From Amedibacterium intestinale (GTDB taxonomy: Bacteria > Bacillota_I > Bacilli_A > Erysipelotrichales > Erysipelotrichaceae): a stretch of 64,000 nucleotides of DNA. Shown here in pieces: positions 1 through 64,000 of this stretch. The stretch lies in NCBI RefSeq assembly GCF_010537335.1, contig NZ_AP019711.1, positions 744,001 to 808,000 on the forward strand, in the 5' to 3' direction. Below the pieces are notes generated by a model. It worked only from the letters and a program-made list of their open reading frames with translations. It did no database searches and was not told the origin of the DNA. The position numbers and the translations under genes were made by a program. Numbering within the stretch: position 1 is the first letter of the stretch; every line of letters begins with the position of its first letter.

Positions 1-331
1 CAGAAATTGCCCCATAAAATAAACAGGTAATAATAACTGCACATGGCATGCCTGCCAATCGATTTCCTAAAAAGTAAGCAAAAATATCAAATAAACGTTT
101 GGAAACACCGCCTCTTGCCATCAAGATTCCTGATAAAACAAACATAGGAATTGCCAGTAATGGAAAAGAGTCAATTCCTCCAAGCATAGAGCGAATGATG
201 TATTCTCCTTTTACTGGAAAATTTGGATCCAGTAAAGAAGGCAATAAAGAACTGATACTTAAACCTGCAGAAATCGGTACAGAAAGAAGAAGCAAAACAA
301 CAAACAAAAGCATGATCCATAAAGCCATCAT
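1..331 (-). CDS. TRAP transporter large permease (DctM), N-terminal part
   Basis: N-terminal ~110 residues of the 12-helix TRAP permease; the rest runs off the left edge. The start is a double ATG with AGGAG 8 nt upstream, overlapping the TGA of the small permease, the usual dctQ-dctM coupling. The first helix is followed by the conserved GGIDSFPLLAIPMFVLSG region (about residues 49-66) and a MARGG turn, both typical of DctM. It works with the small permease and a periplasmic or lipoprotein solute-binding subunit that is not in the window. The neighbouring dehydrogenase genes suggest a carboxylate substrate, perhaps a shikimate/quinate-type acid (inference). Confidence 0.9.
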   Translation of the reverse strand, partial: MMALWIMLLFVVLLLLSVPISAGLSISSLLPSLLDPNFPVKGEYIIRSMLGGIDSFPLLAIPMFVLSGILMARGGVSKRLFDIFAYFLGNRLAGMPCAVIITCLFYGAIS

Positions 332-837
332 TGTACTTTCTCCTTTCTTCTTTGTATGAAAATATGCAGAATATTAGAAATATCCAGTAAAATTTGCTGA
401 AAAGCACGAATAGATGCAAGTACAAAGCCAGCAAGCGGTGCACTTTGTACGAAATACATCGGTAAATGACATGCAGGACTTACCTGCCCACTTTCTATAC
501 TGTCCAGCAAATAGAAAACGGCATAGTAAGATAAAGTGATAAAAAGCAGAAATAAAATAAGATTTAAAAGCAGTTGAAATACGACGTATATATTTTTTGG
601 AAACAACTTGATGATTTGATCAATTTTAATCGAAATCCATTTTTTTATACAATAGCTAATGCTTATAAAAGCAGACCAGATAAATAAATATCTTGTGATT
701 TCTTCTGACCAGCTCAAAGAAAAATTAAGAAGATAACGACAGAAAACCTGAACTCCCATAACAAGTGTCATGCAGGACAAAAATAGAACTAACAGAGTTT
801 CTTCCAAATTTTCATCTAACCAGTGAAAAAACTTCAT
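328..837 (-). CDS. TRAP transporter small permease (DctQ)
   Basis: A 169-residue protein with four predicted membrane helices (about 15-35, 48-65, 88-112, 130-150). It has the DctQ signature of a charged linker ending in SWSEEITRYLFIW (about residues 41-53). This subunit bridges the solute-binding protein and the large permease, whose gene overlaps it by 4 nt. It lies 55 nt downstream of an MFS carrier gene. No dctP-like gene lies upstream, which is the usual order, so the binding protein must be further left or elsewhere. Confidence 0.88.
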   Translation of the reverse strand: MKFFHWLDENLEETLLVLFLSCMTLVMGVQVFCRYLLNFSLSWSEEITRYLFIWSAFISISYCIKKWISIKIDQIIKLFPKNIYVVFQLLLNLILFLLFITLSYYAVFYLLDSIESGQVSPACHLPMYFVQSAPLAGFVLASIRAFQQILLDISNILHIFIQRRKEKVQ

Positions 838-892
838 AACCTTCCTCCTCGTACTGTATCAGTATATAGAAATTTTAATATCCTTACAAGTT

Positions 893-2065
893 TTAAACTT
901 TTTCAATGAGTTTATTAAAACGCATATTAACAAATATTGCCAAAATAACACCCAAACCTGTAATAACGATATTCAATATCACAACACCTAAAGGACCACT
1001 TCCAGCACTTACTACAGAAGCTAAAGATAAGATTAGATAATTCGCTAAAGAAGAAGCAATCATAATAATACTTGTGATCGTTCCTTTGATTTGCGGGAAT
1101 AAGTCATTTACAGTTGCGGTTGCAAGCTGCAGCACTCCTCCAGCTGCAAAAAATCCCATTAAGAATCCTACGACTTGACACATAAGAGGTGTTTGTACAA
1201 AATACACTGCAACTAATGATAATAATGCACATAATGGATAGACTGCAAGAAAGCGTACCTGCTTGATCTTTTTAACTAAGACTGCAGTAAGCAATACAGC
1301 TAAAATTGTACCTGTAGCATAGTATGTCTGAATGGTTTGCGGATTTGTCATTCCAGCCATTTTTCCCAATTCCTGATTACAGTTTAACCATAACTGGAAA
1401 GTTGATGTACAAGTGAACCCAATCAAGATCAATGCAATGCTTTCTGGAGTAAATTTAGCGTGTTTTAATTTTTCAAAGAAACCTTCTTCTTTTCCTTCTT
1501 CTTTTTCATCTTTTGGAAGTGGAAGTTTTACAACAAGCACACCGATAATCGCAATGCATACAGCCATCAAAATAAACAAAGTTCTAAATGACATATTGTT
1601 GTCCGCAACAAATAAAATCATATATGGCAGCACAAGCTGTCCCAAAGAAATTCCTAATTTCGTACACAAAGTAGCTAGTCCGCTGTTTGGCTTTAAAATT
1701 TCAACACAAGCAGGAATAACCCCTGTATCTAAGAATGAGTTTGCAGCTCCTCCAATGATTGCGGCAATATATGCCAAATACATATTTGGTGCATAAACAA
1801 CTCCTACAAAATATACTGCATAAGATAGGATTCCTATAAGAGTTGATATTCTTCTTCCCAGCTTATCGGATAAAGGACCAGAGAAAGGAAGTGTAATCAA
1901 ACGTCCCAGCCCCATTGCGGCAATTACTAATAAAACCTGTTCTGCACTACAGTTCCACTGAATTGCTAAATCTGCTTTATATTGGCTTAGAATGGATGCC
2001 CCAATCCCATGGATAAAAAAGTTTAAATATAATATAAATGCACTTGGATAATATTTTTTATTCAT
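893..2065 (-). CDS. MFS transporter
   Basis: A 390-residue major facilitator with about 12 hydrophobic segments. The loop 2-3 motif GPLSDKLGRR is at residues 63-72, and a charged central loop (about 188-200) separates the two six-helix halves. The start is set by GGAG 9 nt upstream of the ATG. The position between the dehydrogenase-like gene and the TRAP genes suggests uptake or exchange of the same hydroaromatic acids, or export of their products. A hairpin terminator separates it from the dehydrogenase gene, so it may be expressed at a lower level or from its own promoter. The substrate cannot be read from the sequence. Confidence 0.82.
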   Translation of the reverse strand: MNKKYYPSAFILYLNFFIHGIGASILSQYKADLAIQWNCSAEQVLLVIAAMGLGRLITLPFSGPLSDKLGRRISTLIGILSYAVYFVGVVYAPNMYLAYIAAIIGGAANSFLDTGVIPACVEILKPNSGLATLCTKLGISLGQLVLPYMILFVADNNMSFRTLFILMAVCIAIIGVLVVKLPLPKDEKEEGKEEGFFEKLKHAKFTPESIALILIGFTCTSTFQLWLNCNQELGKMAGMTNPQTIQTYYATGTILAVLLTAVLVKKIKQVRFLAVYPLCALLSLVAVYFVQTPLMCQVVGFLMGFFAAGGVLQLATATVNDLFPQIKGTITSIIMIASSLANYLILSLASVVSAGSGPLGVVILNIVITGLGVILAIFVNMRFNKLIEKV

Positions 2066-2097
2066 TTTTATGTTCTCCTATATCTTTCCATCTCACT

Positions 2098-2136
2098 TTA
2101 AAAAATAGCTGTGTCAAAACAGTGTTCAACACAGCT
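2098..2136 (-). terminator. Intercistronic terminator hairpin
   Basis: The arms AGCTGTGT (2107-2114) and ACACAGCT (2129-2136) pair; on the minus strand a run of Ts follows. It lies between the dehydrogenase-like gene and the MFS gene, so it should reduce read-through into the transporters. Confidence 0.7.
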
Positions 2137-2146
2137 TTCCTCTACG

Positions 2147-3019
2147 TTAATCCTCAATATGTAAAATTTCTTTCATGTATGCAATTGGCATATCTTCTCC
2201 TGTCCACATTTTAAATGCAGCAGCACCCTGGTATAACATCATACCTAATCCATTCATACATGGACAGCCAACTTCTTCCGCAACTTCTAAAAGTTTCGTC
2301 TTTGTAGGCATATATACAACATCTGTTACGATCAAGTTTGGACGAAGATAACTTGCATCAGGAATTACCATCTGTCCTTCCAATGGTTTCATACCTACAC
2401 CAGTTGCATTCGCAAACAGATAGCTGTCTGCGATTTCACGACGTAATGCTTCTTTGTCATCCAAATCAAATAATGTTGCCTTACAGTTTGTTTTTTCATT
2501 GATATTTTTTACATTTTGTACAGCTCTATCCCAGAATTCATCTTTGCGATTGAAAATGGAAATTTCTTTTACGCCATCTAAGGCAGCTTGGATTTCAATT
2601 GCAGTTGCAGCACCACCAGCACCGACAATTGTCATTTTCTTTCCAATGACATCAAATCCTTTATCTTTCAAAGATCTCATGTATCCAATACCATCTGTAA
2701 TATTGCCAGTCAACACGCCATTGTCATTTACGACTGTATTTACTGCACCGCACAATTCTGCTGCAGGAGATAATTTATCTAAATACTTTCCAATAACGGT
2801 TTTGTTTGGCATAGATACATTATATCCACGTACTCCCAATGCCTTAAATCCTTTTACTGCATCTTCCAGCTGTTCTGTACCAACCTCAAATGCAAGGTAA
2901 GCATAATCCAAACCAAGTTTCGCAAATGCTTCATTATGCATCGTAGGTGATTTTGAATGACGAATTGGTGTTGCGATCAATCCAATCAATTCTGTGTGTC
3001 CTGTAATTCTTTCTGCCAT
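2147..3019 (-). CDS. Shikimate/quinate dehydrogenase-family protein (AroE/YdiB-like)
   Basis: A 290-residue protein with the two-domain AroE fold. HSKSP (21-25) binds substrate, the catalytic Lys is K73 in NVSMPNK, the catalytic Asp is D109 in GNITDG, and a GAGGAA nucleotide-binding turn sits at 133-138. The C-terminal MNGLGMMLYQG helix is also present. The family interconverts shikimate and 3-dehydroshikimate, or quinate and 3-dehydroquinate in YdiB. A second AroE domain fused to AroK lies 3.5 kb away in an anabolic unit, so this copy is more likely catabolic. Its promoter block resembles that of the adjacent oxidoreductase, and a LysR gene is divergent. Confidence 0.88.
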   Translation of the reverse strand: MAERITGHTELIGLIATPIRHSKSPTMHNEAFAKLGLDYAYLAFEVGTEQLEDAVKGFKALGVRGYNVSMPNKTVIGKYLDKLSPAAELCGAVNTVVNDNGVLTGNITDGIGYMRSLKDKGFDVIGKKMTIVGAGGAATAIEIQAALDGVKEISIFNRKDEFWDRAVQNVKNINEKTNCKATLFDLDDKEALRREIADSYLFANATGVGMKPLEGQMVIPDASYLRPNLIVTDVVYMPTKTKLLEVAEEVGCPCMNGLGMMLYQGAAAFKMWTGEDMPIAYMKEILHIED

Positions 3020-3062
3020 AATCTATTCCTCCTATATTCTAGATTTTTTATAAAGGACTGAT

Positions 3063-3120
3063 GAATGTTATCACATTCACAAGTAACATTATTATAATTG
3101 ATATAATTCTATAAAAACAA
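3063..3120 (-). promoter_or_regulatory. Promoter and inverted repeat upstream of the AroE-like gene
   Basis: Reading leftward: -35 TTGTTT (3120-3115), an 18-nt spacer, -10 TATAAT (3096-3091), then an inverted repeat GAATG-N6-CATTC (3063-3078) in the leader. The same arrangement, with the same -35, spacer and -10, precedes the oxidoreductase gene at 5217-5279. A shared regulator, plausibly the divergent LysR protein, is inferred. Confidence 0.6.
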
Positions 3121-3167
3121 TTAAGTTTATTCATCTTTTCTATAGAATTCTTCTATGAATTAATTTT

Positions 3168-3207
3168 TTGATAAGATGCCCCGATATGGGCATCTTATCA
3201 ATTTTTT
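3168..3207 (+). terminator. 14-bp hairpin with T-run on the plus strand
   Basis: Perfect arms TTGATAAGATGCCC (3168-3181) and GGGCATCTTATCAA (3188-3201) are followed by six Ts on the plus strand. It directly abuts the stop of the leftward oxidoreductase gene. For that gene it is a stem without a following T-run, so the textbook terminator orientation is plus. Confidence 0.6.
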
Positions 3208-5200
3208 ACATAAATTCTTTACGTTTTAAAATATTAATGATATTTCGTCCTTCACTAACCCCATCAATGATACGGCGAGCTCTTACACTGTCACCAATAT
3301 TGATGATTTCTACATCTTCCTGTGCAAAAGCCTCTTCAATTTCAGATAGATGAGGTGCATAAGAACGCATTCCAAGGCATACAAAACCATAGTCAAAATC
3401 TAAACGTTCTATGTTCTCTGCACGTTTTACCATGAAATATGTATCTCCAACTTCCTGCAAAGCTGTTTCCGTTAATACATTTACATGATGTTTTTCCAGC
3501 ATATCATAAGTTCCAATTTTTGTGACGACATCCAAATCTTTTCCAACAACCGGCTGCATTTCTACAATACTTACCTCTGCATTTCGATTTGCGAAAAATT
3601 CTACCACATCAAGTCCAACAGCGCCACCGCCTACAACTACGACTTTTTTACCTGTGCAGTCTTCTGGATAAGAATCAATGTGTGAAATCATTCCTAAAAT
3701 ACCTTTTACTTTTGTTTCATCTTTATCAATATTTTCCTTTAACCCCTTAATTGGCGGTAATAAAGGTGTAGACCCACTTGCATTTATAATAATATCAGGT
3801 TTTAACATACGCAGCAGTTTTACATTGGCCTGCGTTTCTGTTAGGGCAATTAGATTTCGAAGTTTTTCTGCACGATGAATTAAATATGCAGGGAAATCAT
3901 GCAGACGTTTCTTTTCTGGAATCTTAGAAATTGCGACACTTAATCCACCAAGTTCCTTTTCTTTTTCAATCAAGAAAGTCGTACATCCAACTTCTGCTGC
4001 AGTACATGCTGCTTCCAAACCTGCACTGCCTCCACCGATAACAACCACATTGCATGGTTTCTTTATATTTTTTTCTTTATATCCATCTCCAATATTAACA
4101 CTTGGATTTACCGTACAGCGAATTGGACGATTTAAGCCAATACGATGTCCACTGCATCCAATATTACAGGAAATACATTTACGAATTTCATCTTCTTTTC
4201 CATATTTCGCTTTGTTTGGCCAATTAGGATCCGCAATCAGCTGTCTACCCAAACCTACAAAATCTGCATCTTCACTTTCAAGAATTTCTTCCGCAACTTT
4301 AGGATCTCGGATATTTCCGCAAGTAATGACAGGTTTATTGAATTTTTCTCTTATTGCCTTTGCCAGATAAGATTTCCAGCCATCTTTTAAGTAGTTTGCA
4401 TCAATCTGGTAATGAATAGAATCTACCAAACCTGCCGATACATCAAGAATATCCACTTCTTCCTGGAAATACGTCAATAGTTCCAATGTATCCTCTAGTG
4501 TATTTCCACCTTTCAAAAATTCATCTGCAGAAATTCTAACCAAGATAGGAAACATTGGTCCTACCTGTTTACGTACTTCTTCAATAACCAGTTTAGCAAA
4601 GCGTGCACGATTTTGTGCACTTCCACCAAATTCATCCTCACGATTATTGGTTAGCGGCGATAAAAACTGTGAAATCAAATAAGAATGTCCTGCGTGAATT
4701 TCAACAGCATCAAATCCGATGATTTGTGCACGTTTTGCAGCTTTTCCATATTTTTTTACGATTTCATAAATTTCTTCCGTTTTTAAAGGACGTGGTGTTT
4801 TTCCTCCTTTTTTATTTGGAAGATTTCCAGCGGAAACCGGCTGCATACCAATACGTTCTTCTAATGCACTGGCTCCGGCATGATTTAACTGAATCGCAAT
4901 TTTTGTACCATGTTTATGCACTTCTTCACACAATTTGTATAATCTAGGCATGTAGTTGTCATGATCGATTCTCAATTGTGTTGTCCCATTGGAACCGCCT
5001 GGATAGTCCACACAAGCATTTTCTACGATCAAAAGACCAGCTCCACCCATAGCTCGCTGTTCATAGTAGTCGATATGAAGAAAACTCATTTCCCCATTTT
5101 GTTCACCAAAGTTTGTTCCCATCGGTGTCATTACGACACGATTTGGAATCGTTACATTTTTTACGGTAATTGGCGAAAATAACTTTTTATACTTATTCAT
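3206..5200 (-). CDS. NADH:flavin oxidoreductase, old-yellow-enzyme/enoate reductase type
   Basis: A 664-residue enzyme of the 2,4-dienoyl-CoA reductase/BaiCD architecture. It has an N-terminal FMN TIM barrel (to about 340), then a 4Fe-4S cysteine cluster (CISCNIGC plus a downstream RCTVNP cysteine), then FAD- and NAD(P)-binding halves with GGGSAGLEAA and VVVVGGGAVGLD turns. Such enzymes reduce activated C=C bonds in the cytosol. The start was placed at the Met preceded by GAGGAGG, not at the upstream Met. As first gene of a LysR-linked locus next to a quinate/shikimate dehydrogenase-like enzyme, it may reduce a hydroaromatic acid such as dehydroshikimate or a derivative (inference). Confidence 0.9.
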   Translation of the reverse strand: MNKYKKLFSPITVKNVTIPNRVVMTPMGTNFGEQNGEMSFLHIDYYEQRAMGGAGLLIVENACVDYPGGSNGTTQLRIDHDNYMPRLYKLCEEVHKHGTKIAIQLNHAGASALEERIGMQPVSAGNLPNKKGGKTPRPLKTEEIYEIVKKYGKAAKRAQIIGFDAVEIHAGHSYLISQFLSPLTNNREDEFGGSAQNRARFAKLVIEEVRKQVGPMFPILVRISADEFLKGGNTLEDTLELLTYFQEEVDILDVSAGLVDSIHYQIDANYLKDGWKSYLAKAIREKFNKPVITCGNIRDPKVAEEILESEDADFVGLGRQLIADPNWPNKAKYGKEDEIRKCISCNIGCSGHRIGLNRPIRCTVNPSVNIGDGYKEKNIKKPCNVVVIGGGSAGLEAACTAAEVGCTTFLIEKEKELGGLSVAISKIPEKKRLHDFPAYLIHRAEKLRNLIALTETQANVKLLRMLKPDIIINASGSTPLLPPIKGLKENIDKDETKVKGILGMISHIDSYPEDCTGKKVVVVGGGAVGLDVVEFFANRNAEVSIVEMQPVVGKDLDVVTKIGTYDMLEKHHVNVLTETALQEVGDTYFMVKRAENIERLDFDYGFVCLGMRSYAPHLSEIEEAFAQEDVEIINIGDSVRARRIIDGVSEGRNIINILKRKEFM

Positions 5201-5216
5201 CTTTTCCTCCTCAAAT

Positions 5217-5279
5217 GAATGATATTTCATTCACAAGTTAACCGTAATTATTATAATCGTTACAATTACACAAAAACAA
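5217..5279 (-). promoter_or_regulatory. Promoter and inverted repeat upstream of the oxidoreductase
   Basis: -35 TTGTTT (5279-5274), an 18-nt spacer, -10 TATAAT (5255-5250), then GAATG-N6-CATTC (5217-5232) just before the ribosome site. It is a diverged copy of the block at 3063-3120. It lies in the divergent interval with the LysR gene, where LysR regulators usually bind. Confidence 0.6.
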
Positions 5280-5375
5280 TTTAGTTATTTTACATTATTT
5301 ATAGATAATATCTATGATTAACTTGTCATTTTCGATATTTCTTTTATATAATAAGGATGAAATGGAGGAAACTTT

Positions 5376-6272
5376 ATGAATTTAAACTATTTATATTATT
5401 TTAAAGTCCTTGCGGAAACGGAACACTATACACATGCGGCAACCCTTTTAAAGATTACACAGCCTTCCCTTTCACATGCGATACATTGTTTAGAAGAAGA
5501 GTTAAATGCTTATTTATTTGGAAAACAAGGTCGCAATATCAAACTTACAAAGTATGGGAAAATCTTTTATAATTATATCAATGAAGGACTTCTGCAAATC
5601 GAAAAAGGACAAAGCGTGTTACAGTCTATAACTTCTCCAAAAAACGGACAAATTGATTTAGGGTTTATTTATACTTTAGGAGCACGATTTGTTCCTCAGT
5701 TATTAAAAAGCTTTTTATCCATAGAAGAAAACAAAAATGTCCATTTTTCTTTAAATCAAGGTACGACATCACAGCTGATTCAAGGGCTAAAAGAAGAAAA
5801 GTATGACATTGTTCTTTGTTCGCATGTACATAACGAAAAAGAAATCCACTTTCTTCCTGTCGTAAAAGAAAACCTTGTTGTCATTGTCCCAAACAACCAT
5901 CCATATGCCAATCGAAAAGAAATTGATTTATCTCTTCTAAAAGAAGAAAAATTTGTATATTACTCAAAAAGCAGTGGAATTCGCCCCTTATTAGATTCCT
6001 TATTTGAAAAGGTAAATATAGAACCGCATATTGCCTGTGAGGTAGAAGAAGACAGTGCTGTCATGGGGCTGGTAGGTATCAATTATGGCATTGCCATCGT
6101 TCCCGATATTCCTTTAATCGATACTTTCCCTATACATAAATTAAAAATTATAAATCCCTCTTATGAGCGCTACATATATCTGGCAACTATGAAAAATCGC
6201 TATCTTCCCCCTGCTGTTCATACGTTTTGTAATTTTTTGATTCAAAATGCAACTGTAAATAATATAGAATAG
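5376..6272 (+). CDS. LysR-family transcriptional regulator
   Basis: A 298-residue regulator. The N-terminal winged helix-turn-helix spans about residues 1-60 (TQPSLSHAI recognition helix region), a linker helix follows to about 85, and then comes the two-lobed effector domain starting near GQIDLGFIYTLG. It is transcribed divergently from the oxidoreductase gene with a 175-nt shared interval, the standard layout for a LysR activator of the adjacent operon. GGAGG sits close upstream of the ATG. The effector is unknown; a hydroaromatic acid imported by the neighbouring transporters is the natural guess. Confidence 0.92.
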   Translation: MNLNYLYYFKVLAETEHYTHAATLLKITQPSLSHAIHCLEEELNAYLFGKQGRNIKLTKYGKIFYNYINEGLLQIEKGQSVLQSITSPKNGQIDLGFIYTLGARFVPQLLKSFLSIEENKNVHFSLNQGTTSQLIQGLKEEKYDIVLCSHVHNEKEIHFLPVVKENLVVIVPNNHPYANRKEIDLSLLKEEKFVYYSKSSGIRPLLDSLFEKVNIEPHIACEVEEDSAVMGLVGINYGIAIVPDIPLIDTFPIHKLKIINPSYERYIYLATMKNRYLPPAVHTFCNFLIQNATVNNIE

Positions 6273-6316
6273 TTTTCATTTTCTTTCTAAAGTTTTCAAT
6301 CCAAATGAAAAAGCAC

Positions 6317-6345
6317 TTGTTTTTCTTCCTCTATATGACTATAAT
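6317..6345 (+). promoter_or_regulatory. Promoter of the aro leader
   Basis: TTGTTT (6317-6322), a 17-nt spacer and TATAAT (6340-6345). The expected start point near 6352 leaves only about 15 nt before the leader-peptide ATG, as in classical attenuators. Confidence 0.72.
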
Positions 6346-6366
6346 ATAGTTACAGGAGTGATATTC

Positions 6367-6423
6367 ATGCAAAACAAAGCTTTCTTAACTACACGATTTT
6401 ATTATGTCTTTCGTAAACTCTGA
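6367..6423 (+). CDS. Phe/Tyr-rich leader peptide of the aro operon
   Basis: An 18-codon ORF, MQNKAFLTTRFYYVFRKL, with AGGAG (6354-6358) 8 nt before the ATG. Five of the 18 residues are Phe or Tyr, four of them clustered as FYYVF. The last two codons and the stop lie inside the 5' arm of a terminator (6415-6467). A ribosome stalled at the aromatic codons would sit next to the hairpin. One finishing at the stop would cover the 5' arm, so the exact switching logic needs a competing structure I could not assign. The downstream genes make chorismate precursors, so regulation by Phe-tRNA or Tyr-tRNA charging fits. Confidence 0.75.
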   Translation: MQNKAFLTTRFYYVFRKL

Positions 6424-6467
6424 AAATGCAGTCATATAAAATAATAGACTGTTTTTTCAGAGTTTTT
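6415..6467 (+). terminator. Attenuator terminator in the aro leader
   Basis: Twelve base pairs AAACTCTGAAAA (6415-6426) with TTTTCAGAGTTT (6454-6465), then a two-base internal loop and CAGTC/GACTG, around a 13-nt loop. Ts follow at 6463-6467. The leader peptide's stop codon is within the 5' arm. Confidence 0.78.
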
Positions 6468-6473
6468 ATAAGC

Positions 6474-6507
6474 AAGCATTCAAACATTGGTTAGGAATGC
6501 TTTTTTT
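6474..6507 (+). terminator. Second hairpin with T-run before aroE-aroK
   Basis: AAGCATTC (6474-6481) pairs with GAATGCTT (6495-6502) and a run of seven Ts begins at 6501. It lies 36 nt before the aroE-aroK start. It could be a tandem terminator or part of the alternative fold of the attenuator. Confidence 0.6.
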
Positions 6508-6542
6508 GTTTTATGAACATTGCTTTTCAGGAGGTAGAAAAT

Positions 6543-7808
6543 ATGAGATATGGTCTTATTGGAGAAAAGCTGGGACATAGCTTTTCCAAAGAAATTCATG
6601 AAAAAATTGCAGATTACACATACGATTTAATTCCATTAACTAAGCATGAGTTTCATACCTTTATGAAACAAAAAGATTTTGCGGCCATCAATGTCACGAT
6701 TCCCTATAAAAAAGATGTCATTCCCTATTTAGACGAAATGGACATGCAGGCAAAATCGATTGGGGCTGTTAATACGATTGTGAATAAGAATGGAAAATTA
6801 ATTGGACATAACACAGATTTTGATGGTTTCCTGTATATGGTTCGCCACCATAACATCCATATGAAAGATAAAAAAGTTTTGATCATCGGCAATGGCGGTG
6901 CTGCTCAGGCTGTCAAAGCGGTTGTAAAGCATGAACAGGCAAAAGAAATGATCATTGTTGATATCATAAAAACGGAAGATACGATTACCTATGATGAATG
7001 TTATGCTTTGCACAGTGATGCACAAATCATCATCAACACTTCCCCGGTTGGCATGTTTCCATCCATTGATGCCAGTCCGCTTCATCTGGAATATTTTAAA
7101 CAGTGTGAAGCACTGCTTGATGTCATATACAACCCTATTCTTACAAAACTGGCATTTGCAGCACAAGAACTAGGTATCAAACGTGTAAATGGATTAGAGA
7201 TGCTGGTTGCACAGGCAAAATATGCCGTTGAACATTTCCTGGATACAAAAATCGATGATGATATCATTGATAAAATTTACAAAGAATTGCTGATGAAGGA
7301 ATGTAACATTATCTTAATTGGCATGCCAAGTGCAGGAAAAACAACGATTGGAAAAATGCTGGAACAAAGAATGGATAAAAAGTTTATTGATTTAGATGAT
7401 GTCATTGTTGAAAAAGCAGGAATGACAATTCCTGAAATTTTTGATTTATTTGGTGAAGAAGGATTTCGACACCTGGAAACACTTGTCGCAAAAGAATTAA
7501 GTGCCATGCATAACATGATCATTGCGACTGGCGGTGGGACAATCAAAAACAAAGAAAATATGGATGCACTTCGATTAAATGGTATTATTATCTTTATTGA
7601 TCGGGATATCAACAAACTTATGACAAGTGATCCTAATCGTCCTTTATTAAAAAATGAAGATGCATTAAAGTCTTTACATAAAGAACGCTATCCGCTTTAT
7701 CAAAAATATGCAAGCATGGTTGTGATGAACAATGAAGCAATTGAACAAACCATAGAAGATGTGATACATGCCTATCAATCCATCATCTTGGAAGCTGTAG
7801 AAATATAA
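6543..7808 (+). CDS. Bifunctional shikimate dehydrogenase / shikimate kinase (AroE-AroK fusion)
   Basis: A 421-residue fusion. Residues 1-250 are AroE: HSFSKEIH substrate loop, catalytic Lys in NVTIPYKK, GHNTDFDG, NGGAAQAV nucleotide turn, NTSPVGMFP. Residues from about 257 are shikimate kinase: Walker A GMPSAGKTT, the DLDDVI motif, GEEGFRHLE and ATGGGT of the substrate site, and the lid RPLLKN. Together they catalyse dehydroshikimate to shikimate to shikimate-3-phosphate in the chorismate pathway. The ATG used has AGGAGG 8 nt upstream; an in-frame upstream ATG at 6513 lacks one. The gene is under the Phe/Tyr leader and is followed 13 nt later by DAHP synthase. Confidence 0.93.
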   Translation: MRYGLIGEKLGHSFSKEIHEKIADYTYDLIPLTKHEFHTFMKQKDFAAINVTIPYKKDVIPYLDEMDMQAKSIGAVNTIVNKNGKLIGHNTDFDGFLYMVRHHNIHMKDKKVLIIGNGGAAQAVKAVVKHEQAKEMIIVDIIKTEDTITYDECYALHSDAQIIINTSPVGMFPSIDASPLHLEYFKQCEALLDVIYNPILTKLAFAAQELGIKRVNGLEMLVAQAKYAVEHFLDTKIDDDIIDKIYKELLMKECNIILIGMPSAGKTTIGKMLEQRMDKKFIDLDDVIVEKAGMTIPEIFDLFGEEGFRHLETLVAKELSAMHNMIIATGGGTIKNKENMDALRLNGIIIFIDRDINKLMTSDPNRPLLKNEDALKSLHKERYPLYQKYASMVVMNNEAIEQTIEDVIHAYQSIILEAVEI

Positions 7809-7821
7809 GGAGATTTTGTTT

Positions 7822-8838
7822 ATGATTATTACATTAAAAAAAGACGCAAAACAGGAAGAAACAGAAAAACTGCTAAGAAGTCTTGAAAACAAAGGACTTT
7901 CTGTCAATATGATACAAGGGGATACCTTTAATGTTTTCGGTCTTGTCGGTGATACCTCAAAACTAGATGAACGGCTTATAAAAGCACACCCATTTGTAGA
8001 AAATGTACAACGAATTGCGGCACCTTATAAACTTGCGAACCGTATGTTTCATCCACAAGATACCATCATAGATGTAAATGGTATTCACATTGGCGGGAAA
8101 GAACCAATCGTTGTCATTGGAGGACCTTGCAGTGTAGAAAGTGAAGAAATGATTGAACGTATCGCATACAAAGTAAAAGAGGCAGGTGCGTGTATGCTTC
8201 GTGGTGGTGCCTACAAGCCAAGAACTTCCCCTTATGCTTTTCAAGGCATGGGAACACAAGGGATTCTCGCCATGGAAAAAGCAGGTAAAAAAACTGGACT
8301 TCCTATCGTTAGTGAACTTATGAGTGCAGATAAGCTGGATGAATTCATCGAACATGTCGATGTCATTCAAATTGGTGCTCGCAATATGCAAAACTTTGAC
8401 TTGTTAAAGGCTGTTGGAAAAACAAAGAAACCAATCCTTTTAAAAAGAGGACTTGCCAACACAATTGAAGAATGGATCATGGCAGCAGAATACATCCTGT
8501 CAGAAGGAAATCCAAATGTTATCTTCTGTGAGCGAGGCATACGAACCTTTGAACCGTATACAAGAAATACATTAGATCTTAGTGTCATTCCTATCATCAA
8601 AGAAAAAACACACCTGCCGATCATCATAGATCCAAGCCATGCCACCGGAGACTGGAAACTGGTAGAATCTGCCTCTTTGGCAGCTATCGCAGCAGGTGCA
8701 GATGGACTTATTATTGAGGTTCATGATGATCCAGAAAATGCGATGAGTGATGGTGTACAAAGTTTACTTCCAGAAAAATTTGATGCATTAGTAGAAAAAG
8801 GAAGAAAGATAGCGAAAGTCATGGGACGTTCAATTTAA
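7822..8838 (+). CDS. aroF: 3-deoxy-7-phosphoheptulonate (DAHP) synthase, AroA-beta type
   Basis: A 338-residue enzyme joining PEP and erythrose-4-phosphate, the first step of aromatic amino acid synthesis. A short ferredoxin-like regulatory domain (about 1-70) is followed by the barrel with GGPCSVES, GARNMQNFDLL and IIDPSHATG metal/substrate motifs. This N-terminal domain mediates Phe/Tyr feedback in Thermotoga-type enzymes (family knowledge). The ATG follows TAAGGAG, which overlaps the stop of aroE-aroK, so the two are translationally linked. A strong terminator follows. Together with the aromatic leader peptide, the entry step appears controlled at both RNA and enzyme level. Confidence 0.93.
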   Translation: MIITLKKDAKQEETEKLLRSLENKGLSVNMIQGDTFNVFGLVGDTSKLDERLIKAHPFVENVQRIAAPYKLANRMFHPQDTIIDVNGIHIGGKEPIVVIGGPCSVESEEMIERIAYKVKEAGACMLRGGAYKPRTSPYAFQGMGTQGILAMEKAGKKTGLPIVSELMSADKLDEFIEHVDVIQIGARNMQNFDLLKAVGKTKKPILLKRGLANTIEEWIMAAEYILSEGNPNVIFCERGIRTFEPYTRNTLDLSVIPIIKEKTHLPIIIDPSHATGDWKLVESASLAAIAAGADGLIIEVHDDPENAMSDGVQSLLPEKFDALVEKGRKIAKVMGRSI

Positions 8839-8850
8839 AATTTAACATAC

Positions 8851-8893
8851 AAAACAGGAGTTATGTCATTATATCATGCATAACTCCTGTTTT
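8851..8893 (+). terminator. Terminator of the aro unit
   Basis: ACAGGAGTTATG (8854-8865) pairs perfectly with CATAACTCCTGT (8879-8890), extended by A/T pairs, and is followed by Ts. Confidence 0.85.
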
Positions 8894-8995
8894 TTCATTA
8901 TTTTAACTCCATAAATTGTCCAGGTAACTTAGTTTATTTAGATTCAGTTTAATGAATCTTCGCATAGAAATCGACTATACTTTATTTAACATCAG

Positions 8996-9646
8996 CTAAT
9001 TTTTCCATGCCATTTCCCAGAAAGCAAGTTCATATCTTGAACAGGATATAAAAATATCTTCTAAATGTTTTTTCTGTTCTTCTGTATATTCCAATGTTAA
9101 TTGATTTAAAGTATTTATCAAAAGTATATTTTCTTCTTCATAAGTCTTACTAGCATACCCTTTTATCCATTCTCCATAAAACGCATTATCAATACAAGAC
9201 GGGTTATTCTTAATCATATTTTTCGCAATGACTTCATAGCTATAGGCACACGATAGAATGGCTGTTAGAATTTCAACTTCTCCTTCTTCATAAGCAACAC
9301 GAAGCATATAAGATGTATATGAAAGATTATCCAATGAGCGAGATGTTTTATCCAGTTCTTCTTTCGATACTTCAAATTTTCCCATATAACCTCTATGGAT
9401 GTCCATTTCTCCACCTGTTAAAGTATCAATATATCCTGAAAATAGTCTTGTTGTACTTAAACTTTTTGCTTTTGCTAATCCAATTGCGAATACTTTGGCG
9501 TATTCTTCTAAATAGAGGTAATCTTGTATAATATAATATCTAAACTTTTCTTTATCTAAAGTACCATCTTGGATTCCTTTCACAAATGGATGACTATAAT
9601 ACTGTTTCCAGATATTTTCTGTAACTTTTAATAAACGTTCTATCAT
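8996..9646 (-). CDS. tenA: Aminopyrimidine aminohydrolase / thiaminase II
   Basis: A 216-residue all-helical TenA. The N-terminal SHPFVKGIQDG and YYIIQDYLYLEEYAK segments are family hallmarks. The nucleophilic Cys is in SCAYSYEVIA (about 145-154), and the C-terminal FWEMAW contains the acidic residue that assists it. TenA hydrolyses formylaminopyrimidine or aminopyrimidine breakdown products of thiamin to HMP. It is the last gene of the TPP-riboswitch operon and overlaps thiD by 4 nt (ATGA). With thiD, thiE and thiM it completes a salvage route needing no de novo thiC or thiG. Confidence 0.9.
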   Translation of the reverse strand: MIERLLKVTENIWKQYYSHPFVKGIQDGTLDKEKFRYYIIQDYLYLEEYAKVFAIGLAKAKSLSTTRLFSGYIDTLTGGEMDIHRGYMGKFEVSKEELDKTSRSLDNLSYTSYMLRVAYEEGEVEILTAILSCAYSYEVIAKNMIKNNPSCIDNAFYGEWIKGYASKTYEEENILLINTLNQLTLEYTEEQKKHLEDIFISCSRYELAFWEMAWKN

Positions 9647-10455
9647 GATGCTTTTGCCTCCTTTGCAAATTCACTATGTATGTCAAATCCATGATCCATG
9701 GGACCACTTCCTTTTCCCAAATTCAGCATTGCTGCAAGAGCACCTGATATATAGGCTTTTGCTCTTTCTACCGAGATTTCTAAATCATACCCTTTTGCTA
9801 AATTAGAAGCAATCGCACTGGATAAAGTACAGCCTGTACCATGGGTATTCGAATTATCAATTCTTTTTCCTTTAAACCAGTGGTAATTACCTTCAACATA
9901 AAGCAAATCATTCGCATCATTGATTTTATGGCCACCTTTGCATAAAACTGCACAATGATAAGTATCTCCTATCATTCTAGCTGCATTTTTCATATCTTCT
10001 TCATTTTTGATTTGTATTTCTGCCAATACTTCAGCTTCTGGAATGTTTGGTGTTAAAACAGTAGCCAGTGGAAACAAACTCTTTTTAAGCGTTTCAATGG
10101 CATCATTACAGATTAATTTAGAACCACTTGTTGCTACCATTACTGGATCCACAACAATATTCTTTGCTTTATATTCTTTTAATTTTTCTGCTATAGCAAT
10201 AATCAAAGAACTTGAGGATACCATTCCTATTTTTACTGCATCAGGATAAATATCAGTAAATACGCTATCTAACTGTCCTTTTAAAAAATCAGGAGTAACC
10301 TCCATAATATCACTTACACCTGTAGTATTCTGCGCAGTTAATGCAGTAATCGCACTCATAGCATATACTCCATTAGCAATCATCGTTTTAATATCTGCCT
10401 GAATACCAGCGCCTCCACTGGAATCACTTCCAGCAATTGTTAATGCTGTTTTCAT
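9643..10455 (-). CDS. thiD: Hydroxymethylpyrimidine / phosphomethylpyrimidine kinase
   Basis: A 270-residue ribokinase-fold enzyme that phosphorylates HMP twice to HMP-PP. The N-terminal AGSDSSGGAGIQAD segment (7-20) binds substrate, VDPVMVATSG lies mid-protein, and NTHGTGCTLSSAIA (about 204-217) is the anion hole with the catalytic region. It belongs to the thiamin operon between the HAD gene and tenA. Confidence 0.93.
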   Translation of the reverse strand: MKTALTIAGSDSSGGAGIQADIKTMIANGVYAMSAITALTAQNTTGVSDIMEVTPDFLKGQLDSVFTDIYPDAVKIGMVSSSSLIIAIAEKLKEYKAKNIVVDPVMVATSGSKLICNDAIETLKKSLFPLATVLTPNIPEAEVLAEIQIKNEEDMKNAARMIGDTYHCAVLCKGGHKINDANDLLYVEGNYHWFKGKRIDNSNTHGTGCTLSSAIASNLAKGYDLEISVERAKAYISGALAAMLNLGKGSGPMDHGFDIHSEFAKEAKAS

Positions 10456-10533
10456 TATTTCTACTTCCTTTCTCTAGCACATTAATTTTCTATAGCGATA
10501 AAAAGTGGTGCCTCCGATTTAGCGCTTATATTT

Positions 10534-11190
10534 CTAGGATATCTGTTTCCAAAAAGATGAAAAATCATGTAAATCTTCCAAAAAGATATCTGCTGTTTTT
10601 TTGATTGTTTCCCAATCTTTTTCACTGGATGTATCATAAATACCTACCGTTTTAAATCCAGCTTTTTTTGCTGTTTGTACTGCATGCAGTACATCTTCAA
10701 AAACATAAATTTCTTCTGGCTTGAAATTTAAGAATTCTTGCGCTTTTAGATAAATATCCGGTTTGCTTTTGCCTGCTCCCACTTCACTGCAAGTAATTAT
10801 CTTTGAAAAATACTGATCAATGTTTAATCTATGAAATGCAGCTTCAATATGGCTTTTTTCACTAGATGTCGCAATGACCATAGAAATTTTTTTCTGAGAC
10901 ATTTCTTTTAGAAAACTTTCTGCACCTGGTTTCAAAGGTGCTTCATAAAAGTAATAATCTTTTACAACTTCCAGTATTCCTTTTACAATTTCTTCTTCTT
11001 TTAACGAAATTTCATATGTTTCTTTTAAATAAGACGCTCCTTCTTCCAAACTCATAGGAAAAAGAATATTGCTTAATCCTGGTTCTGCCTTTATATGCAA
11101 ACGCTCTAAATACCGCTTTCCTGCTTCTTCCCAAATAGCCATAGAATCTAAAAGCGTTCCATCAACATCAAAAATTGCACCCTTAATCAT
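10534..11190 (-). CDS. HAD-superfamily phosphatase in the thiamin operon
   Basis: A 218-residue HAD subfamily I enzyme: FDVDGTLLDS (nucleophile Asp in motif I, residues 8-17), VIATSSEK (motif II), a conserved Lys in GKSKPDIY, and EDVLHAV (motif IV). An alpha-helical cap is inserted after motif I. Such enzymes act on small phosphorylated metabolites. Its location between thiE (8-nt overlap) and thiD suggests dephosphorylation of thiamin phosphate or HMP phosphate, but beta-phosphoglucomutase-like or general housekeeping phosphatases have the same layout. Confidence 0.82.
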   Translation of the reverse strand: MIKGAIFDVDGTLLDSMAIWEEAGKRYLERLHIKAEPGLSNILFPMSLEEGASYLKETYEISLKEEEIVKGILEVVKDYYFYEAPLKPGAESFLKEMSQKKISMVIATSSEKSHIEAAFHRLNIDQYFSKIITCSEVGAGKSKPDIYLKAQEFLNFKPEEIYVFEDVLHAVQTAKKAGFKTVGIYDTSSEKDWETIKKTADIFLEDLHDFSSFWKQIS

Positions 11191-11827
11191 TGTTCACCAT
11201 TTTTTCTGTCAGAATTTTTAATTCACTTGCAGCATGTTCAATATCTGACTGTGCAAAAATAGCACTGATTACAGCAATACCACAGATTCCACTTCCTGCA
11301 AGTTCCATCACGTTGTTTTTAGAAATACCTCCAATGGCAATAACAGGTATCTGTACTGCTTCACATATGGCTTTAAGGGTTTCATGGCTCACATCGTCAG
11401 CATCATCTTTTGAACCAGTTGGAAATACTGCTCCTACTCCAAGATAATCTGCACCTCTTTGTTGTGCAAGAACTGCCTGTTCCACTGTTTGTGCAGAAAC
11501 ACCAATAATCTTGTCATCTCCTAGCATTTTACGGACATTTCCTGCTTCCATGTCGCTTTGTCCCACATGGACACCATCCGCATCCATCAAAACTGCTATT
11601 TCAACATTATCATTGATGACAAAGGGGACATGATACTGTTTACATAGTTTTTTGATTTCTTTTGCTTCTTCTAGAAAATGTTCTTGATCTAACTGTTTTT
11701 CTCTTAACTGAACAAAAGTTGCTCCACCTTTTAATGCCTTTTCAACCTGTTCATAAAGTGTTTCTCCATGTAACCAATTTCTATCCGTTACTGCATAAAG
11801 CAGCAAATCTTTTTTATCGCACTTCAT
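11183..11827 (-). CDS. thiE: Thiamin-phosphate synthase
   Basis: A 214-residue TIM barrel that couples HMP-PP with hydroxyethylthiazole phosphate. FVQLREK (about 38-44) and HVGQSDM (about 91-97) bind pyrophosphate and magnesium, and GVSAQT, GAVFPTGSKDDA and IGGISKNN are the remaining family motifs. It overlaps thiM by 14 nt and the HAD gene by 8 nt, indicating tight translational coupling. Confidence 0.93.
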   Translation of the reverse strand: MKCDKKDLLLYAVTDRNWLHGETLYEQVEKALKGGATFVQLREKQLDQEHFLEEAKEIKKLCKQYHVPFVINDNVEIAVLMDADGVHVGQSDMEAGNVRKMLGDDKIIGVSAQTVEQAVLAQQRGADYLGVGAVFPTGSKDDADDVSHETLKAICEAVQIPVIAIGGISKNNVMELAGSGICGIAVISAIFAQSDIEHAASELKILTEKMVNND

Positions 11828-12635
11828 AATTTGCTCCCTTATCTAAGGTTTCTTTATCCATATGATAGATAGCATCAATAATTCGATTTCTATAAGTTGA
11901 ATTTCCTTCAAATTCTAACATATGACTCCATCCAATTTCTCCTGCAAGCCCCATAACACAGACTGCAGCAGCTGCTGCTTCTAATTTTTGATCAGGATTA
12001 GCCACCAAAAATCCTGTCATCAATCCAGATAACTGACAACCTGTTCCTGTGATTTTTCCCATTTCTGGGTTTCCATTTCGAATGACATAGCACTCTTTTC
12101 CATCGCTTACCAAATCGATTGCTCCAGTAATGGCAACAATACTTCCTGAATTATTCGCAAATTCTTTCGCAAAAGCTACAGCTTCATCAAGATTTTCTTC
12201 TGTAACAGCATCTGCCACATCAGCATCTACTCCTTTTGTTGTTCCACTTCCTTTTGCCAAAGTTTTGATTTCTGAAATATTTCCCCTAATTACATCAAAG
12301 CAAATTTCTTCCATCAATTTTAAAGCAGTATTCGTACGAAGTGCACTCGCTCCTGCACCAACAGGATCAAGCAAAACGATATGACCTAATTCATTTGCTT
12401 TTCTTCCAGCTAAAAACATTCCTTCAATACTTCTTTGATTCAATGTACCTATATTGATGTTCAAACCTCCGCAAATAGAAGTAATATCTTCTACATCCAT
12501 AGGTTCATCTGACATAATGGGACTTCCTCCACATGCCAGCAATACATTTGCTACATCATTTACTGTTACATAATTTGTAATGTTATGTACCAGCGGCATT
12601 TTGTTTCTTACATTTTCAACACAGTTTCCTAACAT
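11814..12635 (-). CDS. thiM: Hydroxyethylthiazole kinase
   Basis: A 273-residue ribokinase-like enzyme phosphorylating the thiazole alcohol for thiamin salvage. HNITNYVTVNDVAN (17-30), the SPIMSDEPMD segment, LLDPVGAGAS and the catalytic KITGTGCQLSGL are all present. It is the first gene after the TPP riboswitch, with GGAAG upstream of the ATG. The absence of thiazole synthesis genes from the operon supports salvage. Confidence 0.94.
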   Translation of the reverse strand: MLGNCVENVRNKMPLVHNITNYVTVNDVANVLLACGGSPIMSDEPMDVEDITSICGGLNINIGTLNQRSIEGMFLAGRKANELGHIVLLDPVGAGASALRTNTALKLMEEICFDVIRGNISEIKTLAKGSGTTKGVDADVADAVTEENLDEAVAFAKEFANNSGSIVAITGAIDLVSDGKECYVIRNGNPEMGKITGTGCQLSGLMTGFLVANPDQKLEAAAAAVCVMGLAGEIGWSHMLEFEGNSTYRNRIIDAIYHMDKETLDKGANYEVR

Positions 12636-12669
12636 TTCTTTTCTTCCTTTCTTTCGGGAGTACCCATAT

Positions 12670-12705
12670 AACAGAAAACGGATACACCAACCAATGGCAT
12701 ATCCG
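12670..12705 (-). terminator. Expression-platform hairpin of the TPP riboswitch
   Basis: On the minus strand CGGATA and TATCCG (within 12679-12705) form a stem that includes an inner CC/GG step, followed by TTTTCTGTT. It sits between the aptamer and thiM, where a TPP-stabilised terminator is expected. Confidence 0.6.
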
Positions 12706-12723
12706 CAAAATAAACAAATGGTA

Positions 12724-12806
12724 TGTCCCTACGTTGGCATTATCCAAATCAGGTATATGGGTCGAAGGTCATACCTTCCTCTCAGCCTGTCATACAAGCT
12801 CCCCGA
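12724..12806 (-). promoter_or_regulatory. TPP riboswitch (THI element)
   Basis: Read on the minus strand, the aptamer core appears in order: CGGGG, CTGAGA, GACCC, CCTGAT, GGATAATGCCAACG, TAGGGA. These are the conserved bulge and junction bases of the TPP aptamer. It lies directly upstream of thiM and should turn the salvage operon off when TPP is high. Confidence 0.95.
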
Positions 12807-12812
12807 TGTATT

Positions 12813-13145
12813 TTATATTACAAATAAAGTATATCCCTCATAAAATTCAATGTCAATGAATTTTGTCTCAGTTATATACAAGAAGTATGGATTTTTAAAG
12901 CTTTCAATATATTGCTTTCTTTCCAGACGTCTAACAATTCCAGCATTTACCGATTGTGCAAGATCTAATTCTTTTTCTAATTGTTTTAAGGTCAATCGTT
13001 TTTCTAGATATTTCGGTAAAATAGATAAAGCTCTAGCTTGCGACATCGTAAGTCCGCTATCATTGATCTTATTGTTGAAATACTTCTCTGAAATATTCTG
13101 TATTTCTTTTACCAATATACTACATGGTTCTTTTTTAGCCATCAT
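12813..13145 (-). CDS. Short MarR-like regulator, probably C-terminally truncated
   Basis: A 110-residue protein with a MarR winged-helix pattern: the SQARALSILPKYLE helix, TLKQLEKELDLAQSVNAGIVRRLERKQYI as recognition helix and wing. MarR proteins are usually about 140-150 residues; this one stops soon after the wing and lacks the C-terminal dimer helices. A 38-nt stretch near its 3' end recurs with one mismatch at 19558-19595 in mobile-element debris. Two adjacent in-frame ATGs open the gene. Its stop lies a few bases from the TPP aptamer. It may be a degraded gene or a compact regulator. Confidence 0.6.
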   Translation of the reverse strand: MMAKKEPCSILVKEIQNISEKYFNNKINDSGLTMSQARALSILPKYLEKRLTLKQLEKELDLAQSVNAGIVRRLERKQYIESFKNPYFLYITETKFIDIEFYEGYTLFVI

Positions 13146-13218
13146 TCTTACAGCTCTTTTCTTACTACGGCATCAGTAAATCTTATTTTTTTGACAAATC
13201 AATATCATGATATCGTTA

Positions 13219-13746
13219 TTATGATATTATTTTTCTTTCCATGAACAGATGATTTTTATGCTCAATTGCTCCACCGACATTCATAGATGTGATTTCAGCA
13301 ATTTCAAAACCCATCTTCTTATATAATGAAACAGCAGGAATATTTTGTTCACCAGTATCTAACCGAATCACTTCACACCCCTGTTCTTTTGCAAGATCAA
13401 TCGCAAAACGAATAAGTTCTGTAGCGATGCCTTTTCCTTTCATTGATGGACGTACCATCAATAAATGAATGATTGCTATTTTACTATTGTCTGTTTGATA
13501 TTTCCAATTGATAGATTCATAATCTATTGGCTGTTTTCTAGAAAATATAATACTTCCCATGTATTCATTCTCTATTTCACAAATATATAATTCATCATTT
13601 TGTAAAGCAGTTTCTGCATCCTGTCGAGTAGGATAAACGACTTCTTTGAAAACAGTAAAGGCTCCATTCTTTCTTTCATATGTAAAATGCTTTTTATAGC
13701 TATCTTCAACACGGTTTAAATCTGAAAATGCAGCAACTCGTATCAT
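13219..13746 (-). CDS. GNAT-family N-acetyltransferase
   Basis: A 175-residue single-domain GNAT. IIHLLMVRPSMKGKGIATELI (about 89-109) contains strand 4 and the acetyl-CoA pyrophosphate loop (R/Q-x-x-G-x-G/A), and the C-terminal NIPAVSLYKKMGFE is the usual strand-helix with Tyr. The substrate is not evident. It is monocistronic between the thiamin and hexitol regions. Confidence 0.85.
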   Translation of the reverse strand: MIRVAAFSDLNRVEDSYKKHFTYERKNGAFTVFKEVVYPTRQDAETALQNDELYICEIENEYMGSIIFSRKQPIDYESINWKYQTDNSKIAIIHLLMVRPSMKGKGIATELIRFAIDLAKEQGCEVIRLDTGEQNIPAVSLYKKMGFEIAEITSMNVGGAIEHKNHLFMERKIIS

Positions 13747-13837
13747 TCTTACTCCTCCATGCCTTTCTTATATTTTTTAATAAAATATTTTTATCTAAAT
13801 TTTCGAATCATGAATAATACATTCAAATTAAATCATA

Positions 13838-13895
13838 AAAACAGGCAGTAAGTACCATTTTAAAAATCGATCCCTTCTACCTGTTTTTCTTAATT
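13838..13895 (-). terminator. Terminator after the PTS gene
   Basis: On the minus strand AAACAGGTAG pairs with CTGCCTGTTT (one mismatch) around a long loop, followed by Ts. It closes the hexitol transcript. Confidence 0.55.
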
Positions 13896-13931
13896 TTACT
13901 TTTAATAGTTTATTATCTTATCGTACATACT

Positions 13932-15788
13932 TTATGATAATTGTTTTAGTATCCATTCTTTATCATCGGTAGTTTTCATCTTGTCCAAGACTTCTTCATC
14001 TTCCAATGCCATACATACTTTAGATAAGACTTCCATATGTTCTCCACCCATACCGGCAATACCAATTACCAGCTGTGCTTTTTCATCACCGAAATCAACA
14101 CCTTCTGGATACTGCAATAATACAATACCAGTTTTCTTAATTATTCCACTTTCATGTGTTGTACCATGTGGAATTGCTAATCCCATACCAATATAAGTAG
14201 TAACGATTTTTTCTCTTTCTAACATAGCTGGAATATAAGATTCTTCTACATAACCCAGATCTGCCAATAACTGTCCAGCAGCTGTAATTGCATCTTCTTT
14301 AGATACTGATTTTTGATTTAACTTAATTCCTTCAATTTTTAAGATATCCTTTGATTCAGGAGTTTTTTCAACTTCTTCAGGTTCTTCAACTTCCACCATC
14401 AATGGGTCACCTGTAGATAACTGGAAGAATAATTCATCAAGAGCTGGATCTGCAAGGAAATTTCCAATGGTAATTAATACTGCCTGTGGCGCGGATTTAG
14501 CAGCACGTTCTGCCAACGTTGTTTGTACAACTGCTATATCGCAATCTGCTGGAATATTATCAACAGATGTATTTGTCACAATTAGATCAGGACGTACAGC
14601 TTTTAAACGGTTTCTAAATTTTGTAGCTCCCATTGCACTGGAACCCATACCTGCATCACATGCAAATACAATTTTCTTAGCAGATAAAACATTTGCTGGC
14701 ACTAATCCCTTTGCCTGTGCTTTCATACTTTGCATCTGTCCCTGTGCTTCTTCCAATGATTTTCCTTTTACACTAGATAATTTAATAATAGGACTAGCAA
14801 CTGCAAAGGATACGCCAGTTGCAATCAAAACACCTAAAAGCACCATTAAGGTTTCTCCTTTTGGAGCCATGGATAAGAAAGCAATAATAGATCCTGGACT
14901 TGCAGGTCCCTTTAATCCACAGTTAAATAATGTAAAGAATGCAATTGCACAAATATTTCCAACAATTGGTGCAATAATTACAACTGGATTCATTAAAATA
15001 TATGGGAAATAGATTTCATGAATCCCCCCTAGAAAATGAATAATAATAGCTCCAGGTGCAGAATCTTTTGTTGCTTTATCTTTGGAAAATACCCAATATG
15101 CAAGCAGTACTCCTAAACCTGGTCCTGGATTTGCTTCCAGCATATACATAATAGATTTTCCAGTTTCAACTGCCTGTTCAACACCAATTGGAGTAAAGAT
15201 ACCATGATTGATTGCATTGTTTAAGAACAATACTTTTGCTGGTTCTACAAAGATTGCAACTAAAGGCAGTAAACCATGATTAATTAAAAGGGTAACTCCA
15301 CCAGCTAATACAGTTAAGATTGCTGTCATAACTGGTCCAATAAAATAATATCCAAATATTGCCAGCAGCATACCAATGATACCTACAGAAAAATTATTGA
15401 TCAACATTTCAAAACCAGCAGGCATGTGTCCTTCCATCAACTGGTCAAATTTCTTAATTACCCAACCAGCAAAAGGTCCCATAACCATTGCGGCCATCAA
15501 CATTGGCTGTCCTTTTGTTCCACCAACTCCTGCAATACATCCCATGATGGCAATCGCCCCCATCACAAGACCTCTATCTTTTGCCACCATTCTACCTCCG
15601 GTAGCCGCAATCAATACAGGTAGCAGATAGGTTAACATATAAGGCTGAATAGATGCCAGTTTTTCATTTGGCAACCACCCATCCGCAATAAATAAAGCAG
15701 TGATAAATCCCCATGCAATAAATGCTCCAATATTTGGCATTACCATTGCAGACAGGAATTTTCCAAATTTCTGAAGTGCTGTTTTCAT
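13932..15788 (-). CDS. mtlA: PTS mannitol-type transporter, EIICBA
   Basis: A 618-residue membrane permease-kinase. EIIC occupies about 1-340 with several helices and the GGIHEIYFPYIL active-loop motif. EIIB follows with its phosphocysteine in FACDAGMGSSAMG (about 376-388). EIIA is C-terminal with the phosphohistidine in LAIPHGT. This matches MtlA in length and domain order, so the substrate is most likely mannitol or a close hexitol, delivered as the 1-phosphate. The regulator and zinc dehydrogenase genes lie upstream in the same direction. No classical mtlD is present. Confidence 0.92.
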   Translation of the reverse strand: MKTALQKFGKFLSAMVMPNIGAFIAWGFITALFIADGWLPNEKLASIQPYMLTYLLPVLIAATGGRMVAKDRGLVMGAIAIMGCIAGVGGTKGQPMLMAAMVMGPFAGWVIKKFDQLMEGHMPAGFEMLINNFSVGIIGMLLAIFGYYFIGPVMTAILTVLAGGVTLLINHGLLPLVAIFVEPAKVLFLNNAINHGIFTPIGVEQAVETGKSIMYMLEANPGPGLGVLLAYWVFSKDKATKDSAPGAIIIHFLGGIHEIYFPYILMNPVVIIAPIVGNICAIAFFTLFNCGLKGPASPGSIIAFLSMAPKGETLMVLLGVLIATGVSFAVASPIIKLSSVKGKSLEEAQGQMQSMKAQAKGLVPANVLSAKKIVFACDAGMGSSAMGATKFRNRLKAVRPDLIVTNTSVDNIPADCDIAVVQTTLAERAAKSAPQAVLITIGNFLADPALDELFFQLSTGDPLMVEVEEPEEVEKTPESKDILKIEGIKLNQKSVSKEDAITAAGQLLADLGYVEESYIPAMLEREKIVTTYIGMGLAIPHGTTHESGIIKKTGIVLLQYPEGVDFGDEKAQLVIGIAGMGGEHMEVLSKVCMALEDEEVLDKMKTTDDKEWILKQLS

Positions 15789-15849
15789 ATTATTATCCTC
15801 TCTGACTCGATATCCTCATGTAGGATATAAAAGGATACTCATAATTTAT

Positions 15850-16611
15850 TTAGTACACAAGAATTCCTCGAGCCTTACATTCTTCTATAAAGTTTTCAGG
15901 AAGTTTATCATCACAGACAACAACATCAACTTGATCTAAATTACACATTGTATACGTACCACGTTTTCCAATTTTAGATGAATCCATCAAAACTACTACT
16001 TTATTTGACTTTTCTACAGCAAGTCTTTTAATTTCAGCATCTTCTAGAGTTTCGCAGGTAAAACCTGTTTCATAATCGAAACGTGTTACTCCCATAAAAG
16101 CAATATCAAAATTTACTTTTTCAATAGCACGAATTGCATTATAACCATTTACACTCATGGATCTGCAATTCATATTCCCACCCAACATAACTACTCTAGA
16201 TTCTTTTAATTTTGCTAATTCCATAGCACAAGTTAATCCTGAGGTCATAATTACGTTAGGTTTATCTTCAAACTCTGTTGCGAGCATTGTTGTTGTACTA
16301 CCAGAATCCAGGAAAATTGTTTGATTTCCTTTGATTAACTGTTTTGCTTTATGAGCAATTATTTTTTTATCCTCTGTGTTTCTGACAAATCGAAGTTTTA
16401 AGAAATCTTCTGTTCCTACTACTTCTACAAGAGATTTTGCTCCCCCATGAATTCGAACAAGTTGTTGGTTTTGATCTAATATTTTTAAATCTGTACGCAA
16501 AGTCATTTCTGAAACAGTTGGAAATTTTTCTTTTAATTGGGAAAAACTAACCTGTCCCTGTTCATTAACAAATGCTACGATCTCATTTCGTCTTTGTTCC
16601 ATAACTTCCAT
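15850..16611 (-). CDS. DeoR-family regulator of the hexitol locus
   Basis: A 253-residue DeoR/GlpR-type repressor. The N-terminal winged helix has VSEMTLRTDLKIL as recognition helix and VRIHGGAKS as wing. The sugar-phosphate-sensing domain has the LDSGSTTTML loop and the later GNMNCRSMS motif. The start has AGGAGG 8 nt upstream. That ribosome site lies at the edge of a perfect 14-bp hairpin. A repeated TTTCAACAATT in the divergent dehydrogenase/kinase promoter region is the likely operator (inference). Confidence 0.9.
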   Translation of the reverse strand: MEVMEQRRNEIVAFVNEQGQVSFSQLKEKFPTVSEMTLRTDLKILDQNQQLVRIHGGAKSLVEVVGTEDFLKLRFVRNTEDKKIIAHKAKQLIKGNQTIFLDSGSTTTMLATEFEDKPNVIMTSGLTCAMELAKLKESRVVMLGGNMNCRSMSVNGYNAIRAIEKVNFDIAFMGVTRFDYETGFTCETLEDAEIKRLAVEKSNKVVVLMDSSKIGKRGTYTMCNLDQVDVVVCDDKLPENFIEECKARGILVY

Positions 16612-16621
16612 TCATTTAACC

Positions 16622-16661
16622 TCCTATTTCCTTATGTTAGGCTGCCTATAAGGAAATAGGA
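16622..16661 (-). promoter_or_regulatory. Perfect 14-bp hairpin at the deoR-type gene's ribosome site
   Basis: TCCTATTTCCTTAT (16622-16635) and ATAAGGAAATAGGA (16648-16661) are exact inverted repeats with a 12-nt loop. On the mRNA the downstream arm ends in AUAGGA, so part of the AGGAGG of the regulator gene is paired. No T-run follows, so it is not a standard terminator. It could lower regulator translation or protect the processed dehydrogenase mRNA. Confidence 0.7.
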
Positions 16662-16673
16662 TTCTAACATAAA

Positions 16674-17933
16674 TTATTCAATAAAGTTTGCCAATAAATA
16701 TTCTTCTGCTTCTGGACACCATAAACCTTTATGTTCATCTACGATATCAGCTAATTTAGCATAACGTGGATCTTCATCAGCTTTTGTACGTAAATCGCTT
16801 AAAGCAATCAATGGCATACTCAAGTGTGTATAAATCAATTTCTTTCCACCTGGAATTTTAGGTAAATTTAATGTTGTTTCTGCAGCAGCATCCAAACCAC
16901 CAATGTGCGTAACCATAACAGCTGGATTGATGCGGTTCTGTGCAGTTAATTCCAGTGATTCAATCATATCAGCAGTGTTTCCACCTGTTGTCCCCATAAC
17001 ATGTGTAGAGTTATAGTGTACATCGTAAAAATTCATTTTTGCACTAAATTTATTGTCTGTTGGACCTGCAAAGAAATTCAAACATCCATCACGTCCCAAA
17101 ACTGTACTTGATAATTCCACAACTGCAGCAACTGGTGCATAACAGAATACATCATCAAATCCAGTTCCACCAGTAATTTCTAATAATTCTTTTGCTGGAT
17201 CTTCCATATTTCCAGTATTTACAAAGTGAAGTTCAATACCCTCAGCTTTTGCTTCTTCCACTGGGAATAAGTGTTCTGCACGATCCAAACGATCCTGGTT
17301 CAAATCAGTAACTACCACCATACCAGGACGAACATCACGATGAAGTGCATATGTCAAAGCTCCAAGTCCCATTGGTCCAGCTCCTGCAAGAATTGCAAGT
17401 TTTCCACCTTCTTTAATACCCATCTGGTGTTCATAAACACCCATCTGTGTATGATAGTTTGCATTAAATGCCCCGATGCTGCAAGACATAGGTTCTGCTA
17501 AACTAGCTTCATAGTAAGCACGTCCCTTGTATTCCAACATACATCCAAGTTCCATTACTTCTGCAGGAATGATACAGTATGTTGCATCCCCTCCAAAGAA
17601 TTCATAAGAATATCCAGGAGACCACATTGTTCCTTTATAATTTAATGCTGGCTGCAAAGTAAATTTCATACCAGGTTTAAATTTATCCTGATGTTTTGCG
17701 CCTACTTTAACAATATCTCCTGCCATTTCATGACCCATAATAGCTGGATGATCTGCTACATCTTCATGAACTCGTTTGTGTTTCTCTCCCAGTATAGCAC
17801 ATTTGTATGTGGACATACAAACACTGTCAGATACGACTTTAACCAGAATTTCGTCGTCTTTGATTTCTGGCAATTCAAATTCGTCTAAACGTAAATCATT
17901 TGCCCCATGTAATCTTACTGCTTTTGCTTTCAT
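16674..17933 (-). CDS. Zinc-dependent alcohol dehydrogenase, sorbose/hexitol-phosphate type
   Basis: A 419-residue medium-chain dehydrogenase resembling L-sorbose-1-phosphate reductase. Zinc and catalytic residues are in CMSTYKC (near 40) and IMGHEMAG. The nucleotide-binding turn is AGAGPMGLGAL, and the C-terminal half carries an extended cap, making it longer than ordinary ADH. The start was set at the Met with GGGG 8-12 nt upstream, not at the Met 13 codons earlier. With a hexitol PTS on one side and a divergent phosphofructokinase on the other, it probably oxidises hexitol-1-phosphate to a ketose phosphate. Confidence 0.85.
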   Translation of the reverse strand: MKAKAVRLHGANDLRLDEFELPEIKDDEILVKVVSDSVCMSTYKCAILGEKHKRVHEDVADHPAIMGHEMAGDIVKVGAKHQDKFKPGMKFTLQPALNYKGTMWSPGYSYEFFGGDATYCIIPAEVMELGCMLEYKGRAYYEASLAEPMSCSIGAFNANYHTQMGVYEHQMGIKEGGKLAILAGAGPMGLGALTYALHRDVRPGMVVVTDLNQDRLDRAEHLFPVEEAKAEGIELHFVNTGNMEDPAKELLEITGGTGFDDVFCYAPVAAVVELSSTVLGRDGCLNFFAGPTDNKFSAKMNFYDVHYNSTHVMGTTGGNTADMIESLELTAQNRINPAVMVTHIGGLDAAAETTLNLPKIPGGKKLIYTHLSMPLIALSDLRTKADEDPRYAKLADIVDEHKGLWCPEAEEYLLANFIE

Positions 17934-17963
17934 TTCGAAAACCCCTTTCTTTTTATGTTGTTG

Positions 17964-18010
17964 TTTCAACAATTACAACTTTATTATAACGCTGGTTTTT
18001 AACTTGTCAA
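17964..18010 (-). promoter_or_regulatory. Leftward hexitol promoter with operator
   Basis: TTGACA (18010-18005), a 16-nt spacer and TATAAT (17988-17983), a near-consensus promoter. TTTCAACAATT (17964-17974) covers the start region and is repeated exactly at 18038-18048. Confidence 0.75.
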
Positions 18011-18032
18011 CTGTTATTTCAATAATTTTTAT

Positions 18033-18061
18033 TTGACTTTCAACAATTGCGATGCTATTCT
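18033..18061 (+). promoter_or_regulatory. Rightward kinase promoter with operator
   Basis: TTGACT (18033-18038), a 17-nt spacer and TATTCT (18056-18061) preceded by an extended TGC. The second TTTCAACAATT copy (18038-18048) occupies the spacer, so one repressor could shut both divergent promoters. Confidence 0.68.
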
Positions 18062-18104
18062 ATAAATGTAAAGAAAAGCAAAAAGCTTTATAGGAGGAAA
18101 ACTT

Positions 18105-19010
18105 ATGATCTATACAGTTACATTCAATCCGTCTCTAGACTATATCATTCAAGTCAATCGCTTCCAGGTTGGTACTATTAACAAGACAAATTTCGAAAAG
18201 ATACTTCCAGGAGGAAAAGGAATCAATGTTTCTATTGTATTATCTAATCTAGGACACGATAGTACCGCATTAGGATTTACCGCTGGATTTACTGGCAAAG
18301 AAATTGAAAATCGTATGAAAGATTTTGGATGCAAAACAGACTTTATTCATGTAAAAGAAGGATTATCCAGAATCAATGTAAAAATGAAATCTGATGAAGA
18401 AACAGAAATTAATGGACAAGGACCTAAAATCTCAGAAGAAAACATTCAGGAATTATTTGACAAGTTAAACACTTTAACATCCGATGATATCCTAGTTATC
18501 TCAGGAAGTATTCCAAGCACCCTTCCTGATGATATGTATGAGCGTATTATGAAACACTTCCAAGATAAAAACATTAGAATAGTAGTAGATGCTACTAAGA
18601 ATTTAATGATGAAGGTTTTACAATATAAGCCATTCTTAATTAAGCCAAATAACATTGAATTAGGAGAATTATTTAATGTTACTTTAAATACACAGGAAGA
18701 AGTTATTCCTTATGCACAAAAACTACAGGAAATGGGTGCTCAAAATGTTTTGATTTCGATGGCTGGTAAAGGTGCAGTTTTCATTGATGAAAATAAACAC
18801 ATCTATCAAAGTACAGCTCCTAAAGGAACTGTAGTAAATTCTGTGGGTGCTGGAGATTCCATGGTTGCCGGTTTCATATCTGGATATTTAGAAACAAGCG
18901 GAAACTATGAACATGCATTTAAAAAAGGTATTTGTTCAGGAAGTGCCAGTGCTTTCTCTGAAAACTTATGTACAAAAAAAGAAGTAGAAAATTTACTAAA
19001 TACTTTATGA
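18105..19010 (+). CDS. fruK: 1-phosphofructokinase family kinase (PfkB type)
   Basis: A 301-residue PfkB sugar-phosphate kinase. TVTFNPSLDYI opens the protein, GGKGINVSIVLSNLG (about 36-50) is signature 1, and VNSVGAGDSMVAGF (about 243-256) is signature 2 with the catalytic Asp. FruK makes fructose-1,6-bisphosphate from fructose-1-phosphate; LacC-type tagatose-6-phosphate kinases are close relatives. It diverges from the zinc dehydrogenase and shares an operator sequence with it. A strong terminator follows. The pairing suggests the dehydrogenase yields a ketose-1-phosphate. Confidence 0.87.
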   Translation: MIYTVTFNPSLDYIIQVNRFQVGTINKTNFEKILPGGKGINVSIVLSNLGHDSTALGFTAGFTGKEIENRMKDFGCKTDFIHVKEGLSRINVKMKSDEETEINGQGPKISEENIQELFDKLNTLTSDDILVISGSIPSTLPDDMYERIMKHFQDKNIRIVVDATKNLMMKVLQYKPFLIKPNNIELGELFNVTLNTQEEVIPYAQKLQEMGAQNVLISMAGKGAVFIDENKHIYQSTAPKGTVVNSVGAGDSMVAGFISGYLETSGNYEHAFKKGICSGSASAFSENLCTKKEVENLLNTL

Positions 19011-19037
19011 GATGCTTTTGTTTTAAAAAATGTTTTC

Positions 19038-19065
19038 ATGGTGCGTGTATAACGCACCATTTTTT
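19038..19065 (+). terminator. Terminator of the kinase gene
   Basis: ATGGTGCGT (19038-19046) and ACGCACCAT (19052-19060), followed by Ts. Confidence 0.88.
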
Positions 19066-19130
19066 GTGCAATATGTTTGAATTATTTGCGCACTATCAAT
19101 CTCATCTTTATACACACTTAAATCTCAACT

Positions 19131-19155
19131 AAAAAAATGACAGATCATTCTGTCA
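19131..19155 (-). terminator. Terminator after the tnpV remnant
   Basis: TGACAGA (19138-19144) pairs with TCTGTCA (19149-19155); on the minus strand seven Ts follow (19137-19131). Confidence 0.72.
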
Positions 19156-19163
19156 CAAATTTG

Positions 19164-19509
19164 TTATGAATATATAAAATCAGTACAAATAATTTCTTCT
19201 ACTCGGTTTTGTATAGTATTCATTTTCTCCGCCCATCTAATTTGATCCTTTGCTTTGAGTCTTTCTGTGATGCCTTCTTTTTCTTTGTACTGTTCAATAA
19301 AAAGGTCGTATCTTTCATTCATTTGCTTATCCATTTTTGCAGGATAATCATTTAATTGCTTGTTAACAAACTAAAATTAAGTCCTTGATGGTTCTCTTTT
19401 AAATATTTTAACAACATTCTTCCAAATCTATTTAGCTGTGGTAATAACACATTTCCTTTAATACAGGAATCAAACAATCGTCAACTTGACTGTAACCAAT
19501 CTCTTTCAT
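19164..19509 (-). pseudogene. Frameshifted TnpV-like transposon protein
   Basis: Conceptual translation on the minus strand in three frames gives a TnpV-like chain: MKEIGYSQVDDCLIPVLK, then LPQLNRFGRMLLKYLKENHQG, then KQLNDYPAKMDKQMNERYD leading to AKDQIRWAEKMNTIQNRVEE and a CTDFIYS end. TnpV is a ~120-residue accessory protein of Tn4451/CTn-like elements, known by the GRM-x-YLKE and MNxIxxRAEE segments. At least two frameshifts (around 19455 and 19365) break it. No integrase or mobilisation genes remain nearby, so this is a relic. Confidence 0.72.
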
Positions 19510-19544
19510 CGTTCGTATTCACTCCTTTTCTTTTTGTTTTATAA

Positions 19545-19595
19545 CTCAACTTCATCAATGAATTTTGTCTCAGTCATATACAAGAAGTATTGTTG
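19545..19595 (-). pseudogene. Fragment of a MarR gene 3' end
   Basis: The minus strand encodes YFLYMTETKFIDEVEL and a stop, matching YFLYITETKFID of the MarR-like gene at 12813-13145. The DNA shares about 38 nt with one mismatch. It sits just upstream of the tnpV relic. It marks an old duplication or rearrangement endpoint between the two loci. Confidence 0.6.
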
Positions 19596-19599
19596 AAAA

Positions 19600-19840
19600 A
19601 ATAAATCTGAATAACATAAAAAGCACCCTATCTGATACGCATCGAATACCAAATAAAGATCTTTTATTTTTGAAATATTAAGATAAATTATGGATAGTTT
19701 TACATCAAAAAATAGCCAAATTATAACTCTATTTGAGTAAATCCTTGAATTTTTATGTACTCAAGATGCATTACAATACTACAACTTAACGATTTCCAGA
19801 CAGCAATTTCATCTGTTTTAAGTTAGAGACTTATATCTAT
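19600..19840. other. Intergenic stretch without recognisable gene
   Basis: No ORF longer than a few dozen codons with a ribosome site, and no clear repeat or structure. AT-rich degenerate sequence between the tnpV relic and the end of the sirtuin gene. Confidence 0.5.
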
Positions 19841-20713
19841 TCAGTTATGAAGATCATGCAGCACTTTGCATATATCACCATTAATACAAATAGATTGTTT
19901 TTCTATTTCTTTCGGATAGATTATTTCTTCTAAGTTTACGCACGCATATACTGCTTTTTTATTTTGTGCTGTCATTTTCCAAAACGGATATTTAATAATA
20001 ACAGGAGTATTGCCACCTACACCAAGTTCAAGATATAAAATGTGCATATTCTGATATTTACGTATAAAATCCTTGTAGCGCTGGCTTGCCTCATACCAGC
20101 CATGATCCTGTACAAAAGAATCATCACATCGCAGGTTCATCGTCATCGGTGCACCACAGATGGGACAATAAGGTATAAGCTTGGATGGAATTTTCATATT
20201 GTGTTGTTTCGCAATCATTTTTCGAACAGTTTCTTCATTATCGTAGGTCTTTTGATGACAGGCCTTGGCACATTGCCAAAGTCCATAATCCCCTTGTGTG
20301 TAAAACAAGCGCTTTTTATCAAAACCATTGATTTGAAACATATGGTCTACATTTGTTGTGATAACAAAGAAATCCTTCGTTTGTAAAAGCTTGCGCAGTG
20401 TTTGATAGACTTCATTTTGCGGCTGGTCATAGCGATTACAGTAAATTTGTCTTGACCACCATGCCCAGTATTCTTCAAGCGTTTCAAATGGATAAAAGCC
20501 ACCTGTATACATATCTGTTATTCCATATTTTCTTTTAAAATCTGAAAAGTAGCGATCAAAACGCTCTTTATCATAAGTATAGCCTGCCGAAGTGGAAAGT
20601 CCTGCTCCTGCACCAACCAAAACTGCATCCGCATTTTTGATTTCCTGTTTAAGTCTTTTTATGCTATCTGAGTAGTTTTTGGTAGATGTTGTCATCTGTA
20701 TCTTTGAAAACAT
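19841..20713 (-). CDS. Class M sirtuin (SirTM), protein ADP-ribosyltransferase type
   Basis: A 290-residue SIR2-fold enzyme. GAGAGLSTSAGY (about 35-46) binds NAD and TTNVDH matches the TxNxD motif. The usual catalytic His is absent: the position reads YTQGDYG, as in SirTM, where Gln and Asn act in ADP-ribosyl transfer. A zinc ribbon is formed by CAKAC and CPICG. The gene overlaps the macrodomain gene by 50 nt; AAGGTGA before the outer ATG supports that start. SirTM and the macrodomain act as writer and eraser of ADP-ribose on a partner protein. The lipoylated GcvH-like partner found in staphylococci and streptococci is not encoded here. Confidence 0.88.
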   Translation of the reverse strand: MFSKIQMTTSTKNYSDSIKRLKQEIKNADAVLVGAGAGLSTSAGYTYDKERFDRYFSDFKRKYGITDMYTGGFYPFETLEEYWAWWSRQIYCNRYDQPQNEVYQTLRKLLQTKDFFVITTNVDHMFQINGFDKKRLFYTQGDYGLWQCAKACHQKTYDNEETVRKMIAKQHNMKIPSKLIPYCPICGAPMTMNLRCDDSFVQDHGWYEASQRYKDFIRKYQNMHILYLELGVGGNTPVIIKYPFWKMTAQNKKAVYACVNLEEIIYPKEIEKQSICINGDICKVLHDLHN

Positions 20714-21437
20714 TGAATATCACCTTCATTTTACTGTTTGTCTGTTTGAGATAGTCTCGAACAGTCTGCACCGCAATGTTTGCCGCCTTATCATTTGGAA
20801 AATGAAATTCACCCGTTGAAATACAGCAGAAAGCAATGCTTTTTATTCCGCTTTTTTCTGCAAGTTCTAAACAGGAGCGATAACAGGAAGCAAGCAATTC
20901 ACAATCAGACTTTAAAAGATGTCCCTGCACAATTGGACCAACAGTGTGCAGTACATATTTGCTTGGCAAATTAAAAGCAGGTGTAATTTTCGCTTTCCCT
21001 ATCGGCTCAAGAAAACCTTGCTGCTTCATAAGTTCATTGCAGGCAAAACGAAGCTGAACGCCTGCAAAGGTATGAATAGCATTATCAATGCACCCATGAC
21101 AAGGACAGAAGCAGCCAAGCATTTGACTGTTTGCTGCATTCACAATAGCATCACATCTCAGCGTAGTAATATCACCCTTCCAAAGATATAGCCCTTCCGC
21201 ATTAGGGGTAAGGCTGCTTATATCTGTAATGCCTTTTTCGTAAAGTACCTCTTGCAAATATTCATCCTGCACACTTAAAAATTGTGCTGTTGCCTCTTTA
21301 GGCTTACGAACATTAAACAAAGAGCGAAGAAGCTGTTTTTGCTTTGCTGCTGTTTTCGGTATTTCCATATCTTCGTATTGCGGCTGCTCGGCAAGTAAAC
21401 TCTTTATCAGATAAATTCGTTTTTCTTCGTGTGTCAT
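20664..21437 (-). CDS. Zinc-dependent macrodomain protein-ADP-ribose hydrolase
   Basis: A 257-residue protein: a helical N-terminal extension (1-80), then a macrodomain with GDITTLRCDAIVNAAN (ADP-ribose contacts), the cysteine/histidine loop GCFCPCHGCIDNAIH that binds zinc in Zn-macrodomains, and CCISTGEFHFPNDKAA near the distal ribose. These enzymes remove ADP-ribose from proteins and pair with SirTM sirtuins. Here the sirtuin gene begins inside this gene's 3' end. Upstream, only 3 nt separate it from the ABC ATPase gene, putting it in the same transcript as the importer. Confidence 0.9.
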   Translation of the reverse strand: MTHEEKRIYLIKSLLAEQPQYEDMEIPKTAAKQKQLLRSLFNVRKPKEATAQFLSVQDEYLQEVLYEKGITDISSLTPNAEGLYLWKGDITTLRCDAIVNAANSQMLGCFCPCHGCIDNAIHTFAGVQLRFACNELMKQQGFLEPIGKAKITPAFNLPSKYVLHTVGPIVQGHLLKSDCELLASCYRSCLELAEKSGIKSIAFCCISTGEFHFPNDKAANIAVQTVRDYLKQTNSKMKVIFNVFKDTDDNIYQKLLR

Positions 21438-21440
21438 ATA

Positions 21441-22250
21441 CTACCTCCCTGGTGTGAAAGAGTGATATACACCACTATATTCACAGTCTTTCAAAGATTC
21501 ATCAGATAAAAAGCAGGTATGTCGTTTATTATTTACCAAGTGCTTTACAAAATCCGTTTTCGGATTGCGCAAAAGTTCGTTTGGCTCATCATACTGCTGT
21601 ATCTGTCCTTTATCCATAACAAGCACCTTTGTGCCAAGTTTTAGTGCTTCTGCAATATCGTGGGTCACAAACAGAATGGTAATCCCTGTTTTTTGATGGA
21701 TTTGTTTTAATTCGTTTTGCAATTGTTCACGAGTAATTTCATCCACCGCACCGAAAGGCTCATCCATCAAAAGAATATCTGGAGATGCCGCCAGTGCTCT
21801 AGCTATGCCAACTCTTTGCTGCTGTCCACCGGATAGTTCCGATGGATAACGATTTTTTAATTCTTCCTCAAGACCAACGATCTTCATCCATTTAGAAACA
21901 GCATGATTTGTCTTTTCCTTGTTTTTCTTATTGATGAGATTTGGAACATACGATATATTTTGTTCTACACTTAAATGCGGAAACAAAACACTTCCCTGAA
22001 TGGCATATCCGATATTGCGACGAAGCTTTGTTAAGTTTTTATTTTTGATATTTTCGCCATCTACAAAAATATCTCCGCTTGTTGGCTCTATAAGTCCGTT
22101 TATCATTTTCAAGGCGGTGGTTTTTCCACAACCTGAAGAACCGATTATCGTTACAAATTCACCCTTTGCAACAGAAAGGTTAAATCCATCAAGAACAATC
22201 TTATTTCCGTATGCTTTTTTGATATTCTTAAATACAACCGCTGTATTCAT
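21441..22250 (-). CDS. ABC importer ATPase, OpuCA/EgtV-like
   Basis: A 269-residue ATPase of the quaternary-amine/ergothioneine importer family: Walker A GSSGCGKTT (37-45), signature LSGGQQQR, Walker B ILLMDEPFGAVD and the switch His in FVTHD. It lacks the C-terminal CBS pair of osmoregulated OpuCA, so regulation by ionic strength is unlikely. It follows the fused permease-binding protein gene by 12 nt, and its product should power that transporter at the membrane. Confidence 0.9.
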   Translation of the reverse strand: MNTAVVFKNIKKAYGNKIVLDGFNLSVAKGEFVTIIGSSGCGKTTALKMINGLIEPTSGDIFVDGENIKNKNLTKLRRNIGYAIQGSVLFPHLSVEQNISYVPNLINKKNKEKTNHAVSKWMKIVGLEEELKNRYPSELSGGQQQRVGIARALAASPDILLMDEPFGAVDEITREQLQNELKQIHQKTGITILFVTHDIAEALKLGTKVLVMDKGQIQQYDEPNELLRNPKTDFVKHLVNNKRHTCFLSDESLKDCEYSGVYHSFTPGR

Positions 22251-22262
22251 TTTTTTCTCACC

Positions 22263-23801
22263 TCATTTCAATAAACCTTCATTTTTTAAAAACGATCTGG
22301 CAACTTCTCTTGGTTCTTTTCCTTCGTTTTCTACAGCATAGTTCATTTGTGCCATATCTTCATCAGAAATAACATTGGTCAGCTTGTTAAATACTTCCAT
22401 CAGTTCAGGATGCTTTTCTAAGACTTCACAGCGAATAACATTGCCGCATAAATAGGAAGGGAAGAAATTCTTATCATCTTCTAAAACAGTAACATCAGAA
22501 ACACTTAACTGTCCATCCGTAGTAAAGATGACCATTACATCAATTTTTCCCTGATGAATAGCTTGATATTTCAACCCTATATCCATATCCATCGTCTTTT
22601 TAAATGTAAAGCCATATGTTTCACAAAGCGCATCATATCCATCCTCTCGCTCAAAAAAGTCATATTCTGCACCGAATATAAGCTGGCTGGATACAGCTTT
22701 TAGATCTGAATAGGTTTTGATGTTGTATTTTTGTGCAATTTCACGACGCACAGCCAAAGCGTAAGTGTTATTGAAACCATACATACCAACCCACTGCATT
22801 TGAAGCGAATTTTTATATTCATTTTGCATTGTTTCAAATAAATCTTCGCTATATACACCCTCTTTTTTGAGTACCATATTCCAGCCTGTTCCCGTATATT
22901 CACTATAGATATCAAATTCGCCACTTTCCATTGCAGGCTGAATATTGGATGTACCACCTCCAACACCTTGCGTCAGTTCCACATTCAAATCCGTATCCTG
23001 TTCGATAAGTAAATCTAACATCTCCCCTAACACATACTGCTCGCTCATCGGCTTTGTTGCGATATGCAGGGTATCCTTCTTATTGAAAGAAACTAAGGCA
23101 GCGATGATAACGCACAGGCATAGCAAGAGTGTACTAATTCCCATTATATGATTTACTTTTTTTGCTTTTCTGCTGCGTTTATTTAACCGTTTTTCAAGAA
23201 AACCAAGAAGAAGATCCATTGCCAGTGCAAGAAGTGCAATAAGCAGACTGCCGATCATCGTCATTGCAGCATTGTTTGTTGTGATTCCTCTGTAAACTGC
23301 AATACCCAAGCCTCCTGCACCAATAAACGAAGCAATACCTGCAAGTGCAATCGTCATCGTTACCATATTGCGAATTCCTGATAAAATAACCGGCATAGCA
23401 AGTGGCAGTTTAATTTTGAAAAGGACTTGCAACCTGGTACTGCCCATACCTTTTGCCGCCTCTAAAATAGCAGGATCAACATTTGCTATTCCTGTGTAAG
23501 TATTTCTTACCATCGGCAACAATGCATACACCGTCAAAGCAATGACTGCCGTAGCATTTCCTATCCCCGAAAAAGGAATCAAAAAACCAAGCATAGAAAT
23601 AGAAGGGATAGTATATAGAAAGTTGATAACACCTAAGGTCGGCTTTGCTGTTTTTCGAAATTCACTAATAAAAATTCCAACGATGCCACCGAATAAAACT
23701 GCAATCACAATGGCAAGCAAAGAAATCTCTAAATGCTCCCATAACAAATTTAAAAAGAAGTCTTTTCTTTCCATAAAGATTGCCCACATATTTTGTAACA
23801 T
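22263..23801 (-). CDS. Fused permease and substrate-binding protein, OpuCBC/EgtU-like
   Basis: A 512-residue fusion. The permease part (1-215) has about five or six helices and the EAA loop EAAKGMGSTRLQVLFKIKLP. A further helix (about 222-240) tethers an extracellular binding domain (about 245-512) of the choline/betaine/ergothioneine class, with TQGVGGGTSN and SEYTGTGWN ligand-loop motifs. The same fused layout occurs in streptococcal EgtU, an ergothioneine importer, and in choline/carnitine importers; the ligand cannot be settled by eye. Co-transcription with redox-type genes favours ergothioneine as a testable guess. Confidence 0.86.
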   Translation of the reverse strand: MLQNMWAIFMERKDFFLNLLWEHLEISLLAIVIAVLFGGIVGIFISEFRKTAKPTLGVINFLYTIPSISMLGFLIPFSGIGNATAVIALTVYALLPMVRNTYTGIANVDPAILEAAKGMGSTRLQVLFKIKLPLAMPVILSGIRNMVTMTIALAGIASFIGAGGLGIAVYRGITTNNAAMTMIGSLLIALLALAMDLLLGFLEKRLNKRSRKAKKVNHIMGISTLLLCLCVIIAALVSFNKKDTLHIATKPMSEQYVLGEMLDLLIEQDTDLNVELTQGVGGGTSNIQPAMESGEFDIYSEYTGTGWNMVLKKEGVYSEDLFETMQNEYKNSLQMQWVGMYGFNNTYALAVRREIAQKYNIKTYSDLKAVSSQLIFGAEYDFFEREDGYDALCETYGFTFKKTMDMDIGLKYQAIHQGKIDVMVIFTTDGQLSVSDVTVLEDDKNFFPSYLCGNVIRCEVLEKHPELMEVFNKLTNVISDEDMAQMNYAVENEGKEPREVARSFLKNEGLLK

Positions 23802-23804
23802 TGC

Positions 23805-24407
23805 TTACTTCCCTCTTTTAATGATTGCATTGACAGGACATTCTTCCGCACATAATCCACAATGCAGACAATGCTTTTGATTTATTTTACAATCAATTAT
23901 GCACTTCTGTGGACAGATACGCTCACATTTCCCGCAATGAATACAGCTATCGGTTATCAAAAATCCTGCTTCTTTTGCCATAGTGTTTCCAAGCGTAAAA
24001 CTTTCTCTGACAATCGGTTCTTTTCCCAGGTCAAAGAATTCAACATATCCTTTTTCAATACAGAAAGCTTCTAGTACATAGCGGCTTTCATCAGGATAAA
24101 CAGCATTCATTGATGGATTTTCTTCAAAAATTCTGTCTATCCACTTTCTGTTTTCTTCAAGTTTTTTCGCCTTTCCATTTAGCCTCACCATTTGAAACTC
24201 TTTGTTCATTCCTGTAATGGCAACCTGACCATTTGTGATGATCTGGTGATAAAAATCCTTTCCTCTTGCGGTACAAAAATATAGTTTTTCATTTTCAACG
24301 ATCATTACATCAATAATACGAATTTGAGGAAATCCATTTTCATCAACTGTAGCAAAAGCAACATCCTTTATTTCCCTCAATATATCCAGACATCTTTGCA
24401 CATTCAT
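23805..24407 (-). CDS. Pyridoxamine-oxidase-fold flavoprotein with two 4Fe-4S clusters
   Basis: A 200-residue protein. Residues 1-125 form the FMN-binding split barrel of the PNPOx family (VAFATVDENGFPQIRIIDVM start; FCTARGKDFY). Residues 140-200 hold two ferredoxin motifs, CIHCGKCERICPQKC and CLHCGLCAEECP. It is probably a cytosolic electron-transfer or reductase protein of unknown substrate. The start is the Met after GGAGGA; an upstream in-frame Met lacks one. It is the first gene of a five-gene operon (this, importer, ATPase, macrodomain, sirtuin) divergent from an HxlR regulator. Confidence 0.85.
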   Translation of the reverse strand: MNVQRCLDILREIKDVAFATVDENGFPQIRIIDVMIVENEKLYFCTARGKDFYHQIITNGQVAITGMNKEFQMVRLNGKAKKLEENRKWIDRIFEENPSMNAVYPDESRYVLEAFCIEKGYVEFFDLGKEPIVRESFTLGNTMAKEAGFLITDSCIHCGKCERICPQKCIIDCKINQKHCLHCGLCAEECPVNAIIKRGK

Positions 24408-24461
24408 ATATGCTCCTCCTTCTAACATCAGCTTATGGGACTTGAAATTTCCCTATGCGAT

Positions 24462-24511
24462 ATTATAATATTTCTGTAAGGACTTATTGTAAAGTAAGCA
24501 CTTTATTGTAA
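24462..24511. promoter_or_regulatory. Divergent promoter with repeated HxlR-type sites
   Basis: TTATTGTAA occurs at 24484-24492 and 24503-24511, 19 nt apart, each continuing as (A/G)GTA, giving the GTAAAGTAAG-type sequence often seen at HxlR targets. A leftward -10 TATAAT (24467-24462) lies beside them. The repeats sit between the flavoprotein operon and the HxlR gene. Confidence 0.55.
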
Positions 24512-24565
24512 GGTAGTTACCAAAAAGAAACTATTGGACGATTGCTGATGTTTGGAGGTATGCAT

Positions 24566-24886
24566 ATGGATATCAATTTACCTGCTTGTCCTGTTGAAAC
24601 GACTCTTATGTTAATAGGCGATAAATGGAAAGTATTGATACTGCGAGATTTAATGCCGGGTACAAAGCGTTTTGGAGAACTCAAAAAATCAATCGGATCT
24701 GTATCACAAAAGGTATTAACTGCCCAACTTCGTGATATGGAGAAAAAAGGGCTTGTAAGTCGTAAAGTTTATGCAGAAGTTCCACCAAGAGTTGAATACA
24801 GTCTTACTGAAACAGGAAAAAGTTTAAAGCCAATCCTAGATGCTATGGGAAATTGGGGTGAAGAATACAAAAAGAACAATACATGA
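24566..24886 (+). CDS. HxlR-family redox-type regulator
   Basis: A 106-residue winged helix. It starts MDINLPACPVETTL, with the conserved N-terminal Cys-Pro (residues 8-9) that in several HxlR proteins senses thiol or quinone stress. IGDKWKVLILRDL and the recognition region KVLTAQLRDMEKKGLV follow, then the wing with PPRVEYSLTETG. The ATG used has GGAGG 7 nt upstream; earlier Mets do not. It is divergent from the flavoprotein/sirtuin operon and probably controls it. Confidence 0.9.
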   Translation: MDINLPACPVETTLMLIGDKWKVLILRDLMPGTKRFGELKKSIGSVSQKVLTAQLRDMEKKGLVSRKVYAEVPPRVEYSLTETGKSLKPILDAMGNWGEEYKKNNT

Positions 24887-24925
24887 AAAAGTGGCGCTAC
24901 TTAAAAACAGTAGTACCACTTTTTT
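24886..24925 (+). terminator. Terminator after the HxlR gene
   Basis: AAAAAGTGG-CGCTACT (24886-24901) pairs with AGTAG-TACCACTTTTTT (24909-24925) with one mismatch zone. Confidence 0.8.
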
Positions 24926-24970
24926 CAAATAGAGAATACAGAAAGAATCTTTGTTTTTTGAATATTCGAC

Positions 24971-27046
24971 TTATCTTTCCTTTATAATATTTTTACTGGA
25001 AACATAAGTGATGATAAAATAACCTCCATAAATGATCACTAAAAAGATTACCGTTAAAGTGACAGAATTTAACATTTGTTCACTTCCCATCGCCAATAAT
25101 ATCTGGTTACAAAACAGAATCCCAAATATTGAATGAATTAACGCAAGCACCAGTGGAAACAGGAAGAAAATAGCAATCTGTCGAAACAAAGATTTATTCA
25201 TCATGCGCTCATCTGCCCCAAGTTTTCGAATCATGTTATACCGTTCTTTATTATCTGTAGATTCGGATAATTCTTTTAACGCCAGTATAGCAGCACTGGA
25301 AATCAAGAAAATAATACCTAAATATAAACCAATAAAAGTAACCATGGCGCCAAGTCCAACACTTGCTTCATAAATGGAAAGTTTTGTTGTTATATCTAAA
25401 ATTGTGTTTTCAGCGTATGGTTTGCTGCTTAATCCAAGCAACGTTTGTTCTATATCCTTTTTTGCATCTTTTGAGGTTGCGTTATAATTTGCCACCAGTA
25501 CATTTTCTTCAATCATAGTATCCTTCACTGCCTGATCCGGTACAACAAATACTCCCATATTGACATGACTTGCATTCATATACAGAAATCCATTTTTACA
25601 TTCTTTATATTTTGGATGATACGTCTTTCCAGACAAGTGAATTGGTGTATCCATTTTTAATCCATCATTTCGAATACTTACCCACTGATCAAAATCTGCA
25701 ACAACAGCATACTCATCATCACGTAAACTTAACGGCTCCAAGCCATAATATTTTGCCAGTTCATTATAATCGCTTAATTTAACAATTGTCTCCGTAGCAT
25801 TTGTATTCAAAAGCGGAAATGCTTGTTTTACTTTTGGAAGACTGTCTCCAAGTGTATCACTGATAGTTAACTCATTTGTCGCATACACATAAAAATCCAT
25901 TACATCTTTAAAATATTTATCCGTATCAAACTCTAGTCTTTTTAAGCTTTCTTTCATTGGCAGCAAAGAATCTTTCCTTACTTCTTCTGTCATTTTATGC
26001 AGATTGCCATGGCTGTCACGATAATCTTCGTTTATATTCATAGGCTTTATAAGCTGAACATCTGCAGGCGCAAGAGACTTCAAATTCTCTGTCATTGAAT
26101 TTTTAATGGATAAAGAACTGGATAATACACAGATTGTTACAAACAGCATCAGACAAATCAATGTCATAGAGAAAACAGTCGTATTCACTTTGCTGCTCAC
26201 CTGTCGAAGTGTAAAACTATTTAATCCTTTGTAGTAGAACCTTTTTCGCCCCATTGCAATTTTTAAAATAAAGCCAGACATAGACCAGAAAATTAAAAAT
26301 GTCGAAACACAGCCAAGGATAATGGGAATAAAAATATCGGTTGCCATCTGCATGTTTTCTAAACCGCCACTTACCAGATAATATGCATACGCCAGCATAC
26401 AAACTGCCACAACAAATACAAAAACGCAAAGCCATGGATTTTTCATTTTGATCTGTTCTGATTTTTTTGAAAAAGACAGTAAATCAATCAGTTTGCATTT
26501 GTTTACACTAAACGTATTGAAAATCATGACCAGAATGTACATAACTCCAAAATACAACAATGTCTTTATAAACGCACTGCTGGAAAAGACAAATTCAAAT
26601 TTTGTCATATCTGCTTCAAACATATTGGAAACCAAAACGCTCATTAACTGGGATAAACAAACACCAATCCCTAATCCTACAGCCAAAGATACAAATCCAA
26701 TGCATAATGTTTCAAAAAACAAAATAAGGGAAATTTTACGCTTGCTCATCCCAAGCACAAGATAAATTCCAAATTCGGCATTTCTTCGTTTCATTAAAAA
26801 CCGATTTGCATAAATGATCAAAAATCCTAAGATGAAAGATACAAACACACTGACACCAGACAGCATTTGATTCATTACATCAATGATTTCATATGTTGAT
26901 TTTGACACGTTCATCAAAACTGTCTGTGTTTCAATCGCATTAAAAATATAAAATATCGCAACACCTAAAATAAGAGTAAAGAAATAGATGGTGTAATCCT
27001 TGATACTCTTTTTAATGTTTTTTAAAGAAAGTTTAAAGAGCGTCAT
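24971..27046 (-). CDS. BceB-type ABC permease (peptide antibiotic resistance)
   Basis: A 691-residue permease with the BceB plan: an N-terminal pair of helices, a FtsX-like core, further helices to about 330, a large extracellular domain (about 335-575) between helices 7 and 8, and FtsX-like helices at the C-terminus. RRNAEFGIYLVLGMSKRKI (about 88-106) is the ATPase-coupling region. BceAB transporters remove cell-wall-targeting peptides such as bacitracin or lantibiotics from their lipid target and signal to a BceS kinase. The gene overlaps the ATPase gene by 14 nt, and the kinase and regulator lie just upstream. Confidence 0.9.
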   Translation of the reverse strand: MTLFKLSLKNIKKSIKDYTIYFFTLILGVAIFYIFNAIETQTVLMNVSKSTYEIIDVMNQMLSGVSVFVSFILGFLIIYANRFLMKRRNAEFGIYLVLGMSKRKISLILFFETLCIGFVSLAVGLGIGVCLSQLMSVLVSNMFEADMTKFEFVFSSSAFIKTLLYFGVMYILVMIFNTFSVNKCKLIDLLSFSKKSEQIKMKNPWLCVFVFVVAVCMLAYAYYLVSGGLENMQMATDIFIPIILGCVSTFLIFWSMSGFILKIAMGRKRFYYKGLNSFTLRQVSSKVNTTVFSMTLICLMLFVTICVLSSSLSIKNSMTENLKSLAPADVQLIKPMNINEDYRDSHGNLHKMTEEVRKDSLLPMKESLKRLEFDTDKYFKDVMDFYVYATNELTISDTLGDSLPKVKQAFPLLNTNATETIVKLSDYNELAKYYGLEPLSLRDDEYAVVADFDQWVSIRNDGLKMDTPIHLSGKTYHPKYKECKNGFLYMNASHVNMGVFVVPDQAVKDTMIEENVLVANYNATSKDAKKDIEQTLLGLSSKPYAENTILDITTKLSIYEASVGLGAMVTFIGLYLGIIFLISSAAILALKELSESTDNKERYNMIRKLGADERMMNKSLFRQIAIFFLFPLVLALIHSIFGILFCNQILLAMGSEQMLNSVTLTVIFLVIIYGGYFIITYVSSKNIIKER

Positions 27047-27800
27047 TTAAATCTCCACCTAACAATGTTACTACATCAATGATCTTATCAAAAAATTTCT
27101 TTCTGGAATCCATACCTTTATGAATTTCATCAAAAATCTTACCATCCTTGATAAAAATCACACGATGTGCATAACTTGCGCTAAAAGCATCATGAGTAAC
27201 CATAAGAATCGTTGCATCCAGCTCTTCATTTAAATACTGAAAACGATCCAGCAGCATCTTAGAGGACTTGGAATCTAATGCACCCGTTGGCTCATCCGCT
27301 AAAATCAGTTTAGGATTGGTAATGATAGCTCTGGCACAAGCAACCCTTTGTTTTTGTCCTCCACTCATCTGATAAGGATACTTTTGCAAGACATCCTCAA
27401 TATCTAACTGTGTTGACACAATCTTTATTCTTTCCTCAATTTCCTTCGCTTTCACATTTTGAATAGAAAGCGCCAAGGCAATATTTTCATATGCGGTTAA
27501 CGTATCCAAAAGGTTAAAATCCTGAAAAATAAATCCTAGTTCTTCTCTTCGAAATTTATTCAGTTTATTCCCTTTTAACTTTGTGATGTCCTCCTGTGCA
27601 ACATAAATATGCCCAGAAGTTACTTTATCAATGGTAGAAATACAATTTAATAAGGTTGTTTTCCCAGATCCAGAAGCCCCCATGATCGCAACGAATTCTT
27701 TCTTTTCTACATCAAAGGAAATCGTATCAAGTGCTTTTGTAAGACTTGTCTTATTTCCATAATACTTCTCTACTTTATCAATTTTTAAAACTTGTTCCAT
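27033..27800 (-). CDS. BceA-type ABC ATPase
   Basis: A 255-residue MacB/LolD-class ATPase: Walker A GASGSGKTT (about 40-48), Q-loop in FIFQDFNLLD, signature MSGGQKQR, Walker B LILADEPTGALD and switch His in MVTHD. It partners with the adjacent large permease. The order regulator, kinase, ATPase, permease is the conserved BceRSAB module. Confidence 0.92.
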   Translation of the reverse strand: MEQVLKIDKVEKYYGNKTSLTKALDTISFDVEKKEFVAIMGASGSGKTTLLNCISTIDKVTSGHIYVAQEDITKLKGNKLNKFRREELGFIFQDFNLLDTLTAYENIALALSIQNVKAKEIEERIKIVSTQLDIEDVLQKYPYQMSGGQKQRVACARAIITNPKLILADEPTGALDSKSSKMLLDRFQYLNEELDATILMVTHDAFSASYAHRVIFIKDGKIFDEIHKGMDSRKKFFDKIIDVVTLLGGDLNDAL

Positions 27801-27890
27801 AATATTCCTCCTTATTCACTTATGATTTTAGATGAAATATTACTTTTTGTCGTTTGCAGGATATTACAATAAGGTTACAAAGTTGAAAGG

Positions 27891-28910
27891 TTACTTTACA
27901 ACATCATAAAACTTATTTTTTATAAAAGTAAGTTTCACTCTTGTATATTCATTTTGTACAGATTCAATTTCTATTGTATGTCCTAACTTTGTACATAAAC
28001 TTTTCGCAATAAAAAGTCCCATTCCTGTGGCATACTTTTGTTTTCTTCCATTAGACCCGGTAAAAGACTTGTCAAAAACGTTTTTAATATCTGATGCTGG
28101 AATTCCAATCCCGTTATCTTCCACAACAATTATCGTTTTATCTGTGTAATCTTTTCCTGAAATCTTAATATAGGGGTCTTGTTTTTCTTTTGTATACTTT
28201 ATACTGTTTCCAATGATTTGATCAAAGATAAAAGACAGCCACTTTGAATCTGTTAAGACCTTGTAATTTACATTTTCTACAATAAAATCAATATTATTTT
28301 CTAAAAGATAATCTTTGTTTTTTAATGCGATTCCTTTAATGATATCTTCCAGGTTATGACTGGTGATTAAATAATCTTTTTCTGCGTTCTCCCCGCGCGC
28401 ATAATATAAAATCTGTTCTACATAGCTTTCTATCTTTTTCATTTGGATAAGCGCTTTTTTGTCATATACATCTTTATGATTGTGTGCCATTAAAATTAAA
28501 CTTGCGATAGGCAGTTTAATTTCATGAATCCACATCTCGATATATTCTTTAAACTCTTTTACCTGCAATTCATAATTTTTTACATTTTCATTCATAGATT
28601 TATCGATTTCATATAAAGCATTACAAAATAGTTTTCCATCCAAAAAAGATGGCTTTTGAATAGTTTCTAACACAAGATAGCTTTTATCCAGACGCTGAAT
28701 ATTGAAAAACAGCTCGTCATAGAAATGTTTTCTTTTGTAATATGAGAATAAAAATACGATGCTATAGCAAACAAACAAAATGACCAGTAACAAAATATTT
28801 AGTGTATAGGGTGTTTTAAACGCGATCAGAATACATACTATCAAAAAGCAGGAAAATAGAAACAATACCAAAGAGAACATCTGATCTTTTACATAATCAA
28901 AAAATCTCAT
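27891..28910 (-). CDS. BceS-type intramembrane-sensing histidine kinase
   Basis: A 339-residue kinase with two N-terminal helices joined by a very short loop (about 9-58), so it has no sensing domain of its own; such kinases read the state of their BceAB transporter. The phospho-accepting His lies in EMWIHEIKLPIASL. The ATPase domain shows an N-box region near FIFDQIIGNSIKYT, VVEDNGIGIP (G1) and GNGRK-to-GMGLFIAKSL (G2). Its start overlaps the stop of the regulator gene by 4 nt. Confidence 0.92.
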   Translation of the reverse strand: MRFFDYVKDQMFSLVLFLFSCFLIVCILIAFKTPYTLNILLLVILFVCYSIVFLFSYYKRKHFYDELFFNIQRLDKSYLVLETIQKPSFLDGKLFCNALYEIDKSMNENVKNYELQVKEFKEYIEMWIHEIKLPIASLILMAHNHKDVYDKKALIQMKKIESYVEQILYYARGENAEKDYLITSHNLEDIIKGIALKNKDYLLENNIDFIVENVNYKVLTDSKWLSFIFDQIIGNSIKYTKEKQDPYIKISGKDYTDKTIIVVEDNGIGIPASDIKNVFDKSFTGSNGRKQKYATGMGLFIAKSLCTKLGHTIEIESVQNEYTRVKLTFIKNKFYDVVK

Positions 28911-29569
28911 AATAATATATACCCATATCCTTTTCTTGTTTCAATCGCATCTTCACACCCGATATCTCGAAGTTTATTTCTTAATCGACTGATATTTACT
29001 GTTAAGGCATTGTCATTAATAAATTCATTGCTGTTCCACAAAAGCGTCATCAAATCATCTCTTGTAACCATCTGATTTTGATGATTTACTAAATAGGAAA
29101 AAATCAGCATTTCATTTTTGGTTAATAAAATTTGTTTCTTTTCTTTTTCGATGATTCCTTTTTGAATGTGTATCTGCATATCCCTGTATGTCAGGGTATC
29201 GCTCACTTGATGAAGACGTTTAAAGATAGCGTTGATTCTTAAAAGAAGAATCGTAGGATTATAGGGTTTTGTAACATAATCGTCTGCACCGTAACTCATG
29301 GAAAGCACTTCATCAACTTCACTGTTGCTGCTGGTGACCATGATGATAGGAACATTGCTTTCTTTTCTTATGTTTTGCAACAGCAATTGTCCATTGATAC
29401 AAGGAATATGAATATCTAACAAGATTAAATCTGCCTGTGCTGACAAGCATTCTTTTAAGGCATGTTCAAAATCTTTTAATATCATTGCTTCATATCCTGC
29501 ATTCGCAAGCAAAACACTTAATTCTTTGCATATAGACTCATCATCTTCAATTATTAGTATTTTTTTCAA
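28907..29569 (-). CDS. BceR-type response regulator (OmpR family)
   Basis: A 220-residue regulator: receiver domain with acidic pocket IIEDDES, phospho-Asp in LILLDIHIP, Thr in MVTSS and Lys in YVTKPY, then an OmpR winged helix with TRDDLMTLLW and NALTVNISRLRNKL. It should activate the transporter genes 1.1 kb downstream upon antibiotic contact. Confidence 0.93.
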   Translation of the reverse strand: MKKILIIEDDESICKELSVLLANAGYEAMILKDFEHALKECLSAQADLILLDIHIPCINGQLLLQNIRKESNVPIIMVTSSNSEVDEVLSMSYGADDYVTKPYNPTILLLRINAIFKRLHQVSDTLTYRDMQIHIQKGIIEKEKKQILLTKNEMLIFSYLVNHQNQMVTRDDLMTLLWNSNEFINDNALTVNISRLRNKLRDIGCEDAIETRKGYGYILL

Positions 29570-29635
29570 AACAATCCCTCCCTAAGCATTTACCCTATTA
29601 TACTATCTAAGGTAACATACGACAAACATTATAAA

Positions 29636-29668
29636 AATACAGAAGCACGAAACTCCTGTATCTTTTTG
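29636..29668 (-). terminator. Terminator of the XRE gene
   Basis: Minus-strand ATACAGGAG and CTTCTGTAT pair with one mismatch around a 7-nt loop and are followed by Ts. Confidence 0.7.
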
Positions 29669-29680
29669 TAAATCTTATTT

Positions 29681-29893
29681 CTACTCTTCAAAATAAAATA
29701 AATCTTCAAACTTTTTATCTAAAGCTATGCAAAGAATCAAAGCCAGTTTTGCAGTTGGATTAAATTGTCCTGTTTCAATAGAACTAATCGTATTTCTAGA
29801 AACTCCTACCATCTCTGCCAAGGCGCTCTGCGATAAGCCTTTTTCTGTCCTTGTTTCTTTTAGTTTATTTTTTAATATTAACGAATTGTCCAT
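29681..29893 (-). CDS. Small XRE-type regulator
   Basis: A 70-residue helix-turn-helix protein of the YozG/Cro-like class: LSQSALAEMVGVSRNTISSIE spans the HTH and the ending KKFEDLFYFEE is typical of this compact family. It is the last gene of a three-gene cluster with two small membrane proteins, a layout common in Bacillota where the regulator controls the membrane-protein genes. Confidence 0.88.
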   Translation of the reverse strand: MDNSLILKNKLKETRTEKGLSQSALAEMVGVSRNTISSIETGQFNPTAKLALILCIALDKKFEDLFYFEE

Positions 29894-29926
29894 GAAAGAA
29901 AATCACCTCAAATACTGCAATTTTTA

Positions 29927-30271
29927 TTATAAGCCAAAAACTCTGCCCATTCCAGCAAGAAAACCAATTGCCCAAAATATTGAAAATGCAAGATATCTTT
30001 TCTTTCGTAAAAAATAATATTTGCTTATACATTCAACAAATAGACTAAGTATCATGGATAAAAAACAAAAATCTCGAAATTGTATCTGCATTCCAAAAAT
30101 ATCAACAACACCTTTTACTGCATCGAATTCAGTTAAAATGGCAAATACAAGTAAAATTATAGAAATAGTATAATATCCATAACCCTCGGATTTTGATTTA
30201 TTGCTTCTTTGCAGTTCATCACCTTTTTTATTTTCTTCTCTGCTTCTTAATAATACATCTTCTTTCTTCAT
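29927..30271 (-). CDS. Small membrane protein (DUF6442-like)
   Basis: A 114-residue protein. A charged head MKKEDVLLRSREENKKGDE is followed by three or four hydrophobic segments (about 34-52, 60-80, 90-112). The KK/R-ED-xLxxSRxENKxGDE start is seen in DUF6442 proteins beside XRE regulators. Function unknown. Confidence 0.7.
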   Translation of the reverse strand: MKKEDVLLRSREENKKGDELQRSNKSKSEGYGYYTISIILLVFAILTEFDAVKGVVDIFGMQIQFRDFCFLSMILSLFVECISKYYFLRKKRYLAFSIFWAIGFLAGMGRVFGL

Positions 30272-30286
30272 AGATAATCCCTCCTG

Positions 30287-30610
30287 CTAAGATGAAATAT
30301 AATTGAAAATTTTAACTAAAGTTGGAAAGCAAAACAACATGAAACCAATGAAGGCAATCAGCAAATACCCCTTCTCCCTTTTTATAAGAAAGAAATAGAA
30401 AGGCATCCCGACAAATAACAGAAAGTTTGCGGCAACAATTAAAACATTCGATTGTAAAGATAAACCTATAGAATTAAGATAAACAGCAATACCTACTATG
30501 AAAATGCCAAAAACACAGCCCATAAAAATAAAATAACGATTTTTGATACGATTCTCAAATTCATTATCTTTGTTTTTTCTTGCTCGTCGTAAAATTTCCT
30601 CTCTTTTCAT
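30287..30610 (-). CDS. Small membrane protein, relative of the preceding gene
   Basis: 107 residues, MKREEILRRARKNKDNEFE head then three hydrophobic segments. The head resembles that of the neighbouring small membrane protein, suggesting an old duplication. The Met used follows GAGGTG at a good distance; two upstream in-frame Mets overlap that site. Function unknown. Confidence 0.68.
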   Translation of the reverse strand: MKREEILRRARKNKDNEFENRIKNRYFIFMGCVFGIFIVGIAVYLNSIGLSLQSNVLIVAANFLLFVGMPFYFFLIKREKGYLLIAFIGFMLFCFPTLVKIFNYISS

Positions 30611-30724
30611 AACCATCACCTCTGCCAAGTTATCTTTACACTTATACTATATCATTGCATAGTTTTCTTGTCAATAAATGAACAAAATTATGGCTGGTTA
30701 AAATTATATAAGCTCACAATTACC

Positions 30725-30732
30725 ATAAAATT
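30725..30732. repeat. Target duplication, left copy (IS66)
   Basis: ATAAAATT, identical to 33934-33941. IS66-family elements make 8-bp duplications. Confidence 0.88.
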
Positions 30733-31023
30733 GTTACTATTCACAGCTTAAATAAAATTTTTATAGGGTTTTCCACAATGTAACATTTCAATCGACTTCA
30801 TAACAGCTGTTTTAAGAGAGCTTTTCTGTTATGTGGTCTTTTTATATTCCTTTAATCGATTCCTTGAAAGCGTGCTTTTCATCTTTGCTTCTATGCCTTT
30901 TTTCTTGTCGGCCTCCCTTCTTTTTTTCTTATACAACGTCAAAGTTTTCCACATATCTTTCCCTGCTTTTTCCCCTATTGACTTATCTGATTTTTATGGT
31001 TTACTTAAGCTAGAGGGATTTAT

Positions 31024-32412
31024 ATGAAAGATGATTTTTATTCACTTTACTGTGAAGCTGTCGAGGAAAATGAAAGGCTGAAAAAAGAAAACAAGAGTTT
31101 AAAGATCCAGGTCGTTTCTCTTACCAGAAGGGTCCGATATCTTGAAGACAACCAGGATCAGATCATTGAATCCAAGGTTAATAAAGCAGTTGATAAAATT
31201 ACCGCTGCTTTTGAAGATAAAGTTTTTTCCCTTGAAAAACAGGTATGCAGTTTAAAATCCATCTTAAACAATGATGGTACGAATTCCGGCATTCCTACTT
31301 CCAAGACACCTATACAAAAACAGAAACGTATTCCTAATTTCCGCGCTCCTTCCGATAAGAAAAAGGGAGGACAGCCAAATCATAAGAAACATAAACTGGA
31401 AAGATTTGATGATTCGGAAATAACAGATACCGTTGATCATGCAGTAGATGTATGTCCTGAATGCGGTGCTGTCATGGAACACAGAGGAAATATGCGTACG
31501 AAGGATGAATTGGATTTTCAGATCATCGTGAAAAAGATACGTCATCGTTTCATCAACAGCTTCTGTCCTGCCTGCGGATATGAATCAAAGGCAGAGATAC
31601 CGAATCATCTAAAGGAAGAAAATCAGTATGGAAGAGGAGTACAGGCCACAGCGCTTTCGCTGTTGAATGAAGGCTGTGTATCCATGAAGAGGACACAGGA
31701 GTTCATTACAGGTATTAGCCATGGAGAAATAGAAACAAGCGCAGGATATATAGCGAAGCTGCAGAAACGATTGTATGAACAGCTGGAAAGATTTGATGAG
31801 GAGCTGAAGAAAGAAATCATAAAACTGGATATCGTACACTGGGATGATACAGTTATCATGATAAATAAGAACAGAGGATGTCTGCGCTTCTATGGGAATG
31901 ACAAACTTGCATATTACGCTTCACACGAGAAAAAGGATAAAGCAGGTTTGGATGAAGACAGGATACTGAACAGTTTGGATGCAGAAAAGAAAGTCGTACA
32001 TGACCATAATATCGTCAACTATAATGAAGAATATGAATTTATGAATGTGGAGTGTTGTGTGCACCTGCTGCGAGACCTGAAAAAGGTGGTAGACAATCTT
32101 GGACATGAATGGCCGAAAAAGATGATCAACTTGTTACTGGAGGAAAATACAAAGCGAAATGAAGGGGAAGCAGTATTTCCAGAATATGTAGGAATGATAT
32201 ACGATGAATGCGTGATAGAAGGAATCATGGAAAATGATAGTGATGAAGATAAGTTCTATGCAAAGGAAGAAAAAGCATTATTGAAGAGGCTGGAGAAATA
32301 CAAAGAGAACTATCTGATGTGGACATATAATGAGGATATCCCATTCAGTAACAATGTAAGTGAAAGAAGCTTGCGGTCAACTAAAACGAAGATGAAGGTA
32401 TCAGGACAATTT
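31024..32412 (+). pseudogene. IS66 transposase (TnpC), N-terminal part, interrupted
   Basis: About 463 residues of a TnpC: N-terminal leucine-zipper coil (about 10-90), linker with KKGGQPNHKKHKL, zinc finger CPECG...CPACGYE, and the DDE core with HWDDT as first Asp and CCVHLLRDL region. The VSERSLR stretch contains the catalytic Glu. The frame reaches VSGQF and then enters the IS3 element; read-through ends at 32616 in foreign sequence. Joining VSGQF to QNIQNARYYARIKSY at 33729 restores the C-terminus exactly in frame, so only the insertion inactivates it. Confidence 0.9.
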
Positions 32413-32439
32413 GGTACTATGTCAAGAATTCGGACACAT

Positions 32440-33306
32440 TTAATTGATACATTTTTTATTTTTAAAACTTCGTTCGTAATTGTTAGGAGATTCATAGTCA
32501 CAATGACTGTGAATCCTAACTGTATTGTAAAATGTTTCGATATATTCAAATACCATTTGGTATGCCATTTGATAATCAATGATCTTTTTTCTATTCAGCC
32601 ACTCTCTTTTAATTAGAGAATGAAACGATTCTATGCATGCATTGTCCCATGGATTTCCCTTTGCTGAATAGCTGCGCTTCATTCCTGCCGTCAATTCCTG
32701 ATACCATTTTGAAACGAACTGCACTCCTCTGTCACTGTGGATGACAACTGGTTTTTCCATATTTCTTCTTTCTTTTGCTTTTTCCAAACACTCTAACACA
32801 TCTTTTACTTCCATCGTCCTGCTCAGTTTCCAGCTTATGATCTTACGCGAATACAGATCCATGATACTTGTCAAATAGACAAAACCTTCTTCCTGCGTCC
32901 ATATATATGTGATATCAGTACACCATGCTGCATTTGGTTCATCTGGTTGAAAATCTCTTTTTAGTATATTGGCCAGAGTCGTTGAATAATCACAGTCTCT
33001 CGTCGTTTTTGTTCGATGCTTGATATATTGGGCTTTAATGCCGTTTTCGCGCATATATTTTCCTACTGTACGCTCTGAAATCACTTCTCCCTGTTTTCTT
33101 AATTCACGAGTGATTTTAGGTGCACCATAATTTTCATATGACTTTTTATGGACTTCTTTTATCTTTTCTATAACACGTTCCTTTCGTTTTGCAGTTTTGC
33201 TTTTATCTCGTCTTTTCCAGTCATAATATCCAGATTTTGAAATGCCTAATTTTTCAAGCACACCGGAAACAGAAAATTCTCTTTGCTTTTCTGCGGCATC
33301 TTCCAC
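32440..33306 (-). CDS. IS3-family transposase OrfB (DDE integrase domain)
   Basis: About 288 residues: helical IS3 OrfB N-terminus (SKSGYYDWKRRDKSK, then KITRELRKQGEVISERTVGKYM), then the rve core with catalytic Asp in WCTDITYI, Asp in VIHSDRGVQF and Glu in NACIESFHSLIK. Its frame is open upstream into OrfA. A -1 shift at the A6G run (33358-33352) would give the active OrfAB fusion; the GTG at 33306 is only a nominal start. Confidence 0.9.
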   Translation of the reverse strand: MEDAAEKQREFSVSGVLEKLGISKSGYYDWKRRDKSKTAKRKERVIEKIKEVHKKSYENYGAPKITRELRKQGEVISERTVGKYMRENGIKAQYIKHRTKTTRDCDYSTTLANILKRDFQPDEPNAAWCTDITYIWTQEEGFVYLTSIMDLYSRKIISWKLSRTMEVKDVLECLEKAKERRNMEKPVVIHSDRGVQFVSKWYQELTAGMKRSYSAKGNPWDNACIESFHSLIKREWLNRKKIIDYQMAYQMVFEYIETFYNTVRIHSHCDYESPNNYERSFKNKKCIN

Positions 33307-33326
33307 TTGTTCATATACAGCAGAGG

Positions 33327-33626
33327 TTAATCTCCCAGTATGCCTATTGCCTTTTTTAAGATTTCAAGGGCATCCTTCGTATCACGCAATTCACGTCTCA
33401 GGCGTGCAATTTCCTTAGCTTCATCAGATTCGAAATTACCCGTTCCTCTCATTTCTACAGAACCGTTTTCTGATTTTTTTGATTCGCTTATCCATCTGGA
33501 TAAGGTGCTTCTTCCTACTCCTAAGTTTGCAGCACATTCTTTCATAGTAAGGTTTGTATGTTGTTGTACATATCGTACAGCGTTGCTTCTAAAATCGTTA
33601 TCAAATACTGGTTTCTTTTTTGCCAT
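33327..33626 (-). CDS. IS3-family transposase OrfA
   Basis: 99 residues: HTH of the IS3 OrfA type (MKECAANLGVGRSTLSRWI) then a leucine-zipper coil (EIARLRRELRDTKDALEILKK) for multimerisation. The slippery sequence AAAAAAG lies over ILKKA near the 3' end; slipping back one base continues through GNRHTGRLTSAVYEQ into OrfB without a stop. Confidence 0.9.
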   Translation of the reverse strand: MAKKKPVFDNDFRSNAVRYVQQHTNLTMKECAANLGVGRSTLSRWISESKKSENGSVEMRGTGNFESDEAKEIARLRRELRDTKDALEILKKAIGILGD

Positions 33627-33722
33627 TTTTTACTCCTTATGTTACTTCTTTTACATGTATTATAATTGTATCAAAAACATGCATGTTTCTCTATTAGGAC
33701 TGTCCAGTTTTTATTCTAACAT

Positions 33723-33884
33723 CAATTTCAAAACATACAGAATGCAAGATACTATGCACGGATAAAAAGTTATATAGAAACAGGAAAAAGACATGGGATG
33801 AATTCAATAAAGCTTATCGAGGGAGCGTTAAAAGGAGAATATATAACAATAGGACAAATGAAAGAGCACGATAACCTGTACTAG
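33723..33884 (+). pseudogene. IS66 transposase, C-terminal fragment
   Basis: Continuation of the TnpC frame after the IS3 insertion: QNIQNARYYARIKSYIETGK, RHGMNSIKLIEGALKGEY and the end MKEHDNLY. The IKSYIET motif is typical of IS66 C-termini. Confidence 0.88.
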
Positions 33885-33898
33885 TTTTCGTGCTTTTT
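33861..33898 (+). terminator. Hairpin at the end of the IS66 transposase gene
   Basis: GAGCACG (33863-33869 region) pairs with CGTGCTTTTT across the stop codon, giving a terminator-like stem within the element. Confidence 0.5.
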
Positions 33899-33933
33899 CA
33901 AGTATCTTTTTTATTTAAGCTGTGAACAGTAAC

Positions 33934-33941
33934 ATAAAATT
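33934..33941. repeat. Target duplication, right copy (IS66)
   Basis: ATAAAATT, matching 30725-30732. Confidence 0.88.
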
Positions 33942-34026
33942 CACATTTTTAAACAATAATTTCCGTTTTATGTAGAATTTTTCATTTTATTTATGGTATT
34001 ATTACAGGGTATATTAGGAGGTTAAT

Positions 34027-35448
34027 ATGGAAAATTCAAAGAAAATTGTCTGGTATAACCTTGCGTTTATGGCATTTTCTACTGTTTGGGGTTTCGGTAA
34101 CGTATTAAATGGTTTCGTTTACTTCAATGGTATTCAGGTTATATTCAGCTGGATTCTGATGTTTGCTTTATACTTCGTGCCTTATGCACTGATGGTTGGT
34201 GAACTTGGATCTGCATTCAAAGACTCTGGTGGTGGAGTTAGCTCATGGATCAATGAAACAATGGGTCCTAAAATCGCATACTATGCAGGTTGGACTTATT
34301 GGGCATGCCATGTCACTTACATTGCTAGTAAAGGTAGTGGAGGATTAAAAGCATTAAGCTGGGCTATCTTCCGTAACGCAGAAACTTACGATACACTGCC
34401 TACACTTTATGTACAGTTAGCTACACTTGCTGTGTTCTTATTCTTCTGCTGGGTGGCAAGTCGTGGATTGAACCCATTGAAAAAATTAACCACATTGGCT
34501 GGTTCATCAATGTTTGTAATGTCAATCCTTTACATCGTTATGATGTTTGCTGCACCAATTATTAATCCAAATGGCGGATACTTAACACCTGATTTTAGCT
34601 GGGATAACATTATTCCTCAGTTTAATGTACAGTACTTTACTTCTTTATCTATTCTTGTGTTTGCAGTTGGTGGATGTGAAAAAATTTCACCATATGTAAA
34701 TAAAGTAGAAAATCCAAGTAAAGGATTCCCTAAAGGTATGATTGCATTGGCTGTTATGGTTGTTGTATGTGCTATCCTTGGAACTATTGCTATGGGTATG
34801 ATGTTTGATCCTACTGTAATCAATGGTTCTACAGAATCTTTCAACTCTTATGTATCCAATGGTTCTTACTGGGCATTCCAGAAACTTGGAGAATACTACC
34901 ATGTTGGAGATTTACTGCTAATCATCTATGCATTGTGTAATATGATCGGTCAGTTCTCTACTCTTGTATTAAGTATCGATGCTCCTCTTCGTATGTTGTT
35001 AGACAACGAACAGGCAAGAGAGTTCATCCCAACAAAACTGTTGAAACAAAACAAATACGGTGCTTACATCAATGGTATCTGGATGGTAATTATCTTGTCA
35101 GGAAGTATCATTTTGATTCAGACATTTGTTCCAAACGCTGCTGCAGTATTGGCACAGTTAAATAAATTAAACTCTGTAACAATGCCAATGCGTTACTTAT
35201 GGGTATTTGCTGCTTATATTGCACTTCGTAAAGGAATCGAGAAATTTAATCCAGAATATCGTTTTGCTAAGAGTCAGGGAGTTGCCTACTTCTTTGGTTT
35301 CTGGTGTTTCATCGTAACAGCTGCTTGCTGTATTCTTGGTATGTATGTTCCAGGTGATATTGGATCAACATTATTAAATGTCATTACACCAATTGTATTA
35401 ACACTACTTGGTATTATTCTTCCAATTATCAAAAAATACGAAAAATAG
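34027..35448 (+). CDS. APC-superfamily amino acid permease/antiporter
   Basis: A 473-residue permease with about 12 helices. The first helix carries FSTVWGFGNVLNGF, and GELGSAFKDSGGGVSSWINETMG is the loop-helix 3 region seen in the glutamate/GABA-antiporter and YjeM-like branches. VFAVGGCEKISPYVNKVENPSKGFPKG precedes helix 7. AGGAGG precedes the ATG. It is followed by its own terminator, so it is monocistronic. The aminopeptidase next to it suggests a role in peptide-derived amino acid use, but the substrate is unknown. Confidence 0.87.
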   Translation: MENSKKIVWYNLAFMAFSTVWGFGNVLNGFVYFNGIQVIFSWILMFALYFVPYALMVGELGSAFKDSGGGVSSWINETMGPKIAYYAGWTYWACHVTYIASKGSGGLKALSWAIFRNAETYDTLPTLYVQLATLAVFLFFCWVASRGLNPLKKLTTLAGSSMFVMSILYIVMMFAAPIINPNGGYLTPDFSWDNIIPQFNVQYFTSLSILVFAVGGCEKISPYVNKVENPSKGFPKGMIALAVMVVVCAILGTIAMGMMFDPTVINGSTESFNSYVSNGSYWAFQKLGEYYHVGDLLLIIYALCNMIGQFSTLVLSIDAPLRMLLDNEQAREFIPTKLLKQNKYGAYINGIWMVIILSGSIILIQTFVPNAAAVLAQLNKLNSVTMPMRYLWVFAAYIALRKGIEKFNPEYRFAKSQGVAYFFGFWCFIVTAACCILGMYVPGDIGSTLLNVITPIVLTLLGIILPIIKKYEK

Positions 35449-35458
35449 TTACATTTAG

Positions 35459-35489
35459 AAAGACAAGAAATGCACTTCTTGTCTTTTCT
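35459..35489 (+). terminator. Terminator of the permease gene
   Basis: AGACAAGAA (35461-35469) pairs with TTCTTGTCT (35476-35484), followed by Ts. Confidence 0.82.
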
Positions 35490-35548
35490 TATGCTTATTT
35501 TTACATTTTATGCTATACTATATTCGTTTGATACAGGAGGTTATTTAA

Positions 35549-36865
35549 ATGTTTAAGGAAACATCAAAAGACGTACTTGCATTTATCAAAAACAGTCCAA
35601 GCTGTTTTCATGCAGTACATGAAATGAAAAAGATTTTATTAGATGCAGGATACGAAGAACTTCGTGAATGTGAAACATGGAGCTTGAAAAAAGGTGGAAA
35701 ATACTTTACGACAAGAAATGGTTCTTCTATTGTTGCTTTTCATATTGGTAATACATTGGAAGATTATCATTTCCAGATTACATCTTCACACTCTGACTCC
35801 CCTACTTTTAAAGTAAAAGAAGTTGCAGAGCTGCAGGGTAAAGGCGGATATATCCAATTGAACACTGAAGGATATGGCGGGATGTTATGTTCTACATGGT
35901 TAGATCGACCATTATCTTTGGCAGGCCGTGTTCTTGTAAAAGAAGGAAATACAATTCAATCAAAACTTGTTTCTTTTGATAAAGATTTAGTGTTGATTCC
36001 AAATGTCGCAATTCACATGAATCGTGATGTAAACAATGGAATGAAATATAACAATCAGGTAGATATGCTGCCATTGTTCTCTGCAGGAGAATGTGTTAAG
36101 GATGATTATTATCAGTTAATTGCAGATGAATTGCATACAGAAAAAGAAAATATTTTAGGAAGCGACTTATATTTGTATAATCGTATGGAACCAACGATCT
36201 GGGGGGCAAAAGAAGAGTTCATTTCTTCTCCAAAACTAGATGACTTGCAATGTGCCTATACTTCTTTAAAAGCTATGATTAACGGTAAAAATGATAAAGC
36301 TGTTAACGTATTTGTATGTTTTGATAATGAAGAAGTTGGTTCAGGTACAAAACAGGGTGCATGTTCTACATTCTTATATGATACATTGCAGAGAATCAAC
36401 GATAATCTGTCTTTTGCGAAAGAAGATTACTATCGTGCTGTCGCAAAAAGCTTTATGGTATCTTGTGACAATGCTCATGCAGTTCACCCAAATCACCCTG
36501 AAAAAACAGATGCTGAAAACTGTACATTCATGAACAAAGGTATCGTAATTAAATACAGTGCAAATCAGAAATATACGACAGATGCAATCAGTTCTGCTGT
36601 ATTTACCGACATCTGTAATAAAGCGGAAGTTCCTGTACAGCACTTTGCTAATCGCAGTGATGCTGCTGGAGGAAGTACACTTGGAAATCTTTCTAGTCAG
36701 AAAGTATCTATGCATACCGTAGATGTAGGATTGGCTCAGCTTGCTATGCACTCTTCTTATGAAACAGGTGGGATTAAAGATTCTTACTACATGGTAAAAG
36801 CATTAGAAACATTCTACAACACAAACCTTCATATTACAGATAGTGAATCTATTGAGGTTGCATAA
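35549..36865 (+). CDS. M18-family aminopeptidase
   Basis: A 438-residue cytosolic metalloaminopeptidase. Zinc and catalytic residues appear in order: His in TSSHSDSPTFKVK (about 86-98), Asp in SPKLDDLQCAY, Glu-Glu in FDNEEVGSGT and His in DNAHAVHPNHPEKT, with the C-terminal MHSSYE motif. M18 enzymes remove N-terminal Asp/Glu or neutral residues from peptides. AGGAGG precedes the ATG. A small membrane-protein gene follows after 6 nt. Confidence 0.92.
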   Translation: MFKETSKDVLAFIKNSPSCFHAVHEMKKILLDAGYEELRECETWSLKKGGKYFTTRNGSSIVAFHIGNTLEDYHFQITSSHSDSPTFKVKEVAELQGKGGYIQLNTEGYGGMLCSTWLDRPLSLAGRVLVKEGNTIQSKLVSFDKDLVLIPNVAIHMNRDVNNGMKYNNQVDMLPLFSAGECVKDDYYQLIADELHTEKENILGSDLYLYNRMEPTIWGAKEEFISSPKLDDLQCAYTSLKAMINGKNDKAVNVFVCFDNEEVGSGTKQGACSTFLYDTLQRINDNLSFAKEDYYRAVAKSFMVSCDNAHAVHPNHPEKTDAENCTFMNKGIVIKYSANQKYTTDAISSAVFTDICNKAEVPVQHFANRSDAAGGSTLGNLSSQKVSMHTVDVGLAQLAMHSSYETGGIKDSYYMVKALETFYNTNLHITDSESIEVA

Positions 36866-36871
36866 AGTTTC

Positions 36872-37528
36872 ATGAAAAAACAAACGAATAAGAAAAAAAT
36901 TCATATTGATAACCTGTATCTTATGAAAAAATTAGATACAGCATATTTGAATGAATTTAATCGTTTTTATGATTATATCCTTGACTCAAGATACACAGTA
37001 CAAGATATGAATATCATGGTAAATATTGCTTTAGACCAATGTTTGGAAGGAATGAAATTCCATAAAAAACCTACGGTAGTTATTCCTAAAGATTTAAAAG
37101 AGTATACAAAGAAGATTTCTCGTGGAAAAGAATATAAAGATATGAAAAAGAAAATCCGCAATCAGGATTATGAAAAAATGCAGATCAGCAGTATCTGGTA
37201 TGTCTTTACAGTATGTATCGTATTATTCTTTTTCAAAAATCTGCTGGATAAAAATTATCTTGTGAATTACCTTGTTGATGCCATTGTTGGCTGTATCGCA
37301 GGTGGTTTTGCAATGAAAAACTTTATGATTCGAAGAAGAATCATCAATCGTTATCAATTTGGAAGTTTCTATATCCGTCTAGATATTATCACACTTGTTA
37401 TCTGCCTGTTCATCAAGCTTTTAACACCAAAAAATCTTTCAAACTTTGATATTACATATCTATTACTAGTTATTTCTTTCTTCGTAATGAAGAAGAAAAT
37501 CAAACCGCAATTTGAAAAAGTCATATAA
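36872..37528 (+). CDS. Membrane protein of unknown function
   Basis: 218 residues. The N-terminal half (1-105) is soluble, lysine-rich and helical; then four hydrophobic segments (about 108-122, 128-148, 165-183, 190-207) with short loops. It is cotranscribed with the M18 aminopeptidase (6-nt gap) and followed by a terminator. No family recognised. Confidence 0.68.
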   Translation: MKKQTNKKKIHIDNLYLMKKLDTAYLNEFNRFYDYILDSRYTVQDMNIMVNIALDQCLEGMKFHKKPTVVIPKDLKEYTKKISRGKEYKDMKKKIRNQDYEKMQISSIWYVFTVCIVLFFFKNLLDKNYLVNYLVDAIVGCIAGGFAMKNFMIRRRIINRYQFGSFYIRLDIITLVICLFIKLLTPKNLSNFDITYLLLVISFFVMKKKIKPQFEKVI

Positions 37529-37529
37529 A

Positions 37530-37560
37530 AAGCACAGGTTTCTTCCTGTGTTTTTTTATA
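37530..37560 (+). terminator. Terminator of the aminopeptidase unit
   Basis: GCACAGG and CCTGTG pair around TTTCTT and are followed by seven Ts. Confidence 0.82.
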
Positions 37561-37587
37561 CATTTTAATATAAGCATATCTTATATG

Positions 37588-37622
37588 AAAAAAACAGAAT
37601 GAAAATCACTCTGCTTTTCTAT
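37588..37622 (-). terminator. Terminator of the metalloprotease gene
   Basis: Read leftward, AGCAGAGTGA pairs with TCATTCTGTT with one G-T pair, and a T-run follows. Confidence 0.7.
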
Positions 37623-38299
37623 GCTATCAACTGCATTCGCTGTTTATAATCAGGCATATAGTTTTCTATAATATTGTAAAATGCTTTAGAGTGGTTTGGC
37701 TGGATAAAATGTACAAATTCATGCAAAACCACATATTCTATAAATTCTAAAGGATAATGAATTAACTTCTTATTTAAGGTAATCGTATTTCTGGCAGGTG
37801 TACAGCTTCCCCATCTGCTCTTCATTGTACGTATCTTTACTTCAGGAAATGGAATCTGATAGTCCTTTAACGAATTGCATGTTAAAGTGGCTACATCCAT
37901 AAACACATCTTTACAAAGTTTATTCAAAAACTGTGTTATAACTTTTTCAACATCTGCATCTTGTTTTAACTGAACATAAAGATATTTATCATCATAGCTT
38001 ACATAATTGTATCTTCCTGCTGATTTCTTGATTTTTAACTGTTTGCCAAACAACATGATTTCTTTATCACTCAAAAGACAGCGCTGTGCTTTTTCCACCA
38101 CTTTCTTTTGATGTTCTACGATCCAGGAAACTTTGCTGCTGACAAATTCATCTATCTTATCTAAAGGAACAAATGGATTAGCACTTACCACGATTTCTCC
38201 TTTAGGTGAAATTCGCATATTAATATTTTTTACCTGTTTGATTACCAATGTATAAGTAATTGGATATTTTTTACATTGTATGACTTTCCTGCTATCCAT
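37619..38299 (-). CDS. YgjP/M48-type zinc metallopeptidase
   Basis: A 226-residue YgjP-like (DUF45) protein. VVLHEFVHFIQPNHSKAFY holds HExxH plus the third His ligand. KSRWGSCTPARNTITLNKKLI is the conserved substrate-site segment, and the N-terminal KNINMRISPKGEIVVSAN is a beta-hairpin typical of the family. Family members occur alone or with restriction systems; here it is monocistronic with its own terminator. Confidence 0.87.
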   Translation of the reverse strand: MDSRKVIQCKKYPITYTLVIKQVKNINMRISPKGEIVVSANPFVPLDKIDEFVSSKVSWIVEHQKKVVEKAQRCLLSDKEIMLFGKQLKIKKSAGRYNYVSYDDKYLYVQLKQDADVEKVITQFLNKLCKDVFMDVATLTCNSLKDYQIPFPEVKIRTMKSRWGSCTPARNTITLNKKLIHYPLEFIEYVVLHEFVHFIQPNHSKAFYNIIENYMPDYKQRMQLIA

Positions 38300-38461
38300 A
38301 AATCTTAAAATCTCCTATCTAAAAGCGCATGTAATATTATCGCATACTTCTAACAAAAAATAAACAGAAAATCGACACGTTTTTTACCAATTTTTATAAA
38401 ATTTAATCAAACTATTTTTCTTCTTTTATAAATCTATGATAGAATTAGTTCTGGTGATATT

Positions 38462-39406
38462 ATGCCTTACAACAATCCTTTTATTTATAGTGACGATAAC
38501 AAACGTTATCATACATGGAATTACTATTTAAAACATCATTTTCATCAGAAAGTATGCAAAGTTCCTTTAAATGCAAATTTTTCCTGTCCCAATCGTGATG
38601 GCACTTGCGGAGTTGGTGGGTGTACATTTTGTGGAAGCTTAGGAAGTGGTGAATTTGCCGGTGATATTCATAAAGACTTGATGCAGCAGTTTGAAGATGG
38701 AAAAGCAATGATGCATCGCAAATGGCCTAATGCAGGATTAATTGCATACTTTCAGGCATATACCAATACCTATGCCCCTTTGCATGTGTTGAAAGATACC
38801 TTTGATCCTTTTGTAGAAAGAGATGATATTCTCGCAATCAGTATTGCTACACGTGCAGACTGTCTGGAAGATGATACAATTGCCTATCTTCAATCTCTTA
38901 CAAAGAAAAAGGAAATATGGGTTGAATTAGGTTTACAAAGTGTACATGATGAAACTGCAAAACGTGTTAATCGTGGACATACCTATGCGCAATTTGTTTC
39001 CTGTATCAAAAAGCTGGCAAAAACAGATATAAAAATTGCTGTACATTTAATCAATTCTCTTCCATACGAAACAAAAGATGAAATGCTGGAAAGTGCAGAT
39101 AGAATTGCACATTTGCCTATTCATGCAGTTAAGATCCATATGCTGCATATCATGGAGAATACGAAAATGGCAAAGGAATATGAACAGCATCCTTTTCCTG
39201 TTTTAAGCAAGGAAGAATATATAGATATTGTCATTTCTCAATTAGAGCTTTTACCAAAAGAAATGATCATTCAAAGACTTACAGGAGATGGTGTGAAAGA
39301 ACATTTGATTACTCCTGAATGGACCTTAAAAAAAGTTGTTGTGTTAAATGATATAGATAAAGAAATGGTGCGAAGAGATACCTGGCAGGGAAAAAGGTAT
39401 CGCTAG
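38462..39406 (+). CDS. Radical SAM protein, YtqA/YhcC family (TIGR01212)
   Basis: A 314-residue radical SAM enzyme. The cluster motif is extended as in this family: CSCPNRDGTCGVGGCTFC-like spacing (about 40-57). GLQS and HLINSLPYETKDEM are the SAM- and substrate-side motifs, and HAVKIHMLHIMENTKMA is the family-specific strand. The substrate is not established in the family (tRNA modification has been proposed). The ATG follows GGTGATATT. Confidence 0.88.
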   Translation: MPYNNPFIYSDDNKRYHTWNYYLKHHFHQKVCKVPLNANFSCPNRDGTCGVGGCTFCGSLGSGEFAGDIHKDLMQQFEDGKAMMHRKWPNAGLIAYFQAYTNTYAPLHVLKDTFDPFVERDDILAISIATRADCLEDDTIAYLQSLTKKKEIWVELGLQSVHDETAKRVNRGHTYAQFVSCIKKLAKTDIKIAVHLINSLPYETKDEMLESADRIAHLPIHAVKIHMLHIMENTKMAKEYEQHPFPVLSKEEYIDIVISQLELLPKEMIIQRLTGDGVKEHLITPEWTLKKVVVLNDIDKEMVRRDTWQGKRYR

Positions 39407-39447
39407 CACTTTTTTCTTTTATGCATATAGTATCATGAGGTGAGAGC

Positions 39448-40131
39448 TTGAAAATCATTGCCATTCCCATGCGTACACAAGTTAACAAAAAGAAAACCAT
39501 CTGGTTTTTAAGAAATACCTATATACAAGCAATAAAGGCATATGACTGCATTCCATTTCCTATTCTAGATACAAGTCAAATCCCACTTGCTTTGCAGTGC
39601 TGTGATGGAATGCTAGTGCCTGGAGGATATGATATAGAAGCAAGTTATCAAAAAGACTGTATGATTGATTTACACACATGCTATGATACTCCTATGGATC
39701 ATTTTGATTTTTATTGTCTTGAACATTTTATAAAAGCCAGAAAACCTATATTAGGCATATGCAGAGGAATTCAGCTCATAAATGTGTATTTTCATGGCAC
39801 ACTATATTCTGATATAAATATAAAACAGCATGCACCAAAACATAAACACCATTTACGATATGAGCCAATTTCTCTTTATGGGCATATTTATCCTAGTAAC
39901 TATGAAGTAAACAGTTATCATCATCAATGCATTAAAGAGTTAGGGGAAAATCTACAATGCTTTGCGAAAAGTGCAGATGGCTATTGTGAAGGAATTTATC
40001 ATACTAGTCTTCCAATTTTGGGAGTACAATGGCATCCAGAACTTTTACAACGAGATCCTATCTTTTCCCTATTTTTTGATGTGATATGTTCGAACTCTTT
40101 TATAACCCCATTTAAACAAGAAATATACTAA
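39448..40131 (+). CDS. Class-I glutamine amidotransferase-like gamma-Glu hydrolase (peptidase C26)
   Basis: A 227-residue PuuD/YvdE-like hydrolase. The catalytic Cys is in ILGICRGIQLINVYFHG (about 108-124), and the His-Glu pair is in GVQWHPEL. LVPGGYDIEASYQ forms the substrate loop. Such enzymes cleave gamma-glutamyl-GABA or related gamma-glutamyl compounds. The gene starts with TTG after GAGGTGA, with no better ATG. Its 3' end overlaps the convergent VTT-protein gene by 63 nt. Confidence 0.85.
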   Translation: MKIIAIPMRTQVNKKKTIWFLRNTYIQAIKAYDCIPFPILDTSQIPLALQCCDGMLVPGGYDIEASYQKDCMIDLHTCYDTPMDHFDFYCLEHFIKARKPILGICRGIQLINVYFHGTLYSDINIKQHAPKHKHHLRYEPISLYGHIYPSNYEVNSYHHQCIKELGENLQCFAKSADGYCEGIYHTSLPILGVQWHPELLQRDPIFSLFFDVICSNSFITPFKQEIY

Positions 40132-40620
40132 GATAAAAAGTGAAAACCAAATTCCAAAGGCATCGAATGGCAGGATTGTTTTTAAAGTTTTTAATCCATA
40201 ACAAACAACAAGGCTTCGTAACAATCTAGCACTGCCATCAGATATTAAAAACAAAGGCAATGACATATGGGTAAATCCTGCAAGATATGCCAAAAGAAAA
40301 TCAGGCAAAGGAGTAATGCCTCCAATAAATACTGCTACTACACCATAACGTTTTACCATGTCTTCCCCTTTTTGCATATCTTCTTCACTTACAAGCGAAG
40401 AAAAAGCTTTTTTCCCAAGCAGCTTTGCGATCATATAGCCAATTGCTCCCCCAACACAAGTACCGATGGCCCCTTCCATTGCGTATATAACCCATTTTTG
40501 AGGGTTTTTAAGGCATAAAGGAGTTAATATGACCTCTAATGAGGGTAAAGGTAAAAAAGCCTTTAAAACAGAGTATAAAAGCAATCCAACATCCTGCCAA
40601 ATAAGAAAAAAATCCTGCAT
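40069..40620 (-). CDS. DedA/YqaA-type VTT-domain membrane protein
   Basis: A 183-residue membrane protein with four or five hydrophobic stretches. FLPLPSLEVILTPL (about 23-36), GTCVGGAIGYMIAKLLGKKA and FIGGITPLPDFLLAYLAG are the re-entrant VTT/SNARE-associated motifs of the YqaA group. DedA-family proteins are linked to lipid-carrier recycling and envelope homeostasis. It converges on the gamma-Glu hydrolase gene, overlapping by 63 nt. Confidence 0.85.
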   Translation of the reverse strand: MQDFFLIWQDVGLLLYSVLKAFLPLPSLEVILTPLCLKNPQKWVIYAMEGAIGTCVGGAIGYMIAKLLGKKAFSSLVSEEDMQKGEDMVKRYGVVAVFIGGITPLPDFLLAYLAGFTHMSLPLFLISDGSARLLRSLVVCYGLKTLKTILPFDAFGIWFSLFILVYFLFKWGYKRVRTYHIKK

Positions 40621-40661
40621 AAAATGAAACCCCTCTTCGTTTCATCCTATGTTCAGGATTT

Positions 40662-41432
40662 TTATATATTCCATAATTCTTTTAGATTTGAAATTGTCCA
40701 GTCAGGATGTATATTTCTTTTTACTGCATCTTCTTTGGTATGTAGTCCAGTTGTAACAAATACAGTAGTAACATGATTGTTTAATCCAAACAAAACATCC
40801 GTTTCTAAATTATCTCCTACCACAATACAGTCCTCTTTTTGAATCCCTGCATACTGCAAAGCTTCCTCCATCATAACAGCTGTTGGCTTCCCTACAATTT
40901 CAGCTTTTCTTTCACTGGCATATTCCAGCATCTGGATAACAGCACCATTACCTATCAAATCCCCCTGTGCTTGAGGAACTCTTCGATCTGGGTTTGTTGC
41001 GATAAAACAGGCATCTTGCTGCAGCTCGTGCAAAGCTTTTGTATAAGTTGTGAAATCTGCACTTCGATCTAATCCTACAACTACTTGATCTGCATGAGCA
41101 TCTACTAGTTCAAAGCCCTGCTGCAGCAGTGCCATACGCAAACCCTCTTCTCCAATACAAAACACACGATTTCCTCTGTTTTTCTTTTTCGCATACAAAG
41201 CAGCAGCCATTGCACTGGTAAAAATCTGCTCTTCCTGTATATTAGAAAACCCCATTGTTTCCAGTTTCTTTACAATTTGTTTTTGTGTACGCATTGCATT
41301 ATTGGTAAGAAAATAGAACGATATTTTATGTTTTTGAAGATATTCAATGCATTCTTTTGCACCTTGAATTGGTGATTCTCCATGATATATCGTACCATCA
41401 AGATCAAAAAAGAAAACCTTATTGCACTTCAT
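40662..41432 (-). CDS. HAD-IIA phosphatase, NagD family
   Basis: A 256-residue HAD enzyme with C2B cap: FFFDLDGTIYHG (motif I), YFLTNNAMRT (motif II), GKPTAVMMEEA with Lys (motif III) and VVGDNLETDVLFG (motif IV). NagD-like enzymes dephosphorylate UMP, sugar phosphates or p-nitrophenyl phosphate. The ATG at 41432 has GAGG upstream; it overlaps the stop of the preceding gene (14 nt), so the two are coupled. Confidence 0.9.
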   Translation of the reverse strand: MKCNKVFFFDLDGTIYHGESPIQGAKECIEYLQKHKISFYFLTNNAMRTQKQIVKKLETMGFSNIQEEQIFTSAMAAALYAKKKNRGNRVFCIGEEGLRMALLQQGFELVDAHADQVVVGLDRSADFTTYTKALHELQQDACFIATNPDRRVPQAQGDLIGNGAVIQMLEYASERKAEIVGKPTAVMMEEALQYAGIQKEDCIVVGDNLETDVLFGLNNHVTTVFVTTGLHTKEDAVKRNIHPDWTISNLKELWNI

Positions 41433-41934
41433 ATACACCTCTATACTGTTTTACAAATGCCTCCTGTACAAACATTTCTTCTTTGATATGCATATGAAAC
41501 ATATACAGCAAAAGCGCAAACAAAGCATTGCTGGATTCATTTTGAAACAGTACACTACTTGTATCATCAAAAGTAAATTCCGCAATCTGTTCCTCTCTGT
41601 CAATGCACAGTATTTTATACTTCTGCATATGCTTTCCACCAAAGAAGCGATACATTGCATCACCATAGGACAAATCATATCCTTCTTTATTTTTATGAAG
41701 TTCTCCTAGTTTTGTATCTTTATCATACAATGTAAAATCCAGCATTGATTTCTGTCTTAATTTATCCATAAAACTTCTTTCAATCTGATAAAATCCAAAT
41801 GTATCATTGCCATATAGATTCACTAAATAGATAGAAAGAAGTTCTCCTTCTTTTTCTTCACGAATGGAATAGATTTCTCTTCCCTCTTCTAAGATTTTAT
41901 AGCCATCTTCTTTTTCTATAAGTGTTAATCTCAT
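41419..41934 (-). CDS. Hypothetical protein upstream of nagD-like gene
   Basis: 171 residues, soluble, beta-rich and acidic. An N-terminal repeated-strand pattern (LTLIEKEDGYKILEEGREIY) and aromatic-rich strands give a weak resemblance to tubby/LURP-like folds, but no family can be assigned. AAAGGAGG precedes the ATG. A terminator hairpin lies immediately upstream, and beyond it the prophage begins, so its original promoter region may have been separated. Confidence 0.7.
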   Translation of the reverse strand: MRLTLIEKEDGYKILEEGREIYSIREEKEGELLSIYLVNLYGNDTFGFYQIERSFMDKLRQKSMLDFTLYDKDTKLGELHKNKEGYDLSYGDAMYRFFGGKHMQKYKILCIDREEQIAEFTFDDTSSVLFQNESSNALFALLLYMFHMHIKEEMFVQEAFVKQYRGVYEVQ

Positions 41935-42006
41935 AGGTATCCTCCTTTTAAAAAGGCTCTTGAAACAGTATCAAGAGTCTTTTATAGCCACCATCATCAT
42001 AGATGT
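41935..42006. other. Probable left attachment region (attL/attR) of the prophage
   Basis: The interval between the serine integrase stop and the first chromosomal gene. On the minus strand it reads VDIYDDGGYKRLLILFQEPF and a stop, which could be the tail of a host ORF cut by integration. The crossover core cannot be identified without the other end. Confidence 0.45.
41948..41977 (-). terminator. Terminator-like hairpin at the chromosome/prophage boundary
   Basis: CTCTTGA (41957-41963) pairs with TCAAGAG (41971-41977), and on the minus strand Ts follow. It lies 14 nt before the 171-residue gene, leaving no space for a promoter between. Confidence 0.7.
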
Positions 42007-43524
42007 CTACTTTAAAAAAATATCAAGATAAATTTGACCACCGCGTCCCCTTCCAAAGTCTTCGCATTCATAATCTATGTGGTCAATTACTTCTTTTAAA
42101 AAGTCATTCTTATATTTTGCTCCAATACTATCATCTTTTAAACTTTCAATTATTTGTTTTAATGTGACGATTTTTTCTTCATAATTTACTTCTTCACCTA
42201 CTTTCAATTTTTCCGCTTCAAGTTGTTTTTCTAATTCTTCAATTTTAACGGTCAAAATACCCTTTCGTTCAATGAATTCTTCTTTTGTATAGATTCCGTC
42301 TTCAAGATAATCAAATAGCTTTGTACGGCTCTTTTTTAGCTTGATAAGTTCTTTTTCTATAAATTCAATCACGTCATCTTGCTTTTTCTTGTTTTCAATC
42401 TCGAATTCATTTGTCATCTTTAATTCAAAATCTTCGATATGCGCTTTTAACCCAATAATTACCGCGTCAATAACTTCTTTTGCGGACGATGACTTCATTT
42501 TACAAAACACGCTATGGACGTGAACATATCTTGGTGACATATTTGGTCTAGTTGAATATCCTTGATAAACTAATTTTTTTCCACAAGACTTACAACATAA
42601 TATGCCCGCTAAAGGATTTTGAAGTTCTCTTGAAATTTGTGTCTTTGAATTTTTTCCAATTCTGTTTTGCACTCGTTCATAAAGTTCTTCGTCGATAATC
42701 GCTTCGTGTTTTCCATCGTATATTTCGAAATTGACCTTGTTTCGAACATTCATTTTTTTCATTTTGCCATCAACAAACTCTTTTTTCATTTCTCGATTTT
42801 TCCATCTTATTTTCCCAATGTAATGAGGATTTTTCAGAATGTCAATTATACAACTGTGATTCCATTCTTTATTTCCGCTCGGACTGGTTACTCCCATTAA
42901 AGAAAGTTTACTTGCGATTTTGCTTGCTCCCAAATTATCATTTGCATACCATTCATAAATCATTTTTACAATTTTTGCGTCCTCATTTGGTTTAAGGGTA
43001 ATGTCTTTCTTTCCTCTGCGCCAAATATCATATCCGTATGGTGCACACCCGCCGATATAATTTCCTTCTTGAACTGAAATTTTGCGTCCGCGATCAAGTC
43101 TTCTTTTGATGGTCTTATATTCTCGTCGGGACATGAACAATCCGAATTCAAAATATTCTTCATCATATTCATTGTTTGGGTCGTATGTTTTAATGGGTGT
43201 AATTATTTTCGTATTCGAGTATTTGAACGCTTCAGCGACGTCACCTTGGTCACGCGTATCACCACGCGCCAATCGTTCAACTTCCATAACCAAGACGCCT
43301 TCCCATTTCTTCAAATAAACATCGTCCAACAATTGCTTCATTTGTGGTCTATCTGCGATACTTTCACCCGAAACAATTTCTTTGTAAATGCGACCAATCG
43401 GCAATTCTTGACGTTTCGCCAGTTCCGTCAATATTTTTTCATGCCGTGCCAACGTTTCCATTTCGCCTAATGCTTCCATTTCGGCGTCGGCTCGTGATTT
43501 TCGCAAATATATTGCGTATGCCAT
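42007..43524 (-). CDS. int: Large serine recombinase (prophage integrase)
   Basis: A 505-residue large serine integrase. The resolvase domain (1-150) has nucleophile Ser in YLRKSR (6-11) and VMEVERLARGDT. The recombinase domain (about 160-260) has GCAPYGYD and NPHYIGK. The zinc-ribbon domain follows, with CCKSCGKKL and a later Cys pair, then a coiled coil (about 365-440). It would integrate and, with a directionality factor, excise the phage. AAGGGA precedes the ATG. It is the last gene of the leftward lysogeny module, with its 3' end at the boundary. Confidence 0.94.
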   Translation of the reverse strand: MAYAIYLRKSRADAEMEALGEMETLARHEKILTELAKRQELPIGRIYKEIVSGESIADRPQMKQLLDDVYLKKWEGVLVMEVERLARGDTRDQGDVAEAFKYSNTKIITPIKTYDPNNEYDEEYFEFGLFMSRREYKTIKRRLDRGRKISVQEGNYIGGCAPYGYDIWRRGKKDITLKPNEDAKIVKMIYEWYANDNLGASKIASKLSLMGVTSPSGNKEWNHSCIIDILKNPHYIGKIRWKNREMKKEFVDGKMKKMNVRNKVNFEIYDGKHEAIIDEELYERVQNRIGKNSKTQISRELQNPLAGILCCKSCGKKLVYQGYSTRPNMSPRYVHVHSVFCKMKSSSAKEVIDAVIIGLKAHIEDFELKMTNEFEIENKKKQDDVIEFIEKELIKLKKSRTKLFDYLEDGIYTKEEFIERKGILTVKIEELEKQLEAEKLKVGEEVNYEEKIVTLKQIIESLKDDSIGAKYKNDFLKEVIDHIDYECEDFGRGRGGQIYLDIFLK

Positions 43525-43547
43525 ATTTTATCCCTTCTTTCCCAAGT

Positions 43548-43800
43548 ATGAACAAGTAGAACATAAGTTGAACACTTAAAAACCCTTTGTTTATAGGCTC
43601 ATTTGACATTTTGTTCAACTTGTTCAAGTTGTTCACCTTTTTTTCTATATTTATATATTTTTTATTTATATAATGTTATTTTTTACTTTAATTTTTAATT
43701 TCTTATAAAAAGGCTTTTGTTCATGAACAACTTGAACAGTGCTTAAAACCCGCATAAATAAAGGCTCATTTACTGTTCAACTTTGTTCATTTGTTCGAGT
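43548..43800. repeat. Two ~75-bp imperfect repeats rich in GTTCAA motifs
   Basis: Copies at 43548-43636 and 43719-43800 share GAAC-rich left ends, a centre CTTAAAA(A)CCC...ATA..GGCTCATTT, and right ends of spaced TGTTCAACTT/GTTCA units. GAAC/GTTC arms make each copy partly palindromic. They lie between the integrase and the broken ImmA gene, with an AT-only stretch between them. Confidence 0.65.
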
Positions 43801-44283
43801 TAAAATCAAACATATACTTGAAAAATTCATTTAATGATATATTTTCGACATCAACATTGACATTTTTCAATATCTCATTTCTTAATTCTTGATACTCTTT
43901 TTCGTTACAACCTCGCACATAACATAATTCACGATAAGAATTCACATTGGTCAATTCAATTGTTTCGAACAACAATTTTATTGCGAATTTAATTCCTTCG
44001 GTTTCGTTCTTTGACCAAATATGATAATTTGGAAACCTATTTTTCCAAATGACGATTCGTTCATTTTCCTTTGTTAACGCATGAAAAAGTAAATGTCCGA
44101 CCGTAAATTCCCGATGATACCAAGGAACATCATCACTGATATGAATAAATTTTTGACCATCGACTTGATTGTAGTATCCATATATTTCCCAAGTGGTTCA
44201 TAAACCAATTTGATATTGTTTTGAATTGCGATTTGAAAAGCATTATTCGTCCCGTGTTTCTCCACCAGTTCTTTTACTATCAT
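43787..44283 (-). pseudogene. ImmA/IrrE-type protease, frameshifted
   Basis: Frame 1 from 44283 gives the ImmA N-terminus (HGTNNAFQIAIQNNIKLVYE PLGK region). After a one-base shift near 44183-44190, frame 2 gives YGYYNQVDGQKFIHISDD, PWYHREFTVGHLLFHALT and the C-terminal part to NSNK. In intact ImmA proteins the zinc motif reads HExxH; here it reads HLLFH, so the catalytic Glu is lost. ImmA normally cleaves the adjacent repressor on induction. The gene overlaps the repressor gene by 41 nt, the standard arrangement. Confidence 0.75.
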
Positions 44284-44686
44284 TTTGCACCTTCTTAATT
44301 AGTCTACCCGTATTTATTGAATTTTGAAGGCTAGAAATAAGAAGTTTACGCGTTTCTTTGTCGAGCGTTTCACCCTCGAAAACAATGTTATTTTGGTCGT
44401 TTTCCAATTCCTCAATCATTCGTCTAATTGAAACAGAAACATCGCTTATTTCGTCTGTTTCGCCTTCATCGGGTGTTATTAAGTTAGTGTTTCCCAATAA
44501 ATAGTCTACCGATACACCGAAATAATTGGATAAAAAGTTGATTTTGTCCATTGGTGGTGTAATCTTTCCACGTTCATACTCGCCGTATGTACTTCGTTGA
44601 ATTTTTAATAATTTGGACATTTCTTCTTGTGTCAATTTTCTTCCTTTGTAATGAGTTCTTAAATATTTCAATCTTTCAGCAAACAT
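44243..44686 (-). CDS. cI-like prophage repressor (XRE family)
   Basis: A 147-residue repressor: HTH at about 14-68 (LTQEEMSKLLKIQRSTYGEY, NYFGVSVDYLLGNT), then an acidic helical C-terminus typical of repressors paired with ImmA rather than self-cleaving LexA-like ones. The Met chosen lies after GAAGGGA; the longer ORF starts upstream of the transcription start. Its promoter carries an operator (GCCATTACAAATGGCAT) that recurs at three other prophage promoters, so it probably represses itself and them. Confidence 0.9.
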   Translation of the reverse strand: MFAERLKYLRTHYKGRKLTQEEMSKLLKIQRSTYGEYERGKITPPMDKINFLSNYFGVSVDYLLGNTNLITPDEGETDEISDVSVSIRRMIEELENDQNNIVFEGETLDKETRKLLISSLQNSINTGRLIKKVQNDSKRTGGETRDE

Positions 44687-44713
44687 ATATTTTTCCCTTC
44701 TTTCTGTACACAT

Positions 44714-44743
44714 ATAATACGCCATTACAAATGGCATTGTCAA
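44714..44743 (-). promoter_or_regulatory. Repressor promoter with operator 1
   Basis: TTGACA (44743-44738) and TATTAT (44719-44714), 18-nt spacer. The palindrome GCCATTACAAATGGCAT (44721-44737) fills the spacer. Confidence 0.8.
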
Positions 44744-44762
44744 CTAAAATGTTATTTTCCAA

Positions 44763-44793
44763 ACAAAAAAGACAACAATTTTGTTGCCTTTTA
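44763..44793 (-). terminator. Terminator after the antirepressor gene
   Basis: On the minus strand AAAAGGCAACA pairs with TGTTGTCTTTT and a further T-run follows. Confidence 0.85.
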
Positions 44794-45498
44794 ATCAAAT
44801 TCATAGAATCCTGTTAGTTTTCCATCGACACGATGTCTTTTGACTTTCGCACCAGTTTGACGTCTTATTTCTTTTGAAAACTCGTTCAGTGATAGCGGTT
44901 TGAAAAGGTTGTCTTCACAAAACGATGTGTAATCACTGTGAATTCTTTTTGTCGGAATATCAAGTAATTCATCTTTTTCAATATCGTTTAGATAAGCCCT
45001 TACGCTTTTACTTCTTGAACCAACAATTTCATTGTCATTGACTATGACTGGAACTTTTATTTCGAATAATGTCATCAATGCTTCAACACCTTTTGCGTTC
45101 TTACATTTCGAAATAAGCGTCGCAATCTCAATTTTATTGTCATAACTCAATTCACCATAATGACCAGTTTTTCGAATCTCTTTTAAAATCTCTTTGATTT
45201 TCTTCTTGAACTGTTTCGCAATTGGTTTGCGTGATTGCATAAATACTTCATACAATCCATCTTCCGTCAAGAACCATGATTTTTGATTTCCACCAAGGGT
45301 GTGAACAATATTCACAACCTTTTCGTCTTCATCAACTGATTGAATCATTCTTGATACTTGACTGTGTTCAATCCATTCCGCAACGTCCTTTGCTAAAAAC
45401 AAAGGGTTTTCTATTGTATTATAAATAGATATTGTTTTTCCTAGAAACTCATAGTTTCCAATCGTTTTCATTTCGTTTTGTTTTAAAAGTGTTTCCAT
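44791..45498 (-). CDS. Phage antirepressor with Bro-N domain
   Basis: About 235 residues. The N-terminal Bro-N domain (FLGKTISIYNTIENPLFLAKDVAEWI; then VVNIVHTLGGNQKSWFLTEDGLYEVFMQSRKPIAKQFKKKI) is followed by a helical linker and a C-terminal winged-helix-like domain also seen in poxvirus/phage D5-associated proteins (DYTSFCEDNLFKPLSLNEF). Antirepressors counter cI-like repressors. The Met after AAGGAG is preferred over the GTG 13 codons upstream. It is downstream of the RHH gene, in a transcript controlled by operator 2. Confidence 0.85.
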   Translation of the reverse strand: METLLKQNEMKTIGNYEFLGKTISIYNTIENPLFLAKDVAEWIEHSQVSRMIQSVDEDEKVVNIVHTLGGNQKSWFLTEDGLYEVFMQSRKPIAKQFKKKIKEILKEIRKTGHYGELSYDNKIEIATLISKCKNAKGVEALMTLFEIKVPVIVNDNEIVGSRSKSVRAYLNDIEKDELLDIPTKRIHSDYTSFCEDNLFKPLSLNEFSKEIRRQTGAKVKRHRVDGKLTGFYEFD

Positions 45499-45602
45499 CT
45501 TACTAAAAATCTCCTTCATTAAAATTTTTTCTTGCACATCAAGGACATTTTTTGTAAAATATTTATGTCTTGATGTAATTGTGTCAAGAAATTATGTTAG
45601 GT

Positions 45603-45645
45603 GAAGTAGATTTCAGTTTGGCGACGTTAATCTACTTCTTTTTTA
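45603..45645 (+). terminator. Plus-strand terminator hairpin in the early region
   Basis: GAAGTAGATT (45603-45612) and AATCTACTTC (45629-45638) pair perfectly and are followed by a T-run on the plus strand. All surrounding genes run leftward, so it may end an antisense or small RNA. Confidence 0.65.
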
Positions 45646-45806
45646 TTTTCCAAAAATTCGACAATCCATTCGCGAATCAATGTTGATTTGTTTAAATTTA
45701 ATTTTTTACATTTTTTTGTAAATTCGTCGTATAAATCATTTTCTAATCTCAACGTTATTTGTTGTCCTTTTGGATTTTCACTTTTTGGTCTACCCATCTT
45801 CGCCAT
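45627..45806 (-). CDS. Ribbon-helix-helix DNA-binding protein
   Basis: A 59-residue protein. MAKMGRPKSENPKGQQITLR gives the basic N-arm and beta strand, LENDLYDEFTKKCKKLNLNK helix A and turn, and STLIREWIVEFLENKKE helix B: the Arc/CopG fold. Such phage proteins regulate early genes. GGTG precedes the ATG. Its own promoter (45854-45882) has a perfect palindrome in the spacer and is flanked by a 12-bp inverted repeat. The antirepressor gene follows about 130 nt downstream. Confidence 0.82.
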   Translation of the reverse strand: MAKMGRPKSENPKGQQITLRLENDLYDEFTKKCKKLNLNKSTLIREWIVEFLENKKEVD

Positions 45807-45853
45807 GTCTTCACCATCCTTTCATTGTGGGTAGCAATCTCTTGACGTTTTAC

Positions 45854-45882
45854 ATTATAGTTTTTGCAATGCAAAAAGTCAA
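45854..45882 (-). promoter_or_regulatory. Promoter of the RHH gene with its own palindrome
   Basis: TTGACT (45882-45877), 17-nt spacer, TATAAT (45859-45854). The spacer holds TTTTTGCA-A-TGCAAAAA (45861-45877), a perfect 8+1+8 palindrome unrelated to the repressor operator. It is a likely autoregulatory site of the RHH protein (inference). Confidence 0.75.
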
Positions 45883-45923
45883 TATAATTTTCAGAATATT
45901 TAGATTATTCTACCCACAATGAC

Positions 45924-45952
45924 ATTATAGCCATTTTAAATGGCATTGTCAA
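45924..45952 (-). promoter_or_regulatory. Promoter with operator 2, upstream of RHH and antirepressor
   Basis: TTGACA (45952-45947), 17-nt spacer, TATAAT (45929-45924), a full-consensus promoter. The operator GCCATTTTAAATGGCAT (45930-45946) occupies the spacer. Confidence 0.85.
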
Positions 45953-45968
45953 AGCATATCGTTTTATT

Positions 45969-45997
45969 TTGACATTCTTTTCCAAATTAAATATAAT
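45969..45997 (+). promoter_or_regulatory. Consensus plus-strand promoter of the 174-residue gene
   Basis: TTGACA (45969-45974), 17-nt spacer, TATAAT (45992-45997). No repressor palindrome is present in it, so it is probably active in the lysogen. Confidence 0.82.
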
Positions 45998-46019
45998 TCT
46001 CATGGAAGTGGTGAAAATA

Positions 46020-46544
46020 ATGTTTAATTTTTTAAAGAAAACAAAAGAACAAAATGAATATTTGTTGGAATGGCAAAATACTGTAATGATAGATAAAAGT
46101 GATAAATTATATATGACAAAAAATCAACTTATATCTATAACAAAAAGTCAAGCTCTTCGTGATATGGAGATAATTGACGATTGTATTAGATTAGTTAAGG
46201 AAACAAAAAACGTCGAAACATTTTTCGGACGCCTTGAACTTTTAGAAAATAAGTCTATTCACCTATCTAGTCTTGAAAAATATTTGGACTTTACTGGTGC
46301 AAAACCAAGTCAAGCGTTACAAGAATTTAATGAAGAAAAGCAAATTGCTATTAAAGAATTTTTAATTAGATATTTTACATCAATTATGGATAAGATGGAT
46401 AATTTAAAAACAGAACGTGGAAAAATTAATCAAATTCAAAAATTTTATAATTCTTTAACCCCTTATTTTGATTTGATGAATGAAGAAAATATAGAATACA
46501 TACGAACTAAATATAAAGCACATACACGAACACTCAATAAATGA
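46020..46544 (+). CDS. Unknown prophage protein on the opposite strand (possible lysogenic-conversion gene)
   Basis: A 174-residue, charged, mostly helical protein starting MFNFLKKTKEQNEYLLEWQN, with no signal peptide or membrane segment. ETFFGRLELLENKSIHLSSL and the RYFTSIMDKMDNLKTERGKI helix are prominent. I recognise no family. It is the only plus-strand gene in the prophage part seen here and has its own consensus promoter, a GGTGA ribosome site and a terminator. Genes with this setting often serve the lysogen (immunity, exclusion, host fitness), but no function is shown. Confidence 0.75.
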   Translation: MFNFLKKTKEQNEYLLEWQNTVMIDKSDKLYMTKNQLISITKSQALRDMEIIDDCIRLVKETKNVETFFGRLELLENKSIHLSSLEKYLDFTGAKPSQALQEFNEEKQIAIKEFLIRYFTSIMDKMDNLKTERGKINQIQKFYNSLTPYFDLMNEENIEYIRTKYKAHTRTLNK

Positions 46545-46556
46545 GTGTTTTTTATT
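46529..46556 (+). terminator. Terminator of the 174-residue gene
   Basis: AACACTCA (46529-46536) pairs with TGAGTGTT (46542-46549), followed by Ts; the stop codon is in the 3' arm. Confidence 0.85.
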
Positions 46557-46576
46557 TTATGACATTTAAAATAAAA

Positions 46577-46595
46577 ATGACATTTTAAATGTCAT
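46577..46595. repeat. Palindrome ATGACATTTTAAATGTCAT, copy 1
   Basis: A perfect palindrome at the 3' end of the AAA+ gene, one base per arm different from the repressor operator. Leftward it is followed by TTTTTATTTT, so it may also terminate that gene. An identical copy is at 47856-47874. Confidence 0.7.
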
Positions 46596-46598
46596 TTA

Positions 46599-47771
46599 TT
46601 AGCATAAAGATTTTAAGGCTTTTGTATATTTATCATTTGAAGCCATTTCGCTCGCAATTATTTTGATGTCATCAACGTTCAATCCTTTTGTCAAAGATAT
46701 TTTCAACACCTTTGGAAGTTCGAACACGTTTTCTAGTTTTGATATTCTTTCTAATGAACGATAAGTGAATAGACAACGTATTCCACATCTATTCGTTACT
46801 TTTCTGAATCTGTGGGCGAAGTTACATAATTCATCATTTCCGTTTGTCACGGCTTTTTCAATAGTTGGTGAATAATCAACTTCAATCAATGCGAATCTAT
46901 CGAGTGATGACGCGTCCAACTGGAATCGACCAGTATATTCGATGTCTGCACCTGTTCCACAAGTGTTCCCCGCGCTCACGATTCTAAAATCGGGGTGTGC
47001 TTCAACTTTACCAATCGGAAAATCAAAATATCGGTTTGCGATTGCACTATTTAAAATGATAAGTGTTTCGGGAATTGAACCGTCCATTTCATCAAGGAAG
47101 AACAAACCGCCCTGTGTAAATGCTTTATAGAACTGTGTTTCATGGAATTTCCCATTTGCGTCGATGAATCCTTTCAACTGGTATTCTTGCGTTACCGCAT
47201 TCGTGAAATAGAAATCAAGCCCAAGTGATTCGGCAATCTGTTTGCAAATGACGTTCTTTCCTGTTCCCGCCTGTCCTGTCAAGAAAACGGGAATGTCAAG
47301 ATTCACAAGATTCAATACATCGTCGAATTTTTCATGTACAACACCTTGAACTTCATGTGTTCCGTTCGGTGTAACAACTTCATGTTTTTGAGGTAAAACG
47401 CCGAATTCTTCAATGATGTGTTTTTCCAACATTGGTTTTGCCATTTCGATGACTTGGTCAACACTTTGTTTTGCTAATACTTCCGCGAATAATTCTTCAA
47501 GTTTTGATGTTGGTTGGGGTGTTGGTGTCTGTGGTTGTGCGTGGAATAAAACCGTCATTTCTTCCCATTTTTTTATTGCTTCGTCCAAATTGTCCGTATA
47601 TTCATTTCTTAAATTTGGATATAAAGGACGTTGTGAACCGTCACTTTCACATTTCCAATCACTGTTATAGATTCGATTTTGAAACATGATTTTGATGTTC
47701 ATGATTCCATTTATCATGTCTTTTTCGTCGGCAATCAAAGCGATTCTTTCGCAAGTTTTTAATATAATCAT
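46599..47771 (-). CDS. MoxR/CbbQ-type AAA+ ATPase of the prophage
   Basis: A 390-residue protein. A variable N-terminal part (1-150, including a Pro/Gln-rich linker near 80-88) precedes a MoxR-type AAA+ core: Walker A GQAGTGKN, Walker B LFFLDEMD, sensor 1 VSAGNTCG, and Arg finger region SSLDRFALIEVDY. A helical lid follows with TYRSLERISKL. MoxR ATPases act as chaperones with VWA-type partners; the gene upstream encodes a VWA-like protein. GGAG precedes the ATG. Its promoter contains operator 3. The role in the phage cycle is unknown. Confidence 0.86.
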   Translation of the reverse strand: MIILKTCERIALIADEKDMINGIMNIKIMFQNRIYNSDWKCESDGSQRPLYPNLRNEYTDNLDEAIKKWEEMTVLFHAQPQTPTPQPTSKLEELFAEVLAKQSVDQVIEMAKPMLEKHIIEEFGVLPQKHEVVTPNGTHEVQGVVHEKFDDVLNLVNLDIPVFLTGQAGTGKNVICKQIAESLGLDFYFTNAVTQEYQLKGFIDANGKFHETQFYKAFTQGGLFFLDEMDGSIPETLIILNSAIANRYFDFPIGKVEAHPDFRIVSAGNTCGTGADIEYTGRFQLDASSLDRFALIEVDYSPTIEKAVTNGNDELCNFAHRFRKVTNRCGIRCLFTYRSLERISKLENVFELPKVLKISLTKGLNVDDIKIIASEMASNDKYTKALKSLC

Positions 47772-47809
47772 TCTCTTTCTCCTTGGGGTTCTGCCCCTTT
47801 ACGTCAAAT

Positions 47810-47839
47810 ATTATATGCCATTGTAAATGGCATTGTCAA
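47810..47839 (-). promoter_or_regulatory. AAA+ gene promoter with operator 3
   Basis: TTGACA (47839-47834), 18-nt spacer, TATAAT (47815-47810). The operator ATGCCATTGTAAATGGCAT (47815-47833) fills the spacer. Confidence 0.84.
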
Positions 47840-47855
47840 CAATTATTTTTAAGTA

Positions 47856-47874
47856 ATGACATTTTAAATGTCAT
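47856..47874. repeat. Palindrome ATGACATTTTAAATGTCAT, copy 2
   Basis: Identical to 46577-46595. It overlaps the 3' end of the VWA-like gene, 17 bp from operator 3. No T-run follows leftward, so an operator-like role is possible. Confidence 0.65.
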
Positions 47875-48671
47875 TTTATGTTAAAATTTTTTATAATTTC
47901 TTTTACATCATAGTCATATTTTTTCGTATACTTCAAATCGACAAATATTTCGTCTTTGTCTAGCAAATACTTTTCGATTTCTTGTTTATCGTTAAATTGA
48001 CTACCATATCCATACGGCCAATTTTCTTTCAATCCTTCGACCGTTTCCAACCATTTGAAGCCTAGACGTCTAAACATTGACGGGTGGGCTACGGGAAAAC
48101 ATAATTTTTGTAAATCCAAGTGTTCGCGATAATCTTTCACATCAATCGTCCCGAATGCCCTGTCGTCATCTTCTCTAGCGCAATAGAAACATATTCGCAA
48201 TTTCACTCGTATTCCTTGAAGTTCAAGTGAATTGATGACACCTAGAATCGCAATTCCCGAACGAACAAATTCTTCTTTGTCTGTAAAGCAATTTGCGGTT
48301 ATACAATAACAAATTGATAGCGTCTTTGTTTTTTGTGGTTTTGATTCTGTCGCAATCATTGAATTTGGAAGCCCCAAAATCGCATTTGGAACATGGGGCG
48401 CATAACCTATCACATTCGTTGTTACTTGACGTCTATTGATGAACGACATTTGACTTGTTTGTTCTCCGACCGCACGTTTAATTTGCGGTAAAATTTCTTT
48501 GTATCCAAACTGATACAATTTTTTTGCTTCATCATAAGAATGTGTTTTTGTAAACTCATAATCATTTGAACGACTAGAATCTTCATTTCTCATAATTTTG
48601 TTGTTTGGTCTTGATTCGATTGTTCTTATCATTTCATCAATTGATTTGAAATGTTCTTTAACTATATTCAT
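47871..48671 (-). CDS. VWA-like partner protein of the AAA+ ATPase
   Basis: 266 residues. An N-terminal region with HSYDEAKKLYQFGYKEILP, then a Rossmann-like part resembling phage VWA-like proteins: TLSICYCITANCF at the expected metal-site strand, then RSGIAILGVINSLELQGIRVKLRICF as helix and strand, and HPSMFRRLGFKWLET. The metal motif DxSxS is replaced, so metal binding may be lost. The fold call rests on pattern only. It sits between an 85-residue gene and the AAA+ gene and probably works with the latter. Confidence 0.65.
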   Translation of the reverse strand: MNIVKEHFKSIDEMIRTIESRPNNKIMRNEDSSRSNDYEFTKTHSYDEAKKLYQFGYKEILPQIKRAVGEQTSQMSFINRRQVTTNVIGYAPHVPNAILGLPNSMIATESKPQKTKTLSICYCITANCFTDKEEFVRSGIAILGVINSLELQGIRVKLRICFYCAREDDDRAFGTIDVKDYREHLDLQKLCFPVAHPSMFRRLGFKWLETVEGLKENWPYGYGSQFNDKQEIEKYLLDKDEIFVDLKYTKKYDYDVKEIIKNFNIK

Positions 48672-48687
48672 TTTTCATTCTCCTTTC

Positions 48688-48945
48688 TCAACCTATAATT
48701 TTAATTTCACAATGATATTTGAAATTATCATCGCACCAAGATTTTATTTCCACAATATCCCCTTTTATAACAATTTCATAGTCACCACTTGTTGGATAAT
48801 ATCTATATCTTTTTCCGTTTTTATCTTCACAAATGACAACTATATTAATTTGCGAATTACTATATACACTATTACTATAATAACCTGTTTTAACTTCAAC
48901 TTTTTGATATTCTCTAACTTCTAACACTTTTAATTTTTCTTTCAT
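48688..48945 (-). CDS. Small beta-rich protein of unknown function
   Basis: 85 residues, MKEKLKVLEVREYQKVEV start, alternating strands, Tyr-rich centre, no membrane segment. GAGGTGAT precedes the ATG. It is the first gene of the transcript from operator 4, 16 nt before the VWA-like gene. No family recognised. Confidence 0.7.
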   Translation of the reverse strand: MKEKLKVLEVREYQKVEVKTGYYSNSVYSNSQINIVVICEDKNGKRYRYYPTSGDYEIVIKGDIVEIKSWCDDNFKYHCEIKIIG

Positions 48946-48964
48946 TTTTCATCACCTCGATGAT

Positions 48965-48994
48965 ATTATATGCCATTCATAATGGCATTGTCAA
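48965..48994 (-). promoter_or_regulatory. Accessory operon promoter with operator 4
   Basis: TTGACA (48994-48989), 18-nt spacer, TATAAT (48970-48965). The operator ATGCCATTCATAATGGCAT (48970-48988) fills the spacer. A half-like AATGCCGTTTT follows at 49001. Confidence 0.84.
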
Positions 48995-49016
48995 TATAAA
49001 AATGCCGTTTTAAACC

Positions 49017-49056
49017 AATAAAAAAGAACCTATCCCGTTAAAGGATAGGCTTTTTA
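49017..49056 (-). terminator. Terminator of the late operon after the amidase
   Basis: Minus-strand AGCCTATCC pairs with GGATAGGTT (allowing G-T) around a short loop, then a T-run. It separates the lysis genes from the accessory operon. Confidence 0.85.
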
Positions 49057-49058
49057 TT

Positions 49059-49937
49059 TTAATAAGTTAAATTGTCAATGTTGAACGCGGTATTCAAACC
49101 GTCACCTAATACAACTCGTTTACCCTTGATTTCGATAACTTTGAAATACTTGGTAGTAAGAAAAGAAGCTAGTTTTACACCATCATAAGACACCGCTTTT
49201 TTAGGTTTTGCTTTCATACCGACTTTCAACGTTTTTGTTGTTGAAGTTCCTTTCTTTCCAGTAATACAATTATCGTTTACCCAACCCAAATTTCCATTGT
49301 CTAATAGATATGGGTTTTTTGCTCCCGCAACAATTTTTGTGATTTTTCCACTTGTTTTTGCGGGTTTCAATTTGGTAGTTGAAGAAGATGAAGTGTAAAC
49401 ACCGTTAATATTTACCGTATCATCAACTTTATATTTTGTTCCTGTACTTGGTTTTGGTGGTTGTGGCTTTGGCGTGCTTGGTTTTGAACCATTCATGATT
49501 TCTTGTGCGCGTTTCTTAATGTATGATAATTTTGCATAATATCGACCAGGGCAAGAAGTCGCGCTCACGTCTTTATGACCAACAATTGGTAATACGCCAT
49601 AAACTTCGTATAAGTCGGCAACTAATTCGCATACAGTTTCCAAGTCTTGCGCCGACATTTCGGGACGACATTCGATTCCAATTGATTTCAAATTGTGTGC
49701 AAAATTTCCCGCGTGCCATGCGGTGTCCGCACAATCTACCAAACAAGCAACTTTTCCGCCTTCAATTACATAGTGTGCGGAACTGTTCCCATTCTTTCGA
49801 CATAACCAATTTACAACACCATTGAATGACTGTCCATCAATTCCCCAATGATGAATTACAATTTCTGAAATTTTGTTTCCTTGTCTTCCTTCTGTGTAGT
49901 TTGGGCTATCGTATTTCGTAATGTATTCGTATGACAT
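49059..49937 (-). CDS. Endolysin: N-acetylmuramoyl-L-alanine amidase with SH3-like repeats
   Basis: 292 residues. The amidase_2 domain (1-155) has zinc ligands in VIHHWG, TAWHAGN and the GHKDVSATSCPG loop. A Pro/Lys linker (about 153-168, PKPQPPKP) leads to two SH3b-like wall-binding segments (about 170-225 and 236-292). It cuts the Ala-muramic bond of peptidoglycan to release phage. It lies after the holin genes as the last late gene. Confidence 0.92.
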   Translation of the reverse strand: MSYEYITKYDSPNYTEGRQGNKISEIVIHHWGIDGQSFNGVVNWLCRKNGNSSAHYVIEGGKVACLVDCADTAWHAGNFAHNLKSIGIECRPEMSAQDLETVCELVADLYEVYGVLPIVGHKDVSATSCPGRYYAKLSYIKKRAQEIMNGSKPSTPKPQPPKPSTGTKYKVDDTVNINGVYTSSSSTTKLKPAKTSGKITKIVAGAKNPYLLDNGNLGWVNDNCITGKKGTSTTKTLKVGMKAKPKKAVSYDGVKLASFLTTKYFKVIEIKGKRVVLGDGLNTAFNIDNLTY

Positions 49938-49996
49938 AATTCATTTCTCCTTTCGCCGTTTTCGGCATATATAAAAGACGCCCGATTTGGACGTCT

Positions 49997-50260
49997 TTAT
50001 TTGATTTTTTCTTCGATTGCGTCGATTCTTAATTCGTGGCGGTCAAGAATCTTTTCGTTCAATCGTTGCTTTTCAATGATTTCGTCAATTTCTTGACCAT
50101 GTTTGTCAATTCTTCTATCGCGATTTCGGTCGTTCTCCATCATGTTTTCAAAATTGGTATTCAATTTGACAATTGTTGAATTCAATTTCATCATGGGTGT
50201 GACCACTGCGATAATAGTTCCAAGGAATGACAAAAGCGCAATGATTTCTTTGTCTTCCAT
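49997..50260 (-). CDS. Small membrane/coiled-coil lysis-cassette protein
   Basis: 87 residues: one hydrophobic segment (about 6-24), then a long charged coiled coil (25-87). It resembles the XhlA/haemolysin-type lysis accessory proteins, though in XhlA the helix is C-terminal. It lies between holin and endolysin genes. Role inferred from place. Confidence 0.68.
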   Translation of the reverse strand: MEDKEIIALLSFLGTIIAVVTPMMKLNSTIVKLNTNFENMMENDRNRDRRIDKHGQEIDEIIEKQRLNEKILDRHELRIDAIEEKIK

Positions 50261-50278
50261 TTGCGTTCCCCCTAGTTT

Positions 50279-50542
50279 TTATTTTGGCTCGGTGTATGTC
50301 AACGCCTGTCCACTATCTCCAACACCTTTTGTCGTTGGGTCATTCAGTGCATTCCATACACTTACAACGACCAATCCCAAGACATATGGGTTGGATAATG
50401 CACCAACAAGCAAATCCCCCAACGCCTTCCATGACGTCAAATCCTGTGCGGTCAATCCCGCATACGCCAAAATTGGCGTTAAAATCGCAAGAACAATTTG
50501 CGCCCAAAAAATGGGATTTTTAAATCTTACTTTTAAATTCAT
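50279..50542 (-). CDS. Holin, phi LC3 family
   Basis: 87 residues with two hydrophobic segments (about 10-28 and 48-66) and the family start INFKVRFKNP-like MNLKVRFKNPIFW, then DPTTKGVGDSGQAL near the C-terminus. Forms the membrane lesions through which the amidase passes. Confidence 0.9.
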   Translation of the reverse strand: MNLKVRFKNPIFWAQIVLAILTPILAYAGLTAQDLTSWKALGDLLVGALSNPYVLGLVVVSVWNALNDPTTKGVGDSGQALTYTEPK

Positions 50543-50557
50543 AAAATACCTTCCTTT

Positions 50558-52339
50558 CTAATTTGCAAAAAATGAAATGTTGCTTAAACATATAAATGTT
50601 CTTGTCATGCTTGTTGTCTTCGTATAGTCCGTAATCAAACCATTTCGACCGACTTGAACATTTACATAGTCTTTTTGGTTCAAGGCGCAAGCAAAACGGT
50701 TGAATGAACCGACTGTCGGTCTAAAACCAACGGGCAATTCTCCAATCGTCGTTTGTGCCGTCGCGGTTGCGTCAATCAAACCGCGCAAATAAACGATATT
50801 TCCAATTTTTCTATATTGGGGTTTGTCTGTGTCATATTGATATGACCACCCTGTTTTTAACGGTAAATCTAACCACCCCGAATCGGCAAACTGTGGAATT
50901 CCGCTAACGTCATCAAATGTGACTTTGTTTTTAAATCGCGTTTCCAATGCAACGTTGAACATGTTCGTGATTGCTTGCGCGTCACCAATAGAAAGCCCCG
51001 TTCCCGTCTTGTCCCAAAACCACAAAAAGAAACTTGTTCCCACATCAAATGGATAAACAATTTCTTTGAAATAGTCCGACACGGTCAATCGCACGGAATA
51101 TGCTTTTGTTGATTCAAAAATTGCGGTCGAATGTACATATGTGTTGTCATAAACATATTCATTTCCCGTCAACAAAGTTGTCCATGTCGTCCCGCCTTGT
51201 TCTTGATATTCCAACTTGAACGACTTGTCATTTAAGTTGTTTAACGTTGTAATATTGAACTTGATTCGCGCCGACATGAAGTTTTCTTGCGGGTTTTCGA
51301 CACCCAAATTGTCGCAACGTTTAACGTCGAACAATTCAATTGTTGGTGTGACATATTCAGCGATGTTGATTGTTTGTGTTGATGTCTTTCCCTTTCCTCG
51401 TGTGTCAACAACGCTTGTTTGAATCATTACTTCCCCGCCCTGTGTGGCGTCGAAAATGAATTCACCTTTGTTATATGTCAACCCCATCAATTTGACTTCG
51501 TATGACGCTATTTTTGAACCATAAGCACCCGTTGCGTTTACCTTCAATTTGATTTTTGATTGTCCTTGAATAAACGCATTGAATTTCTCTTTTATTCCAA
51601 CCACCGTTTCTTCAAATGTGACGGAATCAATAGTTGGAACATCGGCGGTGTTAACGCTCAAAACAAATTCAATTTTTGTCGTTCCAATCAGCTTCGTCCC
51701 TTCATAGGTGGAACAAATAATTTGACAAATACCACTTGCCGAATTCGGAATCTGATTCGCAAGTGTTCGAGGAATCAACCAATTCGTGTTGACCTCAATG
51801 TCATCACCAATCGCACCTGTCGCGTCACCAAATTTGTATGACAAATCATGCGTGAATGTTGCGCTTGCTCGATTCAACGTGATTTTGATTGTGTCACCCA
51901 TTTTGACGCCCGTTGATGGTGTGATTGTCGGTGTCGTGGCTCTTGGTATGTCGTTAAGAATTTGGCTTCCCGATAATGACAAACTATTGACCATCGTTCC
52001 CGATATGTTGACCGCAATGTTGAAAATTGAATTGACATCAAATGTCTTTTTCCCGTTCGCCCCATGTGTGATGACGGTCGTTCCGCTTTTGATGATGATA
52101 TTTCCACCACTTGTTCCCCAATTGACGTTCGATGTGAATGTCCCATCGTACTTTTGACCGTCAATCGACAATGTGAAAGTTTTGTCGGCGCTGAATACAA
52201 GTGAACTTGATGAATTCAACTTCAATGACCATTGAATCGTCGAAGTGTTTTTGGCAATATCAACCGCCGTTCTTTTCCATTCGAACGTCAACCATAATGT
52301 TTTGACTTTCGCACCTGTTATCGTTCCGCTTGTTGCCAT
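50558..52339 (-). CDS. Tail/baseplate structural protein (DUF859-like)
   Basis: A 593-residue beta-rich protein. The N-terminal 130 residues carry the DUF859 pattern (WKRTAVDIAKNTSTIQWSL), a run of Ig-like beta domains follows (about 135-420), then a C-terminal tip with DKTGTGLSIGDAQ and a fibre-type GNIVYLRGLIDA domain. It probably sits at the tail tip. Its gene abuts the tail-associated protein gene. Confidence 0.78.
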   Translation of the reverse strand: MATSGTITGAKVKTLWLTFEWKRTAVDIAKNTSTIQWSLKLNSSSSLVFSADKTFTLSIDGQKYDGTFTSNVNWGTSGGNIIIKSGTTVITHGANGKKTFDVNSIFNIAVNISGTMVNSLSLSGSQILNDIPRATTPTITPSTGVKMGDTIKITLNRASATFTHDLSYKFGDATGAIGDDIEVNTNWLIPRTLANQIPNSASGICQIICSTYEGTKLIGTTKIEFVLSVNTADVPTIDSVTFEETVVGIKEKFNAFIQGQSKIKLKVNATGAYGSKIASYEVKLMGLTYNKGEFIFDATQGGEVMIQTSVVDTRGKGKTSTQTINIAEYVTPTIELFDVKRCDNLGVENPQENFMSARIKFNITTLNNLNDKSFKLEYQEQGGTTWTTLLTGNEYVYDNTYVHSTAIFESTKAYSVRLTVSDYFKEIVYPFDVGTSFFLWFWDKTGTGLSIGDAQAITNMFNVALETRFKNKVTFDDVSGIPQFADSGWLDLPLKTGWSYQYDTDKPQYRKIGNIVYLRGLIDATATAQTTIGELPVGFRPTVGSFNRFACALNQKDYVNVQVGRNGLITDYTKTTSMTRTFICLSNISFFAN

Positions 52340-53955
52340 TATTTCACCACCTTCCCGAATCCACCGCTTCCGTCACTGAATGTCGTGAATCCCATTTTTC
52401 CAATCCTCAATGACTTGTCGAACTCTCCATTTTCAAAACTTGCCTTTCGATTTTGCATATAACCGAATTTGACATTGTTTTCATAGAACGCCAATTGGTC
52501 ATTCTCGATTCTCATATGAATTTCACTATCTGACGCTTTCAAGATGATGTCACCATCTTCGAATCGAATATGTTTTTCAATGCTTTCGAACTTTGAATTC
52601 GATTGATTGCTTGATTCATCAATTTTTTTGTTCGTTTCTTGGAACGCAAAATCGAACGAACTCGCCGTTTGTTCAAATCGCGTGTTGATGGATTCTTCAA
52701 GTGTCATTTGCTCGTCTTTTGTGACGTATTCATCGGACACGCTTGTCATGATTCCGCTTGATACGGCTTCAATTTGTGTTGTCAATCGTCTTTCAGTTTC
52801 AGCAACTGAATTGCTAATGTTGGACAATTCACCACCAACATTGACAAGAACTTTTCCAACGATGTTGTCTTCTTGGCTTGAAACTTGTTCCGTGAAGGTT
52901 TTATAATTTACACCCAACGTCAATTTGTCGTTTTTGGGATTCAGCAATTCCAACGACAATTTGGAAACTAGAAAATATGCGTCCAAATTGTGTGGTTTAC
53001 TTTTTACCTTGACATTTGCGCCCAAACGAAATGAACTTATACTTTTGTTTGCATATGATAAATCAACCGCGTTCAGTGTGATTGACGCAGATAACATGAT
53101 TGCATTTGCCAACCATTCTTGACCTTTCGCCAAAAGATTTTCGGGCAACGTTACATCGTCCCAAATTTGAGTTGTAAAAATCTTCCCATATTGTTGAACG
53201 GCTTCATCATTTTGAATGTAATCAAGCCCACCATTTACACTAGCAATGGTCAATCTCAATTCCGTGTCATTTCCTTCTTCGTCCTTTTGTTTTGCACCAA
53301 GGGGAATGACGCCCGTGACAAGTTCATCACCTTTGACGACTTCTTCAAATGAAATCATATTTTTTCCGAACTCAATTTCCTGTGTTATCAGTTCGTCAAG
53401 TTCTTTTAAATAATCAATATAAACCCCATCTTCTTCATGACGTACAAATAAATAACCGCCCAACGGTTCAATCAATTTTTTGTTGATTGATTCCCAAGTG
53501 TTCAAATACTGTGTGTCGCTTCGTGGCAAATAATCGTTGGGGTCTGTCACTGTGACAAGTCCAACTTTGAATTGATGTTCGGCGTCCACTTGTGTATTGT
53601 GATTGTCAATGAACTGTTGGAACAATCCCGCAACATCACCAGTGTAAGTGTATGGACGTTGAATTGAATCAATCAAGAACGCCAATTCGCCTTCACAAAC
53701 CACCTTCTTTTCGTTGTAAAAACCCCGTGTATCATTCAAGATACGACCGCGAAAAACAATTTTGTTGTCATCACGAACAACTTTGATAATGGGTTTTAAT
53801 TTTTTTAATCTGTTAAAATGCTTATGATTTGGATAAATCGTGAAATTAAAAGAACCGACCTTGTTCAATTCCAAATCAACTTTTGGATTGTACAATTTCA
53901 GTTCTTCACGTTTTCCATCATATAAAAGGGAATTATCACAATATACTTTGTACAT
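52339..53955 (-). CDS. Tail-tip protein (Tal / gp37-like)
   Basis: 538 residues. The N-terminal hub (1-370) has LNKVGSFNFTIYPNHKHF, LAFLIDSIQRPYTYTG and GVIPLGAKQKDEEG, typical of Gp37-like/prophage tail hub domains. A coiled coil (about 385-480) follows and then a short fibre-like end. No lytic domain is visible. The order Dit, Tal, then this region's DUF859 protein is standard for siphovirus tail tips. Confidence 0.84.
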   Translation of the reverse strand: MYKVYCDNSLLYDGKREELKLYNPKVDLELNKVGSFNFTIYPNHKHFNRLKKLKPIIKVVRDDNKIVFRGRILNDTRGFYNEKKVVCEGELAFLIDSIQRPYTYTGDVAGLFQQFIDNHNTQVDAEHQFKVGLVTVTDPNDYLPRSDTQYLNTWESINKKLIEPLGGYLFVRHEEDGVYIDYLKELDELITQEIEFGKNMISFEEVVKGDELVTGVIPLGAKQKDEEGNDTELRLTIASVNGGLDYIQNDEAVQQYGKIFTTQIWDDVTLPENLLAKGQEWLANAIMLSASITLNAVDLSYANKSISSFRLGANVKVKSKPHNLDAYFLVSKLSLELLNPKNDKLTLGVNYKTFTEQVSSQEDNIVGKVLVNVGGELSNISNSVAETERRLTTQIEAVSSGIMTSVSDEYVTKDEQMTLEESINTRFEQTASSFDFAFQETNKKIDESSNQSNSKFESIEKHIRFEDGDIILKASDSEIHMRIENDQLAFYENNVKFGYMQNRKASFENGEFDKSLRIGKMGFTTFSDGSGGFGKVVK

Positions 53956-53957
53956 CG

Positions 53958-54608
53958 TTATAACCCCCTTTCTTGATATTCAATTGTCAATGTTGCGTTT
54001 CCTTCGACGGTCAAAAGGTTTTTACCTTGTTTCAAAACGACATCGTCCAAAGTATATTCACCACTATCAATCGAATATATTTGATTTTCGAATTTAATTG
54101 TCAACGTGCCCGTTGATTTGAAAACGGGAACAACGCTTTTTCTCAAATTCGTCAAAACAAATTCCCTTGTTCCGACAATGTCTTCCGTGATAACGGTGAC
54201 ATATTTTTTGTATTTGAATGGCTCACAATCACATTCAATCACGACTTTTCCAATTGTCTTGTCACTTTTCCATTCATTGACGTTTACACGCCCCATGTAA
54301 TAGAACGCGTCATCATCGTCAACAATAATTTTGACAAATTGACCATGAATCGCATTTTGAATGTTGGAAAATAAAGAATCAAAGTCTTTTCTTTCAACCC
54401 CCAATGTCGAAAATTCAAACTTCAATTTTCGATTCTTATATTTTGGCTCTCCAAAATAATCGGTCAAATCCAATATCCCGTCCATTCCTTCAATTTCCAC
54501 GCTCGAAGTCTTGACGGCGGGTGTTTCTATTGTCTTCTTGGAAAGAACCAAGGAAAAGTCACGAAATGAATGATATTCAGCAAATGTTACACCTTTGAAA
54601 TTTATCAT
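53958..54608 (-). CDS. Distal tail protein (Dit)
   Basis: 216 residues; N-terminal Dit barrel with HSFRDFSLVLSKKTIETP and EIEGMDGILDLTDYFGEP, then a galectin-like C-terminal half. Forms the ring joining the tube to the tip. Overlaps the tape-measure stop by 4 nt. Confidence 0.87.
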   Translation of the reverse strand: MINFKGVTFAEYHSFRDFSLVLSKKTIETPAVKTSSVEIEGMDGILDLTDYFGEPKYKNRKLKFEFSTLGVERKDFDSLFSNIQNAIHGQFVKIIVDDDDAFYYMGRVNVNEWKSDKTIGKVVIECDCEPFKYKKYVTVITEDIVGTREFVLTNLRKSVVPVFKSTGTLTIKFENQIYSIDSGEYTLDDVVLKQGKNLLTVEGNATLTIEYQERGL

Positions 54609-57004
54609 CGTCCTCGCTCCCTCCCCTTGTTAATTTCTCCAAATTCCGCATTCATTTGTGGTGCAAGTCTTGACACCAACGTTCCATCGTCAAGAATAAT
54701 CGGTCTGTCCAAACCGTCAACAATCTGTGGAAAATATGTCGCCAACATATCAATCAATTTTTGAACGTAAACAATTAAATTGTTGTTTGCATTTTCTTCT
54801 CTAACCGCTTCTCGGACATAATCTTTTAAAACGCTAATTGGCGTGATTGCTTCCGCTCCCGCTTCACCACCGACCATTCCTTTTCCAGTAAAAGGATTGA
54901 ATCCGAACAAGGTTGGTTTTTCCATGATTCCCCCGTCCTTATACCATTCAATTCCGAATGACGGAACTTTTGGTGGCATAAGCGAAAATTCTCCCTTAAT
55001 GCTTAAATGTGGCAATTTTAGTTTAGGCAATGACCATTCAAAATCAAAGAACCCTTTGATTGAATCAATAACATTTTTGACCGTATTTTTAGCCATGTTT
55101 ATTGGTTTTTCAATTGCCGATTTTATGGAATTCCAAACGCTCGTTGCCGTTGATTTGATTGAATTAAACACATTTGATGTGGTTGACTTGATTCCGTTCC
55201 AAACATTTGAAACTGTTGAACTTATACCATCGACAACACTTGTGATTTTAGCTTTTATACTTTCCCAAATAATTGAAACTGTCGATTTGATACTTTCAAC
55301 AATACTTGTAATTTTTGATTTTATACTTTCCCAAATATTCGTCGCAATAGATTTCACCTTGTCAAAAATGCTTGATGTGAAATTTGACACCGCATTCCAA
55401 CCCGCCGAAACTGTATTCGTTATCTTTTCGACGATACCACCAATAAATGATGAAATAGAATTCCAAACGCTCGTGAATTTTTCTTGAACTGCGTTCATAA
55501 CATTTGAGATTATGTTAGTAACATAATCAAGTCCTTTTTGGACAACTGATTTGATTTTTTCCCATGCGCTCGTTATTTTGTCACCGAAATTTTGCCAAAT
55601 GAAATTCCATGGAACTAATAAAATATCAATAAACAAATTGAATAATTGTTCTAAGAACATCAATCCAACTTGAACAACATTTTTGATGGTTTCCCATGCT
55701 CCCGTGACAAATTCGACAATACTGTTCCAAGTATTCGACACGGCGGTCGATATGGAATCCCATGCCGTGGTGAACCACTGTGAAAATGCATTGAATTTAT
55801 CTTGAATCCATGTCACGACTGCATTGAACTTATCTTGAATCCATGTTACGACTGCGTTGAACGTTTCTTTGATACTGTTCCATAATTCAATCCAAAAATT
55901 TCGGAATTCTTCCGATGTGTTCCAAAAATAAATAAACGCCGTGACCAATGCTCCAATCAAAGCAATAACAATGCCTATTGGGTTCATACTCATGGCGATA
56001 TTTAATAGTTTTTGTGACAACGTCATTCCATCAAGCCATTTTGTAACGGTTTTAACAATTGCCATTGCGGTCATTGCACTTTTATAAGCAACCAACCCCG
56101 CCGTCGCACTTGCGAAAACTCCAATCAAGATTTGAACGGTTGTTTTATTTTCACTAATCCATTTTGTTAAATCTTTGTAACCACTACTTAATTTGTCTAC
56201 CACACCGCTCAACTTGTCCATTGCGGGCAATACTACATTTTGAAGTAATGGTTCACCGATTTCGGCTTTGAATTGACGCCACTTTTCATTCAAATTCGCT
56301 TGAACGTTTGCGTATTGGTCGGCTTCTTTTGAAGCCTGTCCCGTTGCTCCCGACGCGTCAAACATATTTTTTGCAAATTCAAGTCGTGTCGCCTGTTTCT
56401 TCGCTTCTTCCAAGTTCGCCCATTCTTTGGCTTCCTTGACTATTCCTTCTTTGACGGCATATGACGCCAATTGTGTATCATTGGCAAAAAGCCCGATTGC
56501 TTCACCACCTTCGTATGAACCGTTGATGAATGAATTCAATGCGGACATTGAATCTTCAAGTGATTTGTCCCAAAAGGCGGACGCGTCGGACGCCAACAAT
56601 AAACCATCACTCGCAAGCGTGGTCGCTTGGTTAATGTCAAATCCAAGTCCTTTGAATTTCGCCGTCATTGATGTCATATAAGGGGTCAAACGAGTTGACA
56701 CCATTCCCGTCGTGTCAGCAATTTTATTTATTTTTTCTTGGGCTTCGTCCGAATAGTCGCCCATAATCTGTGTAAACGCCGACGCTTCCGCACTTACTGT
56801 CGCGGACGCTTCAACAATGCTTTTTCCAAAGTCAATGATTTTGTCGACTGCTAAATATGTGACAACGGCTTGTCCAATTCGCTTGAACGCCCCCGACATT
56901 CTTGGTTCGGCTTGTTCCGCTTGGTCGGTCGTTTCTTCAATATCATCTTGCGTTTCTTCGACGCCGTTCAGCCCAATCGTTCCAAATAAACGAAATAATT
57001 CCAT
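54605..57004 (-). CDS. Tail tape measure protein
   Basis: 799 residues. N-terminal TP901-type core (FTQIMGDYSDEAQEKINKIA), central hydrophobic helices (about 285-305 and 340-362), then a long helical region with repeated W-N-S-I-K/V-W-E-S-I units. FNAVVTWIQDK is duplicated exactly in tandem. Length sets tail length; at about 0.15 nm per residue this suggests a tail near 120 nm. It is one of the more compact tape measures and has no lytic domain visible. Confidence 0.92.
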   Translation of the reverse strand: MELFRLFGTIGLNGVEETQDDIEETTDQAEQAEPRMSGAFKRIGQAVVTYLAVDKIIDFGKSIVEASATVSAEASAFTQIMGDYSDEAQEKINKIADTTGMVSTRLTPYMTSMTAKFKGLGFDINQATTLASDGLLLASDASAFWDKSLEDSMSALNSFINGSYEGGEAIGLFANDTQLASYAVKEGIVKEAKEWANLEEAKKQATRLEFAKNMFDASGATGQASKEADQYANVQANLNEKWRQFKAEIGEPLLQNVVLPAMDKLSGVVDKLSSGYKDLTKWISENKTTVQILIGVFASATAGLVAYKSAMTAMAIVKTVTKWLDGMTLSQKLLNIAMSMNPIGIVIALIGALVTAFIYFWNTSEEFRNFWIELWNSIKETFNAVVTWIQDKFNAVVTWIQDKFNAFSQWFTTAWDSISTAVSNTWNSIVEFVTGAWETIKNVVQVGLMFLEQLFNLFIDILLVPWNFIWQNFGDKITSAWEKIKSVVQKGLDYVTNIISNVMNAVQEKFTSVWNSISSFIGGIVEKITNTVSAGWNAVSNFTSSIFDKVKSIATNIWESIKSKITSIVESIKSTVSIIWESIKAKITSVVDGISSTVSNVWNGIKSTTSNVFNSIKSTATSVWNSIKSAIEKPINMAKNTVKNVIDSIKGFFDFEWSLPKLKLPHLSIKGEFSLMPPKVPSFGIEWYKDGGIMEKPTLFGFNPFTGKGMVGGEAGAEAITPISVLKDYVREAVREENANNNLIVYVQKLIDMLATYFPQIVDGLDRPIILDDGTLVSRLAPQMNAEFGEINKGRERGR

Positions 57005-57016
57005 TCATTCACCCCC

Positions 57017-57295
57017 TTACTCATGCGGGTTGAAATTATTTAAAATATCAAATGATTCATTGATGGTTGCTTCAACATTTTGATTGTCGACATTGACAAT
57101 TTGATTGTTTTCAATGACTGCTTCTTTGAAGGCGTCAAATCCTTTGTCAAAGACTTTATGCAACCAAACGTCGTATATTTTTTCTTCATTTTGAATGTCT
57201 ATAAGTTCCAAAATAAATTCCAAAAATCTTCCCGTCGCAATCAAATTATCAAGTAACAAAAAAGGATTTGCGTATCTTTTAAATAGCAAATCCAT
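57017..57295 (-). CDS. Tail assembly chaperone, T part
   Basis: 92 residues from MDLLFKRYANP. The frame is open upstream without a stop through WGCFKIVQVGDIKF into the slippery site of the upstream G gene, so the main product is probably the G-T fusion. Positioned just before the tape measure as expected. Confidence 0.8.
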   Translation of the reverse strand: MDLLFKRYANPFLLLDNLIATGRFLEFILELIDIQNEEKIYDVWLHKVFDKGFDAFKEAVIENNQIVNVDNQNVEATINESFDILNNFNPHE

Positions 57296-57309
57296 GAATT
57301 TGATGTCCC

Positions 57310-57705
57310 CTACTTGAACAATTTTGAAACAACCCCAAAAAAATCCTTGAATTCTTTTTTCTGAACAACATCAACAATCATTTCGAAGAAAGTCACCATG
57401 GACATTTTTTCAAGTTCCTTTCTTTTCAGATTGCTAATTGAAGTTAAGAAATCATAGATTTCATCTTCACATTTCGGAACATTTTCGAACACAATCGAAG
57501 CAACATCGAAAGCAATATTCATTCCGACAATCGACATCAATTTGTCACCTTTAAAATCTCCGTTTTCATCAACTAATTGACCAACCAATTTTGGGTCAAA
57601 ACATTTCTTGAATTCTCCGATTCCAAATTTTGAAATGATTTTAAACATAGGGAAAACGTCTTTTGACGTCAATTCCCTTAATACATATGGTTTTGTTTCT
57701 TCCAT
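57310..57705 (-). CDS. Tail assembly chaperone, G part
   Basis: 131 residues: YVLRELTSKDVFPMFKIISK and KELEKMSMVTFFEMIVDVVQ, helical and acidic, as in gpG-like chaperones of Gram-positive siphophages. A T7 run (57343-57337) in the codons for DFF allows a -1 shift into the T frame. Lies between major tail protein and tape measure genes. Confidence 0.82.
   Translation of the reverse strand: MEETKPYVLRELTSKDVFPMFKIISKFGIGEFKKCFDPKLVGQLVDENGDFKGDKLMSIVGMNIAFDVASIVFENVPKCEDEIYDFLTSISNLKRKELEKMSMVTFFEMIVDVVQKKEFKDFFGVVSKLFK
57337..57343 (-). promoter_or_regulatory. Programmed -1 frameshift site in the G gene
   Basis: GAT TTT TTT GGG in the zero frame contains a T7 slippery run. Slipping back one base reads TGG GGT TGT and continues open through the T gene. 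Confidence 0.7.
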
Positions 57706-57706
57706 C

Positions 57707-58321
57707 TTATTTCTCCTTTGTCTTTAATACTCCAACTGGTGTTGGGTAATAAATGTGATAAGGTAAAACGTCACATGCGCTTGTCAAATCTGCGTAACAT
57801 TCGAATGTCGCTTTTAACACCGCATTTTCTTTGTTTTTACCTTCAATTTCAAATCCGCTAGTACATAATGCGTTATCGAAAATAATGATTATTGGCTTTC
57901 CGTCTAACGTTTTACCTACATATCCAAGATTTTCAATGTAGTCGCCTTCCTCAATTTTGTTTTTGGAAGTGATTTCGTCATATCCCGTCTTGTCATTAGC
58001 CGTTTTGCTTTGACCAACCATCGTCATTTTCATGATTTCGGGCGTAACCTCAACAATGTTTGTTTCCATTGAAGCCGTTTCGCCGACTTTCTGTGTCAAT
58101 CCTTTAACCTTCACCAATGCCCCGTCAACTTCAATGTCCTTGAATTCGGGTTTTATTGTGATTTTCGTTCCACCGCTAGTCGCCCCGACCAATGATTCTT
58201 CAAAATTCCATTTGTCGGTCGTGAATGTCAATCCTTTATGAATTGTTCCCGCACCTAATACGATGTTTTGCGGTGTATTTGCGGTGATTCCGCTTGATTT
58301 TAATTCGTCACCTAATGCCAT
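57707..58321 (-). CDS. Major tail protein
   Basis: 204 residues, MALGDELKSSGITANTPQNI start, then tube-forming beta pattern with VKGLTQKVGETASME and a final PTPVGVLKTKEK. The Met after GGAAGGTG was preferred over one six codons upstream that lies in the preceding gene. Builds the tail tube. Confidence 0.85.
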   Translation of the reverse strand: MALGDELKSSGITANTPQNIVLGAGTIHKGLTFTTDKWNFEESLVGATSGGTKITIKPEFKDIEVDGALVKVKGLTQKVGETASMETNIVEVTPEIMKMTMVGQSKTANDKTGYDEITSKNKIEEGDYIENLGYVGKTLDGKPIIIIFDNALCTSGFEIEGKNKENAVLKATFECYADLTSACDVLPYHIYYPTPVGVLKTKEK

Positions 58322-58326
58322 AAATT

Positions 58327-58692
58327 TCACACCTTCCATTCTTGTATTTGTAAATTTATTTGAATTCGTTTCAATTCCGCGTTATCAACTGGAACTATGA
58401 ATGAATTCACGTAAAAAACCGCAATTCCATTGCCGTTCGGCAAAATCGCGGTTTTGTTTAATGCTTTTTCAATTTTTTCTTTTACACTTTCCAACTCCAA
58501 CCATGAACCACGCGTCGTTCCTGTCAAAATGAATGTTGTTTCGAATCGTCCGTCTTCTGTATCTGAACCAACTTCGTTGTATTCCCCGACAAAATAAGGA
58601 TTTGGAACTGGTGTCGAAGTCCATTGACCGAATTCATAATTTGTCAATGTTGACAAAATGTCATTGATATATTTCAACGATTCAATTGTCAT
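58327..58692 (-). CDS. Tail terminator protein
   Basis: 121 residues; alpha/beta pattern with FVGEYNEVGSDTEDGRFETT and GSWLELESVKEKIEKAL, position immediately before the major tail protein. Assignment rests on gene order and size. Confidence 0.7.
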   Translation of the reverse strand: MTIESLKYINDILSTLTNYEFGQWTSTPVPNPYFVGEYNEVGSDTEDGRFETTFILTGTTRGSWLELESVKEKIEKALNKTAILPNGNGIAVFYVNSFIVPVDNAELKRIQINLQIQEWKV

Positions 58693-59093
58693 CGTAATTC
58701 CACCCCGAATCTTTCTTTTACAATGCGAACAATCGCACTTTTTCGAGAATCAAACGCCCTTTGCAAAGCCCTTGACGGTTTCTTTCCGCGTGTCCTATGC
58801 CATTTTCCGTAAATGTCTTGATAACTCCAACCGCCTTTTCGACCGTCGCCGTGAATCGCATGTTCACCCGTTCCGAATTCTTCCCAAATTGCATTTTGTA
58901 ATGGGCTTCCGACCGTTACTTTCTTTTCACCTTCATCGACGACATATTGCCAACTTCCTTTTGTTTGACTTGAATCAACACGGGTGTTTCTTTTGACTTG
59001 CGCTTCGAGTTCCCCGCCGATTTCGTCAAGCAAAGAACCAACCGCATTGTCAATCGCATGAATAACTTGCGCCGAATTATCTTCAAACGCCAT
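58689..59093 (-). CDS. HK97 gp10-like tail completion protein
   Basis: 134 residues with VGSPLQNAIWEEFGTG and the C-terminal KKPSRALQRAFDSRKSAI, the conserved gp10 motifs. Ends overlap both neighbours by a few bases. Confidence 0.87.
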   Translation of the reverse strand: MAFEDNSAQVIHAIDNAVGSLLDEIGGELEAQVKRNTRVDSSQTKGSWQYVVDEGEKKVTVGSPLQNAIWEEFGTGEHAIHGDGRKGGWSYQDIYGKWHRTRGKKPSRALQRAFDSRKSAIVRIVKERFGVELR

Positions 59094-59455
59094 TATTGAC
59101 CACCCGTGTATTTCAAATAGATTTCCAATTGTTGATTCAAGTTCATTGGATTGTCAATCAACATGACATCATAAACATACCCATCAACAACCATTCGGTT
59201 ATTTTCCTTTTTGACTTCGGGGTCTAATTCAACATAGTCGCAAATGAAAACGTGTGTTGATTCTTGGATTTTTGCATTGTAATTGCCGTATTTGGAATCA
59301 CCGTTTTGCAAATCCAACCAACCACGAAGAACATTGACCGTTTTCCATGTTGAAACACCTTCGCCAATTTCATTTTTGACCGTTGTTTTGACTTGTAGTT
59401 CCCCGTCAATGTTTCCACCAATCATGTCAAAATCTCGCTTTCTTATACGGTTCAA
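59093..59455 (-). CDS. Head closure / head-tail joining protein
   Basis: 120 residues, beta-rich, start DGELQVKTTVKNEIGEGVST and WKTVNVLRGWLDLQ are typical of SPP1 gp16-type stoppers. Overlaps the connector gene by 29 nt. Confidence 0.75.
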   Translation of the reverse strand: MNRIRKRDFDMIGGNIDGELQVKTTVKNEIGEGVSTWKTVNVLRGWLDLQNGDSKYGNYNAKIQESTHVFICDYVELDPEVKKENNRMVVDGYVYDVMLIDNPMNLNQQLEIYLKYTGGQ

Positions 59456-59951
59456 GAAATCCCATCAAAGATTTTGGAAATCCCATCACGGAATTGTCAC
59501 CGTCCATGTTGAAATATGTCACGGAATGACGTGAAATGGTTTCACTTTGAACACCGACTTTTTCGCGGTTCTCCAATTCCCATTTCATCAAGTTCACAAC
59601 GCCCATTTGGACGTCATATGGATATTTTATCTTGGTCAATAGTATTTCATCTTCAGCGTTCAATTCGTCGTTTAGAACGCATTTGTCGACTTCTAACGAG
59701 GTGATTGTATAAACACCGTCATTATATTTCGATTGCGATATTTCGACCGTGTCACCAACTTTCAAACATCGCGGTGATATTCGAACGATTCCGTTTTTGA
59801 TTTGACCAATGAATCGGATATTCGTTTGTTGGAATTTGTTGTTTGTGTATTTGCGAATAAGCAATTCCAATGCTCGAAGTCTAGCTTCAAGCATGGAATC
59901 TTCTTCGTTCGTTTTGATATATTTTTTAAGTTCATCTACCGTCATAATCAC
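59427..59951 (-). CDS. Head-tail connector (adaptor) protein
   Basis: 174 residues. Helical N-terminus MTVDELKKYIKTNEEDSMLE, then ALELLIRKYTNNKFQ as in gp6/gp15-type adaptors, with an SH3-like insertion (about 60-105) and QMGVVNLMKWELENREKVG. GTG with AGGTGG upstream is the likely start. Confidence 0.78.
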   Translation of the reverse strand: MIMTVDELKKYIKTNEEDSMLEARLRALELLIRKYTNNKFQQTNIRFIGQIKNGIVRISPRCLKVGDTVEISQSKYNDGVYTITSLEVDKCVLNDELNAEDEILLTKIKYPYDVQMGVVNLMKWELENREKVGVQSETISRHSVTYFNMDGDNSVMGFPKSLMGFLEPYKKARF

Positions 59952-59965
59952 GGCAATTCACCACC

Positions 59966-60331
59966 TTATTTCGCACGATTTCTTCGTGCTTTTCCTTTTG
60001 TTGCGAATGTCGCTTGTTTGAAATTGAATGTAACAACTTCTTGACTATCGACTAACACCGTGAATGTATCGTTTTGTGATACACGGAACACGTTATTCGC
60101 TTCAAAAGGAATGTCTTTCTTGACTTCCGCGCCGTTCTTTTTGAACGTCATGGTTGTCCCCGTCTTTTTCAATGTGAATGGAAAGAAGTTTCCTTCCTGT
60201 TCTTCAACAACCGATTCGTTGAATTCTGTGTAACCAGTCACATATTTGAAATTTCCTTTGACCGTTCCGTCATTGAAAATTTTCATTCCGTCGTCAACTA
60301 AGTCGGCAACGGTTTTTCCATATAACCCCAT
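59966..60331 (-). CDS. Small virion protein downstream of the capsid gene
   Basis: 121 residues, beta-rich then basic tail (KGKARRNRAK). The frame stays open upstream of the ATG (NPSVEVPASG) to the capsid stop, without a standard start codon or a well-spaced ribosome site for the ATG. It could be a head decoration protein or a minor connector. Function not recognised. Confidence 0.65.
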   Translation of the reverse strand: MGLYGKTVADLVDDGMKIFNDGTVKGNFKYVTGYTEFNESVVEEQEGNFFPFTLKKTGTTMTFKKNGAEVKKDIPFEANNVFRVSQNDTFTVLVDSQEVVTFNFKQATFATKGKARRNRAK

Positions 60332-60363
60332 TCCGCTTGCGGGAACTTCAACGGACGGGTTAA

Positions 60364-61239
60364 TTACTCCCCCGATTTTTTGAATTTTGCAAGAACGACT
60401 TTCGCTTCGTTTGTCAACGCAACACCATAATATTTTGATGATACGATTTCGGTGACCTGTGTTCTCTGTTTGAATTCGCTAGTTGTAGCAGTATCTTTTT
60501 TCAAGAAAATTGTTAATGCAGGAAGTTCGTCTTCTGTGTATTCTGTTTCGGGTGAATCGGGTTCAAGTTTAATAATTGGGTTTGTGAATACTCCCTCACT
60601 TTCTTTGATTTTGTTTGATTTTTTAATCCAACAACCCGCGATTTTTCCAATTGCTCCACGAACCGCAACACCACTTTCGAATTTATCAGCCGACAAGAAC
60701 ATTGGGTCTTTTAACAATACAGCTTCTTGAAGTGGTGAAATAAACATCACTTTTTCAACGCCGTCTTCTTCGTCCTCAAATTTTGTCACTGCGTCAACAA
60801 TACCTTCGTAATTGATTGTACTTGTTGTAGACATATCAACGATGTTTGTTGATTTCAACGCTTCCGCTAAAATATCATTGTCAACTTTACCCGCGATTGC
60901 TTTCGCCAACTGTGATTCAGCTTGTCCAATTGGATTTCCCAAACCACTCAAACGCGCTTCTTCTGTAATTCCAACGGCTTTCATTGCTTTCTTGATTTTG
61001 AAAGTTGTTGAAGAAGCCGTCATCTGTGTCAATCCAACTTCTGCGCCTTCTGCCACGTCTTCGGCGTCACCGATATATTTCCAACATGGAACTGTTTTTG
61101 TGTCCCCCGGAACTCCGACAAGTGTTGTGTCCACCTTTGCATATGGTGTGATTTTCAATAACGCTTCGATTTTTGCGTTAATCATTTGCCCCATGACCTG
61201 TGGGTTAATAACGTTTGCTAATAATGTTTCATTTGCCAT
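60364..61239 (-). CDS. Major capsid protein (N4 gp56-like/HK97 fold)
   Basis: 291 residues: VINPQVMGQMINAKIEALLK start, GDTKTVPCWKYIGDAEDVAEG and KAVGITEEARLSGLGNPIG E-loop/P-domain region, then MFISPLQEAVLL and the C-terminal TNEAKVVLAK. Matches the N4-gp56 family of major capsid proteins. Preceded by the scaffold gene. Confidence 0.88.
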   Translation of the reverse strand: MANETLLANVINPQVMGQMINAKIEALLKITPYAKVDTTLVGVPGDTKTVPCWKYIGDAEDVAEGAEVGLTQMTASSTTFKIKKAMKAVGITEEARLSGLGNPIGQAESQLAKAIAGKVDNDILAEALKSTNIVDMSTTSTINYEGIVDAVTKFEDEEDGVEKVMFISPLQEAVLLKDPMFLSADKFESGVAVRGAIGKIAGCWIKKSNKIKESEGVFTNPIIKLEPDSPETEYTEDELPALTIFLKKDTATTSEFKQRTQVTEIVSSKYYGVALTNEAKVVLAKFKKSGE

Positions 61240-61253
61240 TTTTAATTTCTCCT

Positions 61254-61901
61254 TTATTCTTTCATCAATGTTTCAAATGCTTCGGGGTTTTCCTGTGCGA
61301 ACTGTACGCGTTCCCCGTATGGTTTCTTTAAGAACTCCGCTTTTGTCATTCCACCGTCGTTGTCCTGTGGATTGTCAAGTTTGTGTTCTTCGATTTTCTT
61401 TTGTGAAGAACTTTCGAACTGATTTGGGAACTGTGTTTGTAAACCTTTCAATGTTTCTTCCCAACCTTTGATTTTCCCGTTTTCATCAAGTTTCACTTCG
61501 CCTTTTTCTTTCAGTTTGAAAGTCATATAGTCGACATCAGTGACTTTCGCTTCAAGAAGTGCGATTTGAATTGCATTGTCCAACTTGGTTTGTTCAAGTT
61601 CCTGTTGAAGTTTTTCAACCTGTCCTTCATATGTCGTGATTTTCCCTTGCAATTCTTCATCGTTTTTGTTTGATTTCTTCAAGTCGGCAATTAAATTGTT
61701 GGCGGTCGTCAATTCGTTTGTCTTTCCGTCCAATAACGCTTGTAATGCGTCATATTTGCCCTTGCCGATATACTCACCTGTTCCCAAGTTTGCAATCTTG
61801 ATTTGCTTGTCTTTGTTTGCTTCATCGCCGTTGAACGCGTTCACCTTTTCGACGAATTTTGCGTATAGTTCTTCACCTAAGATTTGTTTTAAAAATTCCA
61901 T
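61254..61901 (-). CDS. Capsid scaffold protein (GP20/DUF4355-like)
   Basis: 215 residues: MEFLKQILGEELYAKFVEKV start, central coiled coil (about 60-115, with ITTYEGQVEKLQQELEQTK), and a basic/aromatic C-terminus. AAAGGAG precedes the ATG used; an upstream in-frame ATG lacks one. Directs capsid assembly and lies just before the capsid gene. Confidence 0.88.
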   Translation of the reverse strand: MEFLKQILGEELYAKFVEKVNAFNGDEANKDKQIKIANLGTGEYIGKGKYDALQALLDGKTNELTTANNLIADLKKSNKNDEELQGKITTYEGQVEKLQQELEQTKLDNAIQIALLEAKVTDVDYMTFKLKEKGEVKLDENGKIKGWEETLKGLQTQFPNQFESSSQKKIEEHKLDNPQDNDGGMTKAEFLKKPYGERVQFAQENPEAFETLMKE

Positions 61902-61981
61902 TTTCTTTTTCTCCTTTTCGTTTTTAAACGTGGTTTCTTCCACCAAGAACAAACAGTTTAAATGACGTGTTCGGGTCAATT

Positions 61982-62001
61982 TGCCATTTTAAATGTCATG
62001 G
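61982..62001. repeat. Operator-like palindrome in the structural region
   Basis: TGCCATTTTAAATGTCATGG combines the left half of the repressor operator with the variant right half. No TATAAT is placed around it as at the other sites. Confidence 0.45.
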
Positions 62002-62026
62002 CTTGACAAAATAAAAACACGCTTCT

Positions 62027-62152
62027 TTAACGTGTAAGTTCTTCATGTCCCAATTCAATTAAAATTGCTTTGACTTCTTCTTTTAACGCTTTCGGAACGT
62101 CAACGAATTCAAGTTTTCCATCTAAAATTCGATAAACTAAAAAGTTTGCCAT
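62027..62152 (-). CDS. Small CD1375-like phage protein
   Basis: 41 residues starting MANFLVYRILDGKLEFVDVP, then KALKEEVKAILIELGHEEL. This matches short proteins found after tail-fibre genes in clostridial prophages. Its ATG follows the previous gene by 2 nt. Confidence 0.78.
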   Translation of the reverse strand: MANFLVYRILDGKLEFVDVPKALKEEVKAILIELGHEELTR

Positions 62153-62154
62153 GC

Positions 62155-62550
62155 TTACTCACCACCCATCATCATTAAAATTAAATCTTGCACCGCCTGT
62201 GCGGTCACTTCCTGTTCGATTCTTAATTTTTCAAGTTCACTCGGTTCGGGTTCGGGGATAGGGTATTTTTCCGCTTTTTCCTCTTCCGTCCATAAAATAA
62301 AGGCGTCGTGGAAGTTTGGACGCCCTTGTTCATCATATAAAGGTTTTTGGTATTTCATTTGTGTATAGTTAATTTGAGCATAACCATAAATTCGACCGTC
62401 TGCGCCCTCGTCAACTAATTCATAACCCTGTTCCATCATTTGAGATTCAGTTCTTGAATCTCCCAAGGCTTGATTGCCTGTGCTCCAAATGTCAATAATA
62501 CTTCCTTGTTCGTCTTTTTTTGCATATACTTTATATTTTATTTCTTCCAT
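62155..62550 (-). CDS. Tail-fibre-associated protein (XkdW-like place)
   Basis: 131 residues: YKVYAKKDEQGSIIDIWSTG start, GRIYGYAQINYTQMKYQKP and a proline/glutamate hinge (PEPEPSELEKLR), ending in a hydrophobic LILMMMGG. Likely a fibre chaperone or attachment protein, inferred from its position after the fibre genes. Confidence 0.62.
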   Translation of the reverse strand: MEEIKYKVYAKKDEQGSIIDIWSTGNQALGDSRTESQMMEQGYELVDEGADGRIYGYAQINYTQMKYQKPLYDEQGRPNFHDAFILWTEEEKAEKYPIPEPEPSELEKLRIEQEVTAQAVQDLILMMMGGE

Positions 62551-62560
62551 ATATTACCTC

Positions 62561-63442
62561 CTAAAGTGGTTCACACGTAATCATAACATCAAACGTATAC
62601 ACATGGTTTTTTAATGACTCACAACTTCCACCCTTGTACCTTATGAAATTTGCAAAATATTTGTCTATTACAGAAAAACTAAAATCTGCTTTATTGACCG
62701 CACCATCACTATTCGCAACTGATAGTATATTTATTATTGGGTTCTTTTCTTTTGGCATTTTATAACTAAAACCATCCATGAAATACGCACCTGTAGCAGT
62801 CGCCGTAAACTTTGCTCTTTCACAAAAAGGTAAACATCTTGTAAGTGCTAGTGTTTTATCTTCTGTTTGACCTTTATAAGCAATTTCTCCTTCAAATAAG
62901 CGTACACTATGCACTTTTAATTGAACGTTTGTATCAGTGTTGTTAAACACTAAAACATCAACATTTTTATTTTCATCAATGTCATTAGATTGTAAAGTCC
63001 AAGTAAATGAATATTGTTTTCTTTTTGCTTCTACTTGTATACTTTTTCTTTGTTTCCCAAATCCGACTTCGTTTGAAAATGAAACGTTACTTTCAAAATC
63101 ATAAACAGCTGTAAATTTTGTTCCAACTGGATATTTACTAACATTAGGATTTCTTTGTCTTAATACAGTTTGATTTGCTTTTACTTTGTTAATTAATACA
63201 CCATATCCACTTGGTAGTTGTGAAAGTTTATTTCCATTTGTTAGAATACAGTTCCACATGTCTAATGTATATCCGTTTTCTCCGTATTCGCTTTTTCCAC
63301 GTTGATTTATTTGAAAATCCCCATTTATTACAAGATTTGGGTGATAACCTTCAAATTGTTTGAATCTATCATCGACTAGCTTTTTAGTGTGCGCCCAAAA
63401 ACGTGAAAGCCCTGTTTCTTCTAAAAATTTATTGTTTGCCAT
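62561..63442 (-). CDS. Putative tail fibre / receptor-binding protein
   Basis: 293 residues. The N-terminal anchor (FLEETGLSRFWAHTKKLVDD) is a diverged copy of the one in the upstream fibre gene. The rest is a beta-rich carbohydrate-module-like domain starting NLVINGDFQINQRGKSEY, a form common in phage fibre tips. Likely determines host range. Confidence 0.75.
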   Translation of the reverse strand: MANNKFLEETGLSRFWAHTKKLVDDRFKQFEGYHPNLVINGDFQINQRGKSEYGENGYTLDMWNCILTNGNKLSQLPSGYGVLINKVKANQTVLRQRNPNVSKYPVGTKFTAVYDFESNVSFSNEVGFGKQRKSIQVEAKRKQYSFTWTLQSNDIDENKNVDVLVFNNTDTNVQLKVHSVRLFEGEIAYKGQTEDKTLALTRCLPFCERAKFTATATGAYFMDGFSYKMPKEKNPIINILSVANSDGAVNKADFSFSVIDKYFANFIRYKGGSCESLKNHVYTFDVMITCEPL

Positions 63443-63454
63443 ATAAACACCGCC

Positions 63455-64000
63455 TTAAACACAAATGGCGTCGATTTCTCCTTCTGTCAACGCCACCATG
63501 TCGGTTTTTTTCATATATCCCGATAAATCAATTTGTTTCGTTCCTAATTGTTCCCACTTGGAATTCACCCAAATGAATTCATCATATATATTTTGTCCCG
63601 CGCCACTATTTGCCTTTAAATAAATTGTTCCGTCTTTTCCCGATGAAGGCAAAGCCGAAACGACTTCGTATTTGAAACCCGAAATACCACTAATCGCACT
63701 AGAAATCGCACTTGATACTTGACTAGCCGTTTGATAACCGCTATCGTTTGTCACTTGTGACACTTTGGTCGGAACTGTAATGTTGACGCCTTTTGAACTC
63801 GGTGTCAGTGCGCTCCCGTTCACTGATACTTTTTCAATGACGTTTACTTGCGCCCCTGTTGCGATACCGCCTAATTTTTGTTTTTCTGCCGTCGTATAAT
63901 CATTTGTTGACAATACTTTTGAACCGTCTTTTAATACGAATTTTTCTTTGATTTTCGCCCAAAGCGTTGACACTCCCGTTTGGTCTAAATATTTCGCCAT
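63455..64000 (-). CDS. Putative tail fibre protein
   Basis: 181 residues, MAKYLDQTGVSTLWAKIKEK anchor, then low-complexity repeats with YTTAEKQKLGGIATGAQ, typical of fibre shafts, and a C-terminal FIWVNSKWEQLG module. The ATG coincides with the last base of the window, so the start looks natural but nothing upstream can be checked. Confidence 0.75.
   Translation of the reverse strand: MAKYLDQTGVSTLWAKIKEKFVLKDGSKVLSTNDYTTAEKQKLGGIATGAQVNVIEKVSVNGSALTPSSKGVNITVPTKVSQVTNDSGYQTASQVSSAISSAISGISGFKYEVVSALPSSGKDGTIYLKANSGAGQNIYDEFIWVNSKWEQLGTKQIDLSGYMKKTDMVALTEGEIDAICV

Follow-up and report, generated by a model that had tools for sequence, protein, structure and literature searches.

The pheL-pheA attenuator of Escherichia coli, which shares a Phe-rich leader peptide and a terminator with the locus described here, is specific to Phe, precedes the terminal branch gene pheA and works through a classical antiterminator. 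As far as it is described in PMC4046766 and in the accounts of Neshat et al. (2014) given by PMC11802643 and PMC7356990, the AroR leader (Phe-Tyr-Phe) ahead of aroF in Corynebacterium glutamicum responds to Phe limitation, and Tyr availability is without effect. Some small ORFs of C. glutamicum are leaderless (PMC4046766). To the extent that these sources portray AroR, our locus resembles it in the presence of a Phe-Tyr-Phe leader ahead of a DAHP synthase gene. It differs in that AroR belongs to an actinobacterium, in its two separate hairpins (HP1 and T2), in the additional control of aroB and of an aroE-aroK fusion (aroEK), and in Tyr codons that are at least as frequent as Phe codons. The uORFC-13-1 motif of Acholeplasma aroF (24 representatives, restricted to Acholeplasma and environmental sequence; Brewer et al. 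2021, PMC8632094) also possesses a promoter, a uORF that contains one or more Phe codons, an extra paired substructure and a terminator ahead of aroF, a likeness established by comparing descriptions. His leader attenuators, predicted in Erysipelotrichales and the B. cereus group (PMC9413887), are ribosome-mediated and occur in the same order, but differ by their histidine codons, the his operon and a described alternative antiterminator. The ilv-leu attenuator peptide of Staphylococcus aureus contains Leu/Ile codons, with an antiterminator proposed to capture the terminator U-tail (PMC5794164), and is a further case of leader-peptide attenuation in Bacillota, where T-boxes are common. In view of these His, Phe and Leu-rich cases (PMC9413887, PMC8632094, PMC5794164), the original prediction for our locus overstated how unusual a leader peptide would be in this phylum. 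The literature searched, outside which most subscription journals lie, yielded no description of a Phe/Tyr leader from Erysipelotrichaceae.

The window, i.e. the whole analysed stretch of 64,000 nucleotides from Amedibacterium intestinale (contig NZ_AP019711.1, positions 744,001 to 808,000), contains at its positions 6317-6507 what is very probably a transcription attenuator read by the ribosome, with charged tRNA-Phe and tRNA-Tyr as its signals and the entry to the shikimate pathway as its target. All its features lie on the plus strand. The promoter (6317-6345), as read from the sequence, consists of a -35 box TTGTTT (6317-6322), a 17-nt spacer and a -10 box TATAAT (6340-6345), and its spacing recurs in relatives. 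The transcription start is predicted at about 6352, which would give a 5' UTR of approximately 15 nt with a Shine-Dalgarno (SD) motif AGGAG at 6354-6358 (extended form GGAGTGAT). The leader ORF (6367-6423, ATG at 6367) comprises 18 codons and encodes MQNKAFLTTRFYYVFRKL before its stop, with the FYYVF codons at 6397-6411. HP1 (6415-6465; -23.3 kcal/mol, z -8.3 against dinucleotide shuffles) carries the leader stop codon in its 5' arm and ends in a U-run at approximately 6463-6467. T2 follows at 6474-6507, with a stem at 6474-6502, a U-run UUUUUUU at 6501-6507 and a moderate folding signal (-10 kcal/mol, z -2.2 against dinucleotide shuffles). HP1 and T2 have no strand in common. The first regulated gene is aroEK, encoding a shikimate dehydrogenase / shikimate kinase fusion (6543-7808, SD GGAGG at 6530-6534). 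It is followed after 13 nt by the start of aroF (7822-8838), encoding a DAHP synthase with an N-terminal ferredoxin-like domain; both presumably form one operon. A simple promoter/terminator scan did not list the window promoter and terminators, because they fall outside its hexamer and loop limits. The promoter, the 15-nt leader, the 18-codon ORF with FYYVF and the second terminator of the original prediction are thus all present in the sequence, and the first hairpin does begin within the ORF.

On the 5' side of the element, the window contains genes at 893-5230 (minus strand) and 5376-6272 (plus strand), among them a transporter-like gene, a second shikimate dehydrogenase, a BaiCD/FadH-like flavoenzyme and a divergent LysR gene. 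They may represent a cluster for shikimate/quinate uptake and use adjoining the aro operon.

Taken by itself, the window ORF is weak evidence, and its aromatic content is unremarkable (chance of at least five aromatic codons among 17 approximately 0.07, given the base composition). The arrangement recurs, however, in 45 non-redundant leaders, each with an ORF of 9-18 codons, then HP1, then T2. Among family relatives the aroEK leaders keep this order with very different peptides, e.g. MHTTTYETFYFYFR, MNNSRQYYYYFK, MHMILNSSYYFYF, MHVAVSFYFIFS and MKQFANSYFYFYSK. The last eight residues of the 45 leaders are 56% Phe/Tyr (25% Phe, 31% Tyr), Trp codons are absent from all 45, and UUU outnumbers UUC by 90 to 4; by sequence, these are short ORFs with clustered codons for products of the pathway.

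T2 with its U-run lies between leader ORF and first gene in all 23 aroEK leaders. A U-run after HP1 was detected in only 14 of the 45 non-redundant leaders and in 1 of 19 aroB leaders, in a survey whose simple hairpin finder mis-set a few HP1/T2 boundaries. HP1 is therefore not generally a terminator: its earlier designation as the first terminator is consistent with the U-run of this species, but does not extend to most relatives. The two hairpins covary. In a model-aligned set of 53 sequences, 91% of the cells are paired and 18 of 19 pairs changed on both sides (0/500 shuffles), and an independent MAFFT alignment resulted in 93% paired cells and 14 of 19 pairs changed on both sides, with no shuffle equal. 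T2 accordingly has the properties of an intrinsic terminator, a U-run and a covarying stem. The conserved Phe/Tyr codons and compensatory stem changes that the original prediction had proposed to look for were thus found, and homologous leaders devoid of the ORF or the aromatic codons, which would have counted against it, are not among the 45. A Phe/Tyr leader peptide combined with regulation by termination is, as a prediction from sequence, strongly supported.

When the window was withheld and a covariance model was trained on 20 relatives, the window element was still its best match in this genome (54.4 bits, E 4.8e-7), scoring roughly double the runner-up (27.9 bits). A model of 22 leaders (R1), searched against 273 genomes of the family, also detected leaders ahead of separate aroB and aroF genes, which were named by sequence likeness. 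The units headed by the element, aroEK, aroF and aroB, comprise early shikimate steps only. Where aroEK is internal behind aroC, the leader is not directly upstream of aroEK but further upstream, ahead of aroB. Merdibacter massiliensis and Amedibacillus dolichus are among the carriers. Matches of a refined model (R2) at E <=0.001 in 265 genomes of the order are confined to the family of the window. In 395 genomes of the class, where the higher-scoring of the weak matches outside the family were inspected, none of those inspected lies ahead of an aromatic gene, which also bears on the comparison with uORFC-13-1. Model matches outside the family (L253-L259, L261-L263) and three inside (L218, L230, L231) were rejected, as they are not located ahead of aromatic genes. 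The congener G001 possesses an aroEK (L025) that is preceded by a good promoter and a single short hairpin and not by an aromatic leader, an apparent loss of the element that counts against the attenuator reading.

The genome of the window contains a second Phe/Tyr leader ahead of aroB, on the minus strand at contig position ~2160713 (~2.16 Mb). It encodes MSVKRFYYNLNFSL up to its stop codon, HP1 and T2 come next, ordered as in the window, and its RFYY codons are identical to those of the window leader over 12 bases. All three covariance models missed this copy, which was found by reading the upstream region. Unlike in most relatives, the leader ORFs of both copies extend into HP1, and this probably caused the miss; absence calls in other genomes are consequently lower bounds. 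The motif GAGTGAT shortly 5' of an ATG occurs 45 times in the genome, and among these 45 starts the Phe/Tyr leaders are the window leader and the aroB leader only. Five near-identical ORFs of this genome (L286, L287, L289, L305, L314) start with MAMTKRNGKNDTIILNTIEELVPQDHDVRMLESCIDW or similar and all contain GAGTGATTACATATG; they are possibly copies of one transposase. An apparent Ile-rich leader ORF (L325) was rejected, as it lies within another gene and is read in a frame other than that of the gene.

No Rfam family (Phe_leader or other cis elements) matches the window element over threshold, and none of relevance was found at E <=10. The window leader does not contain a T-box, and 13 T-boxes over the cut-off are present elsewhere in the genome. 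Two of them, at contig positions 839647-839848 and 290663-290859 (L276, L277), precede genes that read as tyrS and trpS, as named from their sequence and not by family search. A TPP riboswitch (68.8 bits) is located at 12708-12815 of the window (minus strand), ahead of thiamine-like genes.

In 17 of the 45 non-redundant leaders (L006, L009, L017, L019, L022, L148, L170, L225-L227 and others) the best -10 hexamer ends 6-7 nt 5' of the ATG, and the message is therefore predicted to be leaderless. The remaining leaders mostly have a gap of 17-25 nt between -10 box and ATG, with an SD.

HP1 has its first G-C pair 8-17 nt (mean 10.2) downstream of the point at which the last aromatic codon begins. 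A ribosome covers approximately 10 nt past the first base of its A-site codon, the value assumed in our modelling. The outer stem of HP1 has a modelled probability of 0.97 with the ribosome on the first aromatic codon, 0.57 on the last one and 0.00 at the stop codon. In this model, a ribosome stalled on most of the aromatic codons would leave HP1 intact, one at the last codon would mostly abut it, and one at the stop codon would cover the outer 5' arm and open the hairpin. By its geometry, HP1 would hence behave as the antiterminator does in leaders of the trp type, free on stalling and opened at the stop. As a ribosome stalled on FYY would leave HP1 free, direct occlusion of the first terminator is insufficient as an explanation in this species, where HP1 has its own U-run.

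From the kind of element, its gene content and the precedents above, we infer leader translation, termination, and read-through on starvation. The place of the leading ribosome on the aromatic codons would set whether HP1 forms and, through HP1, whether RNA polymerase stops at T2, in this species perhaps also at the U-run of HP1. Scarcity of charged Phe or Tyr tRNA would stall the ribosome and lead to read-through; with ample charged tRNA the ribosome would reach the stop codon, the outer stem of HP1 would be opened and T2 would terminate. The step from HP1 to T2 would not proceed via any conserved base pairing that we found.

How HP1 acts on T2 can be read in several ways. In a classical three-hairpin attenuator, a stalled ribosome would permit an antiterminator that excludes T2. 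Leader ORF, control codons and terminator are all present, and the only candidate for such an antiterminator is specific to the window species, where a long-range fold (full leader z -6.1) pairs the 5' half of the ORF with the 3' arm of T2 and would break T2; the T2 probability falls to 0 when no ribosome is placed. This fold is not generally shared by relatives. T2 remains folded in 23 leaders with any stretch of the HP1 5' arm masked, its probability is not lowered at the modelled positions of a stalled ribosome, and nascent RNA ending at the T2 loop lacks a conserved competitor. In an all-against-all test of cognate complementarity over 66 segment pairs only HP1 and T2 clearly stand out, with no signal between HP1 and T2 segments; HP1 also accounts for the signal of its arm with the adjoining spacer, and the test is blind to pairing of A-runs with U-runs because all leaders contain such runs. 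Pairing of the HP1 3' arm with the T2 5' arm was rejected as an antiterminator, being neither conserved nor stable. The classical arrangement is accordingly quite doubtful, and the earlier proposal of ribosome-mediated attenuation holds for its Phe/Tyr leader peptide and conserved terminator, but not for the word "classical". An attenuator without a competing antiterminator, in which HP1 is gated by the leader-peptide ribosome and, when folded beside RNA polymerase, itself favours read-through of the intact T2 by acting directly on the polymerase or on pausing, is a similarly doubtful proposal. Two further candidates were rejected: the aromatic codons as an anti-SD for aroE, at chance level (p 0.77), and a second ORF across HP1/T2 in several species, whose frame over T2 is not kept and which lacks an SD on inspection.

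Control of translation or RNA stability, instead of or beside termination, would have the leader RBS locked by downstream RNA, thereby limiting each leader to one ribosome or protecting the 5' end of the read-through mRNA. Complementarity in two subgroups, both chosen post hoc after data inspection, points in this direction. In SD-type aroB leaders, the copy of the window genome included, RBS and start are complementary to the 3' half of HP1 (cognate against non-cognate, Z -5.2, 0/20000), and this pairing (L215, L217, L221, L239, L284) is an alternative to the folding of HP1. In SD-type aroEK leaders, the window included, cognate complementarity between RBS and post-T2 spacer exceeds non-cognate (p 0.0003; 0.003 without one close relative), and in the window the spacer segment 6505-6528 is complementary to RBS and start (6353-6379), a possible long-range helix in the read-through RNA. 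The latter complementarity is not significant across all leaders, the pairing partner differs between the aroB and aroEK groups, RBS accessibility over all SD-type leaders gives only a weak signal (p 0.01-0.17), such pairing is impossible in leaderless members, and the universal T2 is left unexplained. We consider this explanation unlikely; that the leader RBS closes once the termination decision has been made is suggestive only. Conservation of the Phe/Tyr-rich leader ORFs would also be expected of an aromatic-rich microprotein acting in trans, with the hairpins as ordinary terminators, but the peptides differ freely in length (9-18 aa) and in their residues beyond the aromatic run, while the position of the codons relative to HP1 is kept and HP1 and T2 follow the ORF throughout, which renders it very improbable. 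That the ORF arose by chance, in the stretch from the lysR terminators upstream to the start of aroEK, agrees with the base-composition estimate for the window ORF, but is refuted by conservation, i.e. the same arrangement ahead of aroEK, aroF and aroB in many genomes, the covariation and the leave-one-out detection, leaving it a negligible probability.

The proposed attenuator sensing charged tRNA-Phe and tRNA-Tyr adds a Phe/Tyr regulon to a family of Bacillota that is rich in T-boxes. Its many copies, with a strongly covarying hairpin and no conserved antiterminator, raise the question of how the position of the ribosome reaches an intact terminator, and the leaderless versions, whose 5' UTR is nearly absent, represent a minimal system. 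The distribution in the window genome suggests that two sensors of tRNA charging are divided within one cell, T-boxes for tyrS and trpS and the leader peptide for aroB and aroEK-aroF.

Follow-up and report, generated by a model that had tools for sequence, protein, structure and literature searches.

A MoxR-class AAA+ ATPase and a DUF7192 partner of probable VWA-like fold lie under predicted repressor operators in a prophage of Amedibacterium intestinale

NorQ and NorD, a MoxR AAA+ ATPase and a VWA protein serving iron insertion into nitric oxide reductase, and the rubisco activase CbbQ/CbbO are among the closest described systems to the gene pair considered here. NorD has a finger (residues 403-448) that, in NorQD, enters the pore of the ring and touches the helix-2 insert, and NorD lacking this finger gives no iron insertion (available part of PMC13036017). 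The finger connects to the MIDAS residues via a single strand, and exchange of a NorD MIDAS residue leaves NorQ binding in place while abolishing maturation of the target enzyme (available part of PMC9976466). Phage MoxR-VWA pairs are, as a class, also in print (excerpts of PMC7824862, PMC8651126 and PMC7911831). The sequence-only reading of this locus had put its pair forward as the best candidate there for an undescribed system. That does not hold for the components, which belong to known families (phrog_249 and DUF7192/phrog_1909), both widespread among phages, so that the pair is no one-off either. DUF7192 is named in none of the full texts searched, and we found no description of such a prophage pair in the literature searched.

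The window, the whole 64,000-nucleotide stretch of DNA analysed (744001-808000 of a 2,488,096-base contig), holds part of a prophage that extends rightwards from a large serine recombinase at about 42007 and past the window end. The rightmost recognised prophage gene, a Cro-like 61-residue HTH protein with operators around it, lies near 826.5-826.8 kb in contig coordinates. A search for an attL/attR repeat gave no shared stretch above 13 bp that would place the prophage ends. Leftward of the lysis amidase gene (49059-49937) come a terminator and then two promoters with operators: behind the first lie the 85-aa ORF and the gene of the 266-aa protein, behind the second that of the 390-aa ATPase. 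The pair occupies an accessory slot, with lysis genes on one side and repressor and integrase on the other. The three ORFs lie where the sequence-only reading had placed them, the 85-aa gene beyond the late terminator, which consists of a CCTATCC/GGATAGG stem and a T-run.

46599-47771, minus strand: MoxR-class AAA+ ATPase, 390 aa, in phrog_249 ('porphyrin biosynthesis' label); from AAA_5, phrog_249 and the AF2 model
47871-48671, minus strand: DUF7192 protein, 266 aa, probable compact VWA-like partner with a degenerate MIDAS and, at residues 74-112, a proposed pore finger; from the DUF7192 profile, the model and conservation
48688-48945, minus strand: 85-aa orphan ORF, first gene after the distal promoter; no relatives found in the collections searched
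49018-49049, minus strand: intrinsic terminator, behind the lysis amidase gene and ahead of the 85-aa gene; seen in the sequence

The ATPase matches Pfam AAA_5 with 41.6 bits (cut-off 22) and phrog_249 with an E-value of 1.5e-62. The G-K of its Walker A and the D-E of its Walker B motif are invariant in 10 of 10 alignment rows. When its AF2 model is compared with the PDB, ranks 1-21 are all CbbQ and NorQ chains, the best folds being CbbQ (E 8e-13) and NorQ (E 1e-12). The protein is a MoxR-class AAA+ ATPase, as had been proposed. CbbQ is its single best fold match, yet the partner gene encodes DUF7192 rather than CbbO.

This partner, the 266-aa protein, matches Pfam DUF7192 with 102.3 bits (cut-off 27), its sole Pfam match above cut-off, and belongs to phrog_1909, a PHROG of unknown function; no PDB sequence matches the DUF7192 profile even at an E-value of 10. 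Its model was built from 12 sequences and has a mean pLDDT of 76.7, with residues 74-112 under 50. In a Foldseek search with this model, ranks 1-4 are the NorD VWA chains of NorQ-NorD complexes (E 9.4e-4 to 1.4e-2), at low TM-scores of 0.21-0.23. VIA-align superposes 158 residues on the NorD chain 9qhd_G (Z 8.3, rmsd 4.6) and ranks the NorD chains (Z 8.3, 7.4, 7.4, 7.3) ahead of Rea1-MIDAS (7.0) and other VWA domains (5-5.6), where a Z near 8 may, by the tool's own warning, reflect a common arrangement.

The top fold matches of DUF7192 are thus precisely those VWA domains that plug AAA+ rings. Because of the low TM-scores and the warning on Z values, we regard the modelled VWA fold as moderately supported. 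The case is strengthened by the ATPase model, which independently selects CbbQ and NorQ, and by the viral library BFVD, where 12 close rows, seven of which bear the name DUF7192, come first and the matches that follow include phage VWA and CobT proteins. Structure prediction hence favours the VWA-like partner that had been postulated, with NorD, the VWA protein bound to NorQ, as the nearest fold. In contrast to NorD, the phage-borne DUF7192 has neither the NorD N-terminal domain nor the linker, and its MIDAS is degenerate.

The loss of the DxSxS motif after strand 1, noted before for this protein, extends to all homologues examined: the full motif is present in 0 of 19. With the register set by eye, the window has CITAN at this position, phage G1 has NSSIS and L026 has NSSES (locus numbers are ours). 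Absence of the motif only denies the label 'MIDAS-type VWA', as the VWA fold itself does not require it. The loop of residues 74-112 precedes strand 116-123, in a place that matches the NorD finger. Within it, residues 89-105 are the most conserved 17-residue stretch of the protein (mean top-residue share 0.59 vs 0.37 overall in 19 loci), a figure to be read with the bias of alignment A4 at residues 87-102, from which search patterns were taken; 12 of the 19 loci were reached independently of that motif, and alignment A1 gives the same peak (0.56 vs 0.41). G100 is invariant (19/19), while G89 and P102 are each found in 18 of 19. Position and conservation, rather than the low-confidence model of the loop, suggest that the DUF7192 family may have retained motor coupling and dropped the metal-bridged target contact, since MIDAS exchange in NorD spares NorQ binding and still stops maturation.

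The association of the two genes is consistent across phages. Among the 17 loci reached via DUF7192 (L002, L005, L006, L010, L014-L026), of which about 13 are independent since L014/L015, L016/L017, L018/L019 and L023/L024 look near-duplicate, an ORF that fits the ATPase profile occurs in all 17 and adjoins DUF7192 in 16. The exception is L010, where one gene on the opposite strand lies between them. In L016 and L017 the ATPase gene is split by an insert, at which no Rfam intron was found in L016. Homologues of the pair therefore co-occur, contrary to one of the outcomes by which the sequence-only reading would have been refuted. Approached from the ATPase, 14 phage records (L003, L007-L009, L011-L013, L121-L127) show a wider choice of partners by Pfam: seven have DUF7192 (in L009 with two small genes in between), three have CobT_C and one has a DUF2201 metallopeptidase-VWA protein. 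Two more have a large 'peptidase' partner with no Pfam match, and in P-SSM2 no partner was recognised in the stretch examined; cyanophage cobT is said to be usually mistaken for a peptidase (available part of PMC8651126). The identity matrices of ATPase and DUF7192 correlate over 19 loci with r 0.89, a value reached by 0 of 5000 permutations, and hence the two genes travel as a unit.

In the phage collection, DUF7192 is found at E 1e-3 in 241 records, 236 of them Staphylococcus phages, and by profile also in Listeria, Mycobacterium, Gordonia, Rhizobium, Acinetobacter and Alteromonas phages. The pair is often labelled 'porphyrin biosynthesis' or CobS. Virulent phages possess it as well: Kayvirus G1 (ORF024/ORF038) and Listeria P100 (gp90/gp91) carry the same two families side by side, but these are large virulent phages and have the ATPase gene first, the reverse of the order here. 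The passages searched of transcriptome papers for the timing of the Kayvirus pair do not name it. The jumbo-phage MoxR/metallopeptidase-VWA pair (excerpts of PMC7824862), to which a pair in Acinetobacter phage At2 is similar, likewise joins a MoxR ATPase to a VWA protein encoded close by, whereas DUF7192 has no peptidase domain.

The 85-aa ORF does not share this distribution. Pfam, PHROGs, PADLOC and NCBIfam assign it to no family, the only Pfam match lying below cut-off (E 0.015). A search of 50,697 phage records gave no relative, peptide patterns confirmed none in IMG/VR, and the host genome holds no second copy or relative. Among 28 loci only its own copies matched, and other phages carry a different small gene, or none, at its position. 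With no relative in any collection searched, we rejected the ORF as a conserved third gene of the system.

Both genes of the pair are preceded by promoters that carry palindromic operators, within a wider set of sites in the window.

48965-48994, minus strand: distal promoter, TTGACA-18-TATAAT, predicted to drive the 85-aa ORF and to reach DUF7192 by read-through; from sequence
48971-48987, no strand assigned: operator TGCCATTCATAATGGCA in the spacer of the distal promoter; pattern scan
47810-47839, minus strand: promoter of the ATPase gene, TTGACA-18-TATAAT; from sequence
47816-47832, no strand assigned: operator TGCCATTGTAAATGGCA in the spacer of the ATPase promoter; pattern scan
47857-47873, no strand assigned: second operator TGACATTTTAAATGTCA, with its centre 41 bp upstream of that of the ATPase operator; pattern scan
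46578-46594, no strand assigned: operator copy TGACATTTTAAATGTCA just past the ATPase stop, no promoter recognised; pattern scan
44243-44686, minus strand: HTH repressor candidate; profile matches and an orthologue in L014 (44% identity, E 1e-40)
44714-44743, minus strand: promoter of the repressor gene with an operator copy (44720-44736) in its spacer; from sequence
45924-45952, minus strand: third perfect promoter with an operator (45929-45945), upstream of a CopG/Arc-like gene (45627-45806); from sequence
61982-61998, no strand assigned: exact operator copy beside the start of a structural-region gene; pattern scan

Perfect-hexamer promoters with 16-18 bp spacing number 5 in the 64 kb window; three of them contain an operator, and two of these three are the promoters of the pair. 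With up to one mismatch, the operator pattern occurs 8 times in the window against 0.59 expected, and 0 of 100 shuffles reach 8. The exact operator TGNCATTNNNAATGNCA has 7 copies in the whole 2.49 Mb genome, all within 36 kb (790.6-826.8 kb) inside the prophage. Confinement to the prophage and placement at promoters suggest that these sites form a phage repressor regulon, with repressor binding predicted from the match of repressor and operator in L014, whose Cro protein is 54% identical to that of the window.

The proposal of two own promoters with an operator in each spacer holds for the window, and the architecture recurs: three further phages have the pair with the same operators in the matching promoters, some of the sites overlapping the -35 hexamer rather than lying wholly in the spacer. 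In L014, they are found in the promoters of DUF7192 (5917) and the ATPase (6851); in L002, at 2092, before a 99-aa ORF that precedes DUF7192, and at 3400, before the ATPase; in L045, in both promoters, the DUF7192 copy deviating at both pattern ends. At up to one mismatch, no operator was found in ten other DUF7192 loci (L005, L016-L022, L025, L026), the scan being restricted to loci other than L003, L006-L011, L023, L024, L121, L122 and those of phages G1 and P100. For well-known phage repressors, sites located between -35 and -10 confer repression in the lysogen. By this analogy, with predicted operators in both promoters, the pair is probably kept silent in the lysogen by the prophage repressor.

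Among 80 loci collected by repressor similarity, the pair is present, within the stretch examined, only in L042 (the same contig as L014) and L045. In a third phage of that repressor type, represented by L038/L039/L040 and likewise L043/L044, there are related operators but no DUF7192 in its 22,483-base record, which may be a fragment. Given this sparse presence and this absence, the pair is probably accessory in this phage group.

The family label of the ATPase points to a different function, a cobaltochelatase-type auxiliary metabolic pair (CobS/CobT-like) boosting cobalamin synthesis through the CobN of the host. Phage CobS-type ATPases have been published as cobalamin auxiliary metabolic genes (in the available parts of PMC8651126 and PMC11705849), and as in the phage CobS/CobT ('cobST') pairs, the ATPase here falls in phrog_249 and has its partner gene adjacent. 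However, it reaches only 14.2 bits against the CobS equivalog TIGR01650, far under the cut-off of 558.55, and the partner matches DUF7192, carries no CobT_C and is, at most, about half as large. Cobaltochelatase requires CobN. None of the 41 genomes searched, made up of the host plus 40 relatives, has it, with 5 of 14 control genomes positive. Cobalt chelation in this host was rejected on the absence of CobN; we consider the metabolic pair extremely improbable, and the usual vitamin-B12 gene label is probably wrong here. A prophage defence or superinfection system shielding the lysogen would suit the accessory slot, and MoxR-vWA ternary conflict systems exist (available part of PMC7159879). 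The sequence-only reading had mentioned conflict systems that contain MoxR-VWA pairs. A version in which the 85-aa protein supplies the third component is not supported, and the orphan status of that ORF speaks against it. In addition, no VMAP, iSTAND, FtsH-type or beta-propeller component was found in the nine Pfam-scanned proteins at window positions 42007-49937, no PADLOC family scores better than E 0.003, and the same pair is found in the virulent phages named above; the ternary system was rejected on the lack of a third component nearby and of a PADLOC family. Since the genes should be silent in the lysogen and no further component lies nearby, a lysogen-protecting role is not supported and is very unlikely.

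A virion-assembly chaperone pair working on a phage structural protein has precedent in Acidianus two-tailed virus, for which such a role is reported, and in jumbo phages, for which it is proposed (excerpts of PMC7824862); one operator copy here adjoins a structural-region gene. The promoters of the pair, however, set it outside the late operon, it is spread over phages of many genera, and it is missing from the 22,483-base, possibly fragmentary record of the phage with the same repressor type, all of which makes this role rather unlikely. The pair might instead be a remodeller in replication or DNA metabolism, its motor acting on the phage or host replisome. In ICP2, P-SSM2, pJN2-26, RHph_Y2_17_1, HTVC008M and S-RIM44, to give a plain tally of cases, CobS-type phage ATPases have genes for a polymerase, clamp, clamp-loader, primase or helicase close by. 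DUF7192-type pairs have no constant replication-gene neighbour in the maps examined, and the replication genes of the window are far from the pair; we consider this role unlikely as well.

The reading we favour, and regard as moderately probable, is a phage MoxR AAA+/VWA remodelling pair that is silenced by the repressor and expressed upon induction or infection. The ATPase would assemble as a hexameric ring. DUF7192 would act as a stripped-down VWA cochaperone, whose loop G-x(4)-V-P-x(4)-G-x-P-x-x-M may insert into the pore of the ring in the fashion of the NorD finger. ATP hydrolysis would then rotate this plug, and the protein complex bound by DUF7192 would be remodelled. Because the MIDAS is degenerate, contact with the target could not be of the classical metal-bridged type. 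As to the target, our guess falls on a complex of the host or of phage DNA metabolism rather than on a cobaltochelatase. A further-reaching version, possible but on the doubtful side, would make DUF7192 the founder of phage-specific 'finger-only' VWA cochaperones, with the MIDAS lost and the finger loop kept. The pair would then be a general phage motor, held off by the repressor in temperate phages and switched on without delay when growth is lytic, and would take apart or reprogram a complex of the host, possibly one that serves defence.

For a phage protein family of unknown function, this analysis offers a fold and a partner-based mechanism. It also calls into question whether CobS-like phage ATPases serve cobalamin synthesis, at least those with DUF7192 as partner. 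The ATPase of Alteromonas phage R22Y, published as a cobalamin auxiliary metabolic gene (available part of PMC11705849), is a case in point, as the next gene encodes DUF7192 (E 3e-8). If the 'finger-only' cochaperone reading is true, the 'CobS/porphyrin' label would be wrong on all phage ATPases with a DUF7192 partner. Because the temperate versions carry the motor under repressor-type operators, the time at which it acts is open to a direct induction test.

Two identical copies of the putative prophage operator, TGACATTTTAAATGTCA, lie beside the genes of the MoxR-class ATPase and its DUF7192 VWA-like partner (window 46578-46594 and 47857-47873), at gene ends and not in promoters; they could serve as secondary operators or roadblocks. 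Operator copies also adjoin a small ORF (~ 60 aa) near the pair that two other phages have in common (L045 13270-13455; L002 1783-1959; relatedness judged by eye). Other small ORFs occupy that place in the pair-bearing phage locus L014 and in the window.

In six of the phage records reached via the ATPase (L012, L013, L124-L127), CobS-type ATPases lie close to genes for a polymerase, clamp, clamp loader, primase or helicase; five of the six have a CobT-like or "peptidase" partner. In the apparently near-duplicate DUF7192-bearing loci L016 (7256-8379) and L017, ~ 1.1 kb interrupts the ATPase gene within its helix-2 insert, carrying what we take to be LAGLIDADG-like ORF fragments. An Rfam search of the split ATPase for an intron found none.

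Further observations concern three prophage genes in the window:

44791-45537, minus strand, Bro-N antirepressor with a Pox_D5-like C-terminus
45627-45806, minus strand, CopG/Arc-like gene
46017-46544, plus strand, 175-aa gene, phrog_7974 (unknown function)

A C-terminal end similar to that of the antirepressor occurs in the prophage's own D5-type primase (L027 10665-12542; named by eye). The CopG/Arc-like gene has a nearer, second promoter (window 45882, minus strand), whose spacer contains a palindrome, TTTTTGCATTGCAAAAA, distinct from the operator, which suggests self-regulation. The window promoter scan placed a perfect TTGACA-17-TATAAT promoter without operator at 45969, serving the 175-aa gene, which may therefore be the one that is expressed in the lysogen.
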